Source: Vicingaceae bacterium (GTDB lineage: Bacteria; Bacteroidota; Bacteroidia; Flavobacteriales_E; Vicingaceae). From it: a stretch of 64,000 nucleotides of DNA. Made by a program: the position numbers and the translations under genes. The DNA lies in NCBI GenBank assembly GCA_026003395.1, contig BPHE01000002.1, positions 62,001-126,000 of the forward strand, given 5' to 3'. Position 1 is the stretch's first letter. Every line of letters begins with the position of its first letter. The notes beneath the pieces were generated by a model, which saw nothing but the letters and a program-made list of their open reading frames with translations, was not told where the DNA came from and did not search any database. Below are positions 1 through 64,000 of the stretch, in pieces.

Positions 1-1386
1 GATGCTATACGCTACTCATTATATAACTATGAAGGTACAGCTCAATTTCAAGGCATGAGTGGAGCAATGAGCACATTGGATGGGGATCTGTCAAGCGTAT
101 CGCTCAATCCGGCAACTTTGGGTTTCTTAAAATACACTCAATTTTCTTTTGCACCTGCATTTTCCTTCTCATCCATTACCAACAATTATCTTGATCAATC
201 TTACGTTCAAGATAAAACAGCATTTAATTTCAGAAATGCAGGAATGGCATTCAAGTCGACTCCGATATCATATGATTGGAATAGTTCGGCGTTTGCGATA
301 GGTTACAATCGGTTAGGGAATTTTAATGGTTTGTCTTTTTTAAGAGGAACCGTTGGTAATAGTTTGCTTGACACATACATAAACGATATCAACAGCAGTG
401 GCGGAATGCCAAGCAGCGAATTGTCAAAATACTATCCTTTCACGGCTCATCTTGCCTATGAAACTTATTTAATCAACCCTGATACATCTAATCCAAATTT
501 TTATACTCACGTTATGCAGCCCTATCCTTCAATGACACATCAACTAAGCAGCTTAACCACAGGAGGCATGGGAGAATTGTATTTGGCTTATGCAGGGAAT
601 TATTCAGATCTATTATCCATCGGAGCCGGTATTTATTTTCCTATGGTTAATTATTATCAACGTACAGTTTATTCTGAAATCAATGACACTAAAGACAGTA
701 CGACCGGCATCAACGACTGGAACATGCGCTATAAGCTTTCCACTGATGGCATGGGATTCAATTTTAAAGTCGGAATGATCTATAAACCGGTCAATTGGCT
801 CAGATTCGGATTATCGTTCCATTCTCCTACTTTTTTCAGTTTGACCGATAATTGGGACGTATTGATGAAATCGTCATTTGACACGGCATCTTATGAATGG
901 CAATCGCCATATGGCAGATTTGACTACAAATTGCGTACACCCTTCAGAATCATCACCGGGCTTTCATTGTCAGATGAAAATCTTGGCAAGATCAGTATTG
1001 ACTATGAATATGTTGATTACAGCAGGGCATTCCTTAGTCCTGATAACAATGGATTTTATTCATTTTCCACTGAAAACAACCGTATTCAAAGTCGTTTTGG
1101 GGAATCTCATACCATCAGGGCAGGTGTTGAAGCAAACTTGTCTCAATTCAGATTTAGAGCCGGATATATGTTGGGCACCTCTGTAGACAGGTCTGTCAAT
1201 TATTTAAACCGTTTTGGTTATTCTGCAGGGTTTGGCATTGTGTTTAACGATGTGTCTGCTCTGGATTTTGCATATAACTTCCAAAAAATTAACAGCCTCG
1301 AAAGCATTGACCCAATGTACAACTCAGCTACCCAATCCATACATTATAACAGTTTTATCGTAAGTTGGAAGTGGTTTATCTATTGA
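1..1386 (+). CDS. OmpP1/FadL-like outer membrane beta-barrel protein (5' end outside window)
   Basis: The reading frame is open from base 1 and stops with TGA at 1384-1386, so the true start lies upstream; the first ATG inside the window (55) is internal. The first residues contain RYSLYNYEG followed by a run resembling GTAxFQxMSGAMSTLDGDLSS and SLNPA. From family knowledge this is the N-terminal hatch-like signature of Bacteroidota OmpP1/FadL/TodX-type barrels. The rest is rich in alternating aromatic and polar residues (transmembrane beta strands), and the protein ends on an aromatic-rich final strand, VSWKWFIY, as expected for a BAM-inserted barrel. Its likely role is passage of hydrophobic compounds across the outer membrane; the substrate cannot be told. 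A terminator hairpin follows at 1416. Confidence 0.8.
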   Translation, partial: DAIRYSLYNYEGTAQFQGMSGAMSTLDGDLSSVSLNPATLGFLKYTQFSFAPAFSFSSITNNYLDQSYVQDKTAFNFRNAGMAFKSTPISYDWNSSAFAIGYNRLGNFNGLSFLRGTVGNSLLDTYINDINSSGGMPSSELSKYYPFTAHLAYETYLINPDTSNPNFYTHVMQPYPSMTHQLSSLTTGGMGELYLAYAGNYSDLLSIGAGIYFPMVNYYQRTVYSEINDTKDSTTGINDWNMRYKLSTDGMGFNFKVGMIYKPVNWLRFGLSFHSPTFFSLTDNWDVLMKSSFDTASYEWQSPYGRFDYKLRTPFRIITGLSLSDENLGKISIDYEYVDYSRAFLSPDNNGFYSFSTENNRIQSRFGESHTIRAGVEANLSQFRFRAGYMLGTSVDRSVNYLNRFGYSAGFGIVFNDVSALDFAYNFQKINSLESIDPMYNSATQSIHYNSFIVSWKWFIY

Positions 1387-1415
1387 TGAAAGATTTCTGC
1401 ATCCACTCTGCATTT

Positions 1416-1456
1416 GCCGGCAATGATTCATTCAAGACAATCTTTGCCGGCTTTTT
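1416..1456 (+). terminator. Intrinsic terminator after the OmpP1-like gene
   Basis: The inverted repeat GCCGGCAA (1416-1423) and TTGCCGGC (1444-1451) has a 20-nt loop and is followed directly by TTTTT. It lies 30 nt past the stop of the barrel gene, in the correct orientation to end its transcript, and also separates it from the convergent mqnD gene. Confidence 0.65.
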
Positions 1457-1480
1457 ATTTCATTTGAAATCGTAAATGTT

Positions 1481-2287
1481 TTACCATAAATGATTCTTCT
1501 TGCCAAAATCCAACAAGCATTCAACCGCCTTATTGCCTGACTCTCCCAATTCGAAAGAATATTGATTTACATACAATTCAATATGGTTTTTCATTACTTG
1601 TGGATCCATATTTTGAGCATATTTTTTTACGAATTCCATCACTTTATCGGTATGTTTATAGGCAAATTCCAATGATGATTTAATCCAGTGATCTAGCTGT
1701 TTTCTTTCATCCGCCGGCAAATCTTTATGTGCCACTATGGCTCCCAGAGGAATTGGTGATTGGGTCAAATTTTCCCACATTTCTCCTAAATCAGCCACTT
1801 TGTGTAATCCTTTTTGAGCATAAGTAAATCTGTTTTCATGAATAATCAATCCCAGATCAAGTTGACGATTGATGACAGCCTCTTCAATATCGGAAAAAAT
1901 CATACTTTTTTTTCGAGTAAGTTGAGGGAAAAATACAGACAACAAAAAATTAGCCGTGGTTTTATATCCGGGAATGGCCACTGTTTGTTCCGGATTAATA
2001 TCTTGCACGTTCAATTTTTCTGCTGAAATTAACAAAGGTCCGCATCCATGCCCCAACGCGCCACCACTTTGCAACAAATGGTATTTATCGCGGCAATAAG
2101 CCCAGGCATGGTAACTAACTTTAATAACCGGATATTTTTCCTGATCCATCCATTGATTCAACCTGTCAATATCGGCAAAAACGGGTCTGAATTGATACCC
2201 GGGGGTATCTATCCAACCGTTGACCAGGGCCGCAAATATAAATGTGTCATTCGGGCAAGTCGATATGGCTATGGGAACATTTTTCAT
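1481..2287 (-). CDS. mqnD: 1,4-dihydroxy-6-naphthoate synthase (MqnD), futalosine menaquinone pathway
   Basis: MqnD converts cyclic dehypoxanthine futalosine into 1,4-dihydroxy-6-naphthoate. The protein begins MKNVPIAISTCPNDTF, the family's N-terminal signature, and has the VAIPGYKTTANF substrate-binding stretch and the LGLIIHE segment carrying the proposed catalytic histidine. I chose the start at 2287 (268 aa) because it matches the family's length and N terminus; an upstream in-frame ATG at 2350 would add 21 residues overlapping mqnB. The start lies 2 nt past the mqnB stop (TGA at 2290-2292), so the two are probably translationally coupled. It is the last gene of the tdk–murF/alr–mqnB–mqnD operon. 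The other mqn genes are not in the window. Confidence 0.9.
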   Translation of the reverse strand: MKNVPIAISTCPNDTFIFAALVNGWIDTPGYQFRPVFADIDRLNQWMDQEKYPVIKVSYHAWAYCRDKYHLLQSGGALGHGCGPLLISAEKLNVQDINPEQTVAIPGYKTTANFLLSVFFPQLTRKKSMIFSDIEEAVINRQLDLGLIIHENRFTYAQKGLHKVADLGEMWENLTQSPIPLGAIVAHKDLPADERKQLDHWIKSSLEFAYKHTDKVMEFVKKYAQNMDPQVMKNHIELYVNQYSFELGESGNKAVECLLDFGKKNHLW

Positions 2288-2289
2288 AG

Positions 2290-2934
2290 TCAGAACAATG
2301 TTTTTTTCAAATAATTTTTTAAATTGTCCAATGCCAAATGAATGTTCCAATTATTTTTATCGCGATCTGCAAATTTATTGGAAATAGCCCTGAGTTGAAA
2401 AACCGGCCTGTAATGTTGTCGATATGCCAGATATGCAAGTACTGCACCTTCCATAGTAGAAACAGAGGGATGATAAATTCGGCGAATCAGAGCAGCATGC
2501 ATATGAGCAAAAAAGATATTTTGTATGGTTATGGCATCAACTACCGGCAGATAACCATCAAAATCAAGATATTGATAAGAATTGTTTGATGGGAAATCCT
2601 GAATGTCGGAAAAAAAAGCATTTTGAACGGGCAAAAATGAATTGTTTTCAACAATCGCAATATCGGCAAAAGTATCATTTTTCACCTGTACGATTGTTCC
2701 AATCTCAATATCTTCCCAAGCCCCAGCAATGCCTGTGAGTATTATTTGATCATATTTGTAAAAATCAATTTTTGACAAATGATAAATCGCCGGAATGGCT
2801 GTGGGACCGGAAATCAACAAATGAATATCCGTTCTAATCACTTGAATATTCCGGGAATTTTCAATATCATCAAACAACCTTGATGCTTCCAAAAAAGTAG
2901 GTACAATCAATAATTTGGGTTTATCATTCTTCAT
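2290..2934 (-). CDS. mqnB: Futalosine hydrolase (MqnB)
   Basis: This 214-aa protein has a nucleoside-phosphorylase-like fold. Visible motifs are LTGIAGAW near residue 75, STMEGAVLAY near 160 (the Met-Glu pair that binds the ribose in this superfamily) and AISNKFADRD near 185, whose Asp is the probable base-interacting residue. Family knowledge: MqnB removes hypoxanthine from futalosine. The adjacent mqnD makes this assignment much stronger than a generic MTA/SAH nucleosidase. Its start overlaps the murF-alr stop by 11 nt, and its stop lies 2 nt before the mqnD ATG. Confidence 0.88.
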   Translation of the reverse strand: MKNDKPKLLIVPTFLEASRLFDDIENSRNIQVIRTDIHLLISGPTAIPAIYHLSKIDFYKYDQIILTGIAGAWEDIEIGTIVQVKNDTFADIAIVENNSFLPVQNAFFSDIQDFPSNNSYQYLDFDGYLPVVDAITIQNIFFAHMHAALIRRIYHPSVSTMEGAVLAYLAYRQHYRPVFQLRAISNKFADRDKNNWNIHLALDNLKNYLKKTLF

Positions 2935-5392
2935 GAAACACTCTTTTGATTCTGTGCGACAGTCCTGTAAGCAATTCGTAAGGAATTGTATCGCAAATGC
3001 CGCTCATTTTTTCCAAATTATTTTCAGATGAAAAAATTACCACACGGTCTCCTTCTTTGCAATCTATGCCGGATACATCAATCATACACATATCCATACA
3101 AATCCATCCTACTGTGGGGGCATATTGTCCATTAACATTAACCAACCAACGGCCATGACTTAATTGACGTCTTAATCCATCGGCATATCCTATCGGCAGT
3201 ATGGCGATTTTATGTTGTCTTTCGGCTTTGAACATTCTTCCATACCCTACTGATTCTCCTTTGGAAACAGTTTTAATTTGTGAAATACGGGATGTGAGAC
3301 GATGTGGAATTTTCAATTGAGGGTGCCGGCTTTTCCCAATAAATCCATGCAAACCTATTCCCAGACGAACCATATCCATGGCAAATTGAGGGAAACGTAA
3401 AATACCTGCAGAATTAAGTAAATGTCGGATGGGCTGATAATCCAATTGGGCTTCAATTTCGCGGCACATTTCAACGAAAACATTGGCTTGTCGGAGAGAA
3501 AATTCATCTTGCTCAGGATCTTCAGAGGCCGCCAGGTGCGAAAAAATTCCTTCTACAAATAAATACTTGTCTTGTTTGATGATCTCTAACAATTCTTCCA
3601 TTTCATCAGGTTTAAAACCAAGACGGTTCATTCCTGTGTCTAATTTAATATGAACAGGATACGGAATGCGATCGCCATAATCTAACACAGCCCGGGAAAA
3701 TAATTTCCATTGTTGAAATGAAAAAATGGACGGAGTTAAATTGTATTGAATCAACAATGGGAATGTTTCAGGTTCGGGATTCATAACCAAAATGGGGATG
3801 TTCACTCCTGCTTCACGCAGTTCAACCCCTTCGTTAGTAAATGCCACGGCAAAATAATGGCAGCCGAGATACTGCAAGTAGCCCGACAATTCTTTCAAAC
3901 CTGATCCATATCCAAATGCCTTGATGATTGCCATGATTTTGGTGGATGATGGAATTTGTTTTCTAAAAAAATGAAAGTTATGTGCAATGTCATTCATGCT
4001 GATTTCCAATTGTACCGAATGAATAGCAGGTTCAAAAAAAGCAGCCACTTTTTCAAGTGTATATTTTCTGCTTCCTTTAATTAAAATCACTTGATTGGAA
4101 AGACGTATCGTTTTGAGATATTTGATCAAGTCATCTGCATCTTGATCGAAATGCTTCAGAAATGTTATTTGTTGCAATCTTGCTGATAATTGCTTCCATT
4201 GTGGACCAAGCAAAAAGATATGATCAAATGATTGTTGTAAAATTAAATTTAATGCATTCTGATAGGTATGAAAATCGGTAAAGCCATCAAAATCGGTCAG
4301 AATAAGCGTTTTTGGTTGATTTGGGCGTAAAGCGGGCAAGTATTCCAGGGTGGTTTGCAAGGAACCGGGATCGGCATTGTAAAAATCACAAATCAATAAA
4401 TTGTTGTTTTTTCCCTGCCGGGTTTCCATTCTCATGGAAATGACCGGCAAGGATTGTAATTGTTTTCCTAAAATATCTGCAGGGATGCCGTGGACAAATG
4501 CAAACAATAAGCAATTCATCGCATTGTGTAAGGAAGCCGGATCATTGAAAGGCAGCTTAAATTTGTAAATTTGATCATTGAATACCACCTCAAACAAGCG
4601 TTGATCTCCGTCTATAATTGATTTGGACAAAAACAAATCGGCGTTTTTATCTTTACTTGACCAGTAGAAAAACTCTTTATCGGGATATTTTTGAATCAAC
4701 TCGGAAAGATATGCAATATCAGGCAAATAAATTTTTTGGGCGTGAGTAAATAAAACTGATTTTTCCAAAAGTAAATGAAGCCGGTCCCTGAAATTGTGCA
4801 AATGTGCCTCTCCCAGATGTGTGAATATAACTTCGTCGGGACAAATCATTTCCGAAAGATATTTCATTTCGCCGGGTTGCGAAATACCGGCTTCGATCAA
4901 GTAATAATCAAATCCGGGATCAGCCAACAACAAAGATAAAGCCACGCCCACTTGAGAATTGTAACTTTTTGGGCTTCTGTATGTTTTATAAGTACTTGCC
5001 AATAAATTGAATAACCATTCTTTTGTGATTGTTTTGCCATTGCTGCCCGTAATAGCCACAAAATTTGCATTTAATTGCCTGCGATGATATGCCGCTATGC
5101 TTTGCAAAGCACGCAAAGTATCGTCTACCAAAACATAATTGCCTTGTTGGATATACTTCACAAAAGATTCATCATCGATAACAAAATTTTTGACACCTTT
5201 TTTTATGCAATCTTGAATATACAAATGCCCGTCGTGATTAGGGCCGTGCAATGCAATAAACATGGCATTTTCAGATATCACAATCTTACGGCTGTCAGTA
5301 TAAATATGCTTTACGCGCTCATTTTCTTTTTGAATGTGTATCTTGCGTATTTGCAAGATATTTTCAAGATTGGAAAAATTAAATTCCGGCAT
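2924..5392 (-). CDS. murF-alr: Bifunctional UDP-MurNAc-tripeptide:D-Ala-D-Ala ligase / alanine racemase (MurF-Alr fusion)
   Basis: At 822 aa this is a full-length fusion of two cell-wall enzymes, an arrangement characteristic of Bacteroidota. The N-terminal half (about 1-455) is a Mur ligase with the ATP-binding loop [12 protein letters not shown] near 115-126 and central-domain motifs such as [10 protein letters not shown] near 167. The C-terminal half (about 458-822) is a fold-type III PLP alanine racemase: Lys491 in [10 protein letters not shown] should be the PLP lysine, with tyrosines in GYGRMF (717) and GYADG (736) and the CMDMCMID segment near 765. It makes D-Ala and adds D-Ala-D-Ala to the peptidoglycan precursor in the cytoplasm. 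It overlaps tdk by 14 nt and mqnB by 11 nt. No key residue is visibly missing. Confidence 0.95.
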
Positions 5393-5978
5393 GTTGCGAC
5401 TTTTTTAGATAACAATTTCTGCACAAAGGAATGTATGATTCGGTTTCTCCCAAGAGAACCAATTCTTTGGAAGGTACTTTTCTAAAAGAATAATGCGCCA
5501 AATCACCACATTCGACACAAATTGCATGAACTTTGGTCACAAACTCGGCAATAGAAAGTAATATCGGCATAGGACCAAACGGTTGGCCTTTGTAATCCAT
5601 ATCCAAACCTGCCACAATCACTCTTTTGCCTTGATTGGCCAATTGGTTGCATACATCAGGTAGAGCATCATCAAAAAATTGTGCTTCGTCAATACCAATA
5701 ACATCCGCTTCTGCGGCAAAAATCAAAATCTCGGATGACCATTCCACAGGTGTTGATGGAATAGATTTACGGTCATGTGACACAATCTGAATCTCGTCAT
5801 ATCTGTTATCAGTGCGGGGTTTGAAAATTTCCACCTTAAAATTGGCAATTTGAGACCGCTTCAAACGTCTGATTAATTCTTCGGTTTTGCCGGAAAACAT
5901 CGAACCGCAAATCACTTCAATACAACCTTTTTTTCTTCTTCCATGAACAGGTTCGTTATTGTTTCTTTCCAGATTCAT
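5379..5978 (-). CDS. tdk: Thymidine kinase (type II)
   Basis: Thymidine kinase phosphorylates thymidine to dTMP in the salvage pathway. From the start chosen at 5978 (199 aa, typical for the family) the P-loop GSMFSGKT lies at residues 25-32, followed by the DEAQFF Walker B motif and the lasso-domain zinc cysteines CVECGD and CRNCY. An upstream in-frame ATG at 6053 would add 25 AT-rich codons unlike the family, so I reject it. It is the first gene of the minus-strand operon; its 3' end overlaps murF-alr by 14 nt. The gene at 6064 diverges from it, so 5979-6063 must hold both promoters. Confidence 0.93.
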
Positions 5979-6063
5979 AAAAATTTTAATTGCATAAAAA
6001 TTTTTGTAAAATTGATGTAATTTTACGTTTTCTTCAAGTTGAATTATTAACAAAATAAAAAAT

Positions 6064-6741
6064 ATGTCAAACCAAAGCTACGAACAAAAAAAGAAAACCA
6101 TTAGAAAAGAATTGACCGATTTGGTTGAAAAAATTAAAAGCCATTCCGACAGGGTCAGCGAAATGGACCATGTGCCAATATTGGAAATCGAGGTACTTAT
6201 GTCTTATGCCCACAAATTGTTGGAAAAAGCCACGTTATACAAGTACTTTTTGACGGATGAAATTTTGCAATACTTGCCTGAAATAAGCCCCGTCAGGGAA
6301 TTGACAAATACAGCCGGGGAGGACAAACCGTCCGTGCACATGTCAACAAACGAATCTGCAACAAAAGAAACCAAAGAGGACTCCGGCAAGGGGACTTCAA
6401 CTGTGATTTCCGAAGAAAAAATTCAAAAAAAATCGTCCGGAGAAAATTTCTCCGGTACAGAACAAACATATATCACAGTAGCCGACCGACTGGGTAAGAA
6501 ACACCGCCAACCGCTTTACAAAACCATGAGTATTGCCGAGAAGTATTATTTTGCTTCTTTATTTAACCGGGATTTGCAACTTTTACAAGAAGTCATGAAT
6601 AAAATTGACCAATCCGACGCTTTTGACGAGGCAATAGATATTTTGATGCAAAACATACGATCAATGCAACAATTAAACGAAGAAGAAAAAGTATGCTTCG
6701 ATCAATTAAAAAAGAAAATCGAAAACAAATTTTTAGAGTGA
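6064..6741 (+). CDS. Conserved hypothetical protein, Bacteroidota-type, low-complexity middle
   Basis: This is a 225-aa soluble protein without signal peptide or membrane segment. An N-terminal helical region (1-85), rich in Lys and Glu, is followed by a Ser/Thr/Glu/Lys-rich linker (about 85-145) and a helical C-terminal region (about 150-225) beginning [19 protein letters not shown] recall that C-terminal pattern (an initial I/S-x-x-E-K-Y/F...LF-x-x-D, then paired helices) from uncharacterised Bacteroidota proteins, but I know of no function. It lies divergent from tdk and 7 nt upstream of the M28 peptidase gene, so it is probably co-transcribed with it. Confidence 0.6.
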
Positions 6742-6748
6742 TGAAAGG

Positions 6749-8029
6749 ATGAAGAAACCGTTTTTGTTTTTTATTTCATTATTTCTTGTTTACATTTCCC
6801 TCGATGCGCAACAGATAGATTATGGGAGGAAATGGGTTGATACGTTAAGCTCGATTCACTTTTCCGGGCGCGGTCCTGCGTTTGAAGGTGAAAAAAAAGC
6901 CCTTGACTATATCGCGGATGAAATGAAAAACATTGGATTAAAACCGCTTGGATATTCTTATATTCAATCTTTTACCTATCCGTGTGTCTGGATCAAAGAT
7001 TCGATATCGCTTGTCATAGATGGAACACCTCTTACGGCCGGAATAGATTTTCTGCCTGATGCGGCAAGCGGATCTATCAGTGGTACTTTTGATCTGATAC
7101 ATTATTCTCTGAAAAATCTTCCGGGATACAATACCATCAAAAAATTAAGCAAAAAAGGATTTTATAAAGATAAAATAGTCGTTATAGAAGATTACACGGT
7201 AGAAGAAAGGAAAAATTACGGCCCCAAAACGCTCAAAGCATTTCAATTGATAGAAGACAATCAAATAGGGGCAGCAGGATTGATGATAAAAAAAAACAGG
7301 CCCATTTATTCGAAAAGCATAGAGAAACTCTCTTATGGTAAAATTGAGGTGGATAAAAACAAAGTCCACACAGGCATGCGGCAAGCAAAAATAAACATAC
7401 ATTCACAATTGGTAGAAAATCCATCAGGAAATGCCATAGGATGGATAAAAGGAACCGAAGTCCCGGATAGTTTTATAGTTTTCACGGCACATTATGATCA
7501 TCTGGGGATGGCCGGCCAATTATTATTTCCGGGGGCAAATGACAATGCAAGCGGTACGGCCATGATTCTATCGCTGGCAAAATATTTTGCTGCACATCCC
7601 GAAAGATATTCGCTGGTTTTTATTGCATTTGGCGGTGAAGAAGCCGGCTTGATCGGGTCCTATTATTTTGTTCAAAACCCATTAATACCACTCAACAGGA
7701 TTAAATTTCTGGTCAATTTTGATATACTTGGAACCGGAGATGAGGGAATCACGGTTGTCAACGCCACCATACATGACAAAGAATTTAACTTGCTGGACTC
7801 TATCAACGCAAAATATAATTATGTACCTGCCATCAAAAAAAGAGGCAAAGCTCCCATTAGCGATCACCATTTTTTCACCGAAAAAGGAGTGCCTTCGTTT
7901 TATATTTATACCCTTGGAGGAATCAAAGCATACCATGATATTTTTGATAGAAGCGAGACATTGCCTTTAACTGAATTTGACGATATTTTTCAATTAATGG
8001 TCAAATATACAACAGCCATATGCCGTTGA
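6749..8029 (+). CDS. Exported M28-family zinc metallopeptidase
   Basis: A signal peptide (about 1-20, ending LDAQ) is followed by a PA-like inserted domain and an M28 catalytic domain (about 225-426). All five metal ligands of the family can be placed: His248 (TAHYDHLG), Asp265 (GANDNASG), Glu298 in GGEEAG with Glu297 as general base, Asp325 (NFDILG) and His396 (AYHDIF). It should act as an aminopeptidase in the periplasm or on the cell surface; the specificity is not visible. It has no T9SS C-terminal sorting domain. Its 3' end overlaps the ThiE-like gene by 10 nt, indicating coupling, though the two functions are not obviously linked. Confidence 0.88.
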   Translation: MKKPFLFFISLFLVYISLDAQQIDYGRKWVDTLSSIHFSGRGPAFEGEKKALDYIADEMKNIGLKPLGYSYIQSFTYPCVWIKDSISLVIDGTPLTAGIDFLPDAASGSISGTFDLIHYSLKNLPGYNTIKKLSKKGFYKDKIVVIEDYTVEERKNYGPKTLKAFQLIEDNQIGAAGLMIKKNRPIYSKSIEKLSYGKIEVDKNKVHTGMRQAKINIHSQLVENPSGNAIGWIKGTEVPDSFIVFTAHYDHLGMAGQLLFPGANDNASGTAMILSLAKYFAAHPERYSLVFIAFGGEEAGLIGSYYFVQNPLIPLNRIKFLVNFDILGTGDEGITVVNATIHDKEFNLLDSINAKYNYVPAIKKRGKAPISDHHFFTEKGVPSFYIYTLGGIKAYHDIFDRSETLPLTEFDDIFQLMVKYTTAICR

Positions 8030-8616
8030 TTGTCATCTCAAACCCATATCCCATTGAGAATGAAATAAAAATTATTCAAAAATTGTTTGACGCAGGTTTA
8101 GAACGATTGCATTGGAGAAGACCCAACGAAGACATTGAAACAACACGTAAATATCTCCAAGTATTAGAACCCCATGCGTCAAAAATTTTTCTACATCAAA
8201 ACCATCAACTAAAAGATGAATTTCCTATTGGGGGACTGCATTTTTCTAGTTCCGGCAGGCAATTACGCAATTTTATAGAAACTTCTAAACCATGCAGCAC
8301 TTCAGTGCATTCAGAAATTGAAATAAGCGAAATTTCAAGAACACATTATGCTTATGCTTTTTTCGGCCCGGTGTTTCGATCCATATCCAAAAAGGGTTAT
8401 CATCCGGCTATGGACAGCAGTGTTATGAAAAAAGTTTTTCAAAATAGTCCTATACCTTTGGTAGCCATAGGAGGAATCAACGATGAAAACATTATTTTGA
8501 TAAAAAATTGGAACATTTATGGTGTTGCTGTTCTGGGATACATTTGGGAATCCACGGAACCGGAAAAAAACTTCAAAAAAATCTCGACCATCTATCACTC
8601 CTTTAATTCTGTGTAA
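8020..8616 (+). CDS. ThiE/TenI-like thiamine phosphate synthase family protein
   Basis: This 198-aa TIM-barrel protein is recognised by [15 protein letters not shown] (about 112-126) and [14 protein letters not shown] (about 146-159), which match the thiazole-phosphate-binding loops of ThiE. The N-terminal motif usually written QLREK appears as LHWRRP, and the usual GxHLGQxD metal segment is replaced by GLHFSSSG, so the diphosphate/Mg site of a true ThiE is not intact. Many Bacteroidota carry such short ThiE-like or TenI-like proteins. It may be a diverged synthase or have another role, and no other thi gene is nearby. It overlaps the M28 gene by 10 nt and converges on accA with a 22-nt overlap of the coding ends. 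Confidence 0.7.
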
Positions 8617-9563
8617 ACTCCCATTTTACAAAACTTGTCGATTCTTTTTTTAACAAGTTCTTCAATGGGTTGTTGACGCAATTTGGGCAAAACTTTTTTC
8701 AATTCTTTTCTGACATTTTCCATCGCTCCCAAAGGATCGGCATGAGCTCCACCAATAGGTTCTTTTATGATTCCATCGATCAGTTTGTTTTGCAGCATAT
8801 CTTGAGCCGTGAGTTTTAATGCTTCAGCGGCCTTTTCCTTATAATCCCAACTTCTCCATAAAATCGTCGAGCAATTTTCGGGAGAAATAACAGAATACCA
8901 GGAATTTTCAAGCATGTATACTTTATCTCCGATACCAATTCCCAAGGCTCCACCGGAAGCACCTTCACCTATGACGATACAAACTATGGGAGTGCGTAAT
9001 CTCGACATTTCAAACAAATTTCTGGCAATGGCTTCCCCCTGACCTCTTTCTTCAGCTTCCAAACCGGGATACGCTCCGGGCGTATCAATCAAAGTCACAA
9101 CAGGTTTATTAAATTTTTCAGCTAGCTTCATTAATCTTAAAGCTTTGCGGTATCCCTCAGGGTTGGCCATTCCAAAATTTCTATATTGTCTCATTTTGGT
9201 ATTCACCCCTTTTTGGTGTCCAATAAACATGACTGTTTCTCCTTCAAATAGTCCCATTCCTCCCACAATGGCCTTGTCATCCTTAACATTCCGGTCGCCA
9301 TGTAATTCTTGAAATTGCCCGTTGGTCAAATATTCTATATAAGACAAAGTATAAGGACGTTCGGGATGGCGCGATACCAATACCCTTTGCCATGGCGTGA
9401 GATTGAGGTAAATTTCTTTTCGTACCTGATTTATTTTTTCTTCTAAACTTTTGATGGTATCACTCATGTCTACTTTTCCTTTCTCATGCGTTTCCTTTGC
9501 CTTGTTCAATTGATCCACCAACACTTTAATGGGTTCTTCAAAATCCAAAAAAACAGTATTCAT
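8595..9563 (-). CDS. accA: Acetyl-CoA carboxylase carboxyltransferase, alpha subunit
   Basis: With AccD, AccA transfers the carboxyl group from biotin to acetyl-CoA to form malonyl-CoA for fatty-acid synthesis. The 322-aa protein from the 9563 start fits the family (about 317-320). It has the N-terminal helical part ([15 protein letters not shown]), the [16 protein letters not shown] segment, and the crotonase-fold core with [28 protein letters not shown] and [12 protein letters not shown], the last forming an oxyanion/CoA-binding region. The upstream ATG at 9614 is less likely because the family begins near FLDFE. It is an isolated gene; its end overlaps the convergent ThiE-like gene by 22 nt. 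Confidence 0.95.
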
Positions 9564-9950
9564 AAACAAAGTTTTGGGCAAATATAATCCCTTTTTCAGC
9601 ATTTGTATTTTCAAAAGTTTTATTTCTTGATTTTGTGTGAGATAATTTTCTCTTTTAGTAATATGAATAAAACTTTCTGTTTAACTAATGTGAAAATTCT
9701 CGGTTTAATTTAGGAATTAAAAAAGAACAAATGTCTGACAAATAAATTGAACCATTCTTTGGTCTGGCGCGGTTTCGTCCTTGTTGTCAATGTCATAAAA
9801 AATTTAAAACCCAAAATAAAACAATCAACAGCTTTGATTTTCATCAAATATAAATTTTATCAAAAAAAAGAAAACCATTGTGAAACAAATCAATGTTTGC
9901 CATATTGAAAAAATGTTTTAAATTAGCCGTTTGAATATAACAAAACTACT
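9564..9950. other. Divergent intergenic region, no gene seen
   Basis: These 387 bp separate the divergent accA and the 9951 envelope gene. They are strongly AT-rich with many A and T runs. I see no RNA gene, hairpin terminator or repeat. It must hold promoters in both directions, but I could not place a convincing TAnnTTTG element. One ATG-less open stretch (about 9745-9920) looks fortuitous. Confidence 0.6.
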
Positions 9951-11216
9951 ATGACAAAAAAATACTTGTTGTTTTTTTTCGTGCTATCCTGCAGCATTGT
10001 ATTGAAATCACAAGAAAAAAAGATTTATCCACCTTCAATAGGGCTACAAGGAGGAGTTGTCAATTTTATGGGAGACCTTGGAAAAAATACCAAGGGCTCA
10101 ATCTATACAAACACACGTTTTGCTTACGGAGGTTATTTGGAGCAAAAATTTGGTTCTGTGTTTGGTCTGCATCTCAATACTTATATCGGTAAAGTATCAA
10201 AATATCAATTAGACACCGCAGCATTCCTAAATTTTGAATCTAAAATCACCGCCATAGATCTAAGTTTGTTGTTTGATTTTGACAATGACAAAATCATAAA
10301 AAAATCTTCAACATTTGCTCCCTTCTTTTCTGTCGGCATAGGTTATTTAATGTTTGATCCTTATGCCGATCTTTTAGATGAAAATGGCAATCCTTATTAT
10401 CATTGGAGCGATGGTTCATTGAGAAACATGCCACAAAACGATTCCTTGCTTGGCAAAGCATCCTATGCCAAACGAGATTACAAATTTGAAACCCCCTTAA
10501 AAGACAGTACCGTCAATTATGCTAAAAACACTCTCATAATTCCTGTCAAATTAGGGTTTAAATTTGATCTTACTGAAAATATACAAGCAAGGGTTTCGGC
10601 ATCTTATGTGTTGACATTTACCGATTATCTAGACAATTACAGCATAGAAAGCGGCAATGATGCATATTTATACACATCTATTGGATTGCAATATAATTTT
10701 GGGAAAAGAGAAAGTCAGATAAATTTCAGTAAAAAAGAAGAAAATTACCGTTCGGGCATAGAGAAAGTAGATAGCGACGGAGATGGCGTGCCCAATATCA
10801 ATGACTATTGTCCCGGCACACCTCCGGGCGTAAGCGTGGACGAACGCGGATGTCCTGCCGACACCGACAAAGACGGAATACCCGATTACCGCGATAAAGA
10901 ACCTAACACACCTCCCGGAATGGATGTGGATGCTGATGGAGTAGGTTTCATTTACAAAGAAGAAAAAACTGAAAAACCCAATCAATATGAAAAACCGGTT
11001 GAAATGAAAACTGAACAAAAATCATTTCAAAGCAGTGAGGAAACTCCTCCTCCACCCAAGGGCATTCCTGATGAATTTAAATCGGTGGATACCGATGGAG
11101 ATGGTTTCATTTCTTCTAAAGAAGTAACCAAAGTGATAGATGACTACTTTGACGGAAAAAATAATTTCACCATCGAAAAGTTGCATCAATTGGTAGATTT
11201 CTTTTTCCAACAATAA
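9951..11216 (+). CDS. Outer-membrane barrel protein with thrombospondin type 3 repeats and an EF-hand
   Basis: The 421-aa protein has a signal peptide (about 1-20), an OmpA-like N-terminal beta-barrel (about 25-252), two thrombospondin type 3/OmpA-linker repeats (about 274-330: VDSDGDGVPNINDYCP, then TDKDGIPDYRD), a Pro/Glu-rich linker, and a C-terminal canonical EF-hand loop, DTDGDGFISSKE at 380-391, with acidic residues at positions 1, 3, 5 and 12. The barrel is clearly related to the one encoded at 12420: both carry a near-identical YHWSDGS/YHYWSDGS-IRNMP segment and the same TPPGV..D..GCP repeat. No OmpA peptidoglycan-binding domain is present. Inference: a calcium-stabilised surface or envelope protein. 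It is the first gene of the cluster to 15146, 27 nt before the next gene. Confidence 0.72.
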   Translation: MTKKYLLFFFVLSCSIVLKSQEKKIYPPSIGLQGGVVNFMGDLGKNTKGSIYTNTRFAYGGYLEQKFGSVFGLHLNTYIGKVSKYQLDTAAFLNFESKITAIDLSLLFDFDNDKIIKKSSTFAPFFSVGIGYLMFDPYADLLDENGNPYYHWSDGSLRNMPQNDSLLGKASYAKRDYKFETPLKDSTVNYAKNTLIIPVKLGFKFDLTENIQARVSASYVLTFTDYLDNYSIESGNDAYLYTSIGLQYNFGKRESQINFSKKEENYRSGIEKVDSDGDGVPNINDYCPGTPPGVSVDERGCPADTDKDGIPDYRDKEPNTPPGMDVDADGVGFIYKEEKTEKPNQYEKPVEMKTEQKSFQSSEETPPPPKGIPDEFKSVDTDGDGFISSKEVTKVIDDYFDGKNNFTIEKLHQLVDFFFQQ

Positions 11217-11243
11217 AGAAATATAAAAATAATTGGGCGATAG

Positions 11244-11693
11244 ATGATAAAGCAAATAACATTACTGATACATTTAATATTTCTAACCATTTACAGTTGG
11301 TTCTCTTCCCGGGACATTCAAGTTACAATCCAAGGAGAAAACAGAATGTTACAAGGTCAATATGGAACACTGAGCATTACGGTAAATAAAGGTGATTTGG
11401 CAGGAATCTCAAAACTGCAAATTTCATTTCCCGATGGATTTATTGTAGAGTCTGAAGAAAATGCCGGGGCAAATTTTGTTTTTGAAGATAATAAAGCTAA
11501 GTTTATATGGATAGCATTGCCATCGTCGCCTTCCTTTACTGTAAAGCTTAAATATCTTTGTAATATACCCGGTGAATATCAAATAGGGGGGAAATTTTAC
11601 TATGTAGCAGACAATCAGCCGGCAAATATAGACCTGCCGGTGACAAAACTCATTATTACCAACAAAGAAGCAAGCCAAAGCAGAAGTGCCTGA
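11244..11693 (+). CDS. Exported beta-sandwich protein, N-terminal half of a frame-broken gene
   Basis: The 149-aa frame has a hydrophobic signal sequence (about 1-22) and one Ig-like beta-sandwich domain (about 25-140) including the segment KLQISFPDGFIVE. The next frame (11686) begins with a second domain of the same kind (EEVIPDGFQV). In the +1 frame the linker just before 11686 reads KAEVPEIP, which continues naturally from this product, and skipping one base near 11675 joins both into a single protein of about 395 aa. So this is probably the N-terminal half of one gene. Domains of this type occur in Bacteroidota proteins of unknown function; I cannot name a family with certainty. Confidence 0.6.
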   Translation: MIKQITLLIHLIFLTIYSWFSSRDIQVTIQGENRMLQGQYGTLSITVNKGDLAGISKLQISFPDGFIVESEENAGANFVFEDNKAKFIWIALPSSPSFTVKLKYLCNIPGEYQIGGKFYYVADNQPANIDLPVTKLIITNKEASQSRSA

Positions 11694-12432
11694 AATTCCA
11701 TCATTTTTTCAATGTACAAGACAGATTGCCACCACCGACAACCAAAATTTTATTGTCAACTTGCGAATTACAAAGAGCAATATAAAAGGATTTGTCAAAA
11801 TTGAAGAAGTAATTCCCGATGGCTTTCAAGTACAGGTCTTACAATCTGCCGACGCTGCATTTGGTTTCAAAAATGGTATTGCAAAATTTTCATGGGCCGA
11901 GATGCCGGAAGAAAACGATTTGGTGGTAACCTACAAACTTACGCCTAAAATAAATACCAAAGAAGGGGAATATGTCATTACCGGTGCGTATGTGATTAAC
12001 AAAAATCAAACTTCAGAAAAAACACCTTTGGAAGAAAGTCGTTTTTATTTTAAAAAGTCACAACCTGTTTCATCAATTGATGAACCTATGGTTGAAGCAA
12101 AGCCAATGCCGGAGAAAAAAGAACCCCAACGCGGAAATCATTCACCTACGATTGATTTTAAGGTACAAATTGCTGCGGGACATAAACCTGTTTTCGATGC
12201 CTATTTTAAAGCCAAATTTCATATAAATGAAAAAATTTACCGCGAAAATCATGAAGGTTGGATAAAATATCTTGTAGGGAATTTCAAAGAATACAAAGAC
12301 GCCCGGAATAAAAGAAACATTATTTGGAACCGGCACAATATAAAAGACGCCTTTGTAGTGGCATACAACAATGGTAACAGGATATCTGTACAGGAAGCTT
12401 TGATGATTACCAATCAACAATGGATAAAATAA
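11686..12432 (+). CDS. Beta-sandwich plus SPOR-like domain protein, C-terminal half of a frame-broken gene
   Basis: The 248-aa frame can only start at GTG 11686 and lacks a signal peptide, which fits its being the second half of the 11244 gene. It holds a second beta-sandwich domain (about 12-115), a Lys/Pro/Glu-rich linker (about 118-160) and a C-terminal SPOR-like domain (about 162-245: FKVQIAAGHKP, then GWIKYLVGNFKEYKDA, then DAFVVAYNNG). The same C-terminal block (DAFIVAFKDGN, GAFIIAYKKNQ and EAMEITDK-like ends) recurs in the 12420 protein, which shows shared ancestry. SPOR domains of this kind bind denuded glycan strands or act as protein contacts. Its stop overlaps the 12420 start by 13 nt. 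Confidence 0.65.
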   Translation: MPEIPSFFQCTRQIATTDNQNFIVNLRITKSNIKGFVKIEEVIPDGFQVQVLQSADAAFGFKNGIAKFSWAEMPEENDLVVTYKLTPKINTKEGEYVITGAYVINKNQTSEKTPLEESRFYFKKSQPVSSIDEPMVEAKPMPEKKEPQRGNHSPTIDFKVQIAAGHKPVFDAYFKAKFHINEKIYRENHEGWIKYLVGNFKEYKDARNKRNIIWNRHNIKDAFVVAYNNGNRISVQEALMITNQQWIK

Positions 12433-14510
12433 ACAAAATAATAGACATCAAACGTTTATTCAACAATGTCTTGCTTACTCTTATATTAATTACACACACC
12501 GCCATTGCACAAAAAAATATTCAGGACATCGAAAAAATTGTACAAGCACAGGACTCTACGAAAGAATTAGTATTGAAACCAACCATAGGAGTCGGCATTG
12601 GCAGTATGAAATTTTATGGAGACCTTTTAAGCCGTAAATATGGCAACCCAATCATTGGGCGGTTTGGTTATGAATTGAATGTTTCCGACGATATCAGTCC
12701 TTATTTTCGTTTGAAATTTTATGTTTTATGGGGAAAAATATCTGCCAATGAACGGTATCCGGAAAGGAATCTCAATTTTATTTCCAAAATATCTACAGGC
12801 GGCCTGATGATGGAATATAATTTCGGACATTTTTTGCCCGAAAAAAGAAAAGTATCTCCTTATATCACTGCCGGTATTGAATCTTTTGAGTTTCATTCAA
12901 AAACCGATTTATATGATCAATACGGGAATAAATATCATTACTGGTCGGACGGAAGCATACGCAATATGCCGGAAGATGACCCTCTTGCCGATCAAGCCAT
13001 CAGGTTGCAAAGAGATTATTTTTACGAAACCGACCTGCGCGAATTAAATTTGGACGGATTGGGAAAATATCCCGAACGCACATGGGCCATACCTTTTGGA
13101 GTAGGCATAAAATTTCACCTCAGCCAAGACGTAGATTTCGTATTTTCAACCACCATGCATTGGACTTTTTCCGATTTGGTCGACAATGTATCCTATAAAA
13201 GTGATTCCCGTATGAATATTCCACACACAAAATCACAGGACAAAGTGTTATATACAGGCGTATCCTTGCATTATAACCTACAATGGAAAATAAAAAAGAA
13301 AAACGAACCCGAGCAATTAGACCAACAGCAATTGCTTGCCATCAAGGACGGCGATTTCGACGGAGATGGAGTGAACGACTGGATAGACAAATGTCATTTA
13401 ACTCCTCCCGGTGTAAAAGTGGATCAATATGGTTGTCCTATAGATACTGACAAGGACCGCATACCCGATTATCGTGACGAAGAATTGCTTACGCGCGAGG
13501 GTGCTCCTGTATTGGCTAACGGTGTGGAATTTACAGATAGCTTGATTTTACTGGATTATCTTGCTTATATGGACACCACCGGATTCTTTGGCGCAGAAAC
13601 AATTTTCAAAAAAATTGCCGACGAATCATATAAAAAGAAAAAAAGATATCAAGTGAAAATTGGTGAGTACAAAACCGAAATTGACCCAGAACTTGCCAAT
13701 AAAATTCTAAGCATACCGGATGCGCAAATACAAGTTTTCGGAGATACGCTTTCGGTTATTACCGTAGGGAATTATAAATCATTGCCTGAAGCCGTTAAAC
13801 GTAAAATAGCACTGACCCTTGAAGGATTTCCGGTAGCTGAAGTAGTAGAGAAAAACGAAAAAGGCGAATTGAAAACATCGGGAGATGAAGCCAATAATCT
13901 TCCCGTTAACGTAAATGAAATTCAAAGTGTGAAAAGTTCCATTCCCATCTTTAGAATTCAATTAGGCGTATTTTCTCAAAAACAGCCAAAAAACAATTTC
14001 ACCTCGCTTGACAATGTATTGGAAATTCCGGTAAACGGAAAATACAAATACATCTCAGGTTCATTTGAAAATTATGATGAAGCAGTGAAATATCTTAATC
14101 AAATAAAAAATAATACCATTTACAAAGATGCTTTTATCGTGGCTTTTAAAGATGGCAATCAAGTATCCTTATCCTCTTTGGGAATACAGGCACCCGTTGA
14201 TGAATCAAAATTGCCTAAAGAAAAAGAAGTTTCCACATCAGAAGATATCAATTATTACGTACAATTGGGTATTTTCAGATACCGCTTGCCAAACGAAACA
14301 CTCCAAAAATACCTGCAACTTGGAAATGTGAAAATGATTAAAGAAGGAGATCTTGCCAGATATGTATACGGTAAATACAAAACTTTTGCCGAAGCCAACC
14401 GGGCAAAACAAGAATTGTTGCAAAAAGGGTTTGAAGGAGCGTTTATCATCGCTTACAAAAAAAATCAAATGATTTCAGTTAGGGAAGCAATGGAAATAAC
14501 AGACAAATAA
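12420..14510 (+). CDS. Outer-membrane barrel with thrombospondin type 3 repeat and three SPOR-like domains
   Basis: This 696-aa protein has a signal anchor or signal peptide (about 12-30, ending AIAQ), an OmpA-like barrel (about 52-290) related to that of the 9951 gene, thrombospondin type 3 repeats (about 311-354: GDFDGDGVNDWIDKC, TDKDRIPDYRD), and three SPOR-like blocks at about 408-480 (RYQVKIGEYKTE), 510-585 (FRIQLGVFSQ) and 611-696 (YYVQLGIFRY). Inference: it links the outer membrane to peptidoglycan or partner proteins, using SPOR-like blocks where OmpA would have its OmpA_C domain. The start was chosen for its signal sequence; it overlaps the preceding frame by 13 nt, so the cluster looks translationally coupled. 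Confidence 0.72.
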   Translation: MDKINKIIDIKRLFNNVLLTLILITHTAIAQKNIQDIEKIVQAQDSTKELVLKPTIGVGIGSMKFYGDLLSRKYGNPIIGRFGYELNVSDDISPYFRLKFYVLWGKISANERYPERNLNFISKISTGGLMMEYNFGHFLPEKRKVSPYITAGIESFEFHSKTDLYDQYGNKYHYWSDGSIRNMPEDDPLADQAIRLQRDYFYETDLRELNLDGLGKYPERTWAIPFGVGIKFHLSQDVDFVFSTTMHWTFSDLVDNVSYKSDSRMNIPHTKSQDKVLYTGVSLHYNLQWKIKKKNEPEQLDQQQLLAIKDGDFDGDGVNDWIDKCHLTPPGVKVDQYGCPIDTDKDRIPDYRDEELLTREGAPVLANGVEFTDSLILLDYLAYMDTTGFFGAETIFKKIADESYKKKKRYQVKIGEYKTEIDPELANKILSIPDAQIQVFGDTLSVITVGNYKSLPEAVKRKIALTLEGFPVAEVVEKNEKGELKTSGDEANNLPVNVNEIQSVKSSIPIFRIQLGVFSQKQPKNNFTSLDNVLEIPVNGKYKYISGSFENYDEAVKYLNQIKNNTIYKDAFIVAFKDGNQVSLSSLGIQAPVDESKLPKEKEVSTSEDINYYVQLGIFRYRLPNETLQKYLQLGNVKMIKEGDLARYVYGKYKTFAEANRAKQELLQKGFEGAFIIAYKKNQMISVREAMEITDK

Positions 14511-14567
14511 AACATGATGGTTCGTGAAACAAAAGCACATTTGCAGGAAAATACAAACAACCATTTA

Positions 14568-15146
14568 ATGAAACTGAAGTATTCATCTCAAAGAATAAAA
14601 TCACCCGATTTACTTTTTAAAAAATCTGTTTATCTTGTGAGTTTGTTCGTTTTTCTATGTACATTCCAAGCTTGCCCATTTTATTTTGAAGAACCATTGG
14701 GTGAATTTGATAATGCAGAAAAGATTCCTAAGAATCTACCCGGCACATGGACACATTTTGGACAAGACGAAAAAATTTATGAGATTTCCGTGAAAACAAA
14801 CGGAAAAAAATTAATCGAAATGTATCTGACCGTTTTTCAAAAAAATGGTCAATGTATCAGCAGGGAAAAATTTACAGGTTTTTTTTACAATCACCATGGG
14901 CACATGTTTTTAAACATTAAAAATAATGAAAATGCTATTGCTGTTGGTAAAATTGAATTTGAAAATAAAGACCAACTGGCAGCTCAATATATTCAATTGC
15001 CAAAAGACACATCACAATTGCCATATAAAGATCCGGCAGAATTGTTAAACTCATTTCCTTTAGATTCAATTCTTTCCGGAAAGTTTATTTTTCTGAGGAA
15101 AGGATCTTTGCTTTATCAATTAAAATTTAGCAAGAAGGGATTTTAA
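14568..15146 (+). CDS. Putative lipoprotein of unknown function
   Basis: The 192-aa product from ATG 14568 (an in-frame ATG at 14514 would add 18 hydrophilic residues ahead of the signal). A basic N terminus, a hydrophobic stretch (SVYLVSLFVFLCT) and the lipobox-like FQAC give a lipidated cysteine at about residue 36. The mature part is a small beta-rich domain with GTWTHFGQDEKIYEI and KFTGFFYNHHGHMFLNI. I do not recognise the family. It follows the 12420 gene closely (57 nt from the chosen start) and may complete the envelope cluster. It converges on the glycosyltransferase gene with 1 nt between coding ends. Confidence 0.6.
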   Translation: MKLKYSSQRIKSPDLLFKKSVYLVSLFVFLCTFQACPFYFEEPLGEFDNAEKIPKNLPGTWTHFGQDEKIYEISVKTNGKKLIEMYLTVFQKNGQCISREKFTGFFYNHHGHMFLNIKNNENAIAVGKIEFENKDQLAAQYIQLPKDTSQLPYKDPAELLNSFPLDSILSGKFIFLRKGSLLYQLKFSKKGF

Positions 15147-15147
15147 T

Positions 15148-15919
15148 CTATTTTATTCCGGCGAAAAGATCTCTTAAAACTTTATATTTATAAATTGTCC
15201 CTTTTGCAGAAACTACGGCAATTTTCCAACCGGCCCAACCATCCAAAATACCCAATTTCAAAATATAAATTTGAAAAAATTTTGCAAAAGCTTTAACAGC
15301 AGGCAGCCATACCGGTACTTTAATTTTCTTTTCGAATAGTTCTTGGGCCTGTAATTCATTGTAACGTTTTGTTTTTGACCAATGATCTTTCACCGACTCA
15401 AAAGAATAATGCAACAAATCACCTTTTAAATGCTTAATGTCAAGTGGGTTCTTAGAAACCAGTCGTTCGTGTACCCATTTCCCTTCCCAATAAGCATGTT
15501 TTTTGGGAAACAATCTAACTTTCACATCAGGGTACCAACCTCCAAACCTCACCCAGTGTCCACAATAATTTGTCCTGCGGTTAAAACTGTAGGCACCGCT
15601 AAGGCCTGAATGTTTTGCTTGCAGAATACTTTCTCTTAATTCTTCAGATACTTCCTCATCGGCATCTATTGATAAAATATAATCATATTCAGCCAATTGA
15701 TTTGCTTTGTTCTTTGTTGTTGCATAACCCTCCCATTCAACCATAAACAAAACGAACTCCGTAATTTTCACATATTTTTTTTGTATTGTCGGAAGAACCG
15801 GAATCAGCCACAATAATTTCATCGGCAATAGGTAGTAATGATTCTATACACCGGGCGATATTGCGTTCTTCGTTGAGCGTTATGATAACGGCCGAAATTG
15901 ATTTTGTGTGAGCATTCAC
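15148..15919 (-). pseudogene. Family 2 glycosyltransferase (WaaE/KdtX-like), broken by a frameshift
   Basis: The N-terminal part (15919 down to the TGA at 15737) reads SAVIITLNEERNIARCIESLL and DEIIVADSGSSDNT, the GT2 nucleotide-binding start. The rest (15148-15760) continues in another frame with EGYATTKNKANQLA, ILSIDADEEVS (DxD metal motif) and RRTNYCGHWVRFGGWYPD, as in LPS-core beta-glucosyltransferases of the WaaE type. Removing one T from GGTTGAATGG near 15740 restores RFVYGEWEGYATTKN and an intact protein of about 256 aa. So it is a single gene with a one-base lesion, real or from assembly. It overlaps the histidine kinase stop by 4 nt (ATGA) and is the last gene of that operon. Confidence 0.8.
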
Positions 15920-16965
15920 GATCTTTTGGAAACTTTTTGCAAAGTAAACGAAAAAGTTGTTCCCTCACCGGGTTTGCTGCGCACATTGATAGTTTGACCA
16001 TGTGCCTCGAGAATATGTTTCACAATTGCTAATCCTAATCCTGAACCTCCCTTATCTCTCGAACGACTTTTTTCTACCCGGTAAAATCTTTCGAAGATTC
16101 TTGACAAATGTTCAGATTCTATTCCAATGCCGTCATCACTTACTTCTATTAAAAGCTTATCATCCAAATCGTGAAATTTTACAACAGTAGTACCTCCACC
16201 GGCTTTACCGTATTTTATAGAATTGACAATCAGATTTACCAGCACCCGGCGTATTTTTTGCTCATCCGCATAAACCCATATTGCCGGGTAGTTTTCTTTT
16301 AATTTTAAAACGATATTATTGTTCTTGGACATAATTTCCAATGAGTGAAATATATCTTTCACCAAAGCTGTAATATCAAATGCTTCGTAATTCAGGGCAA
16401 TGGTTTTGTTTTCGAGTTGCTGAATAATATCCAACTCTTCAACAATTTGAATCATTCGTTCGACACTTTTCTCTGCCCTTTTGAGATATTCAAGGTTTAT
16501 AGCAGGATCTTTCCAACCATCTTCCAACAATGTGGAAAGATAGCCCTGTATGTTAAATAATGGTGTTTTTAATTCATGAGCCACATTACCAACAAATTCG
16601 CGTCTGAAATTTTCCATTTCTTTAAGTCGCGATATTTCTTTCTGATTGTCTTCTCTCCACCTTTCCACCTCCCGGCTTACCTCACCAATGATGTCCTTTT
16701 TTAGATCAAGATTGCTGCTTTGTATTCCCGGTCTTGATTTTTCGGTAGTTATCAGTTTGTATAAAATCTTAATTTTATTGTAGATAAATTTTTCAAGAAA
16801 ATAGTTGACGGTGGTGTAAGCAACCACAAATACAAAAACAAACAAAATAACGATACCTACGATCTTGTCGGATTGAAAGTCATGGAAAAAAAAGTCAAAA
16901 CCCGAAACACTCAGAGCCATAATGGCTGCAGTGGTTAATGCAATCGAACGCGGACTTAACTTCAT
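15916..16965 (-). CDS. Sensor histidine kinase, PhoR-like
   Basis: The 349-aa kinase has two N-terminal membrane segments (about 8-22 and 34-56), a short cytoplasmic linker, a HisKA domain with the phosphorylated histidine at 130 (GNVAHELKTPLFNIQGYL) and a HATPase domain with the N box (NLIVNSIKYG), the DDGIGI and GSGLGLAI nucleotide boxes and an intact F box (FERFYRVEKSRSRDKGG). No periplasmic sensor domain of any size is visible, so the signal is probably sensed in or near the membrane or through a partner. It overlaps the regulator gene by 4 nt upstream and the glycosyltransferase by 4 nt downstream. The resemblance to PhoR is by architecture only; there are no pst or pho genes nearby. Confidence 0.9.
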   Translation of the reverse strand: MKLSPRSIALTTAAIMALSVSGFDFFFHDFQSDKIVGIVILFVFVFVVAYTTVNYFLEKFIYNKIKILYKLITTEKSRPGIQSSNLDLKKDIIGEVSREVERWREDNQKEISRLKEMENFRREFVGNVAHELKTPLFNIQGYLSTLLEDGWKDPAINLEYLKRAEKSVERMIQIVEELDIIQQLENKTIALNYEAFDITALVKDIFHSLEIMSKNNNIVLKLKENYPAIWVYADEQKIRRVLVNLIVNSIKYGKAGGGTTVVKFHDLDDKLLIEVSDDGIGIESEHLSRIFERFYRVEKSRSRDKGGSGLGLAIVKHILEAHGQTINVRSKPGEGTTFSFTLQKVSKRS

Positions 16966-17654
16966 GATTTTTTGTCTTCCGGCAATTCAAATTTATATCC
17001 AACGCCTTTTACGGTTTTTATATACTCATTGCCAATTTTTTCGCGTATTTTACGTATGTGCACATCAATGGTTCTATCTCCCACAATTATGTCATTTCCC
17101 CATATTTTTTGTAGTATTTCTTCACGGTGAAATACTTTAGAAGGTTTTGACATCAATAAAGACAATAATTCAAATTCTTTTTTCGGAAGATTCAATTCTT
17201 TATTGTTGTAAAGTACTGTGTATTGTTCTTTATCAATGATAAATGGCCCCACATGGATGGTAGAAGAAGTCATGGTAATGTCTTTGGTACGCTTGAACAT
17301 TGCCTGTAGCTTTGAAATCAACACCTTAGGTTTGATGGGTTTGACAATATAATCATCGCCACCGGCATCAAATGCCGCCAATTGAGAAAACTCCTCCCCC
17401 CTGGCCGACAAAAACACTATGTAGGTTTGATTTAAAGTGGACAACTTTCGCAATTCCTGACAGGTTTCTATTCCATCCATTTCCGGCATCATAATGTCTA
17501 ACAATATCAAATCCGGCACCAACTGTTGGGCTTTCTCTAACGCTTCTTTCCCATTGGATGCAGTAAACACCAGGTAATTTTCTTTTTTCAAATTGTATGT
17601 CAAGATCTCTCTAATGTCGGGATCATCATCTACTATAAGAATTTTTTTGCTCAT
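16962..17654 (-). CDS. OmpR/PhoB-family response regulator
   Basis: The 230-aa regulator has an N-terminal receiver domain (phospho-acceptor Asp53 in LLDIMMPEMDG; acidic pair at residues 10-11; conserved Lys in IVKPIKP) and a C-terminal winged-helix DNA-binding domain (about 135-225; ELLSLLMSKPSKVFHREEIL, VDVHIRKIREKIG, and VKGVGYKFE in the wing). It is the partner of the downstream kinase, joined by an ATGA overlap. Its targets cannot be told; the glycosyltransferase in the same operon hints at an envelope role. Confidence 0.92.
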   Translation of the reverse strand: MSKKILIVDDDPDIREILTYNLKKENYLVFTASNGKEALEKAQQLVPDLILLDIMMPEMDGIETCQELRKLSTLNQTYIVFLSARGEEFSQLAAFDAGGDDYIVKPIKPKVLISKLQAMFKRTKDITMTSSTIHVGPFIIDKEQYTVLYNNKELNLPKKEFELLSLLMSKPSKVFHREEILQKIWGNDIIVGDRTIDVHIRKIREKIGNEYIKTVKGVGYKFELPEDKKS

Positions 17655-17717
17655 GCCTTGATATCAATTTACAGGACAAAATTGCCTTCATTATGTTAAT
17701 CAAATGTTAAGACAATA

Positions 17718-19409
17718 TTAGTTTTTAGGTTGCTTGGGCTTGATTTTATACAAATTAAAATAATTTTTTTCAAATTTTTCAACATCAAAAGATGATTTGT
17801 AAATATACATCTTGTCGTCAATCCATTCAATCTCGATAGTTTGCTTTTGGGATGCAAAGTATTCAAACCACTCATTAAACCCGGCTCCCGGATCAATGTC
17901 GTTTATACGGCGAATGATACTGTTTTCGCTGATACCGGCAAGCCAAGCCGGTGATTCCGGATAAACGTTTACCACCATACTCTTGCCATTTTGTTCTATC
18001 ACTTCCAAACCCATTTTTCTTTTTGCCAAAACCGGATTGAACTCAATTTGAAGCTCCCAGTTGCGATATTCCAAACATTCGATAAGAATGGATGACATAT
18101 CGCCCGGATTTTCAATGTAACTTTTAAAAATGTTTTCAAAAACTTCTTGGTTGTATGACAAAAATGTGCTTTTGAATACTTCATAACCAATCCCCTCTCC
18201 TTTCATGGCCCTTTGATAAAATTGACGCATGACTTCGTCCAAACTAATTCCTGCATATTTCATCAACAAAGTATCCAGAATAAAAGCCAATAAACATCCT
18301 TCATTATAAATGGAAACCTTACGATGTGGAGCGCTTTTGGAATATCCGTCAAGCCAGGTGTCGATGGATGCTTCAAGCACGGACATAGTCAAACGGGCGT
18401 GATTGTCAAAATGTTGCTGAAAAATTTTACTTAATTTTTTCAAGTACTCCTCCAAGGACCATACGCCCGAGCGATACAAAAAATAATCTCCGTAAAAGGT
18501 TGTGATACCTTCAGCCAATATGCCGAGTGTAGAAAATTTTTCACGGCTGTAGTCGTATGGAAGCCATTCCTCCGGACGAATGGTTTTAATGTTCCAAACA
18601 TGAAACAATTCATGTGACGATATACCCAATAAAATATCCTCTCCATCGGAATTATTGAAAAATTTAGTTGCAGGTCCCAGAACTATTACGGTAGATTTTA
18701 AATGTTCCACACCATGATAATGTTTGAAAGGCAGAAATAAATACATAAAATGATATTCATCAACAGGGAAATCGCCCATGGTCTCAATTTGATATTCAAT
18801 CCAGGGAATAAATTTTGTTTGAATCAGAGAGCCGGATAAAGGCATGGTATAAGACCAAAAATGAAAAAGTATGTTTTTGACCTTATGACTTTGGTGATGT
18901 AGATTTGTCGAAGCAATCAAAGGACTGTCGACTAATTCATGATAATCATTTGCAAAAAACACATTTCCTTCGCGGGGTAAAGAACAGGCAACTTTCCAAC
19001 CTTCAGGTATATTAACCTCCATAATTGCCGGTTGATTCTCAAAATTCAAAAGATAGGGTGTAAAGTTAACGGGATTTAGGTAAAGCAGGTCATGACTTAC
19101 AAAACTGCTGCCTGCATTGATATCAGTGCAGTAATATTGGAAAGTTGCAACTAAATTGGCCTGTTTTTCAATTTCGATTTTCCATTGATCTTTAGCAATT
19201 TTTATGATTTTAACCTCCTCATTTTCATAATTTTCAGAATAAATTTTAAAATTTTTGGCAAACTGTGCAAAGTTTTGCAATATATACCTCCCCGGTCTCC
19301 ATGCGGGAAAATTCAAAAAATACACTCCCGGTCCGGGAATTTCGATTTTTGTTTCAACTTCTATCCAACGGCTTCCATTGACAGGGCAAACAACCTTATA
19401 ACGATACAT
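17718..19409 (-). CDS. M61-family metallopeptidase with PDZ domain
   Basis: From the 19409 start the 563-aa protein has an N-terminal beta domain typical of M61 (glycyl aminopeptidase-like), the zinc site HELFHVW (about 266-272) with a catalytic region reaching AEGITTFYGDY (second Glu ligand), and a C-terminal PDZ-like segment (GLEVIEQNGKSMVVNVYPESPAW and AGISENSIIRRIND). An in-frame ATG at 19493 would add 28 residues of no family resemblance. No signal peptide is visible from either start, so it is probably cytoplasmic like many Bacteroidota M61 proteins. It stands alone, divergent from the 19590 gene. Confidence 0.88.
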   Translation of the reverse strand: MYRYKVVCPVNGSRWIEVETKIEIPGPGVYFLNFPAWRPGRYILQNFAQFAKNFKIYSENYENEEVKIIKIAKDQWKIEIEKQANLVATFQYYCTDINAGSSFVSHDLLYLNPVNFTPYLLNFENQPAIMEVNIPEGWKVACSLPREGNVFFANDYHELVDSPLIASTNLHHQSHKVKNILFHFWSYTMPLSGSLIQTKFIPWIEYQIETMGDFPVDEYHFMYLFLPFKHYHGVEHLKSTVIVLGPATKFFNNSDGEDILLGISSHELFHVWNIKTIRPEEWLPYDYSREKFSTLGILAEGITTFYGDYFLYRSGVWSLEEYLKKLSKIFQQHFDNHARLTMSVLEASIDTWLDGYSKSAPHRKVSIYNEGCLLAFILDTLLMKYAGISLDEVMRQFYQRAMKGEGIGYEVFKSTFLSYNQEVFENIFKSYIENPGDMSSILIECLEYRNWELQIEFNPVLAKRKMGLEVIEQNGKSMVVNVYPESPAWLAGISENSIIRRINDIDPGAGFNEWFEYFASQKQTIEIEWIDDKMYIYKSSFDVEKFEKNYFNLYKIKPKQPKN

Positions 19410-19589
19410 TTTTTTTGGGTATAAAATAACACAAACATTGTTTATAAGGCAACTTAAATTTTGCAATAAATTTTTTTCATAGATAACAATCAACCCGGCA
19501 ATTTTTCAAACAGTTTTTTTAGGGATACCAATAAATACGATAGAGAAATAAAATAATATTGATAAATTAGCCGGATACAAAAATGAAAT

Positions 19590-20480
19590 ATGCCCCGGAA
19601 AAACCCGAAAATACTGATTGCCGACAGCGGTTCCACAAAAACCGACTGGGCATATATTTCGGAAGAAAACATATTGACATTTCAAACCGAAGGTTTAAAC
19701 CCTTATCACATCAACAGGGAATTTTTTGATAATGCAATGTCTGTGGCCATAAGTAATTTGCCGTCCAACGAAAAACCCGACATAATTTATTTTTTTGGCG
19801 CCGGATGTTCCGGATCTCAGCACAAAACAACTATGGAAACCTGGTTGAAATGGCACTTTCCACTTGCCAAACTATATGTGGAAAGTGATTTGTATGCATC
19901 CTGTTATGCCTTGTGCAACAATCAACCCGGAATCGTTGTCATATGGGGGACCGGATCGAATGTGTGTTTGTTCGACGGAACAAGAATCGTCTATACCCCC
20001 ATCTCATTAGGATATTTGCTGGGAGATGAAGGCAGCGGCAATCATTGCGGCAAACTTTTTTTGCAAAAATTTTTGAGAAATCATTTTTCCAATCAACTAT
20101 TGCAGGATTTGCGCAACAAAATCCCTTTCAATAAGGAACAAATCATCGCGCAGTTATATAATCACCCTCATCCGGCAAAATTCCTCGGATCATTTTTACC
20201 TTATATCCATCCATTTAAAAATCACCCGGAAATTAAGTCCATATTTTTTGAGTCCTGGAATATGTTTTACAATGAAATGATGAAAGAAGTTACAGCAATG
20301 ACTCAAAAACCTTTGCCGGTTTATTTCAATGGATCGGTTGCGTATTATTTTCAAGATATTCTCAATGAGTGGATTCAACATAAAAAATTAATTTTGGGCA
20401 AAATCATTAACAAGCCCATGCCGGAATTAATAGAATATTTTAAAAACAAATATTATGGCAAAAATACTGGTAGTAGATGA
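19590..20480 (+). CDS. BadF/BadG/BcrA/BcrD-type sugar kinase, N-acetylglucosamine kinase-like
   Basis: The 296-aa ASKHA-fold kinase has the phosphate-1 motif ADSGSTKTDW (about 11-20), GAGCSGS (about 70-76), the phosphate-2/adenosine motif IWGTGSNVCLFDG (about 118-130) and GDEGSGNHCGK (about 144-154). In Bacteroidota these are annotated as N-acetylglucosamine kinases and are likely to recycle amino sugars from peptidoglycan. The substrate is an inference. Its last 26 nt overlap the start of the NtrC-like regulator, an unusually long overlap. Confidence 0.8.
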   Translation: MPRKNPKILIADSGSTKTDWAYISEENILTFQTEGLNPYHINREFFDNAMSVAISNLPSNEKPDIIYFFGAGCSGSQHKTTMETWLKWHFPLAKLYVESDLYASCYALCNNQPGIVVIWGTGSNVCLFDGTRIVYTPISLGYLLGDEGSGNHCGKLFLQKFLRNHFSNQLLQDLRNKIPFNKEQIIAQLYNHPHPAKFLGSFLPYIHPFKNHPEIKSIFFESWNMFYNEMMKEVTAMTQKPLPVYFNGSVAYYFQDILNEWIQHKKLILGKIINKPMPELIEYFKNKYYGKNTGSR

Positions 20481-21618
20481 CGAGCAAAGCATAAGAAGCA
20501 CTTTGAAAGAAGTGCTTGAATATGAAGGTTATGTGGTAGAAGAAGCCGCAGACGGTCCGGAAGCTAAAACCAAAATAGAAAAAGAAAGCTATGATGTAGT
20601 GCTTTGTGACATAAAAATGCCTAAAATGGACGGGCTTGAATTATTGGATATTATTCTGGAAAAAGATCCGGATATTCCTGTTATCATGATTAGTGGACAT
20701 GGCACTATAGAAACTGCTGTTGATGCAATTAAAAAAGGTGCTTACGATTATATTTCAAAACCACCCGATATTCATAGATTATTAATCACTGTCAGAAATG
20801 CTTTGGACCGAAAAAACCTGGTGAAAACGGCAACCATACTTAAAACAAAAGTCAGCAAAGGAAAAGAAAGTCCCATCATTGGCGAAAGCAGGGCCATCAA
20901 AGAAGTCAAAGCGATGATTGAAAAAGTGGCCCCAACCGATGCTCGTGTGTTGATATTGGGGCCCAACGGCACCGGAAAAGAATTGGTTGCCAGGCAAATA
21001 CATGCATTATCTGCTAGAGCTAAAGGACCTTTTGTTGAAGTAAATTGTGCTGCAATACCGGCCGACTTGATAGAGAGTGAACTTTTTGGACACGAAAAAG
21101 GTGCATTTACCTCAGCAATCAAACAAAGGAAAGGATGTTTCGAACAAGCTGAAAACGGCACATTGTTTTTGGATGAAATTGGCGACATGAGTCTGGCGGC
21201 ACAAGCCAAAGTACTGAGAGCTTTGCAAGAAAACAAAATAACCCGTGTAGGCGGTGAAAAGGAAATTCCGGTAAATGTAAGAGTGATAGCTGCAACCAAC
21301 AAAGATATTGATAAAATGCGGGAAGAAGGGACGTTCAGAGAAGACCTCTATCACCGCCTGAACGTAATAACCATTCATGTTCCCCCATTGAAAGACCGTA
21401 TTGAAGATATACCTTTGCTGGTGGAACATTTCAATAATGTAATTGCATCAGAATATGGCATCAAACCCAAAAATTTTGAAAAAGACGCCATAGAAGCCCT
21501 TAAAAAACTGCCATGGCCGGGGAACATCAGAGAACTGAGAAATGTGGTCGAAAGATTAATGATATTGTGCGACCAAAATGTCACTAAAAAAGATATAGAA
21601 AAATATGTAAAATCATAA
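20455..21618 (+). CDS. Sigma-54 activator-type response regulator lacking a DNA-binding domain
   Basis: The 387-aa protein has a receiver domain (Asp52 in CDIKMPKMDG) and a complete AAA+ domain: Walker A GPNGTGKE (169-176), Walker B LFLDEIGDM (237-245), sigma-54 contact loop GAFTSA (216-221; canonical GAFTGA), and the sensor II region WPGNIRELRN. It ends right after the AAA+ lid (DIEKYVKS), with no Fis-type helix-turn-helix, about 60-80 residues shorter than NtrC. Comparable short proteins are frequent in Bacteroidota, so the truncation may be normal there. The partner kinase is not in the window. It overlaps the upstream kinase gene by 26 nt. Confidence 0.9.
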   Translation: MAKILVVDDEQSIRSTLKEVLEYEGYVVEEAADGPEAKTKIEKESYDVVLCDIKMPKMDGLELLDIILEKDPDIPVIMISGHGTIETAVDAIKKGAYDYISKPPDIHRLLITVRNALDRKNLVKTATILKTKVSKGKESPIIGESRAIKEVKAMIEKVAPTDARVLILGPNGTGKELVARQIHALSARAKGPFVEVNCAAIPADLIESELFGHEKGAFTSAIKQRKGCFEQAENGTLFLDEIGDMSLAAQAKVLRALQENKITRVGGEKEIPVNVRVIAATNKDIDKMREEGTFREDLYHRLNVITIHVPPLKDRIEDIPLLVEHFNNVIASEYGIKPKNFEKDAIEALKKLPWPGNIRELRNVVERLMILCDQNVTKKDIEKYVKS

Positions 21619-21670
21619 AGTAATTTATTATTTTTACATTCAATTCAGTTTTTAAATTATCTTTTTCAAT

Positions 21671-22370
21671 ATGAAAAAACTGTTCTTTATAATATCTTTA
21701 TTGTGTTTAAACATAATCACATATTCCAACAACAGCTTAAGTCAACCAAACAGGAACATTTGTGATTTCAAACAATGAATACGCCAACGATTCTAATTGT
21801 GTCATAATTTTGAAAAATACCAATGGTTGCGAAACAAAATTTTCTTACATTTTACCATTCTATCCTCTACCCGACGCAAATTACAGTGGTGATACTACTG
21901 TTTGTAAAAACAAGGAAGTTTCCATATTAGTCAACACCGATGCCGACAGCATTGCTTGGGGATATAACAATTCATCCAATGATAATCCAATAACATTTAC
22001 CGCTACCAACGATACGCTTTTAATACTTCATATTTACAAATCTCAATGCAAGCGCACTATTGAAATACCGGTCTCTGTTTTAGACGAAACTGCTTGTGTT
22101 CTTAATATATACACGTCTTTTAGTCCTAACGGTGATGGTGTCAATGATTATTGGCATATTGACGGAATAGATTTATTTAATGATGTGATAGTGGAAATCT
22201 TTAACCGATGGGGAGTGCAGGTATGGTCCACAAATAACTACGATAATGCATCCAATTCATTCAAAGGTGAAACAAACGAGGGCAAACCTTTGCCCACCGG
22301 AACATACTACTATATAATCAAAAGAAATGACCAACCTGTTTTAAAAGGTTATCTTGAAATTCTTAGATAA
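21671..22370 (+). pseudogene. T9SS type B (CHU_C-type) sorting-domain protein, frame-broken or internally deleted
   Basis: An ATG at 21671 opens a typical signal peptide (MKKLFFIISLLCLNIITYSN) that runs into a TGA at 21776. A second frame starting about 21750 carries the rest: VISNNEYANDS, a short beta-sandwich region, then the C-terminal type B sorting domain (SFSPNGDGVNDYW, VEIFNRWGVQVW, GKPLPTGTYYYIIKR). The shift lies around 21745. Either one extra A is present in CCAAACAGG, or a larger internal part of the protein was deleted out of frame, since the mature part appears to begin in the middle of a domain. The domain directs secretion through T9SS and surface attachment. The gene stands alone after the NtrC-like regulator. 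Confidence 0.7.
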
Positions 22371-22441
22371 GGTCCGGGTTAGTTTGCCTATATTAAATTT
22401 TTGCTTTTTGCCATAATTTGACGATTGTAAACTTTTCACTT

Positions 22442-23260
22442 TCAAAATTTAAAATCTAATTTATATAAACCTTTGTTTTTGATTAAAAAATATAAAGAGT
22501 TTTTTTCTATACGGACAGCATCGTATTTGGGAACTGTGAAAATGCATTGGTTATGTAATTTATTTATATCATAAACGCAAAAATTATTGTTATGCAAGTA
22601 ATAATAAACTTGATCAAACGAACGTCCTTCATCAACAGGTTCCGGTAATTGGATTTTTTTGACCAATACACCAAACTGGTCAAAAATCAACAATTGAGGA
22701 CCACATCTTACAAATAACAGATTATTTGTTTCTTGCAATTGAGGATTATCACAATAAAGACCTGCAAAGCTTTTTAAATTTACGGTTTCTGTCACTTTCT
22801 GCAATTGGTCGTCGAGTAAAACCAATTGTCCCGATTGAGCATCATATATCCAAAAACTTTTGATAAACGAGATACACACAGCGGTAATATTATTATATCC
22901 CATCCACTGCAAATCAATTACATCCGATTTTGGGGAAAGCGTATTATCCAGAATTATAACTTTTTGTTGATCCTGCGAGAAAATCAAAATTTTATATGGG
23001 TTTGCGGCATCAACCGAAGAAATTTTTCCAAACTGTTTGTTGCTGTATGTAAATAAAATATCGCCCCTTGAAGATAGTTTTTTCACATAATTTTCACCAA
23101 ACAAATAAATATTTTCTTGATGGTCGGTTGTAAATAAAGTATCACGGATAGAAAACAAAAAGTTTGGTTCGGGTGCTTTTTGAGCATAACCTGAAAAAAT
23201 AAAGGATATACAGACAAGAAACGATAAATATTTATGTTTGTAGCATCCGGTTGATTTCAT
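22442..23260 (-). CDS. Exported beta-propeller-like protein of unknown function
   Basis: This 272-aa protein has an N-terminal signal segment (about 12-26, ending SGYAQ). The body shows repeated blocks of aromatic/hydrophobic strands with aspartates (NIYLFGENYVKKL, KIIIFSQDQQ-like, SFWIYDAQSGQLVLLDD, LLIFDQFGVLVKK, FCVYDINKL), consistent with a six-bladed beta-propeller. I do not recognise a named family. Its start overlaps the end of the GH3-family gene by 29 nt, so it is read from the same transcript; this pairing is familiar in Bacteroidota but I know no function for it. Confidence 0.6.
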   Translation of the reverse strand: MKSTGCYKHKYLSFLVCISFIFSGYAQKAPEPNFLFSIRDTLFTTDHQENIYLFGENYVKKLSSRGDILFTYSNKQFGKISSVDAANPYKILIFSQDQQKVIILDNTLSPKSDVIDLQWMGYNNITAVCISFIKSFWIYDAQSGQLVLLDDQLQKVTETVNLKSFAGLYCDNPQLQETNNLLFVRCGPQLLIFDQFGVLVKKIQLPEPVDEGRSFDQVYYYLHNNNFCVYDINKLHNQCIFTVPKYDAVRIEKNSLYFLIKNKGLYKLDFKF

Positions 23261-24743
23261 CGAGATATTTTCTATTGTTAAATAACTTAGGAACCTTATT
23301 TTGCCCTCCGAGTTTGCCTCTTTCTTTCATCCAGCGATAAAAGGTATTTTTTGGTGCCACTCTGATTATGGGTTTTTTTAAGATAAAATCCCCTACTCTT
23401 TTAGCTTCATAATCAGAGTTCAATGACTTCAATGCATTGTCGAGTATTTCTGCAAAAACATCAATATTTTCAGGAGCTTTTTCAAACTCTATAATCCATT
23501 CGTGAGCACCTGATTGACCGGATTGCAAATATACCGGACCGGCCGTAAACTCATTTACTATTGAATTCGTTTTAAGGCAAGCGATTTCGATGGCTTTTTC
23601 AGCATTGTGGACCATCAATTCCTCTCCAAAGACATTGATATAATTTTTTGTTCTTCCGCTGATAATAAACTTAAACGGATTGGTAGAAGTAAATTGGATG
23701 GTATCACCTATTCTGTAACGCCATAAACCTCCATTGGTAGAAATGACCAATTCGTAATTTTCTCCTGTGCTCACATCTTCAAGCAGCATTGTTTCAGGAT
23801 TTTCCTTATCCCATTCTGTTGAAGGTATAAATTCATAATAAATGCCATAATCAAGCATCAACAACATTTCATTCTTCGACAAATCGTTTTGAATACCAAA
23901 AAAGCCCTCAGAAGCATTATATAGTTCCAAATAATTCATTGGACCGGGTATTAAAACATTGTATTGATTTCTGTATGGATCAAAATTTACGCCGCCATGA
24001 AAAAAAACTTCAAGATTTGGCCAAACTTCCTTTATATGAGTTTTACCGGATAACTCCAATATTCTTTTCAATACAATCATTGTCCAGGAAGGCACACCGG
24101 TGATGTTGGTCACATTGTCATTTATCGTAGCCCGGGCTATTTTATCAACTTTTTCTTCCCAATTTTCCATCAAAGCTATCTCCTGGTCGGGGGTTTTCAT
24201 CAAATCGGCCCAAAAAGGAAGATTCTTTATAATTATGGCAGAAAGGTCTCCATAATAAGAATTTGTGTTGAATTGATTGATCTGCCTGCTCCCCCCAATC
24301 ACCAATGATTTTCCGGTGAATATACCGGTATTTTCCTGGTTTTGACAATATATGGTTATCATGTCTTTACCTCCTTTAAAATGGCACTCTTCGAGAGATT
24401 CACGGGTTACAGGAATAAATTTGCTCTTATCGGAGGTAGTTCCCGATGATTTGGCAAACCACTTAACTTCACCCGGCCAGGTCAGATCTTTTTCTCCGTG
24501 TTTCATTCTAATCACATATGGCTTAAGTATTTCATAATCCATTAACGGCACTTGTTCGCTAAATTGTCTTCGATTTTTAATCCCGGCAAACTTGTATTTT
24601 GCCCCATACTCTGTTTTTTCGGCCGTAGAAAGCAATTTCAGCAGGGTCTCTTCCTGTACCTCAATAGGATACTTTAAAAACAGATCTATTTGATGCATCC
24701 TTTTCTTAAACAACCAGGAAAAAAATGAATTAATTATTTGCAT
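23232..24743 (-). CDS. GH3 auxin-responsive promoter family protein (acyl-adenylate-forming)
   Basis: The 503-aa protein is full length for the bacterial GH3 family. Motifs visible: FAKSSGTTSDKSKFIPVT (about 112-129, the ATP/phosphate-binding loop), YNASEGFFGIQ (about 279-289), and LVISTNGGLWRYRIGDTI (about 332-349) with the adenylate-binding residues. Plant members conjugate amino acids to acyl acids; the bacterial role is unknown. It lies 6 nt downstream of the PolX/PHP gene and overlaps the following propeller gene by 29 nt, so the three form an operon. Confidence 0.88.
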   Translation of the reverse strand: MQIINSFFSWLFKKRMHQIDLFLKYPIEVQEETLLKLLSTAEKTEYGAKYKFAGIKNRRQFSEQVPLMDYEILKPYVIRMKHGEKDLTWPGEVKWFAKSSGTTSDKSKFIPVTRESLEECHFKGGKDMITIYCQNQENTGIFTGKSLVIGGSRQINQFNTNSYYGDLSAIIIKNLPFWADLMKTPDQEIALMENWEEKVDKIARATINDNVTNITGVPSWTMIVLKRILELSGKTHIKEVWPNLEVFFHGGVNFDPYRNQYNVLIPGPMNYLELYNASEGFFGIQNDLSKNEMLLMLDYGIYYEFIPSTEWDKENPETMLLEDVSTGENYELVISTNGGLWRYRIGDTIQFTSTNPFKFIISGRTKNYINVFGEELMVHNAEKAIEIACLKTNSIVNEFTAGPVYLQSGQSGAHEWIIEFEKAPENIDVFAEILDNALKSLNSDYEAKRVGDFILKKPIIRVAPKNTFYRWMKERGKLGGQNKVPKLFNNRKYLDEINRMLQT

Positions 24744-24749
24744 ACCAAT

Positions 24750-26342
24750 TCAATATTTTTTGATCCAATGATAAAATTGTGGTAAAGTTAAACAATTTAG
24801 TGTGTGACTTTTTACGAGTCCACCTTTTCTTGCCACCCATACTCCGTATTGAATATTTTCAATTTCATCTATATTATGGGCATCGGGATTGATAGAAATC
24901 ATCAAACCTTTTTCCAAACAATCATATATCAACCGCCAATCAATATCCAGTCGATGAGGATTGGCATTTAATTCTATCGCTACATTATTCGCCCTGCAGG
25001 CATCCAATACTTTCGGCCAATCCAAAGAATAACCTTCGCGAGTCAACAACAGCCGGCCTGTGGGATGACCCAAAATTTTTGTGTAGGGATTTTCTATCGC
25101 CTTGATGAGCCTTTTTGTGGCTTCTTGTTTGGTCATGTTAATTTTTGAATGTACTGATGCTATCACCAAATCAAATTTTTTCAATATATTTTCATCATAA
25201 TCCAATGATCCATCCGGCAAAATATCTGATTCTATACCTTTAAATATCTTGAAGTTTTCATAAGTTTTATTTAAATCATCTATTTCAAGGTGCTGTAATA
25301 ACACTCGTTCAGGGTTAAGCCCATTGGCATAAAAGGCCGATTGGGAGTGGTCTGTTATTACAAGGTATTCAAAGCCCAATGAAATGGTTTTCTCTGCCAT
25401 TTCACGGATGGTATGCTGACCATCGCTATATTTGCTATGACAATGTATTACCCCTTTAATATCTTTATAATCTACTAATTGATCATTTGTAAATTTTTCT
25501 GCCCAATCAAACTCTTTCAGGCCTTCCCGCATTTCGGGAATGATATAAGGCAAATTATTTTTCAGGTAAATGGTTGCTTCATCATTTACATCTTGATTTA
25601 TTTCGCCAATTCTTTTAATATGTAAACGATGGGCTGATGAAACAAACAGATTGTAGGTCCAATGTTTTTTTTGAGTAACAATCCATTCTAACTCTATTCC
25701 ATTTATTTTAAAACCTTTATATTCGCCGGGGCTATCCAGAGTAGACAATAATTGTAACTTTTCAATAATTTCGCATTTTCTGCGATATTCTCCTGTCCAG
25801 GCAAATTTTTCGTCAGGGTATTTTTTTTGTAAATTTTCCAAAAAACTTTCTGCTAACGGATATATCGTGGCAAAAAGTGTTTTATCTTTATTTTTTAAAT
25901 AAAACTCAACGGCACTTTTGATCTTTTCTTGTTTTTTAGGTCCAAAACCCGGCAAATTGTTTAAACGGTTCTCAATGCAGGCATATAGAAGTTCGCCCGG
26001 TGAAGAAATACCCAATTCTTTCCACAGTTTTTTTACCGTTTGCGTTCCAATTCCACGAATATCTACCATTTCCAGAACACCACCCGGAATTTTTCCGGTA
26101 ATCTCTTCATAGTCCTTCCAAGTTTTTTTATCATTGATTTGTTTCATAACTTCAGCAATACCCTTACCTATGCCCTTTATTTTCTTCCATTCATCAGATG
26201 ACAAAGTTTTCCAATCTTTATCCAATCTTTCAATAATTGCCGCAGCATTCTCAAATGCTCTTATTTTAAAAGGGTTTTCATTAAGTAATGTTAACATTAC
26301 AGCATAATTTTCAAACAACTTTGCCAATTCTTTATTGTCCAT
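24750..26342 (-). CDS. PolX-like protein: helix-hairpin-helix domains plus PHP domain, polymerase core degenerate
   Basis: The 530-aa protein has an N-terminal 8-kDa-like domain and HhH motifs (IKGIGKGIAEVM near 55, DIRGIGTQTVKKLW near 95, LPGFGPKKQEKI near 129), a shrunken central region and a C-terminal PHP domain. The PHP metal motifs are intact: HCHSKYSDG, ITDHS, GIESDI, ASVHS, LGHPTGRL, ELNANPHR, NPDAH. The nucleotidyltransferase core is not: the GS-x-RRG region appears as TGEYRRKCE and no DxD pair follows. So DNA polymerase activity is improbable, while phosphoesterase or nuclease activity of the PHP domain remains plausible. It is the first gene of the operon with GH3 and the propeller protein. 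Confidence 0.85.
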   Translation of the reverse strand: MDNKELAKLFENYAVMLTLLNENPFKIRAFENAAAIIERLDKDWKTLSSDEWKKIKGIGKGIAEVMKQINDKKTWKDYEEITGKIPGGVLEMVDIRGIGTQTVKKLWKELGISSPGELLYACIENRLNNLPGFGPKKQEKIKSAVEFYLKNKDKTLFATIYPLAESFLENLQKKYPDEKFAWTGEYRRKCEIIEKLQLLSTLDSPGEYKGFKINGIELEWIVTQKKHWTYNLFVSSAHRLHIKRIGEINQDVNDEATIYLKNNLPYIIPEMREGLKEFDWAEKFTNDQLVDYKDIKGVIHCHSKYSDGQHTIREMAEKTISLGFEYLVITDHSQSAFYANGLNPERVLLQHLEIDDLNKTYENFKIFKGIESDILPDGSLDYDENILKKFDLVIASVHSKINMTKQEATKRLIKAIENPYTKILGHPTGRLLLTREGYSLDWPKVLDACRANNVAIELNANPHRLDIDWRLIYDCLEKGLMISINPDAHNIDEIENIQYGVWVARKGGLVKSHTLNCLTLPQFYHWIKKY

Positions 26343-26444
26343 AATATTGCTTTAAACATTTACAAAACGTAATATTAATGACAACTTTAGAATTTTTTTT
26401 ATTTTTTTTAAACATTTTTTTAATTTTATGAAAAATTTAAATCT

Positions 26445-28274
26445 ATGTTCAATAAAAGTACTCCCCTTATCTTAATATTCTTTGTTTTTACAAATTACTT
26501 AAAATCTCAATGTCCCGGTTGTCAAATTGACACCAATTGCACCATTGTACCTGCTTTTCCCGGCACATGTCCTGCTGATACGATGCCACCCGGCACGGTA
26601 GGCATTTATTATGACCAGGATGTTACTTTTTACATGCCTGAATATTTCCAGGTAACAAGTCCTGTGACCCAGATGGTACACCTTGATGAATTGAAAATTT
26701 TAAATGTAACGGGATTGCCTATGGGGCTCAATTGGCAAACAAACAGTGCCAATAACACTTACAATCCTTCACCCGGTAATGAAAGAGGATGTGCAAAATT
26801 ATGTGGTACGCCAATGATTCCCGGCTTCTATACTGTTACCATTTTCTTTCAAGTCACTGTTACGCCTCAATCTATCGGAGGACAAACGACCCAAAACGAA
26901 TCTACACAAATGTATATCACCATTTATCCCAATCCTTCCGGTAACAGCGCTTTTACTATCTCAAACCCGGTAGGTTGTGCTCCATTGACCACCACTTTTT
27001 CTCCGGTTGTTGCCGGCAATGGCAATCCTCTGTATAGTTATTATTGGGATTTTGGCAATAACTCCACCAGCACGCTGGAAAATCCACCGCCCGTTACTTA
27101 TACTACTCCCGGAAATTATGTTGTTTACAATACAACCACTATCTCTGCTTACACACTTACCGATGTCACTTTCAATGTTGGGAGTAATACTAATTGGTGT
27201 GGAGACGTGGAAGAACCAAGTTTTTTTGGAAACTGCACAGGAAATCCTGACCTGATTTTTAAGCTCCTCGACAACACATCCAATGTTGTTTACACTTCAA
27301 ACGAAATTAGCAACTCTATGACCGGCACGTGGAACAACCTCAATATTTTACTTCAAAACGGTCCTTATATTATTCAATTTTGGGATGTAGACAACATTTC
27401 ACCCGACGATAATTTAGGAAATTTTATTTTGAACTTCACAACCACAGGTACATATAACCTTAGTGGCGGGGGTGCAAGTGGAACTTTCACTATAGGCACA
27501 CAGGCAATTAATACCATTTCAGACACCGACACCGTGGTTGTATATCCTAAACCTCCTGCTCTTCAGATTACAGCCCTGCCTAATGACACTGTTTGCGAAA
27601 ACGATTCCATCATGCTTTTTGTGCCCGGTGGATATAACTATCAATGGTATAACGATTCCGGTTTGATCTATAATGCCACAGATTCTTTTATTTATGTACA
27701 TTTTCCGGGAAATTACTTCGTAAAAATTGAGAATGTATATGGATGCGACACAATTTCGCCAACCATTACCGTCAACTTCCTACCTTTACCTCCCAAACCA
27801 AATTTCTGGCTTATTGGAAATACTTTAAATTGTAACCTCACCGGTTATGCTTTACAATGGTATCTCAATGGCAATCCGATAACCGGAGCAACAGGCAACT
27901 CTATCAATATCACAACCACCGGTTATTATCACATCATTGCAACCGATTCATTTGGTTGTTCCAATTCCTCTGATACGGTTTTGTTTAATGCACCTCCAAA
28001 TGCAATTGCCGAAAATCCATATCAACATTTTAAAGTTTATCCAAATCCCAATAATGGTTATTTTACCATAGAACTTTCAGGTAATATGAACCTACCGGTC
28101 AACTGCGTAATTGTAGACCTGACCGGACGTGTGATATTTGAAAAAACCTTGCAAGCCAACAATGGACAAATTATTGAAAATCTTGACCTGGCTCAAATTG
28201 AAGATGGGACATACCTGCTCATTCTAAAAAATGATTTTTTCCAAAAAACAGAAAGAATTATTGTAAAAAAATAA
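26445..28274 (+). CDS. Secreted PKD-domain protein with T9SS type A sorting domain
   Basis: The 609-aa protein has a signal peptide (about 1-21), a Cys-rich N-terminal region (CPGCQIDTNC), a beta-sandwich (about 45-165), a PKD domain around 170-245 (PVGCAPLTTTFSP, YYWDFGNNSTS), a further sandwich with GSNTNWCGD, two Ig-like segments, and a C-terminal sorting domain (about 525-609: FKVYPNPNNGYFTIEL, DLTGRVIFE, GTYLLILKND, final ERIIVKK). The type A domain directs export through T9SS and usually attachment to anionic LPS or release. Its function is not recognisable. It has its own upstream region, with very AT-rich sequence at 26343-26444. Confidence 0.85.
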   Translation: MFNKSTPLILIFFVFTNYLKSQCPGCQIDTNCTIVPAFPGTCPADTMPPGTVGIYYDQDVTFYMPEYFQVTSPVTQMVHLDELKILNVTGLPMGLNWQTNSANNTYNPSPGNERGCAKLCGTPMIPGFYTVTIFFQVTVTPQSIGGQTTQNESTQMYITIYPNPSGNSAFTISNPVGCAPLTTTFSPVVAGNGNPLYSYYWDFGNNSTSTLENPPPVTYTTPGNYVVYNTTTISAYTLTDVTFNVGSNTNWCGDVEEPSFFGNCTGNPDLIFKLLDNTSNVVYTSNEISNSMTGTWNNLNILLQNGPYIIQFWDVDNISPDDNLGNFILNFTTTGTYNLSGGGASGTFTIGTQAINTISDTDTVVVYPKPPALQITALPNDTVCENDSIMLFVPGGYNYQWYNDSGLIYNATDSFIYVHFPGNYFVKIENVYGCDTISPTITVNFLPLPPKPNFWLIGNTLNCNLTGYALQWYLNGNPITGATGNSINITTTGYYHIIATDSFGCSNSSDTVLFNAPPNAIAENPYQHFKVYPNPNNGYFTIELSGNMNLPVNCVIVDLTGRVIFEKTLQANNGQIIENLDLAQIEDGTYLLILKNDFFQKTERIIVKK

Positions 28275-28301
28275 GAATAATAACTTAAAAAAATTCCGAT
28301 T

Positions 28302-30221
28302 ATGATGAAAGTTGCAGGAAGCATGGAAGAATATCATAAGATGTATCAAGAAAGCATTGAAAATCCTGAGAAATTTTGGAATGAAATTGCCTCCTCATTT
28401 ATCTGGCGAAAAAAATGGGATAAAGTTCTGGAATGGGAATTTAACACCCCGAAAATAGAATGGTTTATCAACGGAAAATTAAACATTACCGAAAATTGTC
28501 TTGACAGGCATTTAAAGGATAAAGCCCATGACATTGCATTGATTTGGGAACCCAATGATCCTTCATCTCCGTTTAAGACATATACATATCAAGAACTATT
28601 TCATGAAGTGAACAAAACTGCCAATTTACTCAAGCAACTCGGAGTGCAAAAAGGAGACCGTGTGTGTATTTATTTGCCAATGATACCTGAGCTGGTATTT
28701 GCAGTTTTGGCTTGTGCACGAATCGGCGCCATACATTCTGTAGTTTTTGCAGGATTTAGTGCAAGATCACTTGCCGATAGAATAAACGATTCCGGATGCC
28801 GTTTGGTAATTACTTCCGATTGGTTATACAGAGGAAATAAAACCTTATGCTTAAAATCCATTATGGACGAGGCCTTGGAAAATTGCCCGGACGTAAAACA
28901 ATGCCTTGTTTTATTAAGAGATGATACCTCTAAAGTAAAAATTACCCCTCATAGGGATATTATTTGGAACGAGTTGATAGACAAACAAAAAAACGAATGT
29001 CCTGCTGAAATAATGGACAGCGAAGATCCATTGTTTATTTTATACACCTCCGGGTCTACCGGAAAACCCAAAGGTGTAGAACATCATTGCGGTGGTTATA
29101 TGGTATGGGCCGAATTTACATTTCGTAATGTCTTTCAATACAAACCGGGTGAAATATTTTTCTGTACTGCAGATATAGGTTGGATCACGGGTCACACCTA
29201 TCTTGTGTACGGTCCATTATTGGCCGGAGCAAAAGTATTGATGTTTGAAGGAATTCCAACCTGGCCCGACCCGGGTAGATTTTGGCAGATTGTTGACAAA
29301 CATCAAGTCAACATATTTTATACAGCCCCTACAGCCATTAGGTCACTTATGGCGCATGGAACGGAATTTATTAAGCCCTACGATTTATCATCTTTAAGAG
29401 TTTTAGGCACGGTTGGTGAGCCTATTAATGAAGAAGCATGGCATTGGTACCATGAACATATAGGAAAGAAAAGATGCCCCATAGTAGACACCTGGTGGCA
29501 AACTGAAACCGGCGGAATTATGATCTCACCTCTCGCAGGCATTACTCCGGAGAAACCATCTTATGCCACATTACCTTTACCGGGTGTACAACCAGTATTG
29601 GTAGATTCCTCAGGAAACGAAATTACAGAACCGGAAGCAGAAGGAAATTTATGCATCAAATTTCCCTGGCCGGGCATGATCCGGAGCACATGGGGAGATC
29701 ATGAAAGATGCAGACAAACTTATTTTTCAACCTATCCCGGCAAGTATTTTACAGGTGATGGAGCCAAACGCGAAAAAAATGGCTATTACCGAATTATCGG
29801 ACGTGTTGACGACGTGATCAATGTTTCGGGACATCGTATTGGAACGGCTGAAGTAGAAAATGCCATTGACGAACATCCCCTTGTTATTGAAAGCGCCGTG
29901 GTAGGTTTCCCTCATCCTGTAAAAGGGCAAGGAATCTATGCATTCTGTATTTTGGATCAACACCAAAAAACAGAACAAGAAAAAATTCGCAATGAAATTA
30001 TAGAATTGGTAAGCAAAGTTATTGGCCCTATCGCCAAACCCGATATAATTCAATTTGTTAGTGGACTACCAAAAACACGAAGCGGCAAAATCATGAGAAG
30101 GATTTTGAGAAAGATTGCCGAACGGGATTTCAACAATCTCGGAGATACTTCCACTTTGTTAGACCCTTCAGTGGTACAAGAAATTATTGACGGCTCCCGA
30201 CAATACTCCATGCACAAATAA
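28302..30221 (+). CDS. acs: Acetyl-CoA synthetase (AMP-forming)
   Basis: This 639-aa ANL-family enzyme, full length for Acs, turns acetate, ATP and CoA into acetyl-CoA. The P-loop YTSGSTGKPKG lies at 248-258, the acetate/adenylate pocket includes VDTWWQTETGG near 400, and the C-terminal catalytic lysine is Lys596 in TRSGKIMRR, the site acetylated in other bacteria. The start was taken at ATG 28302; an ATG three nt later (28305) is an equal alternative. It lies 27 nt after the T9SS gene, with no terminator seen between them. Confidence 0.95.
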   Translation: MMKVAGSMEEYHKMYQESIENPEKFWNEIASSFIWRKKWDKVLEWEFNTPKIEWFINGKLNITENCLDRHLKDKAHDIALIWEPNDPSSPFKTYTYQELFHEVNKTANLLKQLGVQKGDRVCIYLPMIPELVFAVLACARIGAIHSVVFAGFSARSLADRINDSGCRLVITSDWLYRGNKTLCLKSIMDEALENCPDVKQCLVLLRDDTSKVKITPHRDIIWNELIDKQKNECPAEIMDSEDPLFILYTSGSTGKPKGVEHHCGGYMVWAEFTFRNVFQYKPGEIFFCTADIGWITGHTYLVYGPLLAGAKVLMFEGIPTWPDPGRFWQIVDKHQVNIFYTAPTAIRSLMAHGTEFIKPYDLSSLRVLGTVGEPINEEAWHWYHEHIGKKRCPIVDTWWQTETGGIMISPLAGITPEKPSYATLPLPGVQPVLVDSSGNEITEPEAEGNLCIKFPWPGMIRSTWGDHERCRQTYFSTYPGKYFTGDGAKREKNGYYRIIGRVDDVINVSGHRIGTAEVENAIDEHPLVIESAVVGFPHPVKGQGIYAFCILDQHQKTEQEKIRNEIIELVSKVIGPIAKPDIIQFVSGLPKTRSGKIMRRILRKIAERDFNNLGDTSTLLDPSVVQEIIDGSRQYSMHK

Positions 30222-30281
30222 TTGTAAATTCATTTCTTTTATTCAGTATTTTTCTATTTTTATGCCCCCAATTAAACATAC

Positions 30282-31004
30282 ATGGGAAATTCATTAGTTA
30301 TCATTCCTACATATAACGAGAAAGAAAACATTGCTCCCATTATAGACGCTGTTTTTCAATTACCCGGCAATTTTCATATTTTGATTGTTGATGACAATTC
30401 ACCCGATAAAACAGCAGAGATAGTCAAAGAATTGCAAAAAAAATATACCGGCAAATTGCATTTGTTGGAACGTCCCAATAAAAAAGGATTAGGAAGGGCA
30501 TACATCAGCGGATTCAAATGGGCTTTAAAGCATCAATATGAATACATTTTTGAAATGGATGCCGATTTCTCTCATGATCCCAATGACCTGCCCAGACTTT
30601 TAAAAGCTTGTGAGGATGGTTATGACATAGCTATCGGATCAAGATATGTGAAAGAAGGAAAAGTGGAAAATTGGCCCTTCGGCAGAATTCTCATGTCTTA
30701 TTTCGCCTCGGTGTATGTAAGAATGATATTATGGATCAACATACAAGATACCACATCGGGATTTAAATGCTATCGTCGGAAAGTATTGGAAACCATGGAT
30801 CTTGACTTGATACAGTTTAATGGATACGCATTTCAAATAGAAATGAAATATTATGCCTTGAAATTGGGATTTAAAATAAAAGAAATTCCCATAACATTCA
30901 AAGACCGCAATCAAGGACAATCAAAAATGTCTAAAGCAATATTCAAAGAAGCGCTTATAGGAGTTTGGAAAATGCGATTTAAAAATTATTTCCCCAAAAA
31001 ATAA
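30282..31004 (+). CDS. Polyprenol-phosphate glycosyltransferase, dolichol-phosphate mannosyltransferase-like (GT2)
   Basis: The 240-aa soluble GT2 has the N-terminal VIIPTYNEKENI, the nucleotide motif IVDDNSPDKT, the metal motif MDADFSHDP near 91 and GSRYV. TTSGFKCYRR and RNQGQSKMS are typical of the dolichol/polyprenol monophosphomannose synthase group. It probably charges polyprenol phosphate with a hexose used by membrane transferases; the DUF2723 protein at 59716 could be such a user, which is an inference. It stands alone and converges on the next gene with a 19-nt overlap of coding ends. Confidence 0.85.
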   Translation: MGNSLVIIPTYNEKENIAPIIDAVFQLPGNFHILIVDDNSPDKTAEIVKELQKKYTGKLHLLERPNKKGLGRAYISGFKWALKHQYEYIFEMDADFSHDPNDLPRLLKACEDGYDIAIGSRYVKEGKVENWPFGRILMSYFASVYVRMILWINIQDTTSGFKCYRRKVLETMDLDLIQFNGYAFQIEMKYYALKLGFKIKEIPITFKDRNQGQSKMSKAIFKEALIGVWKMRFKNYFPKK

Positions 31005-31570
31005 TCTATTGATGATTTCCAAAACTCCAAAGACAAATTTTCTAAAAATTCATAATTTTCCATTAAAACCTCATAGGCCAAATTTAGTTTGTTATCCAAT
31101 TTTATTCTTTTGTGCATTCTTTTAAAAACCATTTCCATCATTGTCAAATCTGCATAAGCGACCGGCAAATTTTCAGAATATAAATAAAACCAGCGTTTTT
31201 TTGAAACTAATGGTAAAAAACTAAAGTTTTCTAAAACATGATTCAATCTATCTTTAGAGAAAGATGTTAAATTTAAACCGGTTAAAAAAGAAAAATTACT
31301 GGCCAAAAAATGATCCCAATAAATATCAATAGCCACCGGCGCCCATTTGGATAAAATTGGCCTCAAAGTTTCCAATGCTTCGTTTGTCATAGAATGATTG
31401 TCAATGTAAGTATCACAAATTCGGTGAAAAATTATTCCATCCCTAATTTTCTCCGGAAAATTGTCCAGAATTTTTTTCCCTTTAATATCATCAGCCATAA
31501 AGACACCGGTAGTAAATAACGGATTATTATCGAGAAGAAAAGACAAATAAAAATGACCTAAATAATTCAT
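30986..31570 (-). CDS. AcpH-like acyl carrier protein phosphodiesterase (DUF479)
   Basis: The 194-aa product from ATG 31570 begins MNYLGHFYLSF, as in AcpH-like proteins; an upstream ATG at 31585 adds 5 residues. HD-type motifs are seen: FMADDIKGKK near 30, FHRICDTYIDNHS near 53-65 and DIYWDHFLAS near 88-97. AcpH removes the phosphopantetheine arm from holo-ACP; Bacteroidota members are assigned by homology only. It is divergent from the tRNA-tuf operon. Confidence 0.75.
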   Translation of the reverse strand: MNYLGHFYLSFLLDNNPLFTTGVFMADDIKGKKILDNFPEKIRDGIIFHRICDTYIDNHSMTNEALETLRPILSKWAPVAIDIYWDHFLASNFSFLTGLNLTSFSKDRLNHVLENFSFLPLVSKKRWFYLYSENLPVAYADLTMMEMVFKRMHKRIKLDNKLNLAYEVLMENYEFLENLSLEFWKSSIDYFLGK

Positions 31571-31695
31571 AAAAATAAATATCAAAATAAATTTAAACGT
31601 CCGAAAAACAAAATTAATTGTATTTCAACGTCTTAACTATTTTATTGTAAAAAATTAAAATTTTTCACAAAATAGATAATAATTTTTTCAAATAA

Positions 31696-31729
31696 TTTTT
31701 GTAAATAATGAAACAATTTCATACATTTG
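31696..31729 (+). promoter_or_regulatory. Bacteroidota-type promoter for the tRNA-tuf operon
   Basis: TTTTTG (31696-31701) and TACATTTG (31722-31729) with 20 nt between match the -33 TTTG and -7 TAnnTTTG consensus used by the housekeeping sigma factor in this phylum. The element ends 32 nt before the first tRNA. It is the clearest promoter in the window. Confidence 0.65.
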
Positions 31730-31761
31730 CAGCCCTAAAATTGAAAAACGTTCTTTAAATC

Positions 31762-31835
31762 GCCGGTGTAGCTCAGCTGGCCAGAGCAGCTGATTTGTAA
31801 TCAGCGGGTCGGGGGTTCGATTCCCTCCACCGGCT
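31762..31835 (+). tRNA. tRNA-Thr (anticodon TGT)
   Basis: The 74-nt cloverleaf has acceptor GCCGGTG pairing with CACCGGC, anticodon stem GCTGA/TCAGC around the loop TTTGTAA (anticodon TGT), and a TTCGATT T-loop. CCA is not encoded. It is the first of four tRNAs ahead of tuf. Confidence 0.95.
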
Positions 31836-31852
31836 CGTGAATATTAAAAGAT

Positions 31853-31938
31853 GGGGAGATACCCAAGCGGTCAACGGGGACAGACTGTAAATCTGTTGGC
31901 GTATGCCTTCGTAGGTTCGAATCCTGCTCTCCCCACCA
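31853..31938 (+). tRNA. tRNA-Tyr (anticodon GTA)
   Basis: This 86-nt class II tRNA has acceptor GGGGAGA/TCTCCCC, anticodon loop CTGTAAA (GTA), a long variable arm (TGGCGTATGCCTTCG) as expected for Tyr, and an encoded CCA end, unlike its neighbours. Confidence 0.95.
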
Positions 31939-31945
31939 AAATTCT

Positions 31946-32019
31946 GCGGGAGTAGCTCAGTTGGCTAGAGCATCAGCCTTCCAAGCTGAGGGTCGCGGGT
32001 TCGAATCCCGTCTCCCGCT
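31946..32019 (+). tRNA. tRNA-Gly (anticodon TCC)
   Basis: The acceptor GCGGGAG pairs with CTCCCGC, the anticodon stem TCAGC/GCTGA encloses CTTCCAA (TCC), and the T-loop is TTCGAAT. CCA is not encoded. Confidence 0.95.
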
Positions 32020-32029
32020 CGTAGAAGAA

Positions 32030-32102
<73 letters not shown>

Positions 32103-32147
32103 CGAAGCAATAAACTTAATTTCAAACAACTAAAAAAACAAACAAAA

Positions 32148-33335
32148 ATGGCAAAGGAAACTTTTCAAAGAACCAAGCCGCACGTTAACATTGGAACCAT
32201 TGGTCACGTTGACCATGGTAAAACTACTTTGACTGCGGCTATTACTAAAGTATTGGCTAAACATGGTTTAGCACAAGAAAGAGATTTCTCCAGTATTGAC
32301 AATGCTCCGGAGGAAAAGGAAAGAGGTATCACCATCAACACCTCTCATGTGGAGTATGAAACAAAAAACCGTCACTATGCACACGTTGACTGTCCCGGAC
32401 ACGCTGACTATGTGAAAAACATGGTTACCGGTGCAGCTCAGATGGACGGTGCAATTTTGGTGGTTGCTGCCACTGATGGTCCTATGCCTCAAACCAGAGA
32501 GCACATCCTTTTGGCTCGTCAGGTTGGCGTACCTAAAATTGTTGTTTTTATGAACAAAGTAGACATGGTTGACGACCCTGAATTGCTCGACCTTGTTGAA
32601 ATGGAAATCAGAGAGTTATTGAATTTCTATGAATTTGACGGAGACAACACGCCAATCATCAGAGGTTCTGCACTTGGTGCATTAAACGGTGAAGAAAAAT
32701 GGGTTAAAACTGTTGAGGAATTGATGGATGCAGTGGATAACTGGATACCAATTCCTCCCCGCGACATTGACAAGCCCTTCTTGATGCCTGTTGAGGATGT
32801 ATTCACCATCACAGGTCGTGGTACCGTAGCTACCGGTAGAATTGAAACAGGTGTTATTACCGTGGGTGAAGAGGTTGAGATCGTAGGAATGAGAGAACAA
32901 AGCATGAAGAGTACGGTTACCGGAGTGGAAATGTTCCGTAAAATTTTGGACAGAGGAGAGGCCGGTGACAACGTTGGTTTGTTGTTGCGTGGTATCGAGA
33001 AAAAAGACATCTGGAGAGGTATGGTAATTGCAAAACCCGGTACCATCACACCTCATACAGAATTCAAAGCTGAAGTGTATGTATTGAAAAAAGAAGAAGG
33101 TGGTCGTCACACTCCATTCCAAAATAAATATCGTCCTCAATTCTATTTAAGAACCACAGACGTTACCGGTGAAATTTATTTGGAAGATGGTCGTGAAATG
33201 GCAATGCCCGGCGACAATCTGACTATCAGAGTTAAGTTGATTGTGCCAGTTGCTTTGAATAAAGGTTTGAGATTTGCAATCCGTGAAGGTGGAAGAACCG
33301 TGGGTGCTGGTCAAATAACTGAAATTATACAATAA
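32148..33335 (+). CDS. tuf: Elongation factor Tu
   Basis: The 395-aa GTPase delivers aminoacyl-tRNA to the ribosome. It starts at ATG 32148 ([14 protein letters not shown]), the family N terminus; an in-frame GTG at 32061 lies inside the upstream tRNA and is rejected. G boxes: GHVDHGKT (G1), the RGITI switch I region (G2), DCPGHADY (G3), NKVD (G4) and GSAL (G5). Domains 2 and 3 are complete to QITEIIQ. It follows four tRNAs and ends before a strong terminator, as in many Bacteroidota. Confidence 0.98.
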
Positions 33336-33348
33336 TTAATAAAGGCAT

Positions 33349-33395
33349 ACACCGAAGGTGTTCGTCCTCTTGGGCGGATACCTTTCGGTGTTTTT
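33349..33395 (+). terminator. Intrinsic terminator after tuf
   Basis: ACACCGAAGGTG (33349-33360) pairs with ACCTTTCGGTGT (33380-33391) with one bulge, and is followed by TTTT. It splits the tRNA-tuf unit from tRNA-Trp-secE, although read-through could feed the downstream genes. Confidence 0.8.
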
Positions 33396-33403
33396 GAGAT
33401 GAA

Positions 33404-33476
33404 ACGGGTGTAGCTCAATTGGTAGAGCAGCGGTCTCCAAAACCGCAGGTTGGGTGTTCGAGCCACTCCACCCGTG
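33404..33476 (+). tRNA. tRNA-Trp (anticodon CCA)
   Basis: The acceptor ACGGGTG pairs with CACCCGT, and the anticodon stem GCGGT/ACCGC encloses CTCCAAA (CCA). It lies 15 nt before secE, the usual tRNA-Trp-secE-nusG arrangement. Confidence 0.95.
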
Positions 33477-33491
33477 CTAAAGACAAAAATA

Positions 33492-33683
33492 ATGTCAAAG
33501 ATTGGAAAATATATCAATGAGGCCTATGATGAATTGGTAAATAAAGTATCATGGCCTACATGGACAGAACTTCAAAGCAGCGCTATAGTAGTTTTGATAG
33601 CTTCAGTGATTATAGCTTTGATTGTCGCAGTAATGGATTTAGCATCCAAAAATCTGATGGAATTTATTTATAGTATATTTTAA
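33492..33683 (+). CDS. secE: Protein translocase subunit SecE
   Basis: This 63-aa protein starts at ATG 33492; a longer in-frame start at 33450 lies within tRNA-Trp and is rejected. A short amphipathic N-terminal helix with the conserved VSWPTW segment (about 18-23) is followed by one membrane helix (SAIVVLIASVIIALIVAVMD). This is the single-TM short form of SecE that clamps SecY. It sits 1 nt before nusG. Confidence 0.95.
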   Translation: MSKIGKYINEAYDELVNKVSWPTWTELQSSAIVVLIASVIIALIVAVMDLASKNLMEFIYSIF

Positions 33684-33684
33684 A

Positions 33685-34254
33685 GTGGCCAAAACAATGA
33701 CAACTACAACCTCAAATAAAAAATGGTACGTGCTGAGAGCAATCAGTGGCAAAGAAAAAAAAGTGAAACAAGCCATTGAAGATGAAATCATCCGCAATAA
33801 CTTACAAAATTATGTATCCCAGGTATTAATTCCTACCGAAAAAGTATTGCAAATAAAAGGTGGTAAAAAAGTAACTAAAGAAAGAAGTTATTTCCCGGGA
33901 TATATTCTTATAGAAGCTGAATTGGTAGGAGAAGTACCTCATATATTGAAAAATATCAATGGTGTTATTGGATTTTTAGGTGCAGAAAAAGGTGGCGATC
34001 CTCTACCTCTCAGGCCACAAGAAGTGAATAGAATTTTAGGAAAAGTAGATGAGTTGAACGAAAGCGAAGCTGATGTATTTGTTCCATTCCAAGTAGGTGA
34101 ACTTGTCAAAATCATTGATGGACCATTTAATGGATTTGTTGGGACGGTTGAGAAAATTATGGAGGATAAGAAGAAGCTTGAAGTGATGGTTAAAATATTT
34201 GGAAGAAAGCAACCTATTGAATTGAGTTTTTTACAAGTCGAAAGAGAGCAATAA
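33685..34254 (+). CDS. nusG: Transcription antitermination factor NusG
   Basis: The 189-aa protein has an NGN domain beginning KKWYVLRAISGKEKKVK and FPGYILIE, and a C-terminal KOW domain (about 135-189: IIDGPFNGFVGTVEKI). It binds RNA polymerase and couples transcription with translation. The start is GTG 33685, one nt after the secE stop; ATG 33697 (4 residues shorter) is an alternative the sequence does not exclude. Confidence 0.95.
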   Translation: MAKTMTTTTSNKKWYVLRAISGKEKKVKQAIEDEIIRNNLQNYVSQVLIPTEKVLQIKGGKKVTKERSYFPGYILIEAELVGEVPHILKNINGVIGFLGAEKGGDPLPLRPQEVNRILGKVDELNESEADVFVPFQVGELVKIIDGPFNGFVGTVEKIMEDKKKLEVMVKIFGRKQPIELSFLQVEREQ

Positions 34255-34275
34255 AATAAATTAAACACTAATATT

Positions 34276-34719
34276 ATGGCAAAAGAAATCACAGGAATTA
34301 TTAAATTGCAGGTTAAAGGAGGGCAAGCCAATCCTTCGCCGCCTGTTGGTCCGGCTTTGGGTGCCAAGGGTGTAAATATCATGGAGTTTTGCAAGCAATT
34401 CAATGCCCGTACACAAGATAAAATGGGTAAACTATTGCCTGTAGTGATAACCGTTTATTCTGACAAATCATTTGATTTTGTTGTTAAACAACCGCCTGTA
34501 AGCGTGACCATTAAAGAAATGCTCAAACTCAAATCGGGATCTTCTGAACCCAACAGAAAAAAAGTTGGATCACTTACCTGGGAACAGGTTAAGCAAATAG
34601 CAGAAGAAAAAATGGTTGATATGAATTGCTTCACTTTGGAATCAGCCATGAAAATGGTGGCCGGTACTGCCAGAAGCATGGGAGTTACAATTTCTGGAGA
34701 AGCACCTTTTAAAAACTAA
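34276..34719 (+). CDS. rplK: 50S ribosomal protein L11
   Basis: The 147-aa protein has the family start ([25 protein letters not shown]) and C-terminal RNA-binding domain (GTARSMGV). It forms part of the GTPase-associated centre. It sits 21 nt after nusG and 6 nt before rplA. Confidence 0.98.
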
Positions 34720-34725
34720 AAAATT

Positions 34726-35418
34726 ATGGGAAAGTTAACTAAAAATCAAAAACTGGCATTATCCAAGTTTGACCCTGAAAAAAGATATTCATTAGAAGAA
34801 GCGGTAAAAATAGTGAAAGACATCACCACTACAAAATTTGATGCCTCTGTAGATATACATGTCAATTTAGGAGTTGATCCTAAAAAATCCAATCAGATGG
34901 TTAGAGGCACCGTTGCTTTGCCTCACGGAGTTGGGAAAAAAGTTACAGTATTGGCACTGGTGACTCCCGATAAAGAAAAGGAAGCAAAAGAAGCAGGCGC
35001 TGATTATGTAGGATTGGATGAATATATTGAAAAAATCAAAAATGGATGGACCGACTTTGATGTAATCGTAACAATGCCTGCCGTGATGGGTAAAATTGGT
35101 GCTTTAGGTAAAATTTTAGGCCCAAGAGGATTAATGCCCAACCCAAAATCGGGCACGGTTACAATGGAAGTGGGCAAAGCTATTCGAGACATTAAAGCCG
35201 GAAAAATCGATTTCAAAGTCGATAAGTATGGTATTATCCATGCAAGCATCGGAAAGGTTTCTTTTGAACCTGAAAAGCTTGCAGAAAATGCTAAGGAGCT
35301 GTTACAAACCATTATAAAACTAAAACCGGCAGCGGCCAAAGGTACTTATATCAAAAATGTCACATTGGCAAGTACCATGAGCCCGGGTGTTAAGGTAGAT
35401 GTTAAAAGCATCGCCTAA
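34726..35418 (+). CDS. rplA: 50S ribosomal protein L1
   Basis: This 230-aa L1-stalk protein has the conserved TVTMEVG-type and [15 protein letters not shown] motifs near 128-143. In other bacteria it represses its own operon by binding the mRNA leader; no obvious mimic hairpin is visible before rplK here. Confidence 0.98.
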
Positions 35419-35459
35419 TGCTTCCAGCACCTAAAAACCGGTTTTAAAAAAAGAAAATT

Positions 35460-35981
35460 ATGAATAGAGAAGAAAAAAATCAATTGATTGCCGAATTTAC
35501 CGAGGTGTTAAAAAATACCAAGGTAATTTATTTGGCTGATATTGAAGGATTGGATGCAGAATCTACACACAAGCTCCGTAAGGCATGCCATGAGAAAGGA
35601 GTAAAATTGAGAGTTGTCAAAAACACTTTGCTTCAAAAAGCCATGGAAAAATTCAATGGCACCTACGAAGCATTGTATCCTTACCTCAAAGGCAATACTT
35701 CAATCATGGTTTCAGAAACAGCCAATACTCCTGCCCGAATCATCAAAGAAATGCGCAAATCTCTTCCCAAACCTGTACTAAAAGCAGCTTGGATCGAAGA
35801 ATCTGTGTATGCAGGAGACGAGCAATTGGAAACATTGGCAAATCTCAAATCGAGAGAAGAACTTATCGGAGATATTGTGTTGTTGCTTCAATCACCCGCC
35901 AAAAATGTACTTTCGGCATTGTTATCTTCTAAACATACTATTGGCGGAATAGTAAAAACATTGCAAGAAAGAAATAATTAA
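35460..35981 (+). CDS. rplJ: 50S ribosomal protein L10
   Basis: The 173-aa protein anchors the L7/L12 stalk. Its N terminus has VIYLADIEGLDAEST and LRVVKNTLL. Only 41 bp precede it, too short for the L10-binding leader known in other phyla. It is followed by rplL after 31 bp. Confidence 0.97.
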   Translation: MNREEKNQLIAEFTEVLKNTKVIYLADIEGLDAESTHKLRKACHEKGVKLRVVKNTLLQKAMEKFNGTYEALYPYLKGNTSIMVSETANTPARIIKEMRKSLPKPVLKAAWIEESVYAGDEQLETLANLKSREELIGDIVLLLQSPAKNVLSALLSSKHTIGGIVKTLQERNN

Positions 35982-36012
35982 AAAATTGTATAACCATTAA
36001 AAAAATAAAACA

Positions 36013-36393
36013 ATGGCAGACGTAAAACAATTAGCAGAACAATTAGTTAACTTAACAGTTAAAGAAGTTAACGAATTGGCAGAAATTTTGAAAAATGAAT
36101 ACGGTATTGAGCCTGCTGCTGCTGCAGTGGCTGTAGCTGCTCCGGGAGCCGGCGGTGCTGCAGGTGGTGGCGAAGCTGAAAAAACTTCTTTTGATGTGAT
36201 TCTTAAAAGTGGCGGCGCTGCAAAATTAGGTGTGGTTAAAATCGTTAAAGAAATTACAGGTCTTGGACTAAAAGAAGCCAAAGATCTTGTTGACGGTGCA
36301 CCCAAACCTGTTAAAGAAGGTGTTAGCAAAGAAGAAGCTGAAAGCATCAAAAAACAATTGGAAGAAGCCGGAGCTGAAGTTGAAATTAAATAA
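36013..36393 (+). CDS. rplL: 50S ribosomal protein L7/L12
   Basis: The 126-aa protein has an N-terminal dimerisation region ([16 protein letters not shown]), an Ala/Gly-rich hinge (about 36-56), and the C-terminal factor-binding domain ([34 protein letters not shown]). A hairpin follows at 36413. Confidence 0.98.
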
Positions 36394-36412
36394 GCTTCAA
36401 AAAAATTTTTTT

Positions 36413-36465
36413 AAGTTTAAGCCCGCAAAATATACTTTTGCCGGGCTTAAACTTGTTTTGTTTTA
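36413..36465 (+). terminator. Terminator or attenuator hairpin between rplL and rpoB
   Basis: AAGTTTAAGCCC-GCAAAA and TTTTGCCGGGCTTAAACTT form a long stem with a single bulge and a 6-nt loop, followed by a T-rich tail (GTTTTGTTTTAATTT). It probably lowers rpoBC expression relative to the ribosomal genes, as the rplL-rpoB attenuator does elsewhere; full termination is unlikely because rpoB starts 26 nt after the tail. Confidence 0.6.
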
Positions 36466-36490
36466 ATTTAATAATTTAAAATTTACCTTC

Positions 36491-39400
36491 ATGGCAAACG
36501 CTCAAGTTTCCAAAAATTCATCAAAGAGAATAAGTTTTTCAACAACAGTTAATCAACTTGAATATCCTGATTTCTTAGAAATACAATTACAATCCTTTAA
36601 GGATTTCTTCCAAGTGGAAACAACGCCTGAAAACAGGCACCTGGAAGGACTTTTTAAAGTTTTTAATGAAAATTTTCCCATTACCGACAGCAGAAATCTA
36701 TTCGTATTGGAATTCCTGGATTATTATATCGATCCACCCAGATATTCAATTGAAGAATGCATAGAAAGAGGTTTGACTTATGGCGTCCCTCTTAAGGCAA
36801 AATTAAAACTATATTGTACAGACCCCGAACATGAAGATTTCGAAACTATCGTACAAGATGTTTATCTTGGAACAATTCCATATATGACCCCCAGGGGGAG
36901 CTTTATCATAAATGGCGCCGAAAGAGTAATTGTTTCTCAACTTCACAGATCGCCCGGTGTGTTTTTTGGAAATAGCCGTCATGCAAATGGAACAATATTA
37001 TATTCTGCCCGTGTTATTCCCTTCAAAGGCGCGTGGATGGAATTTACTACAGATATCAACAACGTATTATATGCATATATAGACAGAAAGAAAAAATTAC
37101 CCGTAACAACATTACTAAGAGCCATTGGCTTTGAAACAGACCGTGATATTTTAGAGATATTCAATCTGGCTGAAGAAGTAAAAGTCAACAAAAAAAATCT
37201 TAAAAATTGTATAGGCAGAAAATTAGCTGCCCGTGTTGTTCAAACCTGGTTTGAAGATTTTGTAGACGAAGATACCGCCGAAGTGGTTTCCGTGGAAAGA
37301 AGTAAAATTATTCTTGAAAGGGAAACAATTCTTGAAGAAGAACATATTGATTTGATTTTGGAGTCGGGAGTGCAAACCATATTGTTGCACAAAGACGATG
37401 AAACCGCACAGAAATATGAAATAATTTACAACACACTCCAAAAAGACCCTACAAATACTGAAAAAGAAGCAGTTCAATATATTTACCGCCAATTAAGAAA
37501 CGCCGAACCACCAGATGACGAAACAGCCAGAGGTATTATCGATAAATTATTCTTTTCTGAACAACGTTATGATCTTGGAGAAGTTGGAAGATATAAAATC
37601 AACAAAAAATTAGGTCTCAATCTCCCCATAGAACAAAGAACATTGACCAAAGAGGATATAATTTCCATTATCAAGCACCTAATTGATTTGATCAATACAA
37701 AAGCTGAGATGGACGATATTGACCACCTCAGCAACCGGAGGGTAAGAACCGTAGGCGAACAATTGTATGCCCAATTTGGCGTTGGACTTGCAAGAATGGC
37801 CAAAACCATTCGTGAGAGAATGAATGTTAGAGACAATGAAGTATTTACTCCCACCGATTTAATTAACTCCAAAACTCTTGCATCTGTTATCAACTCATTT
37901 TTTGGTACCAACCAGCTTTCCCAGTTTATGGATCAGACCAACCCACTTGCAGAAATGACGCACAAAAGAAGAATTTCTGCCCTGGGCCCCGGTGGATTGA
38001 CAAGAGAAAGAGCCGGTTTCGAAGTTCGTGACGTTCATTATACTCACTATGGTCGTTTATGCCCAATTGAAACACCCGAAGGACCAAATATCGGACTGAT
38101 TTCATCACTGTGTGTGTATGCTAAAATTAACCGTTTAGGATTTATCGAAACACCATACCGCATTGTAGAAAATGGCCGGGTACTTTTGAACGAACCGCCC
38201 ATTTACCTTACGGCTGAAGAAGAAGACAAACAAACCATCGCTCAAGCAAATGCAAAAATCGATAAAGACGGAAATTTCCTTACAGATAAAGTTAAAGCAA
38301 GATATGAAGGCGATTTCCCCGTTGTAGAGCCCGAAAATCTAACATTAATGGACGTTGCACCTAATCAAATCGCCTCAATCGCGGCATCACTCATTCCTTT
38401 TCTTGAGCATGATGATGCCAACCGTGCGTTGATGGGATCAAACATGCAACGCCAGGCCGTTCCTCTCATTCGCCCCGAAGCACCAATAGTCGGCACAGGT
38501 TTAGAAGAGGCTGTTGCCAGAGATTCCCGTTTATTGATTTATGCTCAAGCCGATGGCATTGTAGAATATGTTGATGCCAACGAAATTGTTATACGTTATA
38601 AATTTACACCCGAAGAAGAATTAGTTTCTTTTGAAGGAAATGTCGTAACTTATAAGCTCCCAAAATTCAAACGTACCAACCAAAGCACATGTATCAATCT
38701 TAAACCTATCGTAAAAAAAGGTGAAAGAGTGACCAAGGGTCAGGTATTATGTGAAGGATTTGCAACTGAAAAAGGTGAATTGGCTCTTGGAAGAAACCTT
38801 CGTGTAGCTTTCATGCCCTGGAAAGGTTATAACTTTGAGGATGCTATAGTGATATCAGAAAGAGTTGTCCGTGAAGATTTATTCACCTCCATTCACATAG
38901 ACGAATATTCTTTGGAAGTAAGAGACACAAAACGTGGAATGGAAGAATTAACTCCCGATATACCCAATGTGAGCGAAGAAGCCACTAAAGATTTGGATGA
39001 AAATGGTTTGATACGCATCGGTGCAGAAGTAAAAGAAGGAGATATTCTCATCGGTAAAATCACCCCTAAAGGTGAATCTGATCCTACGCCTGAAGAAAAG
39101 TTGTTAAGGGCTATATTCGGCGATAAAGCCGGAGATGTCAAAGACGCTTCTTTAAAAGTGCCCCCGGCTGTAACCGGAACTGTTATCGACAAAAAACTAT
39201 TTTCAAAAGCTCTTAAAGATAAAAAAGCAAAACAAGAAGAAAAAATCATTCTCGAAAAACTTGACCAGGAATTCAACAAGCAGGAAGCAGAACTGAAAAA
39301 AGTATTGATTGAAAAAATCCTTGCTTTACTGGAAGGGAAAACCGTACCTAATGATGTCACTAACTTCTACAATGAAGTGATCATTCCAAAGGGTACAAAA

Positions 39401-40318
39401 ATAACTGCCAAAGTATTAGAAAAAATAAAGGACTTTACAATACTCAACCCCGAAAATTGGTCAAAAGACGAAAAAGAACTTGAATTAATCGGCAAAATTT
39501 TGCATAATTACCGTTTAAAATATGCTGAAATTTTAGGTGCATACAAACGTAAAAAATACAACATTCAAGTAGGCGATGAATTGCCACAAGGAATTATCAA
39601 ATTGGCTAAAGTATACATTGCCCAAAAACGTAAATTAAAAGTGGGAGATAAAATGGCCGGACGCCATGGAAATAAAGGTATAGTCGCCAAAATTGTACGG
39701 GTAGAAGACATGCCATTTCTCGAAGATGGTACTCCTGTGGATATTGTACTCAATCCATTGGGTGTGCCTTCGAGGATGAACCTCGGACAAATCTATGAAA
39801 CCATTCTTGGTGATGCCGGTGCCAAATTAGGTGTGAAATTCTCCACTCCTATTTTTGACGGTGCCACATTGGATCAGATCAATGAATGGACCAAGAAAGC
39901 AGGACTTCCGGAAAACGGTAAAACATATCTGTATGATGGTGGCACGGGAGAAAGATTTGACCAACCGGCCACGGTCGGTACAATTTATATGCTTAAATTG
40001 ATCCATATGGTTGACGATAAAATGCACGCCCGTTCAATTGGACCTTACTCACTTATCACTCAACAACCTCTGGGTGGAAAAGCCCAATTTGGTGGTCAAA
40101 GATTTGGAGAAATGGAGGTTTGGGCTATCGAAGCATTTGGAGCAGCAAACATCCTTCAAGAATTGTTAACCATAAAATCAGATGATGTAATTGGAAGAGC
40201 TAAGGCCTATGAAGCAATTGTAAAGGGTGACAACTTACCTACTCCGGGAATTCCCGAATCTTTCAACGTATTGCTTCATGAGCTAAAAGGTTTGGCTCTG
40301 AATATTACATTGGAATAA
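36491..40318 (+). CDS. rpoB: DNA-directed RNA polymerase subunit beta
   Basis: At 1275 aa this is typical for Bacteroidota. It has the rifampicin-pocket region near residue 473-505 ([28 protein letters not shown]) in its wild-type form, the active-site AGRHGNKG segment and the C-terminal [20 protein letters not shown]-like region (here WAIEAFGA). I see no resistance substitution in the pocket. A lineage-typical insert rich in Lys/Glu lies near 910-985. It is separated from rpoC by 29 bp. Confidence 0.98.
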
Positions 40319-40347
40319 ATTAATTAATGATAAAATTTTAGATCAAC

Positions 40348-43300
40348 ATGGCAATAAAACGTGATTCAAAAACAAAAAGTAACTTTACGAAAGTTACCAT
40401 AAGTTTGGCTTCTCCGGAGCATATCTTAGATCAATCTTATGGAGAAGTAACAAAACCGGAAACTATCAATTACCGGACATTCAAACCGGAAAGGGATGGT
40501 CTTTTCTGTGACAGAATTTTTGGACCGGTAAAAGATTATGAATGTCATTGCGGTAAATACAAAAGAATTCGCTACAAGGGAATTGTTTGTGATGTTTGTG
40601 GGGTAGAAGTTACAGAAAAAAAGGTTAGAAGAGAACGCATGGGACACATCAACCTTGTGGTGCCCGTAGCACATATTTGGTATTTCCGTTCTCTCCCTAG
40701 CAAAATAGGATATTTGTTAGGATTGCCCACAAAAAAATTGGAATCCATCATCTATTATGAACGCTATGTAGTAATTCAACCCGGGGTGGCTACTCATCCA
40801 AATGGAGAGCCATTACAACCAATGGATTTTCTAACAGAAGAAGAATACTTGCATATAATTGAAAAACTCCCCAAAGAAAATCAATTGCTCGACGACTCTG
40901 ACCCCAATAAATTTATTGCCAAAATGGGTGGAGAAGCTTTGTATGATTTATTAAAAAGGATTGATCTCGATGAACTGTCCTATCAATTAAGGACTCAGGC
41001 CAATGAAGAAACTTCTCAACAAAGAAAAAGCGAAGCTTTAAAAAGATTGCAAATAGTGGAGGCCTTCCGCGAAGCCAACAAAAGAATGGAAAACAGGCCG
41101 GAATGGATGATCTTGAAAGTATTGCCGGTTATTCCACCGGAGCTTCGTCCATTGGTGGCTCTCGACGGAGGAAGATTTGCAACCTCTGACTTGAATGACC
41201 TATACCGCCGCGTGATCATCAGAAATAACAGATTAAAAAGATTGATCGAAATAAAAGCACCTGATGTCATCTTACGCAACGAAAAACGCATGTTGCAAGA
41301 AGCCGTAGACGCTTTACTTGACAATTCCCGCAAATCAAATGCCGTAAAAACCGACTCCAACCGTGCATTGAAATCTCTTTCAGACAGCTTGAAAGGAAAA
41401 CAAGGCCGTTTCCGTCAAAACTTATTGGGAAAACGTGTAGATTATTCAGCACGTTCTGTGATCGTGGTAGGTCCGGATCTCCAATTACACGAATGCGGCT
41501 TGCCCAAAGATATCGCAGCCGAGTTATATAAACCTTTTATTATCCGTAAACTGATCGAAAGAGGAATTGTAAAAACCGTTAAATCAGCAAAGAAAATAGT
41601 TGACCGGAAAGAACCGGTTATTTGGGATATACTAGAAAATGTAATGAAAGGTCATCCGGTTTTGTTGAACCGTGCTCCCACCCTTCACCGTTTGGGAATA
41701 CAGGCCTTTCAACCAAGATTGATAGAAGGTAAAGCCATTCGTCTCCACCCTTTGGTTTGTACTGCATTTAATGCCGACTTTGACGGTGACCAAATGGCAG
41801 TCCACTTACCTTTGAGCAATGCCGCTATTTTGGAAGCCCAATTGTTGATGCTTTCTTCGCACAATATTCTTAACCCTGCCAACGGTGCTCCTATCACCGT
41901 ACCATCACAAGATATGGTTCTTGGACTTTATTACATTACAAAAGGAAGAAAAAGCACAGAAACAGAAAAAGTCAAAGGAGAAGGAATGACTTTCTACTCT
42001 CCCGAAGAAGTCATCATTGCCATCAACGAAGGTAAATTAGACCTGCATGCCTACATCAAAGTCCGTATCAAAGAAAAAGACGAAAACGGCGAATATAAAA
42101 GTAAAATCATTGAAACTACTGCAGGTAGAGTAATATTTAATCAATATGTTCCTGAAGAAGTAGGTTTTATCAACGAACTGCTTACTAAAAAATCATTAAG
42201 GGATATCATTCATAATGTTTTGAAAAAAACCGACACTCCTACCACCGCCAAGTTTCTGGACGATATCAAAAATTTAGGTTTTTACATGGCATTCAAAGGC
42301 GGATTGTCATTCAACCTGGATGATGTAATTATTCCGGAAGAAAAAGAAGAACTAATCAAAAAAGCTCAAGAGCAGGTCGATGAGATCATGTCAAACTATA
42401 ACATGGGATTTATCACCAACAACGAGCGTTACAACCAAATCATCGACGTTTGGACCAACACAAACAACAAGCTTACCAATATCCTCATGGAACGGTTGAA
42501 GAACGACAAGCAAGGCTTCAATAGCATTTTCATGATGTTTGATTCCGGTGCCAGGGGTTCAAAAGAACAAATACGTCAGTTGGCCGGTATGCGTGGATTG
42601 ATGGCTAAACCTCAAAAGTCAGGGGCTGTGGGTCAGGAAATCATCGAAAACCCAATTCTTTCAAATTTTAAAGAAGGATTGTCAATTCTAGAATACTTTA
42701 TATCAACACACGGTGCACGTAAAGGTCTTGCAGACACGGCTCTCAAAACAGCCGATGCCGGATATCTGACACGTCGTTTGGTGGATGTTACACAAGATGT
42801 AATAGTTACCGCTGAAGATTGTGGCACATTAAGAGGTATTTCCATAACAGCATTGACCAACAAAGACAATGAAGTGATAGAACCTTTGAGAGACCGTATA
42901 TTGGGACGCGTCAGCGTACATGATATTTACCATCCTTCTACCAATGAGCTTATTGTCAAATCGGGTGAAGAAATAACCGAAAGCATAGCAGAAATTATCG
43001 AGAATTCTCCTATTGAAGAAGTAGAAGTAAGATCCCCTTTGACTTGCGAAATGAAAAGAGGTATCTGTGCAAAATGTTATGGTAGAAATCTTGCTACAGG
43101 GAAAATGGTTCAAAAAGGTGAAGCAGTGGGAGTAATCGCAGCCCAATCTATTGGCGAACCCGGTACTCAGCTTACTCTTAGAACATTCCACGTGGGTGGT
43201 ACTGCATCAAAAATTACTGCCGAATCAAAGATTGAAGCAAAATATGACGGCATTATATCCTTTGAAGAATTAAAAACCGTCAACAAAGTAAAAGATGGAG

Positions 43301-44652
43301 AAGAAAAAACCATTGTAATCGGTAGATCCGGAGAAGTTAAAATTCTTGATACCAACACAAAAATCGTCTTAACCTCGGCAAATATTCCTTATGGATCCAT
43401 TCTCTATAAAAAAGATGGCGACATGGTGAAAAAAGGCGAACTGATCTGTGAATGGGATCCATACAACGCCGTTATTCTTGCCGAAACAAAAGGTAAAATT
43501 GAATTTGAAAACATCATTGAAAATGTCACTTATCGTGAAGAGATAGATGATCAGACCGGCTTTGCCGAGAAAGTCATTATCGAATCGCGTGATAAAAAGA
43601 AACTGCCTGTTATCCGCATCACCGACAATAAAGGAGAAACTATCAAAACATACAACCTTCCGGTGAATGCACATTTGATGGTGGAAGACAACCAAAAAAT
43701 CGAAGCCGGTGATATATTGGTTAAAATTCCAAGAAGTGCCGGAAGAACTGCCGATATTACAGGTGGTCTGCCCAGAGTTACAGAATTGTTTGAGGCACGC
43801 AATCCTTCTAACCCGGCAATTGTTTCGGAAATTGACGGTATCGTTTCTTTTGGCAAAACCAAAAGAGGTAAACGTGAAGTAATTGTTACCAGTAAAACCG
43901 GTGAAGAAAAGATTTACTTAATTGATCTATCTACCCACATACTTGTACAAGAAAACGATTTTGTCAAAGCCGGTACACCTCTTACAGACGGATTAATTTC
44001 TCCTTCTGATATTCTGGCTATTAAAGGTCCGACTGCCGTACAAGAATACCTCGTCAATGAAATTCAGGAGGTATATCGTTTACAAGGTGTTAAAATCAAC
44101 GACAAACATTTTGAGATTGTCGTGCGCCAAATGATGCGTAAAGTACAAATAGAAGATCCGGGCGATACCAAATTCCTCGAACAACAAATTGTCAGCAAAG
44201 TAGAATTTATGGAAGAGAATGACTGGATTTTTGACAAAAAAGTAGTAGTTGATCCGGGAGATTCTACTGAGTTGAAAAGAGGAATGATCGTAACTGCGCG
44301 TAAATTGCGTGACGAAAATTCTAAACTGAAACGAAACGACAAGAAGTTGGTTCAAGCCCGAGATGCTAGACCTGCTACCGCCACTCCTGTTTTGCAAGGT
44401 ATCACAAGAGCCTCTCTACAAACCGAAAGTTGGATTTCTGCTGCATCTTTCCAGGAAACAACCCGCGTATTGAACGATGCTGCCATCAATGCGAAAGTTG
44501 ATACACTTGAAGGATTGAAAGAAAATGTGATTGTCGGGCATTTGATACCTGCCGGTACCGGTCTTCGTGAATATCAAAACATCATTGTAGGTTCAAGAGA
44601 AGAATACGAACAATTGATGGAAACTAAAAAACAATTGGAAAAACAAAAATAA
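40348..44652 (+). CDS. rpoC: DNA-directed RNA polymerase subunit beta'
   Basis: The 1434-aa subunit carries the N-terminal zinc site (Cys66, Cys68, Cys81, Cys84), the catalytic NADFDGD motif with aspartates at 477, 479 and 481, the bridge-helix and trigger-loop region, the second zinc site ([13 protein letters not shown]) and a complete C-terminus. It is followed after 6 bp by the DUF3467 gene. Confidence 0.98.
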
Positions 44653-44658
44653 CACACC

Positions 44659-44976
44659 ATGAGTGAAGAAAATGAAAAAGCCGCTCAATTGAATATAGAG
44701 CTTACCGAAGAAGTGGCCGAAGGTCAATATTCCAACCTGGTCATTATCAGCCACTCTCATGCCGAATTTGTATTGGACTTTATCTGTATTGTGCCCAATG
44801 TGCCAAAAGCAAAAGTAAAATCACGGATTATCACCACTCCGCAACATGCCAAAAGATTAATGAAGGCCTTGGCAGAAAACATTCAACGATATGAAAGTGC
44901 TTATGGTACAATCAAAGACCAGGAAGAAACCGTGCCTTATCCTATGTCATTCGGAGGACCTGAAGCAAAGGCCTGA
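44659..44976 (+). CDS. DUF3467 protein
   Basis: The 105-aa cytoplasmic protein has the features of DUF3467: an N-terminal acidic stretch, YSNLVIISHSHAEFVLDF (about 24-41), VPNVPKAKVKSRIITTPQHAKRL and a C-terminal helix. The function is unknown. In Bacteroidota it regularly follows rpoC, here by 6 bp, so it is made with RNA polymerase; a link to transcription is an inference from position only. The terminator at 45000 ends the unit. Confidence 0.88.
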   Translation: MSEENEKAAQLNIELTEEVAEGQYSNLVIISHSHAEFVLDFICIVPNVPKAKVKSRIITTPQHAKRLMKALAENIQRYESAYGTIKDQEETVPYPMSFGGPEAKA

Positions 44977-44999
44977 TTTTTTCAATACTTTAAAAAAAA

Positions 45000-45022
45000 G
45001 CCCGCTTTAAGCGGGCTTTTTT
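45000..45022 (+). terminator. Strong intrinsic terminator at the end of the rpoBC operon
   Basis: GCCCGC (45000-45005), TTTAA loop, GCGGGC (45011-45016), then TTTTTT. It is perfectly paired, with an A-run on the other side that makes it potentially bidirectional. hemE starts 30 nt later and needs its own promoter. Confidence 0.9.
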
Positions 45023-45051
45023 CTTTAATTTGCCCGGATATTCCATTTTAT

Positions 45052-46086
45052 ATGAAAAGTTTTGAAAATAGCTTATTTGTTCGAGCCTGCAAAAAACAAA
45101 ATTTTGAAAACCGCCCACCGGTATGGATAATGCGACAGGCCGGTAGATACCAAAATTCCTATCAAGAATTGAAAGCAAAATATTCAATGATTGAAATATG
45201 CACCCATCACGATCTGATGGTACATGCCACCCTACTTCCTGTCAATGAATTTCAACCCGATGCTGCCATTATTTTTTCAGATTTACTGATCCCATTTTTA
45301 CCCATGGGAATTCAATTTGATTATGAAAAAGGGGTAGGTCCTAAAATATATAATCCTCTAAGAAAAGATCAGGATATCAAACAACTTAAAAATTTTAATG
45401 TAGCCGATGGACTTAAATTTACAGGTCAAGCTTTAACCGTTTTAAACAATCAATTGGATATTCCTACGATTGGTTTCGTTGGAGCTCCCTTCACTCTGGC
45501 CAGTTATTTGATCGAAGGACAAGGAACTAAAAATTTTGTAGAAACGAAAAAATTTCTTTATCAATTCCCGGACGCTTGGCATGAATTGATGCTATTTCTT
45601 GCTCAAAAAATGTCTGAATATGCATTATTCCAATATGAAAGCGGTGCTGCTGCAGTTCAAATATTTGACAGTTGGATTGGTGTATTGGATTACTATGAAT
45701 TTGAAAACTTTGTTTTCCCTCACTTAGAATTTATGACTCAACATATTAAATCTCACACTGACAGGCCCCTAATTTACTTTGGCACTTCTACCGCTCATTT
45801 GTTACCTTTGATCAACCGCCTCCCTTTGGACGTGATAGGTTTGGACTATAAAACCAATCTTCCCAATATCAGAGATCAATTTAAAGACAAAGCCATACAA
45901 GGCAATTTAGACCCGACTGTTTTATTTGCTGATCAGAGTTACATTTATGACAGAACCATCCGTCTGCTAAATGCCATGAAACATGATCCCGGTTACATAT
46001 TCAATCTTGGTCATGGTATCTTACCCGGAACGCCTTATGAAAATGTAAGATTTCTTTTTAATTTGATCAAAACTTATCAATCATAG
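45052..46086 (+). CDS. hemE: Uroporphyrinogen decarboxylase
   Basis: The 344-aa TIM-barrel enzyme converts uroporphyrinogen III to coproporphyrinogen III in haem synthesis. It has the N-terminal RPPVWIMRQAGRY-type motif (here RPPVWIMRQAGRY preceded by EN), IIFSDLLI with the catalytic Asp, GFVGAPFTLASYLIEG and the C-terminal NLGHGILPGTP. The terminator at 45000 separates it from the rpoBC unit; the DUF486 gene follows after 7 bp. Confidence 0.96.
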   Translation: MKSFENSLFVRACKKQNFENRPPVWIMRQAGRYQNSYQELKAKYSMIEICTHHDLMVHATLLPVNEFQPDAAIIFSDLLIPFLPMGIQFDYEKGVGPKIYNPLRKDQDIKQLKNFNVADGLKFTGQALTVLNNQLDIPTIGFVGAPFTLASYLIEGQGTKNFVETKKFLYQFPDAWHELMLFLAQKMSEYALFQYESGAAAVQIFDSWIGVLDYYEFENFVFPHLEFMTQHIKSHTDRPLIYFGTSTAHLLPLINRLPLDVIGLDYKTNLPNIRDQFKDKAIQGNLDPTVLFADQSYIYDRTIRLLNAMKHDPGYIFNLGHGILPGTPYENVRFLFNLIKTYQS

Positions 46087-46093
46087 TCTATTT

Positions 46094-46462
46094 ATGAAAG
46101 GATTTTGGACTATTCTTTTGCTTTTGCTTTCCAATAGTTTTATGACATTAGCCTGGTATGGACATTTGAAATGGAATAAAGCAACCCATGCCGGATGGAA
46201 AGGTATGATTCTGACAATTTTATTAAGTTGGTTTATCGCATTGTTTGAGTATATGTTAATGATACCTGCTAATCGTATAGGATTCAAAAGTTTTGGTGGG
46301 CCTTTTGACCTATACCAATTGAAGATTATTCAAGAAGTTATTTCAATTTTTGTGTTCATAATTTTTGCCTTATTTATTTTTCGCACACAAAATCCTTCAA
46401 AAGAACATATTTTGGCCTTTATCTTAATCATTATTGCGGCTTATCTTGTTTTTAAGAAATAG
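46094..46462 (+). CDS. DMT-like membrane protein (DUF486)
   Basis: This 122-aa protein has four hydrophobic helices (about 5-20, 36-52, 78-97, 105-120) and the family motifs NSFMTLAWYGHLK, SWFIALFEYMLMIPANRIGF and QLKIIQEVISIFVF. It is a small relative of drug/metabolite transporters; its substrate is unknown. It is co-transcribed with hemE (7-bp gap). Confidence 0.85.
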   Translation: MKGFWTILLLLLSNSFMTLAWYGHLKWNKATHAGWKGMILTILLSWFIALFEYMLMIPANRIGFKSFGGPFDLYQLKIIQEVISIFVFIIFALFIFRTQNPSKEHILAFILIIIAAYLVFKK

Positions 46463-46519
46463 CGTTTGATTCTAAAAAACATAAGATTTTTTTCAGGAAA
46501 GAAAAAAACTATATAAATT

Positions 46520-46550
46520 AAAAAAAACCTGCTCGAGGCAGGTTTTAATG
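46520..46550 (-). terminator. Bidirectional hairpin between the DUF486 gene and metK
   Basis: AACCTGC (46527-46533) and GCAGGTT (46539-46545) with loop TCGAG. On the minus strand it is followed by seven Ts (forward A-run 46520-46526), so it ends metK; on the plus strand it is followed by a short T run. Confidence 0.75.
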
Positions 46551-46557
46551 AACTATA

Positions 46558-47814
46558 TTATTTGATTTTGAAGGTCTTTTTAATTGCGTCTACGTAATCC
46601 AATTTTTCCCAAGGAAATAACTCTACTGTCATTTTTTTCTTTTTACCGCTTCCATCTGTAAATTCTTTGGTTACTTTCTCAGGTTTTCTACCCATATGAC
46701 CATAAGCGGCCGTTTCAAAATAAATCGGTTTGCGCAGATCAAATCTTTGTTCAATGGCATAAGGCCGCATATCAAAAATTTCTAAAATTTTTCGGGCAAT
46801 TTCACCATCACTCATATTAACCTTTGAGGTTCCATAGGTATTTACATATAAACCAACAGGATCTGCTACACCAATGGCATAAGCCACTTGCACAAGTACT
46901 TCATCACAAACACCGGCAGCAACCATATTTTTGGCTATGTGACGTGTCGCATAAGCTGCAGATCTGTCGACCTTGCTCGGATCCTTTCCACTAAATGCAC
47001 CACCTCCATGTGCGCCTTTGCCACCATATGTGTCCACAATAATTTTTCTTCCTGTCAGACCTGTATCCCCATGTGGGCCTCCTATCACAAATTTACCTGT
47101 TGGATTGATAAAGTACTTAATCTTATTGTCAAAAAGTTTTTGTATTCTTTTTGGCAATTTTTTGATTACACGCGGCATGAGAATTTCCTTAATATCTTGA
47201 GATATCTTTTTATGCATTTCTTTTTCTTTACCAAACTCATCGTGTTGAGTAGATATTACGATAGTATCTATTCTGACCGGTTGATTATTATCATCATATT
47301 CTACAGTTACCTGACTTTTGGCATCAGGTCTTAAATATTGCATTTGCTTCCCTTCTTTACGAATATCAGATAATTCTTTTAATATCGTATGGGCCAATTC
47401 TATTGGCAGCGGCATATAATTGTCTGTTTCTTTGCAGGCATATCCAAACATCATTCCTTGATCGCCGGCTCCTTGTTTCCAGGGATCTTTTTTCTCTACA
47501 CCCTGATTGATATCGGGACTTTGCTCGTGTATGGCAGATAATATTCCGCAAGAGTTGGCTTCAAACATATATTCACTTCTGGTATATCCTATCTGTTTGA
47601 TTACATTGCGGGCTATATTTTGTACATCCAGATAAGTTTTTGATTTCACTTCTCCGGCAAGCACCACTTGACCTGTAGTGACCAATGTTTCACATGCTAC
47701 TTTTGCCGATGGATCAAATGCTAAAAAATGATCAATGATGGCATCGGAAATTTGATCGGCTATTTTATCGGGATGCCCTTCTGATACTGATTCTGACGTA
47801 AATAAATATGGCAT
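46558..47814 (-). CDS. metK: S-adenosylmethionine synthetase
   Basis: The 418-aa enzyme forms SAM from methionine and ATP. It starts at ATG 47814 ([21 protein letters not shown]) as in the family; the ATG 54 nt upstream is rejected. Further motifs: [12 protein letters not shown] near 135 and the phosphate-binding [19 protein letters not shown] near 290. It lies 46 bp downstream of clpX; no SAM riboswitch fits in that gap. Confidence 0.97.
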
Positions 47815-47860
47815 AAATTTAATTTTTGAAACGTTGCGAATATAAACAAAACATTTATTT

Positions 47861-49102
47861 TCACGCAACTTTTGAAATCATGATACCGGATTTTTCGATT
47901 TTTTCTTTAGCATATTCAAGTGTAACCTCAAAGGTCTTTTCGGGGAGTTCAAACATCGCATCAAGCATCACTGCCTCACATATACTTCTCAACCCCCTGG
48001 CCCCTAAATTATATTCATAGGCCTTTTCGACAATATAATCTATTGCTTCTTTGCTAAATTTCAAATCTATTCCGTCTAATTTAAACAAATATTCATATTG
48101 TCTGATAATTGCATTTTTTGGTTCGGTTAATATCCTTCTAAGCATTTGTTTATCCAATGGATCGAGGTAAGTAATCACCGGTAGTCTTCCCAACAATTCA
48201 GGGATCAACCCAAATGTTTTTAAATCTTGAGGTAAAATATATTTCAACAAGTTTTCTTGCTCATTTCCTTCTTCTTTGGCTTGCCCTTTTTTAAATCCTA
48301 CAACATGGCGATTTACACGGCGGGCAATTATTTTTTCTATTCCCTCAAATGCACCACCACATATAAACAATATGTTTTTTGTGTCAACCTGAATCATTTT
48401 TTGTTCCGGATGTTTACGTCCCCCCTGTGGCGGCACATTCACAACTGATCCTTCCAACAATTTTAACAACGATTGTTGCACGCCTTCACCCGAAACATCC
48501 CTGGTAATCGATGGATTATCCCCTTTTCTGGCTATTTTATCAATTTCGTCGATAAATACTATTCCTCTCTCGGCCGCTTCAACATTATAATCTGCCGCTT
48601 GCAACAATCTCGTGATAATCGACTCTACATCCTCGCCCACATAACCGGCTTCCGTAAAAACAGTGGCATCGGCAATACAAAAAGGAACATTCAACAGTTT
48701 CGAAACAGTTCTTGCCAATAATGTTTTTCCTGTACCGGTTGGACCAACCAACAGTATATTTGATTTTTCAATCTCAATGTCATTCTTCGATTTAAAATTG
48801 TCTTGCCTGATTCTTTTATAGTGGTTATACACTGCCACACTGATTACTTTTTTGGCCATCTCCTGACCAATGACATATTCGTCTAAGAACTCTTTTATTT
48901 TGGCAGGATTGGCCAATGTCATTTTTTCTGAAAACCTATGTCCCTTTTTCGATTTTAAATTTTCAAGTACCAGTTCATGCCCCTTCTCCAAACATTCGTC
49001 ACAGATATATACATCATCCAGTCCGGTTATCATCATTTCCACTTCCAACGATTCGCGCCCACAAAATGAACAATATGGCGTTTGATTTCTTTTTCCTTTC
49101 AT
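47861..49102 (-). CDS. clpX: ATP-dependent Clp protease ATP-binding subunit ClpX
   Basis: The 413-aa AAA+ unfoldase has an N-terminal zinc domain (CSFCGR and CDEC), Walker A GPTGTGKT near 117-124, Walker B IVFIDEID, the ClpP-docking loop in the form VVGFKKG (usual IGF), a GYVGEDVE pore loop and sensor [10 protein letters not shown]. clpP is not in the window. It precedes metK by 46 bp on the same strand. Confidence 0.96.
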
Positions 49103-49241
49103 TGATTGTTTATTTTAATTTTTTGAGAATTTCACAAATAAGTAATATTTTTTCCAATACAAAATTAACAATTGCCTTTGATTGTATTTTATTTTTATTA
49201 GATAAGCTTCGTAAAAAATGATAATTTAAAATGATTTACAT

Positions 49242-50762
49242 TTATGTGGTTTTCAATAATAAATTTTCAGTGGCAGATATTGACTTTTTGTCCAAAAAAT
49301 CCAAAGTATAAGACATATATGGATGCATGTAATCATCTTTTTCCAGCAAAGGAACGTTTTTACGGTATTCTTCATGCCATTGACCAATGATGCCCGTCCA
49401 GGCAACTTTTCTCAAATCTCCTGCTTGCAATGCTGACATCCATTCGAGAGCAACTACTTGTTTTAAATTTTCGATCAATGTCAATAACTTCAAAGCCGAA
49501 TTTGCCCCCATGCTCACATGATCCTCTTGCCCATTTGACGAATCAATACTGTCCACACTATTGGGCATGCACATCTGTTTTGATTGATTTACCAATGCCG
49601 CAGCAGTATATTGCACAATCATAAATCCGCTATTGATACCCGGATTGGCTGTCAAATAAGCCGGCAATCCACGGTGTCCCGACATCAGTTTATAAATCCT
49701 TCGCTCGCTTATAGAAGCAGCTTCACTGATAGCCATTGCCAAATAATCAAATGACAAAGCCAATGGTTCACCATGAAAATTACCTCCCGACAAAATCTTG
49801 TTTTCTTCGGGAATAATCAAAGGATTGTCTGTTACGGCATTTATTTCAATCTCCACCACACGTTTTACGTGTGCATACACATCTTTCACCGCGCCATGCA
49901 CTTGTGGTATACACCTGAATGAATAAGGATCCTGCACATAAGGTTTATTGTCATTAAATTCCTTCTGATGGTTCAAAATCTCCAGTATGTTTTGAGCCGT
50001 TATGTAAGGTCCGTCAAATGGCCTCAATCGATGTATGACGGCATCAAACGGACACGACTTGGCATCAAAAGCAACCAATGATGCAGCCGCAGCAATATCG
50101 GCCAAAACAAGCCACTTTTGCAATTGTTTCAATACATAAAGCCCAATTGACGACATAAATTGTGTCCCATTCAATAACGCCAACCCTTCTTTTGGATGCA
50201 AATCCAATGGCTCCCAACCAATTTTTGGATAAATTTCACCGACATCGATTTTCTCCCCCTTGTAGTTTACTTGTCCCATTCCGATTAACGGTAACGACAA
50301 ATGTGCCAATGGTGCCAAATCACCGGACGCTCCTAATGAACCTTTCTCATAAACCACCGGCAAAATCTCTTCATTGTAAAATTGCAATAAACGTTCGACC
50401 AACTCCACACTAACCCCCGAATAACCTTTAGACAGGCCCAATGCTTTATTTATCAGCATAATTTTTACAATCTCTTCAGGCAATTCTTTTCCCACCCCAC
50501 AAGCATGACTCATCAACAAATTTTTCTGTAATTCTTTAAGTTGTTCTTTTTCTATCACGGTGTTGCACAACGAACCGAATCCGGTATTGATTCCATAAAA
50601 GGCCTCATCTTCCTCCAATTTCTTTTTCAAAAAATCCACACCCTCCTGTATTCTTTGTTTTAATTCTACGCCCAATTCAATTTTCACCCCCTTATCAAGC
50701 CAATCCCATATTTGTTCCGGCTTGATCCATTCCCGGCTTAATGTAACAGATTGTGATATCAT
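49242..50762 (-). CDS. hutH: Histidine ammonia-lyase
   Basis: The 506-aa lyase converts histidine to urocanate. The MIO cofactor triad Ala145-Ser146-Gly147 lies in GSLGASGDLAPLAHL, the catalytic tyrosine in YGINTGFG (57), and the substrate-selectivity pair reads Ser85-His86 (LLMSHACGVG), the histidine type, not the Phe/His-Leu pair of phenylalanine or tyrosine lyases. Its ATG overlaps the hisS stop by 4 nt (ATGA), giving translational coupling of histidine-tRNA charging and histidine breakdown. No hutU, hutI or ftcD is visible nearby. It ends 139 bp before clpX. Confidence 0.92.
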   Translation of the reverse strand: MISQSVTLSREWIKPEQIWDWLDKGVKIELGVELKQRIQEGVDFLKKKLEEDEAFYGINTGFGSLCNTVIEKEQLKELQKNLLMSHACGVGKELPEEIVKIMLINKALGLSKGYSGVSVELVERLLQFYNEEILPVVYEKGSLGASGDLAPLAHLSLPLIGMGQVNYKGEKIDVGEIYPKIGWEPLDLHPKEGLALLNGTQFMSSIGLYVLKQLQKWLVLADIAAAASLVAFDAKSCPFDAVIHRLRPFDGPYITAQNILEILNHQKEFNDNKPYVQDPYSFRCIPQVHGAVKDVYAHVKRVVEIEINAVTDNPLIIPEENKILSGGNFHGEPLALSFDYLAMAISEAASISERRIYKLMSGHRGLPAYLTANPGINSGFMIVQYTAAALVNQSKQMCMPNSVDSIDSSNGQEDHVSMGANSALKLLTLIENLKQVVALEWMSALQAGDLRKVAWTGIIGQWHEEYRKNVPLLEKDDYMHPYMSYTLDFLDKKSISATENLLLKTT

Positions 50763-52114
50763 ATTTCCAAATAATTTTCAAGACGATCGGGCTCTATCAT
50801 CATTTGCTCTCCGGTATGCATATTTTTCAACAAAAACTTCCCTTTTTCCAACTCATCGCTTCCTGCCATCAACACAAATGGTATTTTTTTCCGGTCGGCA
50901 TATTGCATTTGTTTTTTCAGCTTCCCCGGTTCCGGATAAATTTCCAACGGTATATTTTTTTCCCTCCACAGTTTTATGTAAGAAAACAACTTTTCCAAAA
51001 TTTCTTCACCAAAATTGACCAGCAACACACTCGCAGGATATTTTAAAGCCAGAATCTTGTCCATTTTTCCGCTTTCTTTGATTACTTCCAAAATCCTGTC
51101 CAAACCAAACGATATTCCTACCCCCGATAATCCGGGCATACCAAATATCCCTGTCAAATCATCGTATCTCCCCCCTCCTCCTATGCTGCCAATAGCAACC
51201 TCTTCGCTCACCACCTCAAAGATGCATCCTGTATAATAATTTAATCCTCTTGCCAAACAAATATCCGGCAATAACAAGCCACTATCCATACCCATCGCAA
51301 CAGACCAGCTTATCACTTTCTTTAATTCTTTCCATCCGTTGATAGCCACCTCTATACCGGAAAAAAATTCCCCTGCAAAATCGTCACTCATCCCTGTTCC
51401 TGCGCTCAACAATTGATTCAACACTCCGGTTTGTTGCTCGTCAAATCCCATCAATTTCAATTCTTTCAACACACCATCTTTCCCTATTTTATCCAACTTA
51501 TCAAGAGCAACCGTCAGTTCTTGAAAACGGTTTTCGCAATTCATTTTTTCGGCCAATCCTCTAAGCAATTTTCTATGATTGATTTTTATTTTAACTTTCA
51601 ACCCCAAACGTTCAAACACCCTTGCATAAATCAATAACAATTCGGCTTCGTTAAGCAACGATGTCGATCCGATCACATCGGCATCACACTGGTAAAATTC
51701 ACGAAAACGGCCTTTTTGAGGGCGATCGGCTCTCCACACCGGTTGTATCTGATATCGTTTAAAAGGCAAGTAAATCTCATTTCTATGCTGCACCACCATT
51801 CTGGCAAAAGGCACGGTCAAATCATACCGAAGGGCTTCCTCAACATATTCGCTTTGCTTGGCCAATGGATTTTCTTCGTTCAACCATTTCTCCAACTTTT
51901 CGCCTCTGGGCAAAATCTTAAAAATCAATCTGTCACTTTCTTCTCCGTATTTCCCCAACAAAGTAGCAGTTTTTTCCAATGCAGGCGTCTCAATACCCAC
52001 AAAACCAAATTGCTCAAATGTCTCACGGATGACATTTAAAATAACCTGACGAGCACGGAATTCCTCAGGCAATATATCCCTGGTGCCTCTTGCATTATTT
52101 AGTTCCACTGCCAT
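50759..52114 (-). CDS. hisS: Histidyl-tRNA synthetase
   Basis: The 451-aa class II synthetase has motif 1 in the N-terminal part, motif 2 (QPVWRADRPQKGRFREFYQCDADVIG-like, shown here at residues 118-142), the histidine-specific RGLNYYTGCIFE near 287 and motif 3 (GVGISFGLDRIL near 330), followed by an anticodon-binding domain. The start MAVELNNARGTRDILPEEF matches the family. It is first in the operon with hutH (4-nt overlap). Confidence 0.95.
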   Translation of the reverse strand: MAVELNNARGTRDILPEEFRARQVILNVIRETFEQFGFVGIETPALEKTATLLGKYGEESDRLIFKILPRGEKLEKWLNEENPLAKQSEYVEEALRYDLTVPFARMVVQHRNEIYLPFKRYQIQPVWRADRPQKGRFREFYQCDADVIGSTSLLNEAELLLIYARVFERLGLKVKIKINHRKLLRGLAEKMNCENRFQELTVALDKLDKIGKDGVLKELKLMGFDEQQTGVLNQLLSAGTGMSDDFAGEFFSGIEVAINGWKELKKVISWSVAMGMDSGLLLPDICLARGLNYYTGCIFEVVSEEVAIGSIGGGGRYDDLTGIFGMPGLSGVGISFGLDRILEVIKESGKMDKILALKYPASVLLVNFGEEILEKLFSYIKLWREKNIPLEIYPEPGKLKKQMQYADRKKIPFVLMAGSDELEKGKFLLKNMHTGEQMMIEPDRLENYLEI

Positions 52115-52430
52115 TTTTTGTTGCGAAACTATGAAAAATTAATCAACTTTCATCCGGTCAAGTCAAACTCTACCAAACAAAATCATTTCAATATTCATTT
52201 TAAACTTTGGGGCATGCACGGCCTTCGCTGCTATTCCTCGCCCCTCAGCCAAACGGACGGCATAGCTGCCCGGCGATCCTCCTGCCGTCGGCTGCCGGGC
52301 CTGCTGCCGTCCGGGCTTCGTTGCTGCGGGATATTCGCTCAGTCCGGCTGCCTTATCTTCTCTCTTCATTACCCACTCTCAACAAACTCTTCATTGATGA
52401 AAATTTCTTTTCTTTGCAAAAAATTTTTTT
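52115..52430. other. Divergent intergenic region between hisS and the carbonic anhydrase gene
   Basis: These 316 bp contain a sharply GC-rich stretch (about 52200-52350) inside AT-rich surroundings, including the inverted repeat described separately. Short open frames on both strands are by-products of the base composition. Promoters for hisS (minus) and the downstream gene (plus) must lie in the AT-rich flanks. Confidence 0.6.
52254..52313. repeat. GC-rich imperfect inverted repeat
   Basis: CGGACGGCA (52254-52262) is the exact reverse complement of TGCCGTCCG (52305-52313), and inside it GCCCGGC (52268-52274) pairs with GCCGGGC (52294-52300). Together they would form one long GC-rich stem of about 22 bp with small mismatches and a 19-nt loop. 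The composition contrasts with the rest of the window. Its minus-strand translation includes the phrase EGRGIAAKAVHAPKFKMN, which I associate with short Arg/Gly/Ala-rich ORFs in other Bacteroidota intergenic elements, but I could not check that. Confidence 0.65.
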
Positions 52431-53035
52431 ATGCCCGGAAACATTTATTCCTTTGAAGGTTTTGTTCCTTATATTCACGAATCGGCTTATGTGCATCCAA
52501 CTGCCACAATTATTGGAAATGTCAATATAGGCAAAAACGTATTCATAGGCCCGGGAGCCGTGCTGCGTGGTGATTGGGGAGAAATTATCGTCAAGGACGG
52601 TTGCAACATTCAAGACAATTGCATCCTCCATATTTTTCCCGGTGTTGCTGTTATTCTCGAGGAGAATGCCCATATCGGGCACGGCGCCATCATACATAGT
52701 GCCCACATAGGACGAGACACCCTCATAGGTATGAATGCTGTCATTATGGATGATGCCAAGATTGGCAATGAATGCATTGTAGGTGCCTTGGCATTGGTCA
52801 CTCAAGGCACCATCATACCCGACCGCAGCTCGTCGTTGGCAATCCGGCAAAAGTAGTCAAACAGATTTCAGATGAAATGATATATTGGAAAAAAGAAGGC
52901 ACAAAATTGTATCAAGAATTGGTCAATCAAATGAAAAATACCCTAACCCCGTGCGAACCCTTACGCACCCCTCCAAAGTTCCGTCCACCTCAAGAACAAA
53001 CCTATAAAACCTGGCCTAAAACTAAAAAGAAATGA
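52431..53035 (+). pseudogene. Gamma-carbonic anhydrase-like (LbH hexapeptide) protein, frame-broken
   Basis: The N-terminal 142 aa (52431-52856) form a left-handed beta helix (NVFIGPGAVLRGDWGEI, HIGHGAIIHSAHIG, LIGMNAVIMDDAKIG) with His residues of the gamma-CA zinc site. Translation then runs into SSSLAIRQK and a stop. In another frame the normal end follows at once: LVVGNPAKVVKQISDE and YWKKEGTKLYQEL. One missing base near 52830 (CGCAGCTCG, expected CGCAGCCTCG) explains it. The intact protein would be about 201 aa. Its restored end overlaps ridA by 4 nt (ATGA), which argues for a single former gene. Confidence 0.85.
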
Positions 53036-53412
53036 AAGAAGCCGTCAAAACTTCCAATGCGCCTGCTCCTATTGGCCCATACAGTCAAGCCATCAAAGCA
53101 GGCAATTTTTTGTTCATTTCCGGACAAATTGCTATCAATCCGGCTACAGGCAATCTTGAAACACAAAACATCGACACCGAAACCCGGCAGGTACTCTCCA
53201 ACATCTCAGCCATACTTGAGGCAGCAGGTCTTGATTGGAACAACGTAGTAAAAACCACGATTTTTCTGAAAAACATGAATGATTTTGCTGAGGTCAACCG
53301 TGTGTATGCAACTTTTGTCTGCGAACCTTTTCCCGCAAGAGAAACTGTTGAAGTATCCTCATTGCCCAAAAATGTCAATGTAGAAATCTCGGTGATTGCT
53401 GTCAAATTCTAA
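53032..53412 (+). CDS. ridA: RidA-family enamine/imine deaminase
   Basis: This 126-aa protein has the GPYSQAI start, [10 protein letters not shown], and the catalytic Arg103 (PARETVEV) and Glu118 (NVEISVIA). RidA removes reactive 2-aminoacrylate and other enamines formed by PLP enzymes. It overlaps the broken carbonic anhydrase frame by 4 nt. A diverged copy of its last ~30 nt and downstream bases recurs at 54519, beyond the hairpin array. Confidence 0.95.
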
Positions 53413-53658
53413 AAACTAACTTACTCTTTTCTTTGACACTTTTCAATGTTAATTTATTGACAACCACTAATATGACTTTTTTGGGGACCACATCTCTAAC
53501 TTTCCAGAAATTTTTCCATTTCTTTTATTTTTAGAATTTGTAGTTTTTTGCTCTCAGACCGGCTTATTTTCCGTTCAATGAATAAATGCTTCCGTTTTTT
53601 GTCACCGTCAAATTCATACTCTTATACAGGTTGATGAAAACCAAAAACGCACGGAGGT

Positions 53659-54462
53659 CAAGGATTTAAGAAATTGAGAAGAGAAAAAGAATGAGAAAAG
53701 CCAAGACCTCCCCCCAAGCCCCTCTCCTTCTCAAGGAGAGAGGCGCCCGTAAGGGCTTGGTGAGGTATTACACAAATCCCCGACAAATAGATTTTGGTGC
53801 AAATATGGATTATAGAAACGAAAAATGCTCGCAATGCAAGGATTTTGCAATTGAGAAGTCAAAACCTCTCCCCATAGCCCCTCTCCTTCTCAAGGAGAGG
53901 GGCGCCCGTAAGGGCGGGGTGAGGTTTTCAAATCCCCTGCAAATAGATGTTGGTGCAATTACGAGTTTATGAAAACGCAAAATGCCGGAATGCAGGGATT
54001 TTGCAATTGAGAAGTCAAAACCTCTCTCCCCATAGCCCCTCTCCTTCTCAAGGAGAGGGGCGCCCGTAAGGGCGGGGTGAGGTTTTCGTCCCCCTACAAA
54101 TAGATGTTGCAGCAATTACGAGTTTATGAAAACGAAATATGTCCGCAATGCAAGGATTTTGCAATTGAGAAGTCAAAATCTCTCCCCAAGCCCCTCTCCT
54201 TCTCAAGGAGAGGGGCGCCCGTAAGGGCGGGGTGAGGTTTTCGTCCCCCTACAAATAGATGTTGCAGCAATTACGAGTTTATGAAAACGAAATATGTCCG
54301 CAATGCAAGGATTTTGCAATTGAGAAGTCAAAACCTCTCCCCATAGCCCCTCTCCTTACCAAGGAGAGGGGCGCCCGTAAGGGCGGGGTGAGGTTTCAAA
54401 TCCCTGGCAAATAGATGTTGGTGCAATTACGAATTAATATAAACGTAAATCATTCTAAAACC
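53659..54462. repeat. Five tandem ~156-bp units each with a GC-rich hairpin
   Basis: Units begin with CAAGGATTT(T) at 53659, 53837, 53993 (as CAGGGATTT), 54151 and 54306; spacing is 178, 156, 158 and 155 bp, and a decayed sixth start lies near 54462. Each unit reads: ATTGAGAAGTCAAAACCTC, CCCCATAGCCCCTCTCCTTC, then the palindrome CCTCTCCTT..AAGGAGAGG, GCGCCCGTAAGGGCG, GGGGTGAGGTTTT, CAAATAGATGTTG and ATTACGAGTTTATGAAAACG. The outer parts (AAAACCTC...GAGGTTTT) also pair. The first unit is the most diverged; units 3 to 5 are nearly identical, pointing to recent amplification. Similar GGGGTGAGG/CTCTCC palindromes occur as dispersed intergenic repeats in many bacteria. Confidence 0.85.
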
Positions 54463-54518
54463 TTGAATTTGATAAATTGAGCTCTTCAAAAAATAAGAAA
54501 ATGTCAAGATAAAGTAAA

Positions 54519-54575
54519 ATATCAACGTTGGAATCTCGATGATTGCTGTCAAATTCTAAAAAGCAAACCTACTTT
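54519..54575 (+). repeat. Diverged duplicate of the ridA 3' end
   Basis: ATCTCGATGATTGCTGTCAA followed by ATTCTAAAAA repeats the end of ridA at 53383-53415 (ATCTCGGTGATTGCTGTCAA, ATTCTAAAAA); flanking bases are also alike (AATATCAACGTTGGA against AATGTCAATGTAGA; CAAACCTACT against CTAACTTACT). About 48 of 56 positions agree by eye. The copy retains the codons for ISMIAVKF and the stop, but has no gene body. Confidence 0.75.
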
Positions 54576-54640
54576 GTTGGCAGTCATTTTTTCAATTTGG
54601 CTGTAAAATAGAGAATAGACAAACACGGAAATGTATTAAC

Positions 54641-55000
54641 TCATTCTTGCATCTCCTGCAATTGTCGCAATATATCCTCCATTTGCAGTGCCGTAAAAAT
54701 ACCCACTCCGAACATCAACAAATAGATGAGTATAATCAACAAATACAAGCTCGAGAAAAACAACCCGATATAAGCACAGGTTTTTCCTGCAATCAGATTG
54801 TTATATGAGGAAAGAGTGTATATCCCCGGTTGTTCTCTGTATTTACTTTCGCCATACTTAGATATCCAAAGTGCTATCAATGCAAAGATTAAACCCGGTA
54901 ACCCATAACAAATACAACTGATTATCGATAAAATGCCAAGCACCAATGTAGTATTGGCATTTGGCACAGAGATAAGTATTTGTTGATTGGTACCGGACAT
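54641..55000 (-). CDS. Small membrane protein of the CCC-motif type
   Basis: The 119-aa product from ATG 55000 (an ATG at 55027 would extend it by 9 residues). Two membrane segments: NTTLVLGILSIISCICYGLPGLIFALIALWIS (about 17-48) and ICAYIGLFFSSLYLLIILIYLLMFG-like (about 74-100). The ISCICYGLPGLI stretch corresponds to the cysteine motif of a Bacteroidota family called CCC-motif membrane protein, with the middle Cys replaced by Ile. The function is unknown. It lies 1 nt after the PorP/SprF-like gene end and shares its transcript. Confidence 0.7.
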   Translation of the reverse strand: MSGTNQQILISVPNANTTLVLGILSIISCICYGLPGLIFALIALWISKYGESKYREQPGIYTLSSYNNLIAGKTCAYIGLFFSSLYLLIILIYLLMFGVGIFTALQMEDILRQLQEMQE

Positions 55001-55001
55001 T

Positions 55002-56390
55002 TTAATCAAACAAAAATATCCAAGCATCTTTTCTTACCTGACGTGCCTCTTCGAGTTTTTTTCTTGCTTCACTCTCGTCAGGCGTATACATCACCGATAC
55101 ATAATAAAACTTCCTTTTTTTGTTGTAGATTATGGCAGGAATAAAATCGGTTTGCGTCATATAATATTCTTTCGCTTTATCGGCATTTGCCTTTTCCTGA
55201 AAAGATTCTATCACAACATAAAAACCCGGGGAAACGGTGGCTCCTGTTTCATCTGTATAATCCTGACGGTTTTCTTTCTTGATAGATTGACCTGCCTCCG
55301 ATGGAGACGTATTGGTCGAATTGACACTGCCTGTAGTTTTCGGTAAATTTTTGACGGCTTCTTTTAAAGAGTCAATTTCTTGCTGTTGTTTTAAATTCTT
55401 ACGTTGTTGTTCCTCAATCTTTTCCTGCGTATTCAAGAGGCGTTGGTCCAGATCGTCATTGATTTCTTTCAATTTTTCGTCTATATATTTTTTTGAATTT
55501 CCACCAAAAGTATAACCAAGTGCGATTTCATGACCGCCACCGGTATAAGCTCCTATAGCCAGAAGCATATATTCATAAGAATAAGATAAAAACAGGTTGT
55601 CAAACAAATTTAAACCAAGATTCATCCCCGCAGCATAGTTATAACGGAAAAATGGCCCCCCTTGAATCATACCACGCCATTTAACAATAGCCCCCACATC
55701 AAACTGTAGAGGAGAATTTTGCGACCAAAAGAAAGAAGCATTAGGAATAACAGACAATTCATCATTGATTTCATAATCATACATTACATTGAAAACCAAA
55801 TGTTGTTTCAATCTAAAATATGCATTTTGATTTTTATTCTCAAACGCAATTTGATTTCCAAACAATTGTTTTGCTGCAATACCTGCTTTTAAATTGTTCC
55901 AGTGATAAGCAATACCAAAAGCCGCATCGGGAGTAATTTTTCTTCGCGAAGCACTGATCAACAAGGGATCATTAACATCCTTAGGATTAGAAGCACTAAA
56001 ATCAATGCGGTTGTCATTAAACCCAACCGTTATACCCGGTATGATATAATGATCCCCGCCCACTTGAAAGGAATAGGCGTAAGACGCCCCCACAAATGTT
56101 CGATTGAATATGTCTGTCTGGTCGTTAAAAATAGACAATCCCAACCTCATTTTTTCCTGATTGGTTTTCCCGTCAATTGTCAAACCATAGGTAACCGGAG
56201 CTCCCTGTATATTTTTCCATTGACTGCGGTGCAACAAAAATGCTTTAGGATTCTCGCCTATTCCTGCGAATCCGGGATTATACACAAACGGATTGTAATA
56301 AAATTGACTATAATAAGGCAATTGTTGTGAAAGGCTTTTGTTTCCAAATAAACAAACAACAATTATAGTGAATATTATATTTTTTTTCAT
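55002..56390 (-). CDS. PorP/SprF-family T9SS membrane protein with coiled coil and SPOR-like tail
   Basis: The 462-aa protein has a signal peptide (about 1-21), the PorP/SprF barrel domain (about 22-300) opening with QLPYYSQFYYNPFVYNPGFAG and HRSQWKNIQGAP, a coiled-coil Glu/Gln-rich stretch (about 305-350), a Ser/Thr linker and a C-terminal SPOR-like domain (about 388-462: GFYVVIESFQEKANADKAKE, FYYVSVMYTPDESEA). In Flavobacterium SprF is required for surface display of the adhesin SprB; genes of this family usually follow the adhesin they serve. Here it lies 7 nt after the 1081-aa type B adhesin, so that adhesin is the likely client. The coiled coil plus SPOR tail is an extension over plain SprF. 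Confidence 0.88.
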   Translation of the reverse strand: MKKNIIFTIIVVCLFGNKSLSQQLPYYSQFYYNPFVYNPGFAGIGENPKAFLLHRSQWKNIQGAPVTYGLTIDGKTNQEKMRLGLSIFNDQTDIFNRTFVGASYAYSFQVGGDHYIIPGITVGFNDNRIDFSASNPKDVNDPLLISASRRKITPDAAFGIAYHWNNLKAGIAAKQLFGNQIAFENKNQNAYFRLKQHLVFNVMYDYEINDELSVIPNASFFWSQNSPLQFDVGAIVKWRGMIQGGPFFRYNYAAGMNLGLNLFDNLFLSYSYEYMLLAIGAYTGGGHEIALGYTFGGNSKKYIDEKLKEINDDLDQRLLNTQEKIEEQQRKNLKQQQEIDSLKEAVKNLPKTTGSVNSTNTSPSEAGQSIKKENRQDYTDETGATVSPGFYVVIESFQEKANADKAKEYYMTQTDFIPAIIYNKKRKFYYVSVMYTPDESEARKKLEEARQVRKDAWIFLFD

Positions 56391-56397
56391 ACCCTTT

Positions 56398-59300
56398 TTA
56401 ATTTAGATTATTACTTATGATATTAATCGCTCCATTTTGCGTTTGATTGTTTGATTTAATTTTCAAAATGTAATAATATGTACCTTGTGGCAGTGGCTTG
56501 CCGTTGTATGTTCCATCCCAAGAATTGTCATAAGATTCTTTTTGATAAACTATGTTTCCCTGTCTATTAAAGATGGTAACCTCATTGTCAGGATATAGAT
56601 GGATATTTTTGATTTCCCAACGGTCATTATGCCCATCTCCATTTGGTGTGATGATATCATATACTGTAAATTCAATCTCGTCCGACAAATTCACTATAAC
56701 CGAATCCATCACTTTACATCCCATAGCATTGTAGGCGGTAACATAATAAGTGGTAGTTACTACAGGAGATGCCACAGGTGATGAACTATAAGGATTGTCC
56801 AAATCATCTGCGGGAGACCATTCATAAGCCACTCCGCCACTTGCCACGAGTTGCACAGATTGGCCCATCTTTATGGTCGTATCATTCATAACATAAATCA
56901 CAGGCAATGGGAAAACATTGATTGTTTTGGACGAAGAATCTTTACAACCTGTCAACGTATCTTGTGCAATAATTTGGTAGTTACCGGAGGTATAAATGAT
57001 TTTTGTCAAAGCATTGTCTCCGTCGTTCCATTGATAAACAGCGTTCGAAGAAGGATTCACAACACTCAACACGGCAGAATCACCCGAACAAAATTCGGTT
57101 TGTCCGGTTACTGTGATGTCAACATTTGGCAATGGTTCGACACGAGCATTCAAGGTTAATGAATCAAGACATCCGAAATTAGACATTGCTATTAATTTGA
57201 CATTAAAATTACCGGTATCATTGTAGGTATGAACAGGTGATGGTATTGTGGCTGAGGTCCCATCGCCAAAATCCCAATTATGCAATACAATGTATCCCGG
57301 AGGAATGGTGGTGTTGTTTACAAATTGCATAGGTTGCCCAAAACAAACCGTATCGGTATTGAAAGAAATAACAGGTTTTGGCAGCACATTAACTGCTCCT
57401 ACAAGAGAAGTGTCTTGAGGGCAAACACCACTTTGCACTAAAACTCTGTATTGTGTAGTTTGAGTTAAATTAGAATACGCTTGTTGTATATTGGTATTTC
57501 CATTTGACGTCCACGTTGCTCCATTATCTGTAGAATATTCCCAAGTAATTACACTTCCATAATGACCCACCAAAATTAATGTACCTGAGTTGTTTCCTTC
57601 ACAAACAGTATTTCCTCCAATGATATTTCCCCCTTGCGAAGCTTTGTCGACATACACTATATCATAAGTTGAAAATTCGGCAGGGCAAACTCCGTTTTTG
57701 ACATTTGCACGGAACAATGTTGTAGTATTTAAATTATTGTAGTTTAAAGTCGTGGTTTGGTTATTGATATTCACCCAGGACAATCCTCCGTCGGTAGAAA
57801 GTTGCCAATTCATCACCATTCCGTTGTTACCGTTAAGCATCATTGTTCCGGAGTTAGCCAATTCACATACGGTGGTACCTCCCGTAACATTTCCCGGAAC
57901 AGTTAAAGTATCGACCACAATTTCGACATTGTTGGAATAAGCAGAAGGGCAGACTCCATTTTGCACCAATACCCTGAAAAGAGTGGTATCGGTAAGATTG
58001 TTGTATGAATAGGTAGTATTAGTATTGTTGATGATTTGCCATGTAGTGCCGAAATCAGTCGACATTTCCCATTGAACGACATTGCCTGTTTGCCCGGTAA
58101 GATTCAATGTTCCGGAATTTGATAAAATACAAACAGTATCATTATCACTCAAAACGCCACCGACAGTCGGGCTATCAACCAAAACAGAAGCCGTATCGGA
58201 ATAGTCAACAGGGCAAGAACCTGCCTGCACTACTGCTCTGTATAAAGTACTACTGGTTAAATTACTAAAAATGAGCGTATCGTCATTTAATCCTGTGGAA
58301 TTCCAAGTGACTCCTCCATCTGTACTAAATTCCCAATCTAAAATAGATCCCGAAAAACCACTTAAAAATAATGTGTCTTGGTTTGTTCCACTGCAAACAT
58401 TAATGGTTAAAGGCGAAACATTACCGCCGTCGCTGTTTGGAACCACATTGACTATGGCCGGAGAAGAACTGACGAGTGGACATACACCACTTTTAACTTG
58501 AGCTCTATACCAGGTAGTTTGTGACAGATTAGAAAAACTTTGTGTATTGGTGGTATTACTTATATTAATCCAAGTAGCTCCTCCATTGATACTATATTGC
58601 CATCGAATAATGCTGCCGGTATATCCGGTCAATGTTAACGTACCGGAATTATTTCCTGAACAAACTGTTTGAGTCGATGGGTTGATAGTCCCCGGAACAG
58701 TAGACGGACTGACGGTAATGTTTTTTTCTGCCGAATAAACGGCCGGACAAACCCCACTTTGCACCAATACTCTGAAACGAGTGGTCTGGGTTAATGTAGT
58801 AGAATATGTCGGACTTGTATTTGAAATGATATTCCAGGTTGCCCCTCCATCAATGCTGTATTCCCATTGCACAATAGAACCGGTATACCCATTCAACGTT
58901 AAATTAACATTATTACCTTGACAAGTAGAATTTGGGCCTGAAATGGTTCCTCCAACCGATTGAGGATCTACAGTAAGAGTGGCTATTGAGGAATAAACGG
59001 GCGGACAAGAAGCATTCTGAACCAGTGCCCTGTATTGCGTAGTTACCATAAGATTGTTGTAAGGTTGAACGGTAGTAGGATTACCAATGTTAAACCAGGT
59101 AACTCCACCATCCGTACTATATTCCCAATTCAAAACGTTACCCGTATGACCGGTCAATGTAAGATTTCCACTGTTGCTGCCATAACATACGTTCATGCTG
59201 CTATTTACCGTGCCACCTACACTGGGTGGGTAATGATCAATCGTATAGGAAGAATAAGTATCGTTTGATGAATTTGGGTCACCAGCCAAAGTAACCGTTG

Positions 59301-59643
59301 CCGTTAACGAATAAGTGCCCGGGACCGACAAATCGGCAGGTGTCGTAAACGTATAGATAAAACTTGTATTTGGAGGAATATTGGGTGTGCTTACAGTTTC
59401 AGTTGCAGATGAAGATACCGGACCGGTTATATTGTAAGAAACTTGAAATGGAATAGTGACCGTTCCCGGACCAAAATTGAATATCCTGACAGTCACCGAT
59501 TCACTGTTAGTTAAATTACAACCCGAAACCGGAGCCAAAATAGCTCCATTGGGAGCCGCAAGAGCCAAATCGTTTTGAGCTTGAATCTTGTTCGATGCAA
59601 CAATCAAAAATACTGTAAGACAAAGAAGGTATAACTTTTTCAT
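56398..59643 (-). CDS. Large repeat adhesin with PKD domain and T9SS type B sorting domain
   Basis: The 1081-aa surface protein has a signal peptide (about 1-22), an N-terminal CARDB-like domain (about 25-135), seven ~88-aa repeats (about 141-755), a PKD domain near 757-840 (HNWDFGDGTSATIPSPVHTY), two Ig-like domains with Cys pairs, and a C-terminal type B (CHU_C) sorting domain (about 990-1081: YDIITPNGDGHNDRWEI, VTIFNRQGNIVY, GKPLPQGTYYYILK). Each repeat has the pattern xVGGxI...TVCxGNNSG, LTGYTGSIxxWEYS, DGGxTW, TTxYRVLVQSGVCP, with a Cys pair likely to form a disulfide. It probably serves gliding or adhesion through the adjacent SprF-like protein. It ends 7 nt before that gene. Confidence 0.88.
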   Translation of the reverse strand: MKKLYLLCLTVFLIVASNKIQAQNDLALAAPNGAILAPVSGCNLTNSESVTVRIFNFGPGTVTIPFQVSYNITGPVSSSATETVSTPNIPPNTSFIYTFTTPADLSVPGTYSLTATVTLAGDPNSSNDTYSSYTIDHYPPSVGGTVNSSMNVCYGSNSGNLTLTGHTGNVLNWEYSTDGGVTWFNIGNPTTVQPYNNLMVTTQYRALVQNASCPPVYSSIATLTVDPQSVGGTISGPNSTCQGNNVNLTLNGYTGSIVQWEYSIDGGATWNIISNTSPTYSTTLTQTTRFRVLVQSGVCPAVYSAEKNITVSPSTVPGTINPSTQTVCSGNNSGTLTLTGYTGSIIRWQYSINGGATWINISNTTNTQSFSNLSQTTWYRAQVKSGVCPLVSSSPAIVNVVPNSDGGNVSPLTINVCSGTNQDTLFLSGFSGSILDWEFSTDGGVTWNSTGLNDDTLIFSNLTSSTLYRAVVQAGSCPVDYSDTASVLVDSPTVGGVLSDNDTVCILSNSGTLNLTGQTGNVVQWEMSTDFGTTWQIINNTNTTYSYNNLTDTTLFRVLVQNGVCPSAYSNNVEIVVDTLTVPGNVTGGTTVCELANSGTMMLNGNNGMVMNWQLSTDGGLSWVNINNQTTTLNYNNLNTTTLFRANVKNGVCPAEFSTYDIVYVDKASQGGNIIGGNTVCEGNNSGTLILVGHYGSVITWEYSTDNGATWTSNGNTNIQQAYSNLTQTTQYRVLVQSGVCPQDTSLVGAVNVLPKPVISFNTDTVCFGQPMQFVNNTTIPPGYIVLHNWDFGDGTSATIPSPVHTYNDTGNFNVKLIAMSNFGCLDSLTLNARVEPLPNVDITVTGQTEFCSGDSAVLSVVNPSSNAVYQWNDGDNALTKIIYTSGNYQIIAQDTLTGCKDSSSKTINVFPLPVIYVMNDTTIKMGQSVQLVASGGVAYEWSPADDLDNPYSSSPVASPVVTTTYYVTAYNAMGCKVMDSVIVNLSDEIEFTVYDIITPNGDGHNDRWEIKNIHLYPDNEVTIFNRQGNIVYQKESYDNSWDGTYNGKPLPQGTYYYILKIKSNNQTQNGAINIISNNLN
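57377..59223 (-). repeat. Seven in-frame protein repeats within the adhesin gene
   Basis: Seven units of about 264 bp encode the WEYSTDGG/TTxYRVLVQSGVCP repeat. The units differ at many codons, so the array is old and diverged, unlike the nearly identical non-coding array at 53659. This is sequence where recombination or assembly collapse could change the copy number. Confidence 0.8.
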
Positions 59644-59715
59644 TCTTTAAAATTTTGTTAAACAAAGGTTGTTTACGAATCTATTTACTAAAATGTTTCA
59701 AACGCAAATATTTAT

Positions 59716-62700
59716 TTAATCAAGCAAACCTGTAAGATAATATTTTAATTTTTCTTCGATGCTTTTGGCAAAATCACTGTCCTTGCGAAAACTGTTTACC
59801 ATATACCTTAAACGTTGTAGAATCATGATGGCTTGCTGTTTGTCGGCCTGAATGGATTTGCCCCATCCAGCATTCTCCAATGAATTGTAATATGCCATTT
59901 CATCCAAATATTTTTCCGCTATTAAATTCATTAAACTATCCCCTTTCTGCAACTCGCCTGCCTTATAATAGGCCTCGGCAATAGGCATGACAAAGAAGTC
60001 AACCGGCACGTTATGAAGAGGAATGGCTTCCATACAACGGTCCAATACTTTAATGGCTTTTTCTTTTTTCCCTTCTCTTATTAGCGCCTCAGCAAGACGG
60101 GCGAAATTATTCCTGAAATTCATACACATTCTGCGATTGTTTTCATCCATGTAAACATGATACTTATCCAATCCTCCCCATTCAAATTTATTCATAAGAT
60201 TGTCATACATTATTTCTGTATTTACTCTTCCTATTTGCCCGTCTTCTTTTGTAACTTTAACTGGAATCAATTGATAAGCCAGCCCTTGCAATTGAAAATA
60301 ATCGGTCAATCCCAGATATGCATCAGTCCCGGTGGTGATGGCATAACAAACCGGGCGGTGAAAATCTTCGTTATTGGCCAATATGTCCAGCATAATCAAG
60401 TCATTTTTATAAATGAAATTTTTACCGAGATTCCATTCAATATAATCCACCCATTGAGCAGTATCTGTTGGGAACAACACTTTATCTTTGAATAGATATT
60501 GATTTTTGAGAATTTCATCTTTTTTCACTTTAAGTTTTAACTTTTTACTAGGTATAAAATCGTTTAATTTTCCATTGCCCAATGGCACTTTAAGTCCCTT
60601 TTCATCTCTGGCAATTGCCGAAATTAATGATCTTACATCTATGGATGTATTTAGTTTATCGACTACCGGCAAATAATCATTGGTGCCTTGAATATATTTG
60701 TTCAATGGCAACATGGATGGTATGGGATCGGATTCATAGGCCTTTCTTTTCATCTGTTCGATATACCAATCAGTATTTAACAAACTTAAATTGACTACTC
60801 TTACATCGGTTCTGAATTCTTCCACCTCCTGAACATACCAGAGTGGGAATGTATCATTGTCGCCATTGGTAAATAATATTGCATTGGGAGGACAACTTTG
60901 GAGGTAATTTTTAGCAAAGTCCCTGGCGGTATAACGGTTAGAACGATCATGATCGTCCCATCCCTCGGCCCCCATCAACACAGGAGCAGCCAAAGTAGAT
61001 GCAACAATGCTTATTATAGCAGCCAATTTGGGATTTAATAATTTTTGTACAAGTTCGTATAGAGCATATACACCCAGACCCAGCCAAATAGAAAATGCAT
61101 AAAACGAACCGGCATAAGAATAATCTCTTTCCCTGGGTTGAAGTGGGTATTGGTTAAGATAAATCACAATAGCAATGCCGGTAAAGAAAAACAAAAGCAT
61201 TACCACCCACCAGTCCTTTTTGTTTTTATCATATTGAAAAAACAATCCTAACAATCCAAGAATCAATGGAAGAAAATAAAATCTATTATAAGCAGGGTTT
61301 TCGGTGATGCTTTTTGGCAACTTGTCTTGTGGCCCCAGCCGAATGGCATCTATCCATTTAATACCGCTGATCCAATTGCCTTTATTAATTTCTCCATGTC
61401 CTTGCTCATCATTTTGACGTCCCACAAAATTCCACATAAAATATCGAAAATACATGTGTCCCAATTGATATTTAAAAAAGAATTTGAGATTTTCCCAGAA
61501 AGTTGGAATATAAATAGTTTCAGGTTGACCGTTGTAGCCAATCACTCTCACCGGTTTTCCTTTGATATCTGCCCATTCTTTATATTCCCTGATATGAGCA
61601 GGCTGGCTGCTCCACATTCTGGGAAAAATTGTACAAAGTTTTTTATCGTAATTGGGGATTGATTTTTTACGGTCATCAGAAATATAGTATTTTCCTGTTT
61701 TTTTATCAGGAGTGTAAACAGGATCTCCGTCTACATAAGGTTCATTTACATCAAGAGGAGTATTATACTGTTGACCGAAAATAAGTGGACGATCGCCATA
61801 TTGCTCCCTGTTAAGATAAGATAGAAGTGTAAAAGCATTTTCCGGGTTGTTTTCATCCAGCGGAGGATTGGCATTGGACCTGATTAAAATCATCGTATAG
61901 GTGGAATACCCTAAGAAAATTACTCCTATGGAAGAAACAATGAGGTGCCATAACTGATTTTGTCTTTTATGGGCCATAAATAAACCATACACAATCAGGC
62001 CAATAATGAGGATCACGGTCAAAAACAATCCCGAATTGAAAGGAAGACCCAATGTATTTACGGTAAATAACTCCAATTTGGCTCCGAGGTTTACCACACC
62101 CGGAATGATGCCGTATTGTATGAATCCTAAAATCACCACAGCAGCAATTGAAGCATAGATAACTCCTTTGCGTGTTACTTCATATTTTCTGAAATAGTAG
62201 ACAAAAGCAATGGCTGGTATAGCCAGCAAGTTTAGCAAATGCACCCCTATTGACAATCCCATCAAATAGGCAATCAATATCAACCAACGATCTGCGCCGG
62301 GTTGATCGGCAGTATTTTCCCATTTTAATATTGCCCAAAATACCACAGCCGTAAACAACGAGGACATGGCATAAACCTCACCTTCTACAGCCGAGAACCA
62401 AAATGAATCAGTAAAAGTGTAGGCCATAGAACCTACAAAAGCCGAACCTAAAATGATCCATTTTTTCTCTGTAGTCAACTCTCCTTGCCGGCTTGCTATT
62501 TTCAGGGCAAAATGAGAAATGGTCCAAAATAAAAACATAATAGTAAACGAGCTTGACAAAACAGAAATCCAGTTGATCATCACAGCCACGACCGTTGGAT
62601 CGGCAAAAATTGAAAACAAACGACCGATCATTAAAAACAAAGGAGCCCCGGGCGGATGTCCTACTTCAAGTTTAAAAGATGTCGCAATAAATTCACCACA

Positions 62701-62808
62701 GTCCCAGAAACTTACTGTCGGCTCAACAGTCAAGCCATAAACAATTGTTGCCAAAAGCCATACCAACCAACCTAATGCAATATTCCATTTTTTAAATACC
62801 TTATCCAT
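59716..62808 (-). CDS. DUF2723 membrane protein, O-mannosyltransferase-like
   Basis: The 1030-aa protein has about 10-12 N-terminal membrane helices (about 8-550) and a soluble C-terminal region (about 600-1030). The family's first loop has WDCGEFIATSFKLEVGHPPGAPLF (residues 35-58), with the Asp-Cys-Gly-Glu catalytic-type acidic pair. Structural relatives are protein O-mannosyltransferases and TMEM260; use of a polyprenol-linked sugar is an inference. The C-terminal part has TPR-like helices (FARLAEALIREGKKEKAIKVLD, AEAYYKAGELQKGD). It is transcribed alone, upstream of the adhesin gene (72-bp gap), and could glycosylate exported T9SS proteins. Confidence 0.88.
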   Translation of the reverse strand: MDKVFKKWNIALGWLVWLLATIVYGLTVEPTVSFWDCGEFIATSFKLEVGHPPGAPLFLMIGRLFSIFADPTVVAVMINWISVLSSSFTIMFLFWTISHFALKIASRQGELTTEKKWIILGSAFVGSMAYTFTDSFWFSAVEGEVYAMSSLFTAVVFWAILKWENTADQPGADRWLILIAYLMGLSIGVHLLNLLAIPAIAFVYYFRKYEVTRKGVIYASIAAVVILGFIQYGIIPGVVNLGAKLELFTVNTLGLPFNSGLFLTVILIIGLIVYGLFMAHKRQNQLWHLIVSSIGVIFLGYSTYTMILIRSNANPPLDENNPENAFTLLSYLNREQYGDRPLIFGQQYNTPLDVNEPYVDGDPVYTPDKKTGKYYISDDRKKSIPNYDKKLCTIFPRMWSSQPAHIREYKEWADIKGKPVRVIGYNGQPETIYIPTFWENLKFFFKYQLGHMYFRYFMWNFVGRQNDEQGHGEINKGNWISGIKWIDAIRLGPQDKLPKSITENPAYNRFYFLPLILGLLGLFFQYDKNKKDWWVVMLLFFFTGIAIVIYLNQYPLQPRERDYSYAGSFYAFSIWLGLGVYALYELVQKLLNPKLAAIISIVASTLAAPVLMGAEGWDDHDRSNRYTARDFAKNYLQSCPPNAILFTNGDNDTFPLWYVQEVEEFRTDVRVVNLSLLNTDWYIEQMKRKAYESDPIPSMLPLNKYIQGTNDYLPVVDKLNTSIDVRSLISAIARDEKGLKVPLGNGKLNDFIPSKKLKLKVKKDEILKNQYLFKDKVLFPTDTAQWVDYIEWNLGKNFIYKNDLIMLDILANNEDFHRPVCYAITTGTDAYLGLTDYFQLQGLAYQLIPVKVTKEDGQIGRVNTEIMYDNLMNKFEWGGLDKYHVYMDENNRRMCMNFRNNFARLAEALIREGKKEKAIKVLDRCMEAIPLHNVPVDFFVMPIAEAYYKAGELQKGDSLMNLIAEKYLDEMAYYNSLENAGWGKSIQADKQQAIMILQRLRYMVNSFRKDSDFAKSIEEKLKYYLTGLLD

Positions 62809-62886
62809 ATGCCTTATTTGTTAATTTTTTTGCGAAAATAAAAATTTACAACAGAATGACAGATTTTTTTCTTAAAAAGATAAGTT

Positions 62887-62894
62887 TATATTTG
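62887..62894 (+). promoter_or_regulatory. Possible -7 element before the broken lipoprotein gene
   Basis: TATATTTG matches the TAnnTTTG consensus and lies 23 nt before ATG 62918. I see no TTTG at the -33 distance, so this is only a half-supported promoter. Confidence 0.35.
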
Positions 62895-62917
62895 TATGGA
62901 ATGCAAAATTTAATTTT

Positions 62918-63660
62918 ATGAAGAAAAATTATTTTTACCTTCTATTTTTACCTGCTCTTTTAATCACCGGTTGCAAAATTTATGTATGTTCCAAACATGC
63001 ATAATGTACCATTGTTAAAAGAATAAAATGAATTGGCCGTAAATCTTAGTACCACAAACTATCAATCAGCTTATGCCATTACCGACAATATTGCCTTGAT
63101 GACAAACGGTCAATAAAAAATCCCGAATGGACCGAAAATACTTCAAATGGCAAAAAAAATATGAAAGTACAAAAACATTGCTTGAAGGAGGGTTGGGTTT
63201 TTATCATCCCATTGGGGATATTGCCACATTTGAAGCATTTGCAGGTGCAGGAGGCGGGAAAGTTTCATTTAACCGTTCATATCAAGAAACCCTTGGCAAT
63301 AGTACGACATTTGACAGATATTCGGCCAAAACATTCCGGTATTTTTTTCAACCGAATATCGGAATCAAAACAGATTTTGCCGATTTTGCACTATCTATGA
63401 GAATTTCCAACCTAAAATTCAGCAATATAGACACAAGTGGCTATACCGGCAGTAATTTGATTGAATATGACATATCAGATTTAGACAAACACAATTATAC
63501 TTTTTTTGAACCGGCTCTTACCGTAAGATTCGGATATAAATATGTAAAATTTCACATGCAATTTATCTATATAATTTTAACTTCACCTTATCCTTTGAAC
63601 CACTATCCTTATAATTTTAATGTAGGACTTACTTTTAATTTTGCATCAAGATATAAATAA
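62918..63660 (+). pseudogene. Lipoprotein/outer-membrane protein gene with several frame breaks
   Basis: ATG 62918 opens a lipoprotein signal (MKKNYFYLLFLPALLITGC) that soon hits a stop at 63002. Another frame then reads YVPNMHNVPLLKE, a stop, NELAVNLSTTNYQSAYAITDNIALMTNGQ and a stop (to about 63117). A third carries the rest from 63127: KKYESTKTLLEGGLGFYHPIGD, FEAFAGAGGGKVSFNRSYQ and a barrel-like end (YPYNFNVGLTFNFASRYK). Joined, these give a protein of about 245 aa like Bacteroidota lipoproteins that begin ...C.xYxPNxxNVPLLKEKNE. At least three lesions lie within 120 nt, more than expected from one read error, so a true pseudogene is likely. Confidence 0.75.
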
Positions 63661-63666
63661 ATTTCT

Positions 63667-63674
63667 TACATTTG
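63667..63674 (+). promoter_or_regulatory. Possible -7 element before the Lys/Cys-rich peptide gene
   Basis: TACATTTG, identical to the -7 element of the tRNA-tuf promoter, lies 24 nt before ATG 63699. A TTTTG at 63639-63643 is the only -33 candidate, with a rather long 23-nt spacing. Confidence 0.4.
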
Positions 63675-63698
63675 CTAATAATTTAAATTTTTAATCAT

Positions 63699-63959
63699 AT
63701 GAAAAAAGTAATTTTAGCTTTAACCTTATTGACTTTTGTAGGTGCCGGTACGATTGCCTATGCAAGCATTGACAACAATGTTGCCATCATCAAAAAGGAT
63801 GACGACAAAAACAAAAAGAAAAAGAAAAAATCTTGTTGCAACAAAGATGCAAAATCATGTTCATCAGCACAAAATGACGGAACCGCATCAAAAAGTTGTT
63901 GTAAAAAAGATGGCGAAGCCGGTAAAACTTGTACGAAAAAAGAAGAAAATCACAATTAA
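63699..63959 (+). CDS. Small exported Lys/Cys-rich peptide
   Basis: The 86-aa product has a clear signal peptide (MKKVILALTLLTFVGAGTIAYA, about 1-22) and a mature part of about 64 residues. That part is made almost entirely of Lys, Asp, Ser and Cys, with pairs spaced as SCCNKDAKSC, SCCKKDGEAGKTC. Seven cysteines are visible. The role is unknown: metal binding (copper or zinc) or disulfide-stabilised packing are possible; similar short KKDDKKKK/SCC proteins occur in Bacteroidota. A possible terminator follows at 63982. Confidence 0.7.
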   Translation: MKKVILALTLLTFVGAGTIAYASIDNNVAIIKKDDDKNKKKKKKSCCNKDAKSCSSAQNDGTASKSCCKKDGEAGKTCTKKEENHN

Positions 63960-63981
63960 TGTTTATTTAATCAACAAAAAA

Positions 63982-64000
63982 GCCGCTTAATTTTAGGCGG
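63982..64000 (+). terminator. Probable terminator, cut by the window end
   Basis: GCCGC (63982-63986), a 9-nt AT-rich spacer and GGCGG at the window end would form a stem preceded by an A-run; the expected T-run lies beyond base 64000. It follows the Lys/Cys-rich gene by 22 nt. Confidence 0.4.

Follow-up and report, generated by a model that had tools for sequence, protein, structure and literature searches.

A probable MITE-like element of IS1634-family origin carrying a tandem array of hairpins at the 3′ end of ridA in a Vicingaceae genome

A probable inserted element between ridA and a convergent gene

The window analysed here is a stretch of 64,000 nucleotides from the draft genome of a Vicingaceae bacterium (2.54 Mb in 33 contigs, 97.72% complete with 3.27% contamination). 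Between the gene for a Rid family hydrolase (ridA) and a convergently transcribed membrane protein gene, the window contains a tandem array of hairpins that is very probably (roughly 85%) the expanded interior of a MITE-like element that is non-autonomous, measures about 1.09 kb (53425-54515), stems from the IS1634 family of insertion sequences and was inserted at the 3′ end of ridA. An IS1634-family transposase would have moved the element in trans into the end of ridA, and the insertion would have made a target-site duplication (56/57 bp) so long that the stop codon of ridA was preserved and the tail of the gene is found once more beyond the element. The interior would consist of a hairpin module and a spacer repeated head-to-tail, and the number of these units would shift as the repeats recombine unequally or slip during replication, a process that could also account for the likeness of units within one array. 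The preliminary description of this DNA had placed the feature at 53659-54462, which is near the limits of the array, but the enclosing element is larger; it had not recognised the whole as a derivative of a transposon, nor the duplication of the ridA tail.

The ridA gene (53032-53412, + strand; 126 aa; TIGR00004 with E 1.2e-51, PF01042) is intact upstream of the element, and the gene convergent with it (54641-55027, - strand) encodes a CCC-motif membrane protein (NF040945 above cut-off). The last 44 bp of ridA including the stop codon (53369-53412) lie inside the left copy of a direct repeat (53369-53424, + strand), of which the right copy (54516-54572, + strand) constitutes the second ridA tail. 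The two copies, of 56 and 57 bp, are identical in 49 of 57 aligned columns (about 86%), and both adjoin the ends of the element to within 1 bp. The repeat is evidence independent of the inverted repeats, and as recovered in the search for direct repeats at both ends it spans 58 columns (86%). This direct repeat abutting both ends is the strongest evidence for an inserted element. The insertion doubled the end of ridA with the gene unbroken, which illustrates how a gene can stay intact despite an insertion in its end, and the divergence of 14% between the two tails suggests that the insertion is old.

The left arm of the element (53425-53702, + strand) begins with a terminal inverted repeat (53425-53443, + strand; left-end score 27) that by eye has two mismatches to the insertion sequence end TCTTGACTTTGACACTTT. 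Within this arm, 53431-53526 is 75% identical to part of the left arm of another array of the genome, L039 (C2:115431-115526), and that part of L039 is homologous to the insertion sequence end (73% over about 170 bp). The right arm (54397-54515, + strand) matches the right arms of other arrays at 70-74% and terminates in a degenerate inverted repeat (54497-54515, + strand) with a right-end score of 9, only at the 99% null level; the right boundary at 54515 rests mainly on the direct repeat and not on this weak inverted repeat. The largest orfs in the element (93 and 101 aa) run across the repeats, and no transposase is encoded.

The tandem array and its hairpins

Tandem Repeats Finder delimited the array at 53698-54432 (+ strand) with a period of 155, 4.7 copies and 90% matches; a second row with a period of 313 is the same array. 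Each unit comprises a palindromic core of 67-71 nt and a spacer of about 87 nt. Core search and folding located five cores on the + strand, arranged head-to-tail: unit 1 at 53703-53769, which is the most diverged, unit 2 at 53861-53929, unit 3 at 54017-54087, unit 4 at 54175-54242 and unit 5 at 54330-54396, with start-to-start distances of 158, 156, 158 and 155. All of the palindromes named in the preliminary description were found, nested as one three-way junction that is formed by an outer pair AAAACCTC/GAGGTTTT plus CCCC/GGGG, an inner arm CTCTCCTT/AAGGAGAG and a second arm GCCC/GGGC. A longer inner palindrome, CCCCTCTCCTT/AAGGAGAGGGG, has a chance expectation of 0.00 in the window and is exact in four of the five units, unit 1 being the one that deviates. 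The cores have a G+C content of 0.60-0.61 (window, 0.376). Folded alone as RNA, each core reaches -33.8 to -50.0 kcal/mol (z -4.0 to -7.7), a stability equalled by 0/200 shuffles for each of the five units, and the one unit that was folded as DNA forms the same structure on both strands. The repeat finder and the folding of the five units together bear out the tandem array of strong hairpins that had been described.

The earlier statement that the last three units are nearly identical is correct for the cores, those of units 2-5 being 97-100% identical to the unit-2 query, but not for whole 155-nt units, of which only the third and fourth are alike (98%) and the fifth has 70% ungapped identity to that reference; beyond the third and fourth, the whole units differ by substitutions and small indels. 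A CRISPR array was considered and rejected, as the spacers are themselves repeated (within-array spacer identity 0.886) and not unique. When the whole window was compared with Rfam at gathering score, five tRNAs were the only matches, and the array matched no RNA family.

A resident insertion sequence of the IS1634 family

A search with the left flank of the L039 array (73% over about 170 bp) identified an insertion sequence (IS) of 1,967 bp, present in the genome in four copies that are 94-100% identical and located at places without arrays. Its transposase of 556-557 aa is assigned to NF033559 (IS1634; E 5e-110, cut-off passed) and PF01609, and its terminal inverted repeats are a perfect 19 bp, TCTTGACTTTGACACTTTC in both directions. 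The L039 array matches the IS on both sides: its stretch 171-341 matches the left terminus (E 1e-21) and its stretch 932-1013 the right terminus (E 4e-8), i.e. about 170 bp and 82 bp at 73% identity. Because the flanks of the arrays match both ends of a resident IS, the element is read as a non-autonomous derivative of such an IS, and the 557-aa transposase makes the IS a suitable kind of parent. The transposase of this IS may have moved the element, but the arm-to-IS identity is only 73%, and the present IS is therefore a relative and perhaps not the mover.

Direct repeats were sought at all four IS copies; two have none, and the other two have repeats of 45 bp (97.8%) and 743 bp (100%), long and variable as in IS1634 and IS1549. 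In the IS1634 family, target-site duplications are usually 5-6 bp (PMC2266710), one case of 6 bp being described in PMC8024623, whereas IS1549 and IS1634 have direct repeats of 8 to 514 bp, for which no model had been proposed by the time of that account (PMC2266710); long repeats are a trait of these two reported members and not of the family in general. The resident IS belongs to the same transposase family, and one of its repeats exceeds the 8-514 bp range given there. The window element, unlike IS1634 and IS1549, encodes no transposase. As a MITE tied to the IS1634 family, it offers, together with the resident IS, sites of 56 bp and 743 bp for the study of long target duplications. The two copies of the 743-bp repeat (L085:1201-1943 and 3909-4651, 100% identical) include part of a gene.

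A family of arrays in the genome

One core used as query against its own genome gave 106 matches, some of which are short reverse matches of the palindrome itself. After matches covering 31 query positions or fewer were dropped and the others were mapped on fetched stretches, there were 75 cores. Of these, 71 belong to the 19 array loci; the other four, which surround a DUF559 gene (L036), were left out of the array counts and flank comparisons. The genome-wide search for the unit and its copy number that the preliminary description had called for thus gives 19 loci and 71 units. The unit had been thought to belong to an element that as a rule occurs alone; of the 19 loci of this genome, 17 are tandem (2-12 units, spaced 152-160 except at one N gap and one short unit within arrays), and it is the relatives in other genomes examined that are mostly outside arrays. 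The array in the window is not the local amplification of a lone repeat. Three pairs of near-duplicate stretches occur among the 19 loci (in L031, in L032, and L033/L040), and these were kept in all counts unless stated otherwise. The pair in L031 is a duplicated stretch of about 3.7 kb (L031:1-3722 and 5268-8990, 99.8%) that contains the element and flanking genes, and L032 has a more diverged analogue.

The array flanks are common to the 19 loci in varying completeness, with similarity (aligned without two near-duplicate loci) that extends for as much as about 360 bp to the left of the array and 196 bp to its right. Scores for likeness to the IS ends were compared with 99% nulls of 17 (left) and 9 (right) drawn at 1,000 random positions within the window itself. 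A left-end score of at least 23 was found in 10/19 arrays, although the left-end scores reflect the relatedness of the copies no less than their resemblance to the IS because their query combined the IS end with the consensus of the arrays' own left arms; a right-end score of at least 11 was found in 8/19. Only three arrays (L033, L040 and L039) passed both cut-offs. Shortened copies are thus the rule.

At L033 and L040, a 30-bp direct repeat (93%) lies within 4 bp of both ends, and L034 has a 28-bp repeat (82%, E 0.007), the right copy of which is 53 bp beyond a non-significant right end. At a threshold of E 0.01, none was found in the other 15 array loci, L039 with its two ends included, and BLAST of the left against the right flank of the same array for inverted repeats gave no match. 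In its make-up, the window element is short and encodes no transposase, and its family has many copies (19 loci, three near-duplicate pairs included); terminal inverted repeats of the resident IS are found in the family and partially in the window copy, strong on the left and weak on the right, and a target-site duplication is present in the window as well as at L033/L040.

A second palindromic repeat, of the CACGGAG type (CCACGGAG...CTCCGTG...CTCTGTGG), encloses many of the element's copies and is apparently a preferred landing site. It occurs in the outer flanks of L031, L034, L039, L045 and others, and as a single copy near C12:5091. Inverted CACGGAG repeats were at one point considered as the ends of the element, a candidate that was dropped when the IS ends were mapped inside them. 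Repeats of this type around the copies could mimic target duplications.

The element appears to be confined to few species. Among 60 related genomes, 6 rows including that of the genome itself match the core at E 0.001 or better; the matches include 5/23 genomes of other families of the class and 0/36 other genomes of the same family. The tandem pattern was found in 0/394 other genomes of the class (1/395 with this genome counted).

It is very improbable that the array is an artefact of assembly. The source is a draft, the near-duplicate array L040 is at a contig end, and the L034 array is interrupted by a gap of 100 N (L034:4211-4310) with 98.5% identical stretches on either side, which is probably a scaffolding overlap, so that the ten units of L034 may be five and its unit number is unreliable. 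The window array, on the other hand, has no N and its units differ by substitutions and indels, the same period recurs at 19 loci, and the ridA-tail repeats, which are outside the array, differ by 14%. The outcome that the preliminary description named as fatal to it, a single-copy repeat made tandem by misassembly, is unlikely for the same reasons.

Another origin to be weighed is a REP one, in which a Y1 (RAYT) transposase would have mobilised the hairpin and the array would be a REP cluster. The hairpins are palindromic, dispersed and clustered, as REPs are, some REP clusters are tandem (PMC3733652), and one RAYT gene was found in the genome (PF01797, E 2e-25). However, this gene (C5:40295) has another family of repeats on its flanks (units of 52-164 bp by tandem finder), and the hairpin is not tied to it and is housed in a larger element with IS1634-type ends. 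A RAYT origin was accordingly rejected as highly improbable. The RAYT gene stands beside an irregular array of these other palindromic repeats at L047:1-1400.

Multiplication of units within arrays

The suggestion that the copies multiplied by a recombination or replication process agrees with two observations on the MITE-like family. Internal units are more similar within arrays (identity 0.904, 120 pairs) than between arrays (0.808, 1,155 pairs), and 1,000 label shuffles over all arrays reached at most 0.848. When near-duplicates and the gapped array were removed, the identities were 0.905 within arrays (90 pairs, 76 of which come from the two largest arrays) and 0.825 between arrays (690 pairs), and 1,000 label shuffles of this reduced set reached at most 0.852. 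All of these identities exclude last units and units across the gap, and the reduced set also excludes L034, L040 and one L031 array. In the reduced set, the window array has a within-array identity of 0.896 and L032 one of 0.818. The second observation is that near-duplicate loci differ in unit number: 1 versus 2 in L033/L040, where L040 is at a contig end, and 1 versus 3 in L032. The likeness within arrays and the differing unit numbers fit unequal recombination or slippage, either of which may have expanded the array.

Genomic setting

The window copy lies between ridA and the convergent membrane protein gene, and such a location is common in the family. Among the 18 resolvable arrays, 11 are in convergent, 7 in codirectional and none in divergent gaps, compared with 7 convergent, 20 codirectional and 15 divergent among other gaps of at least 100 bp in the same fetched stretches (Fisher p 0.001 for convergent and 0.003 for divergent gaps, values that are somewhat too small because near-duplicate loci were counted). 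The gap types were derived with a crude orf caller that took a minimum of 80 aa, and L040, which has one neighbour gene off the contig, was left out.

This bias would be expected if the hairpins had a putative RNA function and capped or shielded ridA and the convergent gene at their 3′ ends, a role that has been proposed for REP-type repeats; their absence from promoter gaps is equally expected from the purging of harmful insertions. Conservation is likewise compatible with such a function: between arrays, hairpins are more conserved than spacers (0.894 versus 0.774, 46 units), and the frequency of minor letters is 0.048 in paired columns and 0.299 in unpaired columns, the triloop being the most variable part (alignment of 58/75 cores, from which 17 near-duplicates picked by eye were left out). 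Covariation was considered as proof of an RNA role and discarded, since it does not rise above shuffles, the observed score being reached by 57/500 and the number of pairs changed on both sides by 370/500; this is put down to the stems, which hardly vary. A scan of 53000-55100 found five terminator-like sites, more than the shuffle mean of 2.1, and three of them are located within unit 1 and its spacer or next to these. All five are on the - strand, however, and none is on the + strand, which is that of ridA, in a scan that considered loops of 3-8 only and was blind to the whole three-way junction. An RNA function as the explanation of the array is on balance unlikely, and purging from promoters is the simplest reading of the gap bias; use of the arrays at 3′ ends is possible.

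Comparison with known elements

The closest analogue in kind is BrickBuilt of Porphyromonas gingivalis, a MITE described as consisting of a leader, 23-nt tandem repeats (1 to 22.8) and a tail, present in 19 copies, with ends that resemble resident IS5-family elements and with putative target duplications that are very short (PMC4596501). The element of the window and its relatives resemble BrickBuilt in the layout of leader, variable tandem repeats and tail, in their 19 copies, in their intergenic location, in ends that resemble those of a resident IS, in the lack of leader or tail in some copies and in their limitation to few species. They differ in a unit of about 155 nt, almost seven times longer, in the three-way-junction palindrome, in IS1634-type ends and in the 56/57-bp target duplication in the window. 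The element would work like BrickBuilt, but it is not BrickBuilt. MITE464/PgRS, also of P. gingivalis, is another MITE with internal tandem repeats, in this case of 41 nt (PMC4596501); going by that description, it is set apart by its much shorter unit and its IS5-type ends. The main text of one MITE review (PMC10969869) contains neither "tandem" nor "IS1634", and a search of titles and the starts of abstracts in the open PMC literature found nothing on this palindrome, on an IS1634-derived MITE with tandem repeats or on DUF559 insertions in enzymes. Alongside the elements of P. gingivalis, there is thus now a bacterial MITE with an expandable tandem array that comes from a different IS family, so that such nesting may be a general outcome.

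The palindrome type and DUF559 genes

The type of palindrome hints at a putative link with DUF559 nucleases. In the genome itself, DUF559 genes (PF04480, two matches, one of them partial) are located between such palindromes (L036:2619-5151), and a 284-bp stretch that contains the palindrome and part of a DUF559 gene is duplicated in tandem. In other genomes of the class, the motif CTCTCC(N2-12)GGAGAG occurs within 1.5 kb of 19/30 DUF559 loci (L087-L116, the best-scoring of far more matches in 124/247 genomes) versus 1/29 ridA-family loci of the same 247-genome sample, from which the ridA locus of this genome (L127) was left out (Fisher p 8e-7). In the 21 genomes for which both loci were available, the motif is found at 14/21 DUF559 and 2/21 ridA-family loci (McNemar p 0.002). 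It is within 300 bp of the DUF559 domain in 17/29 loci.

DUF559 was found in frame inside or between domains of housekeeping enzymes in all eight frames tested, which had been chosen from the 30 loci for their length. The host enzymes are methionine synthase, leucyl-tRNA synthetase or another class I tRNA synthetase (which we take to be isoleucyl), and acetyl-CoA synthetase. The three-way-junction palindrome might be the recognition signal of a widespread DUF559 nuclease element with in-frame insertions in essential enzymes; nicks in the palindrome would render neighbouring DNA prone to tandem duplication, and in this lineage the palindrome would have been captured and amplified in the IS1634-derived MITE. 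If so, the element would be a nested one whose movement and amplification depend on different enzymes. This proposal is doubtful, and only three of the eight in-frame cases carry the palindrome motif, which argues against a simple link. A DUF559 protein of Caulobacter has been treated as Vsr-like (PMC12907096), the type of nuclease that the proposal assumes; in the open PMC literature, DUF559 appears in fourteen papers, in body text only and not in titles or abstracts.

Palindromes of the same make (ACCTCACCCC, CCCCTCTCC/GGAGAGGGG, GGGGTGAGGT) also occur in contigs of cyanobacteria, Anaerolineae and Myxococcota. The tandem pattern was searched in a genome collection of 84,980 species and was found in 14 stretches with one or two matches each, four of which match both strands at one place. 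One of them, on a Myxococcota contig (L071:337-676), has a palindrome of this kind as the basis of an 87-bp unit that is repeated in tandem 3.9 times (99%).
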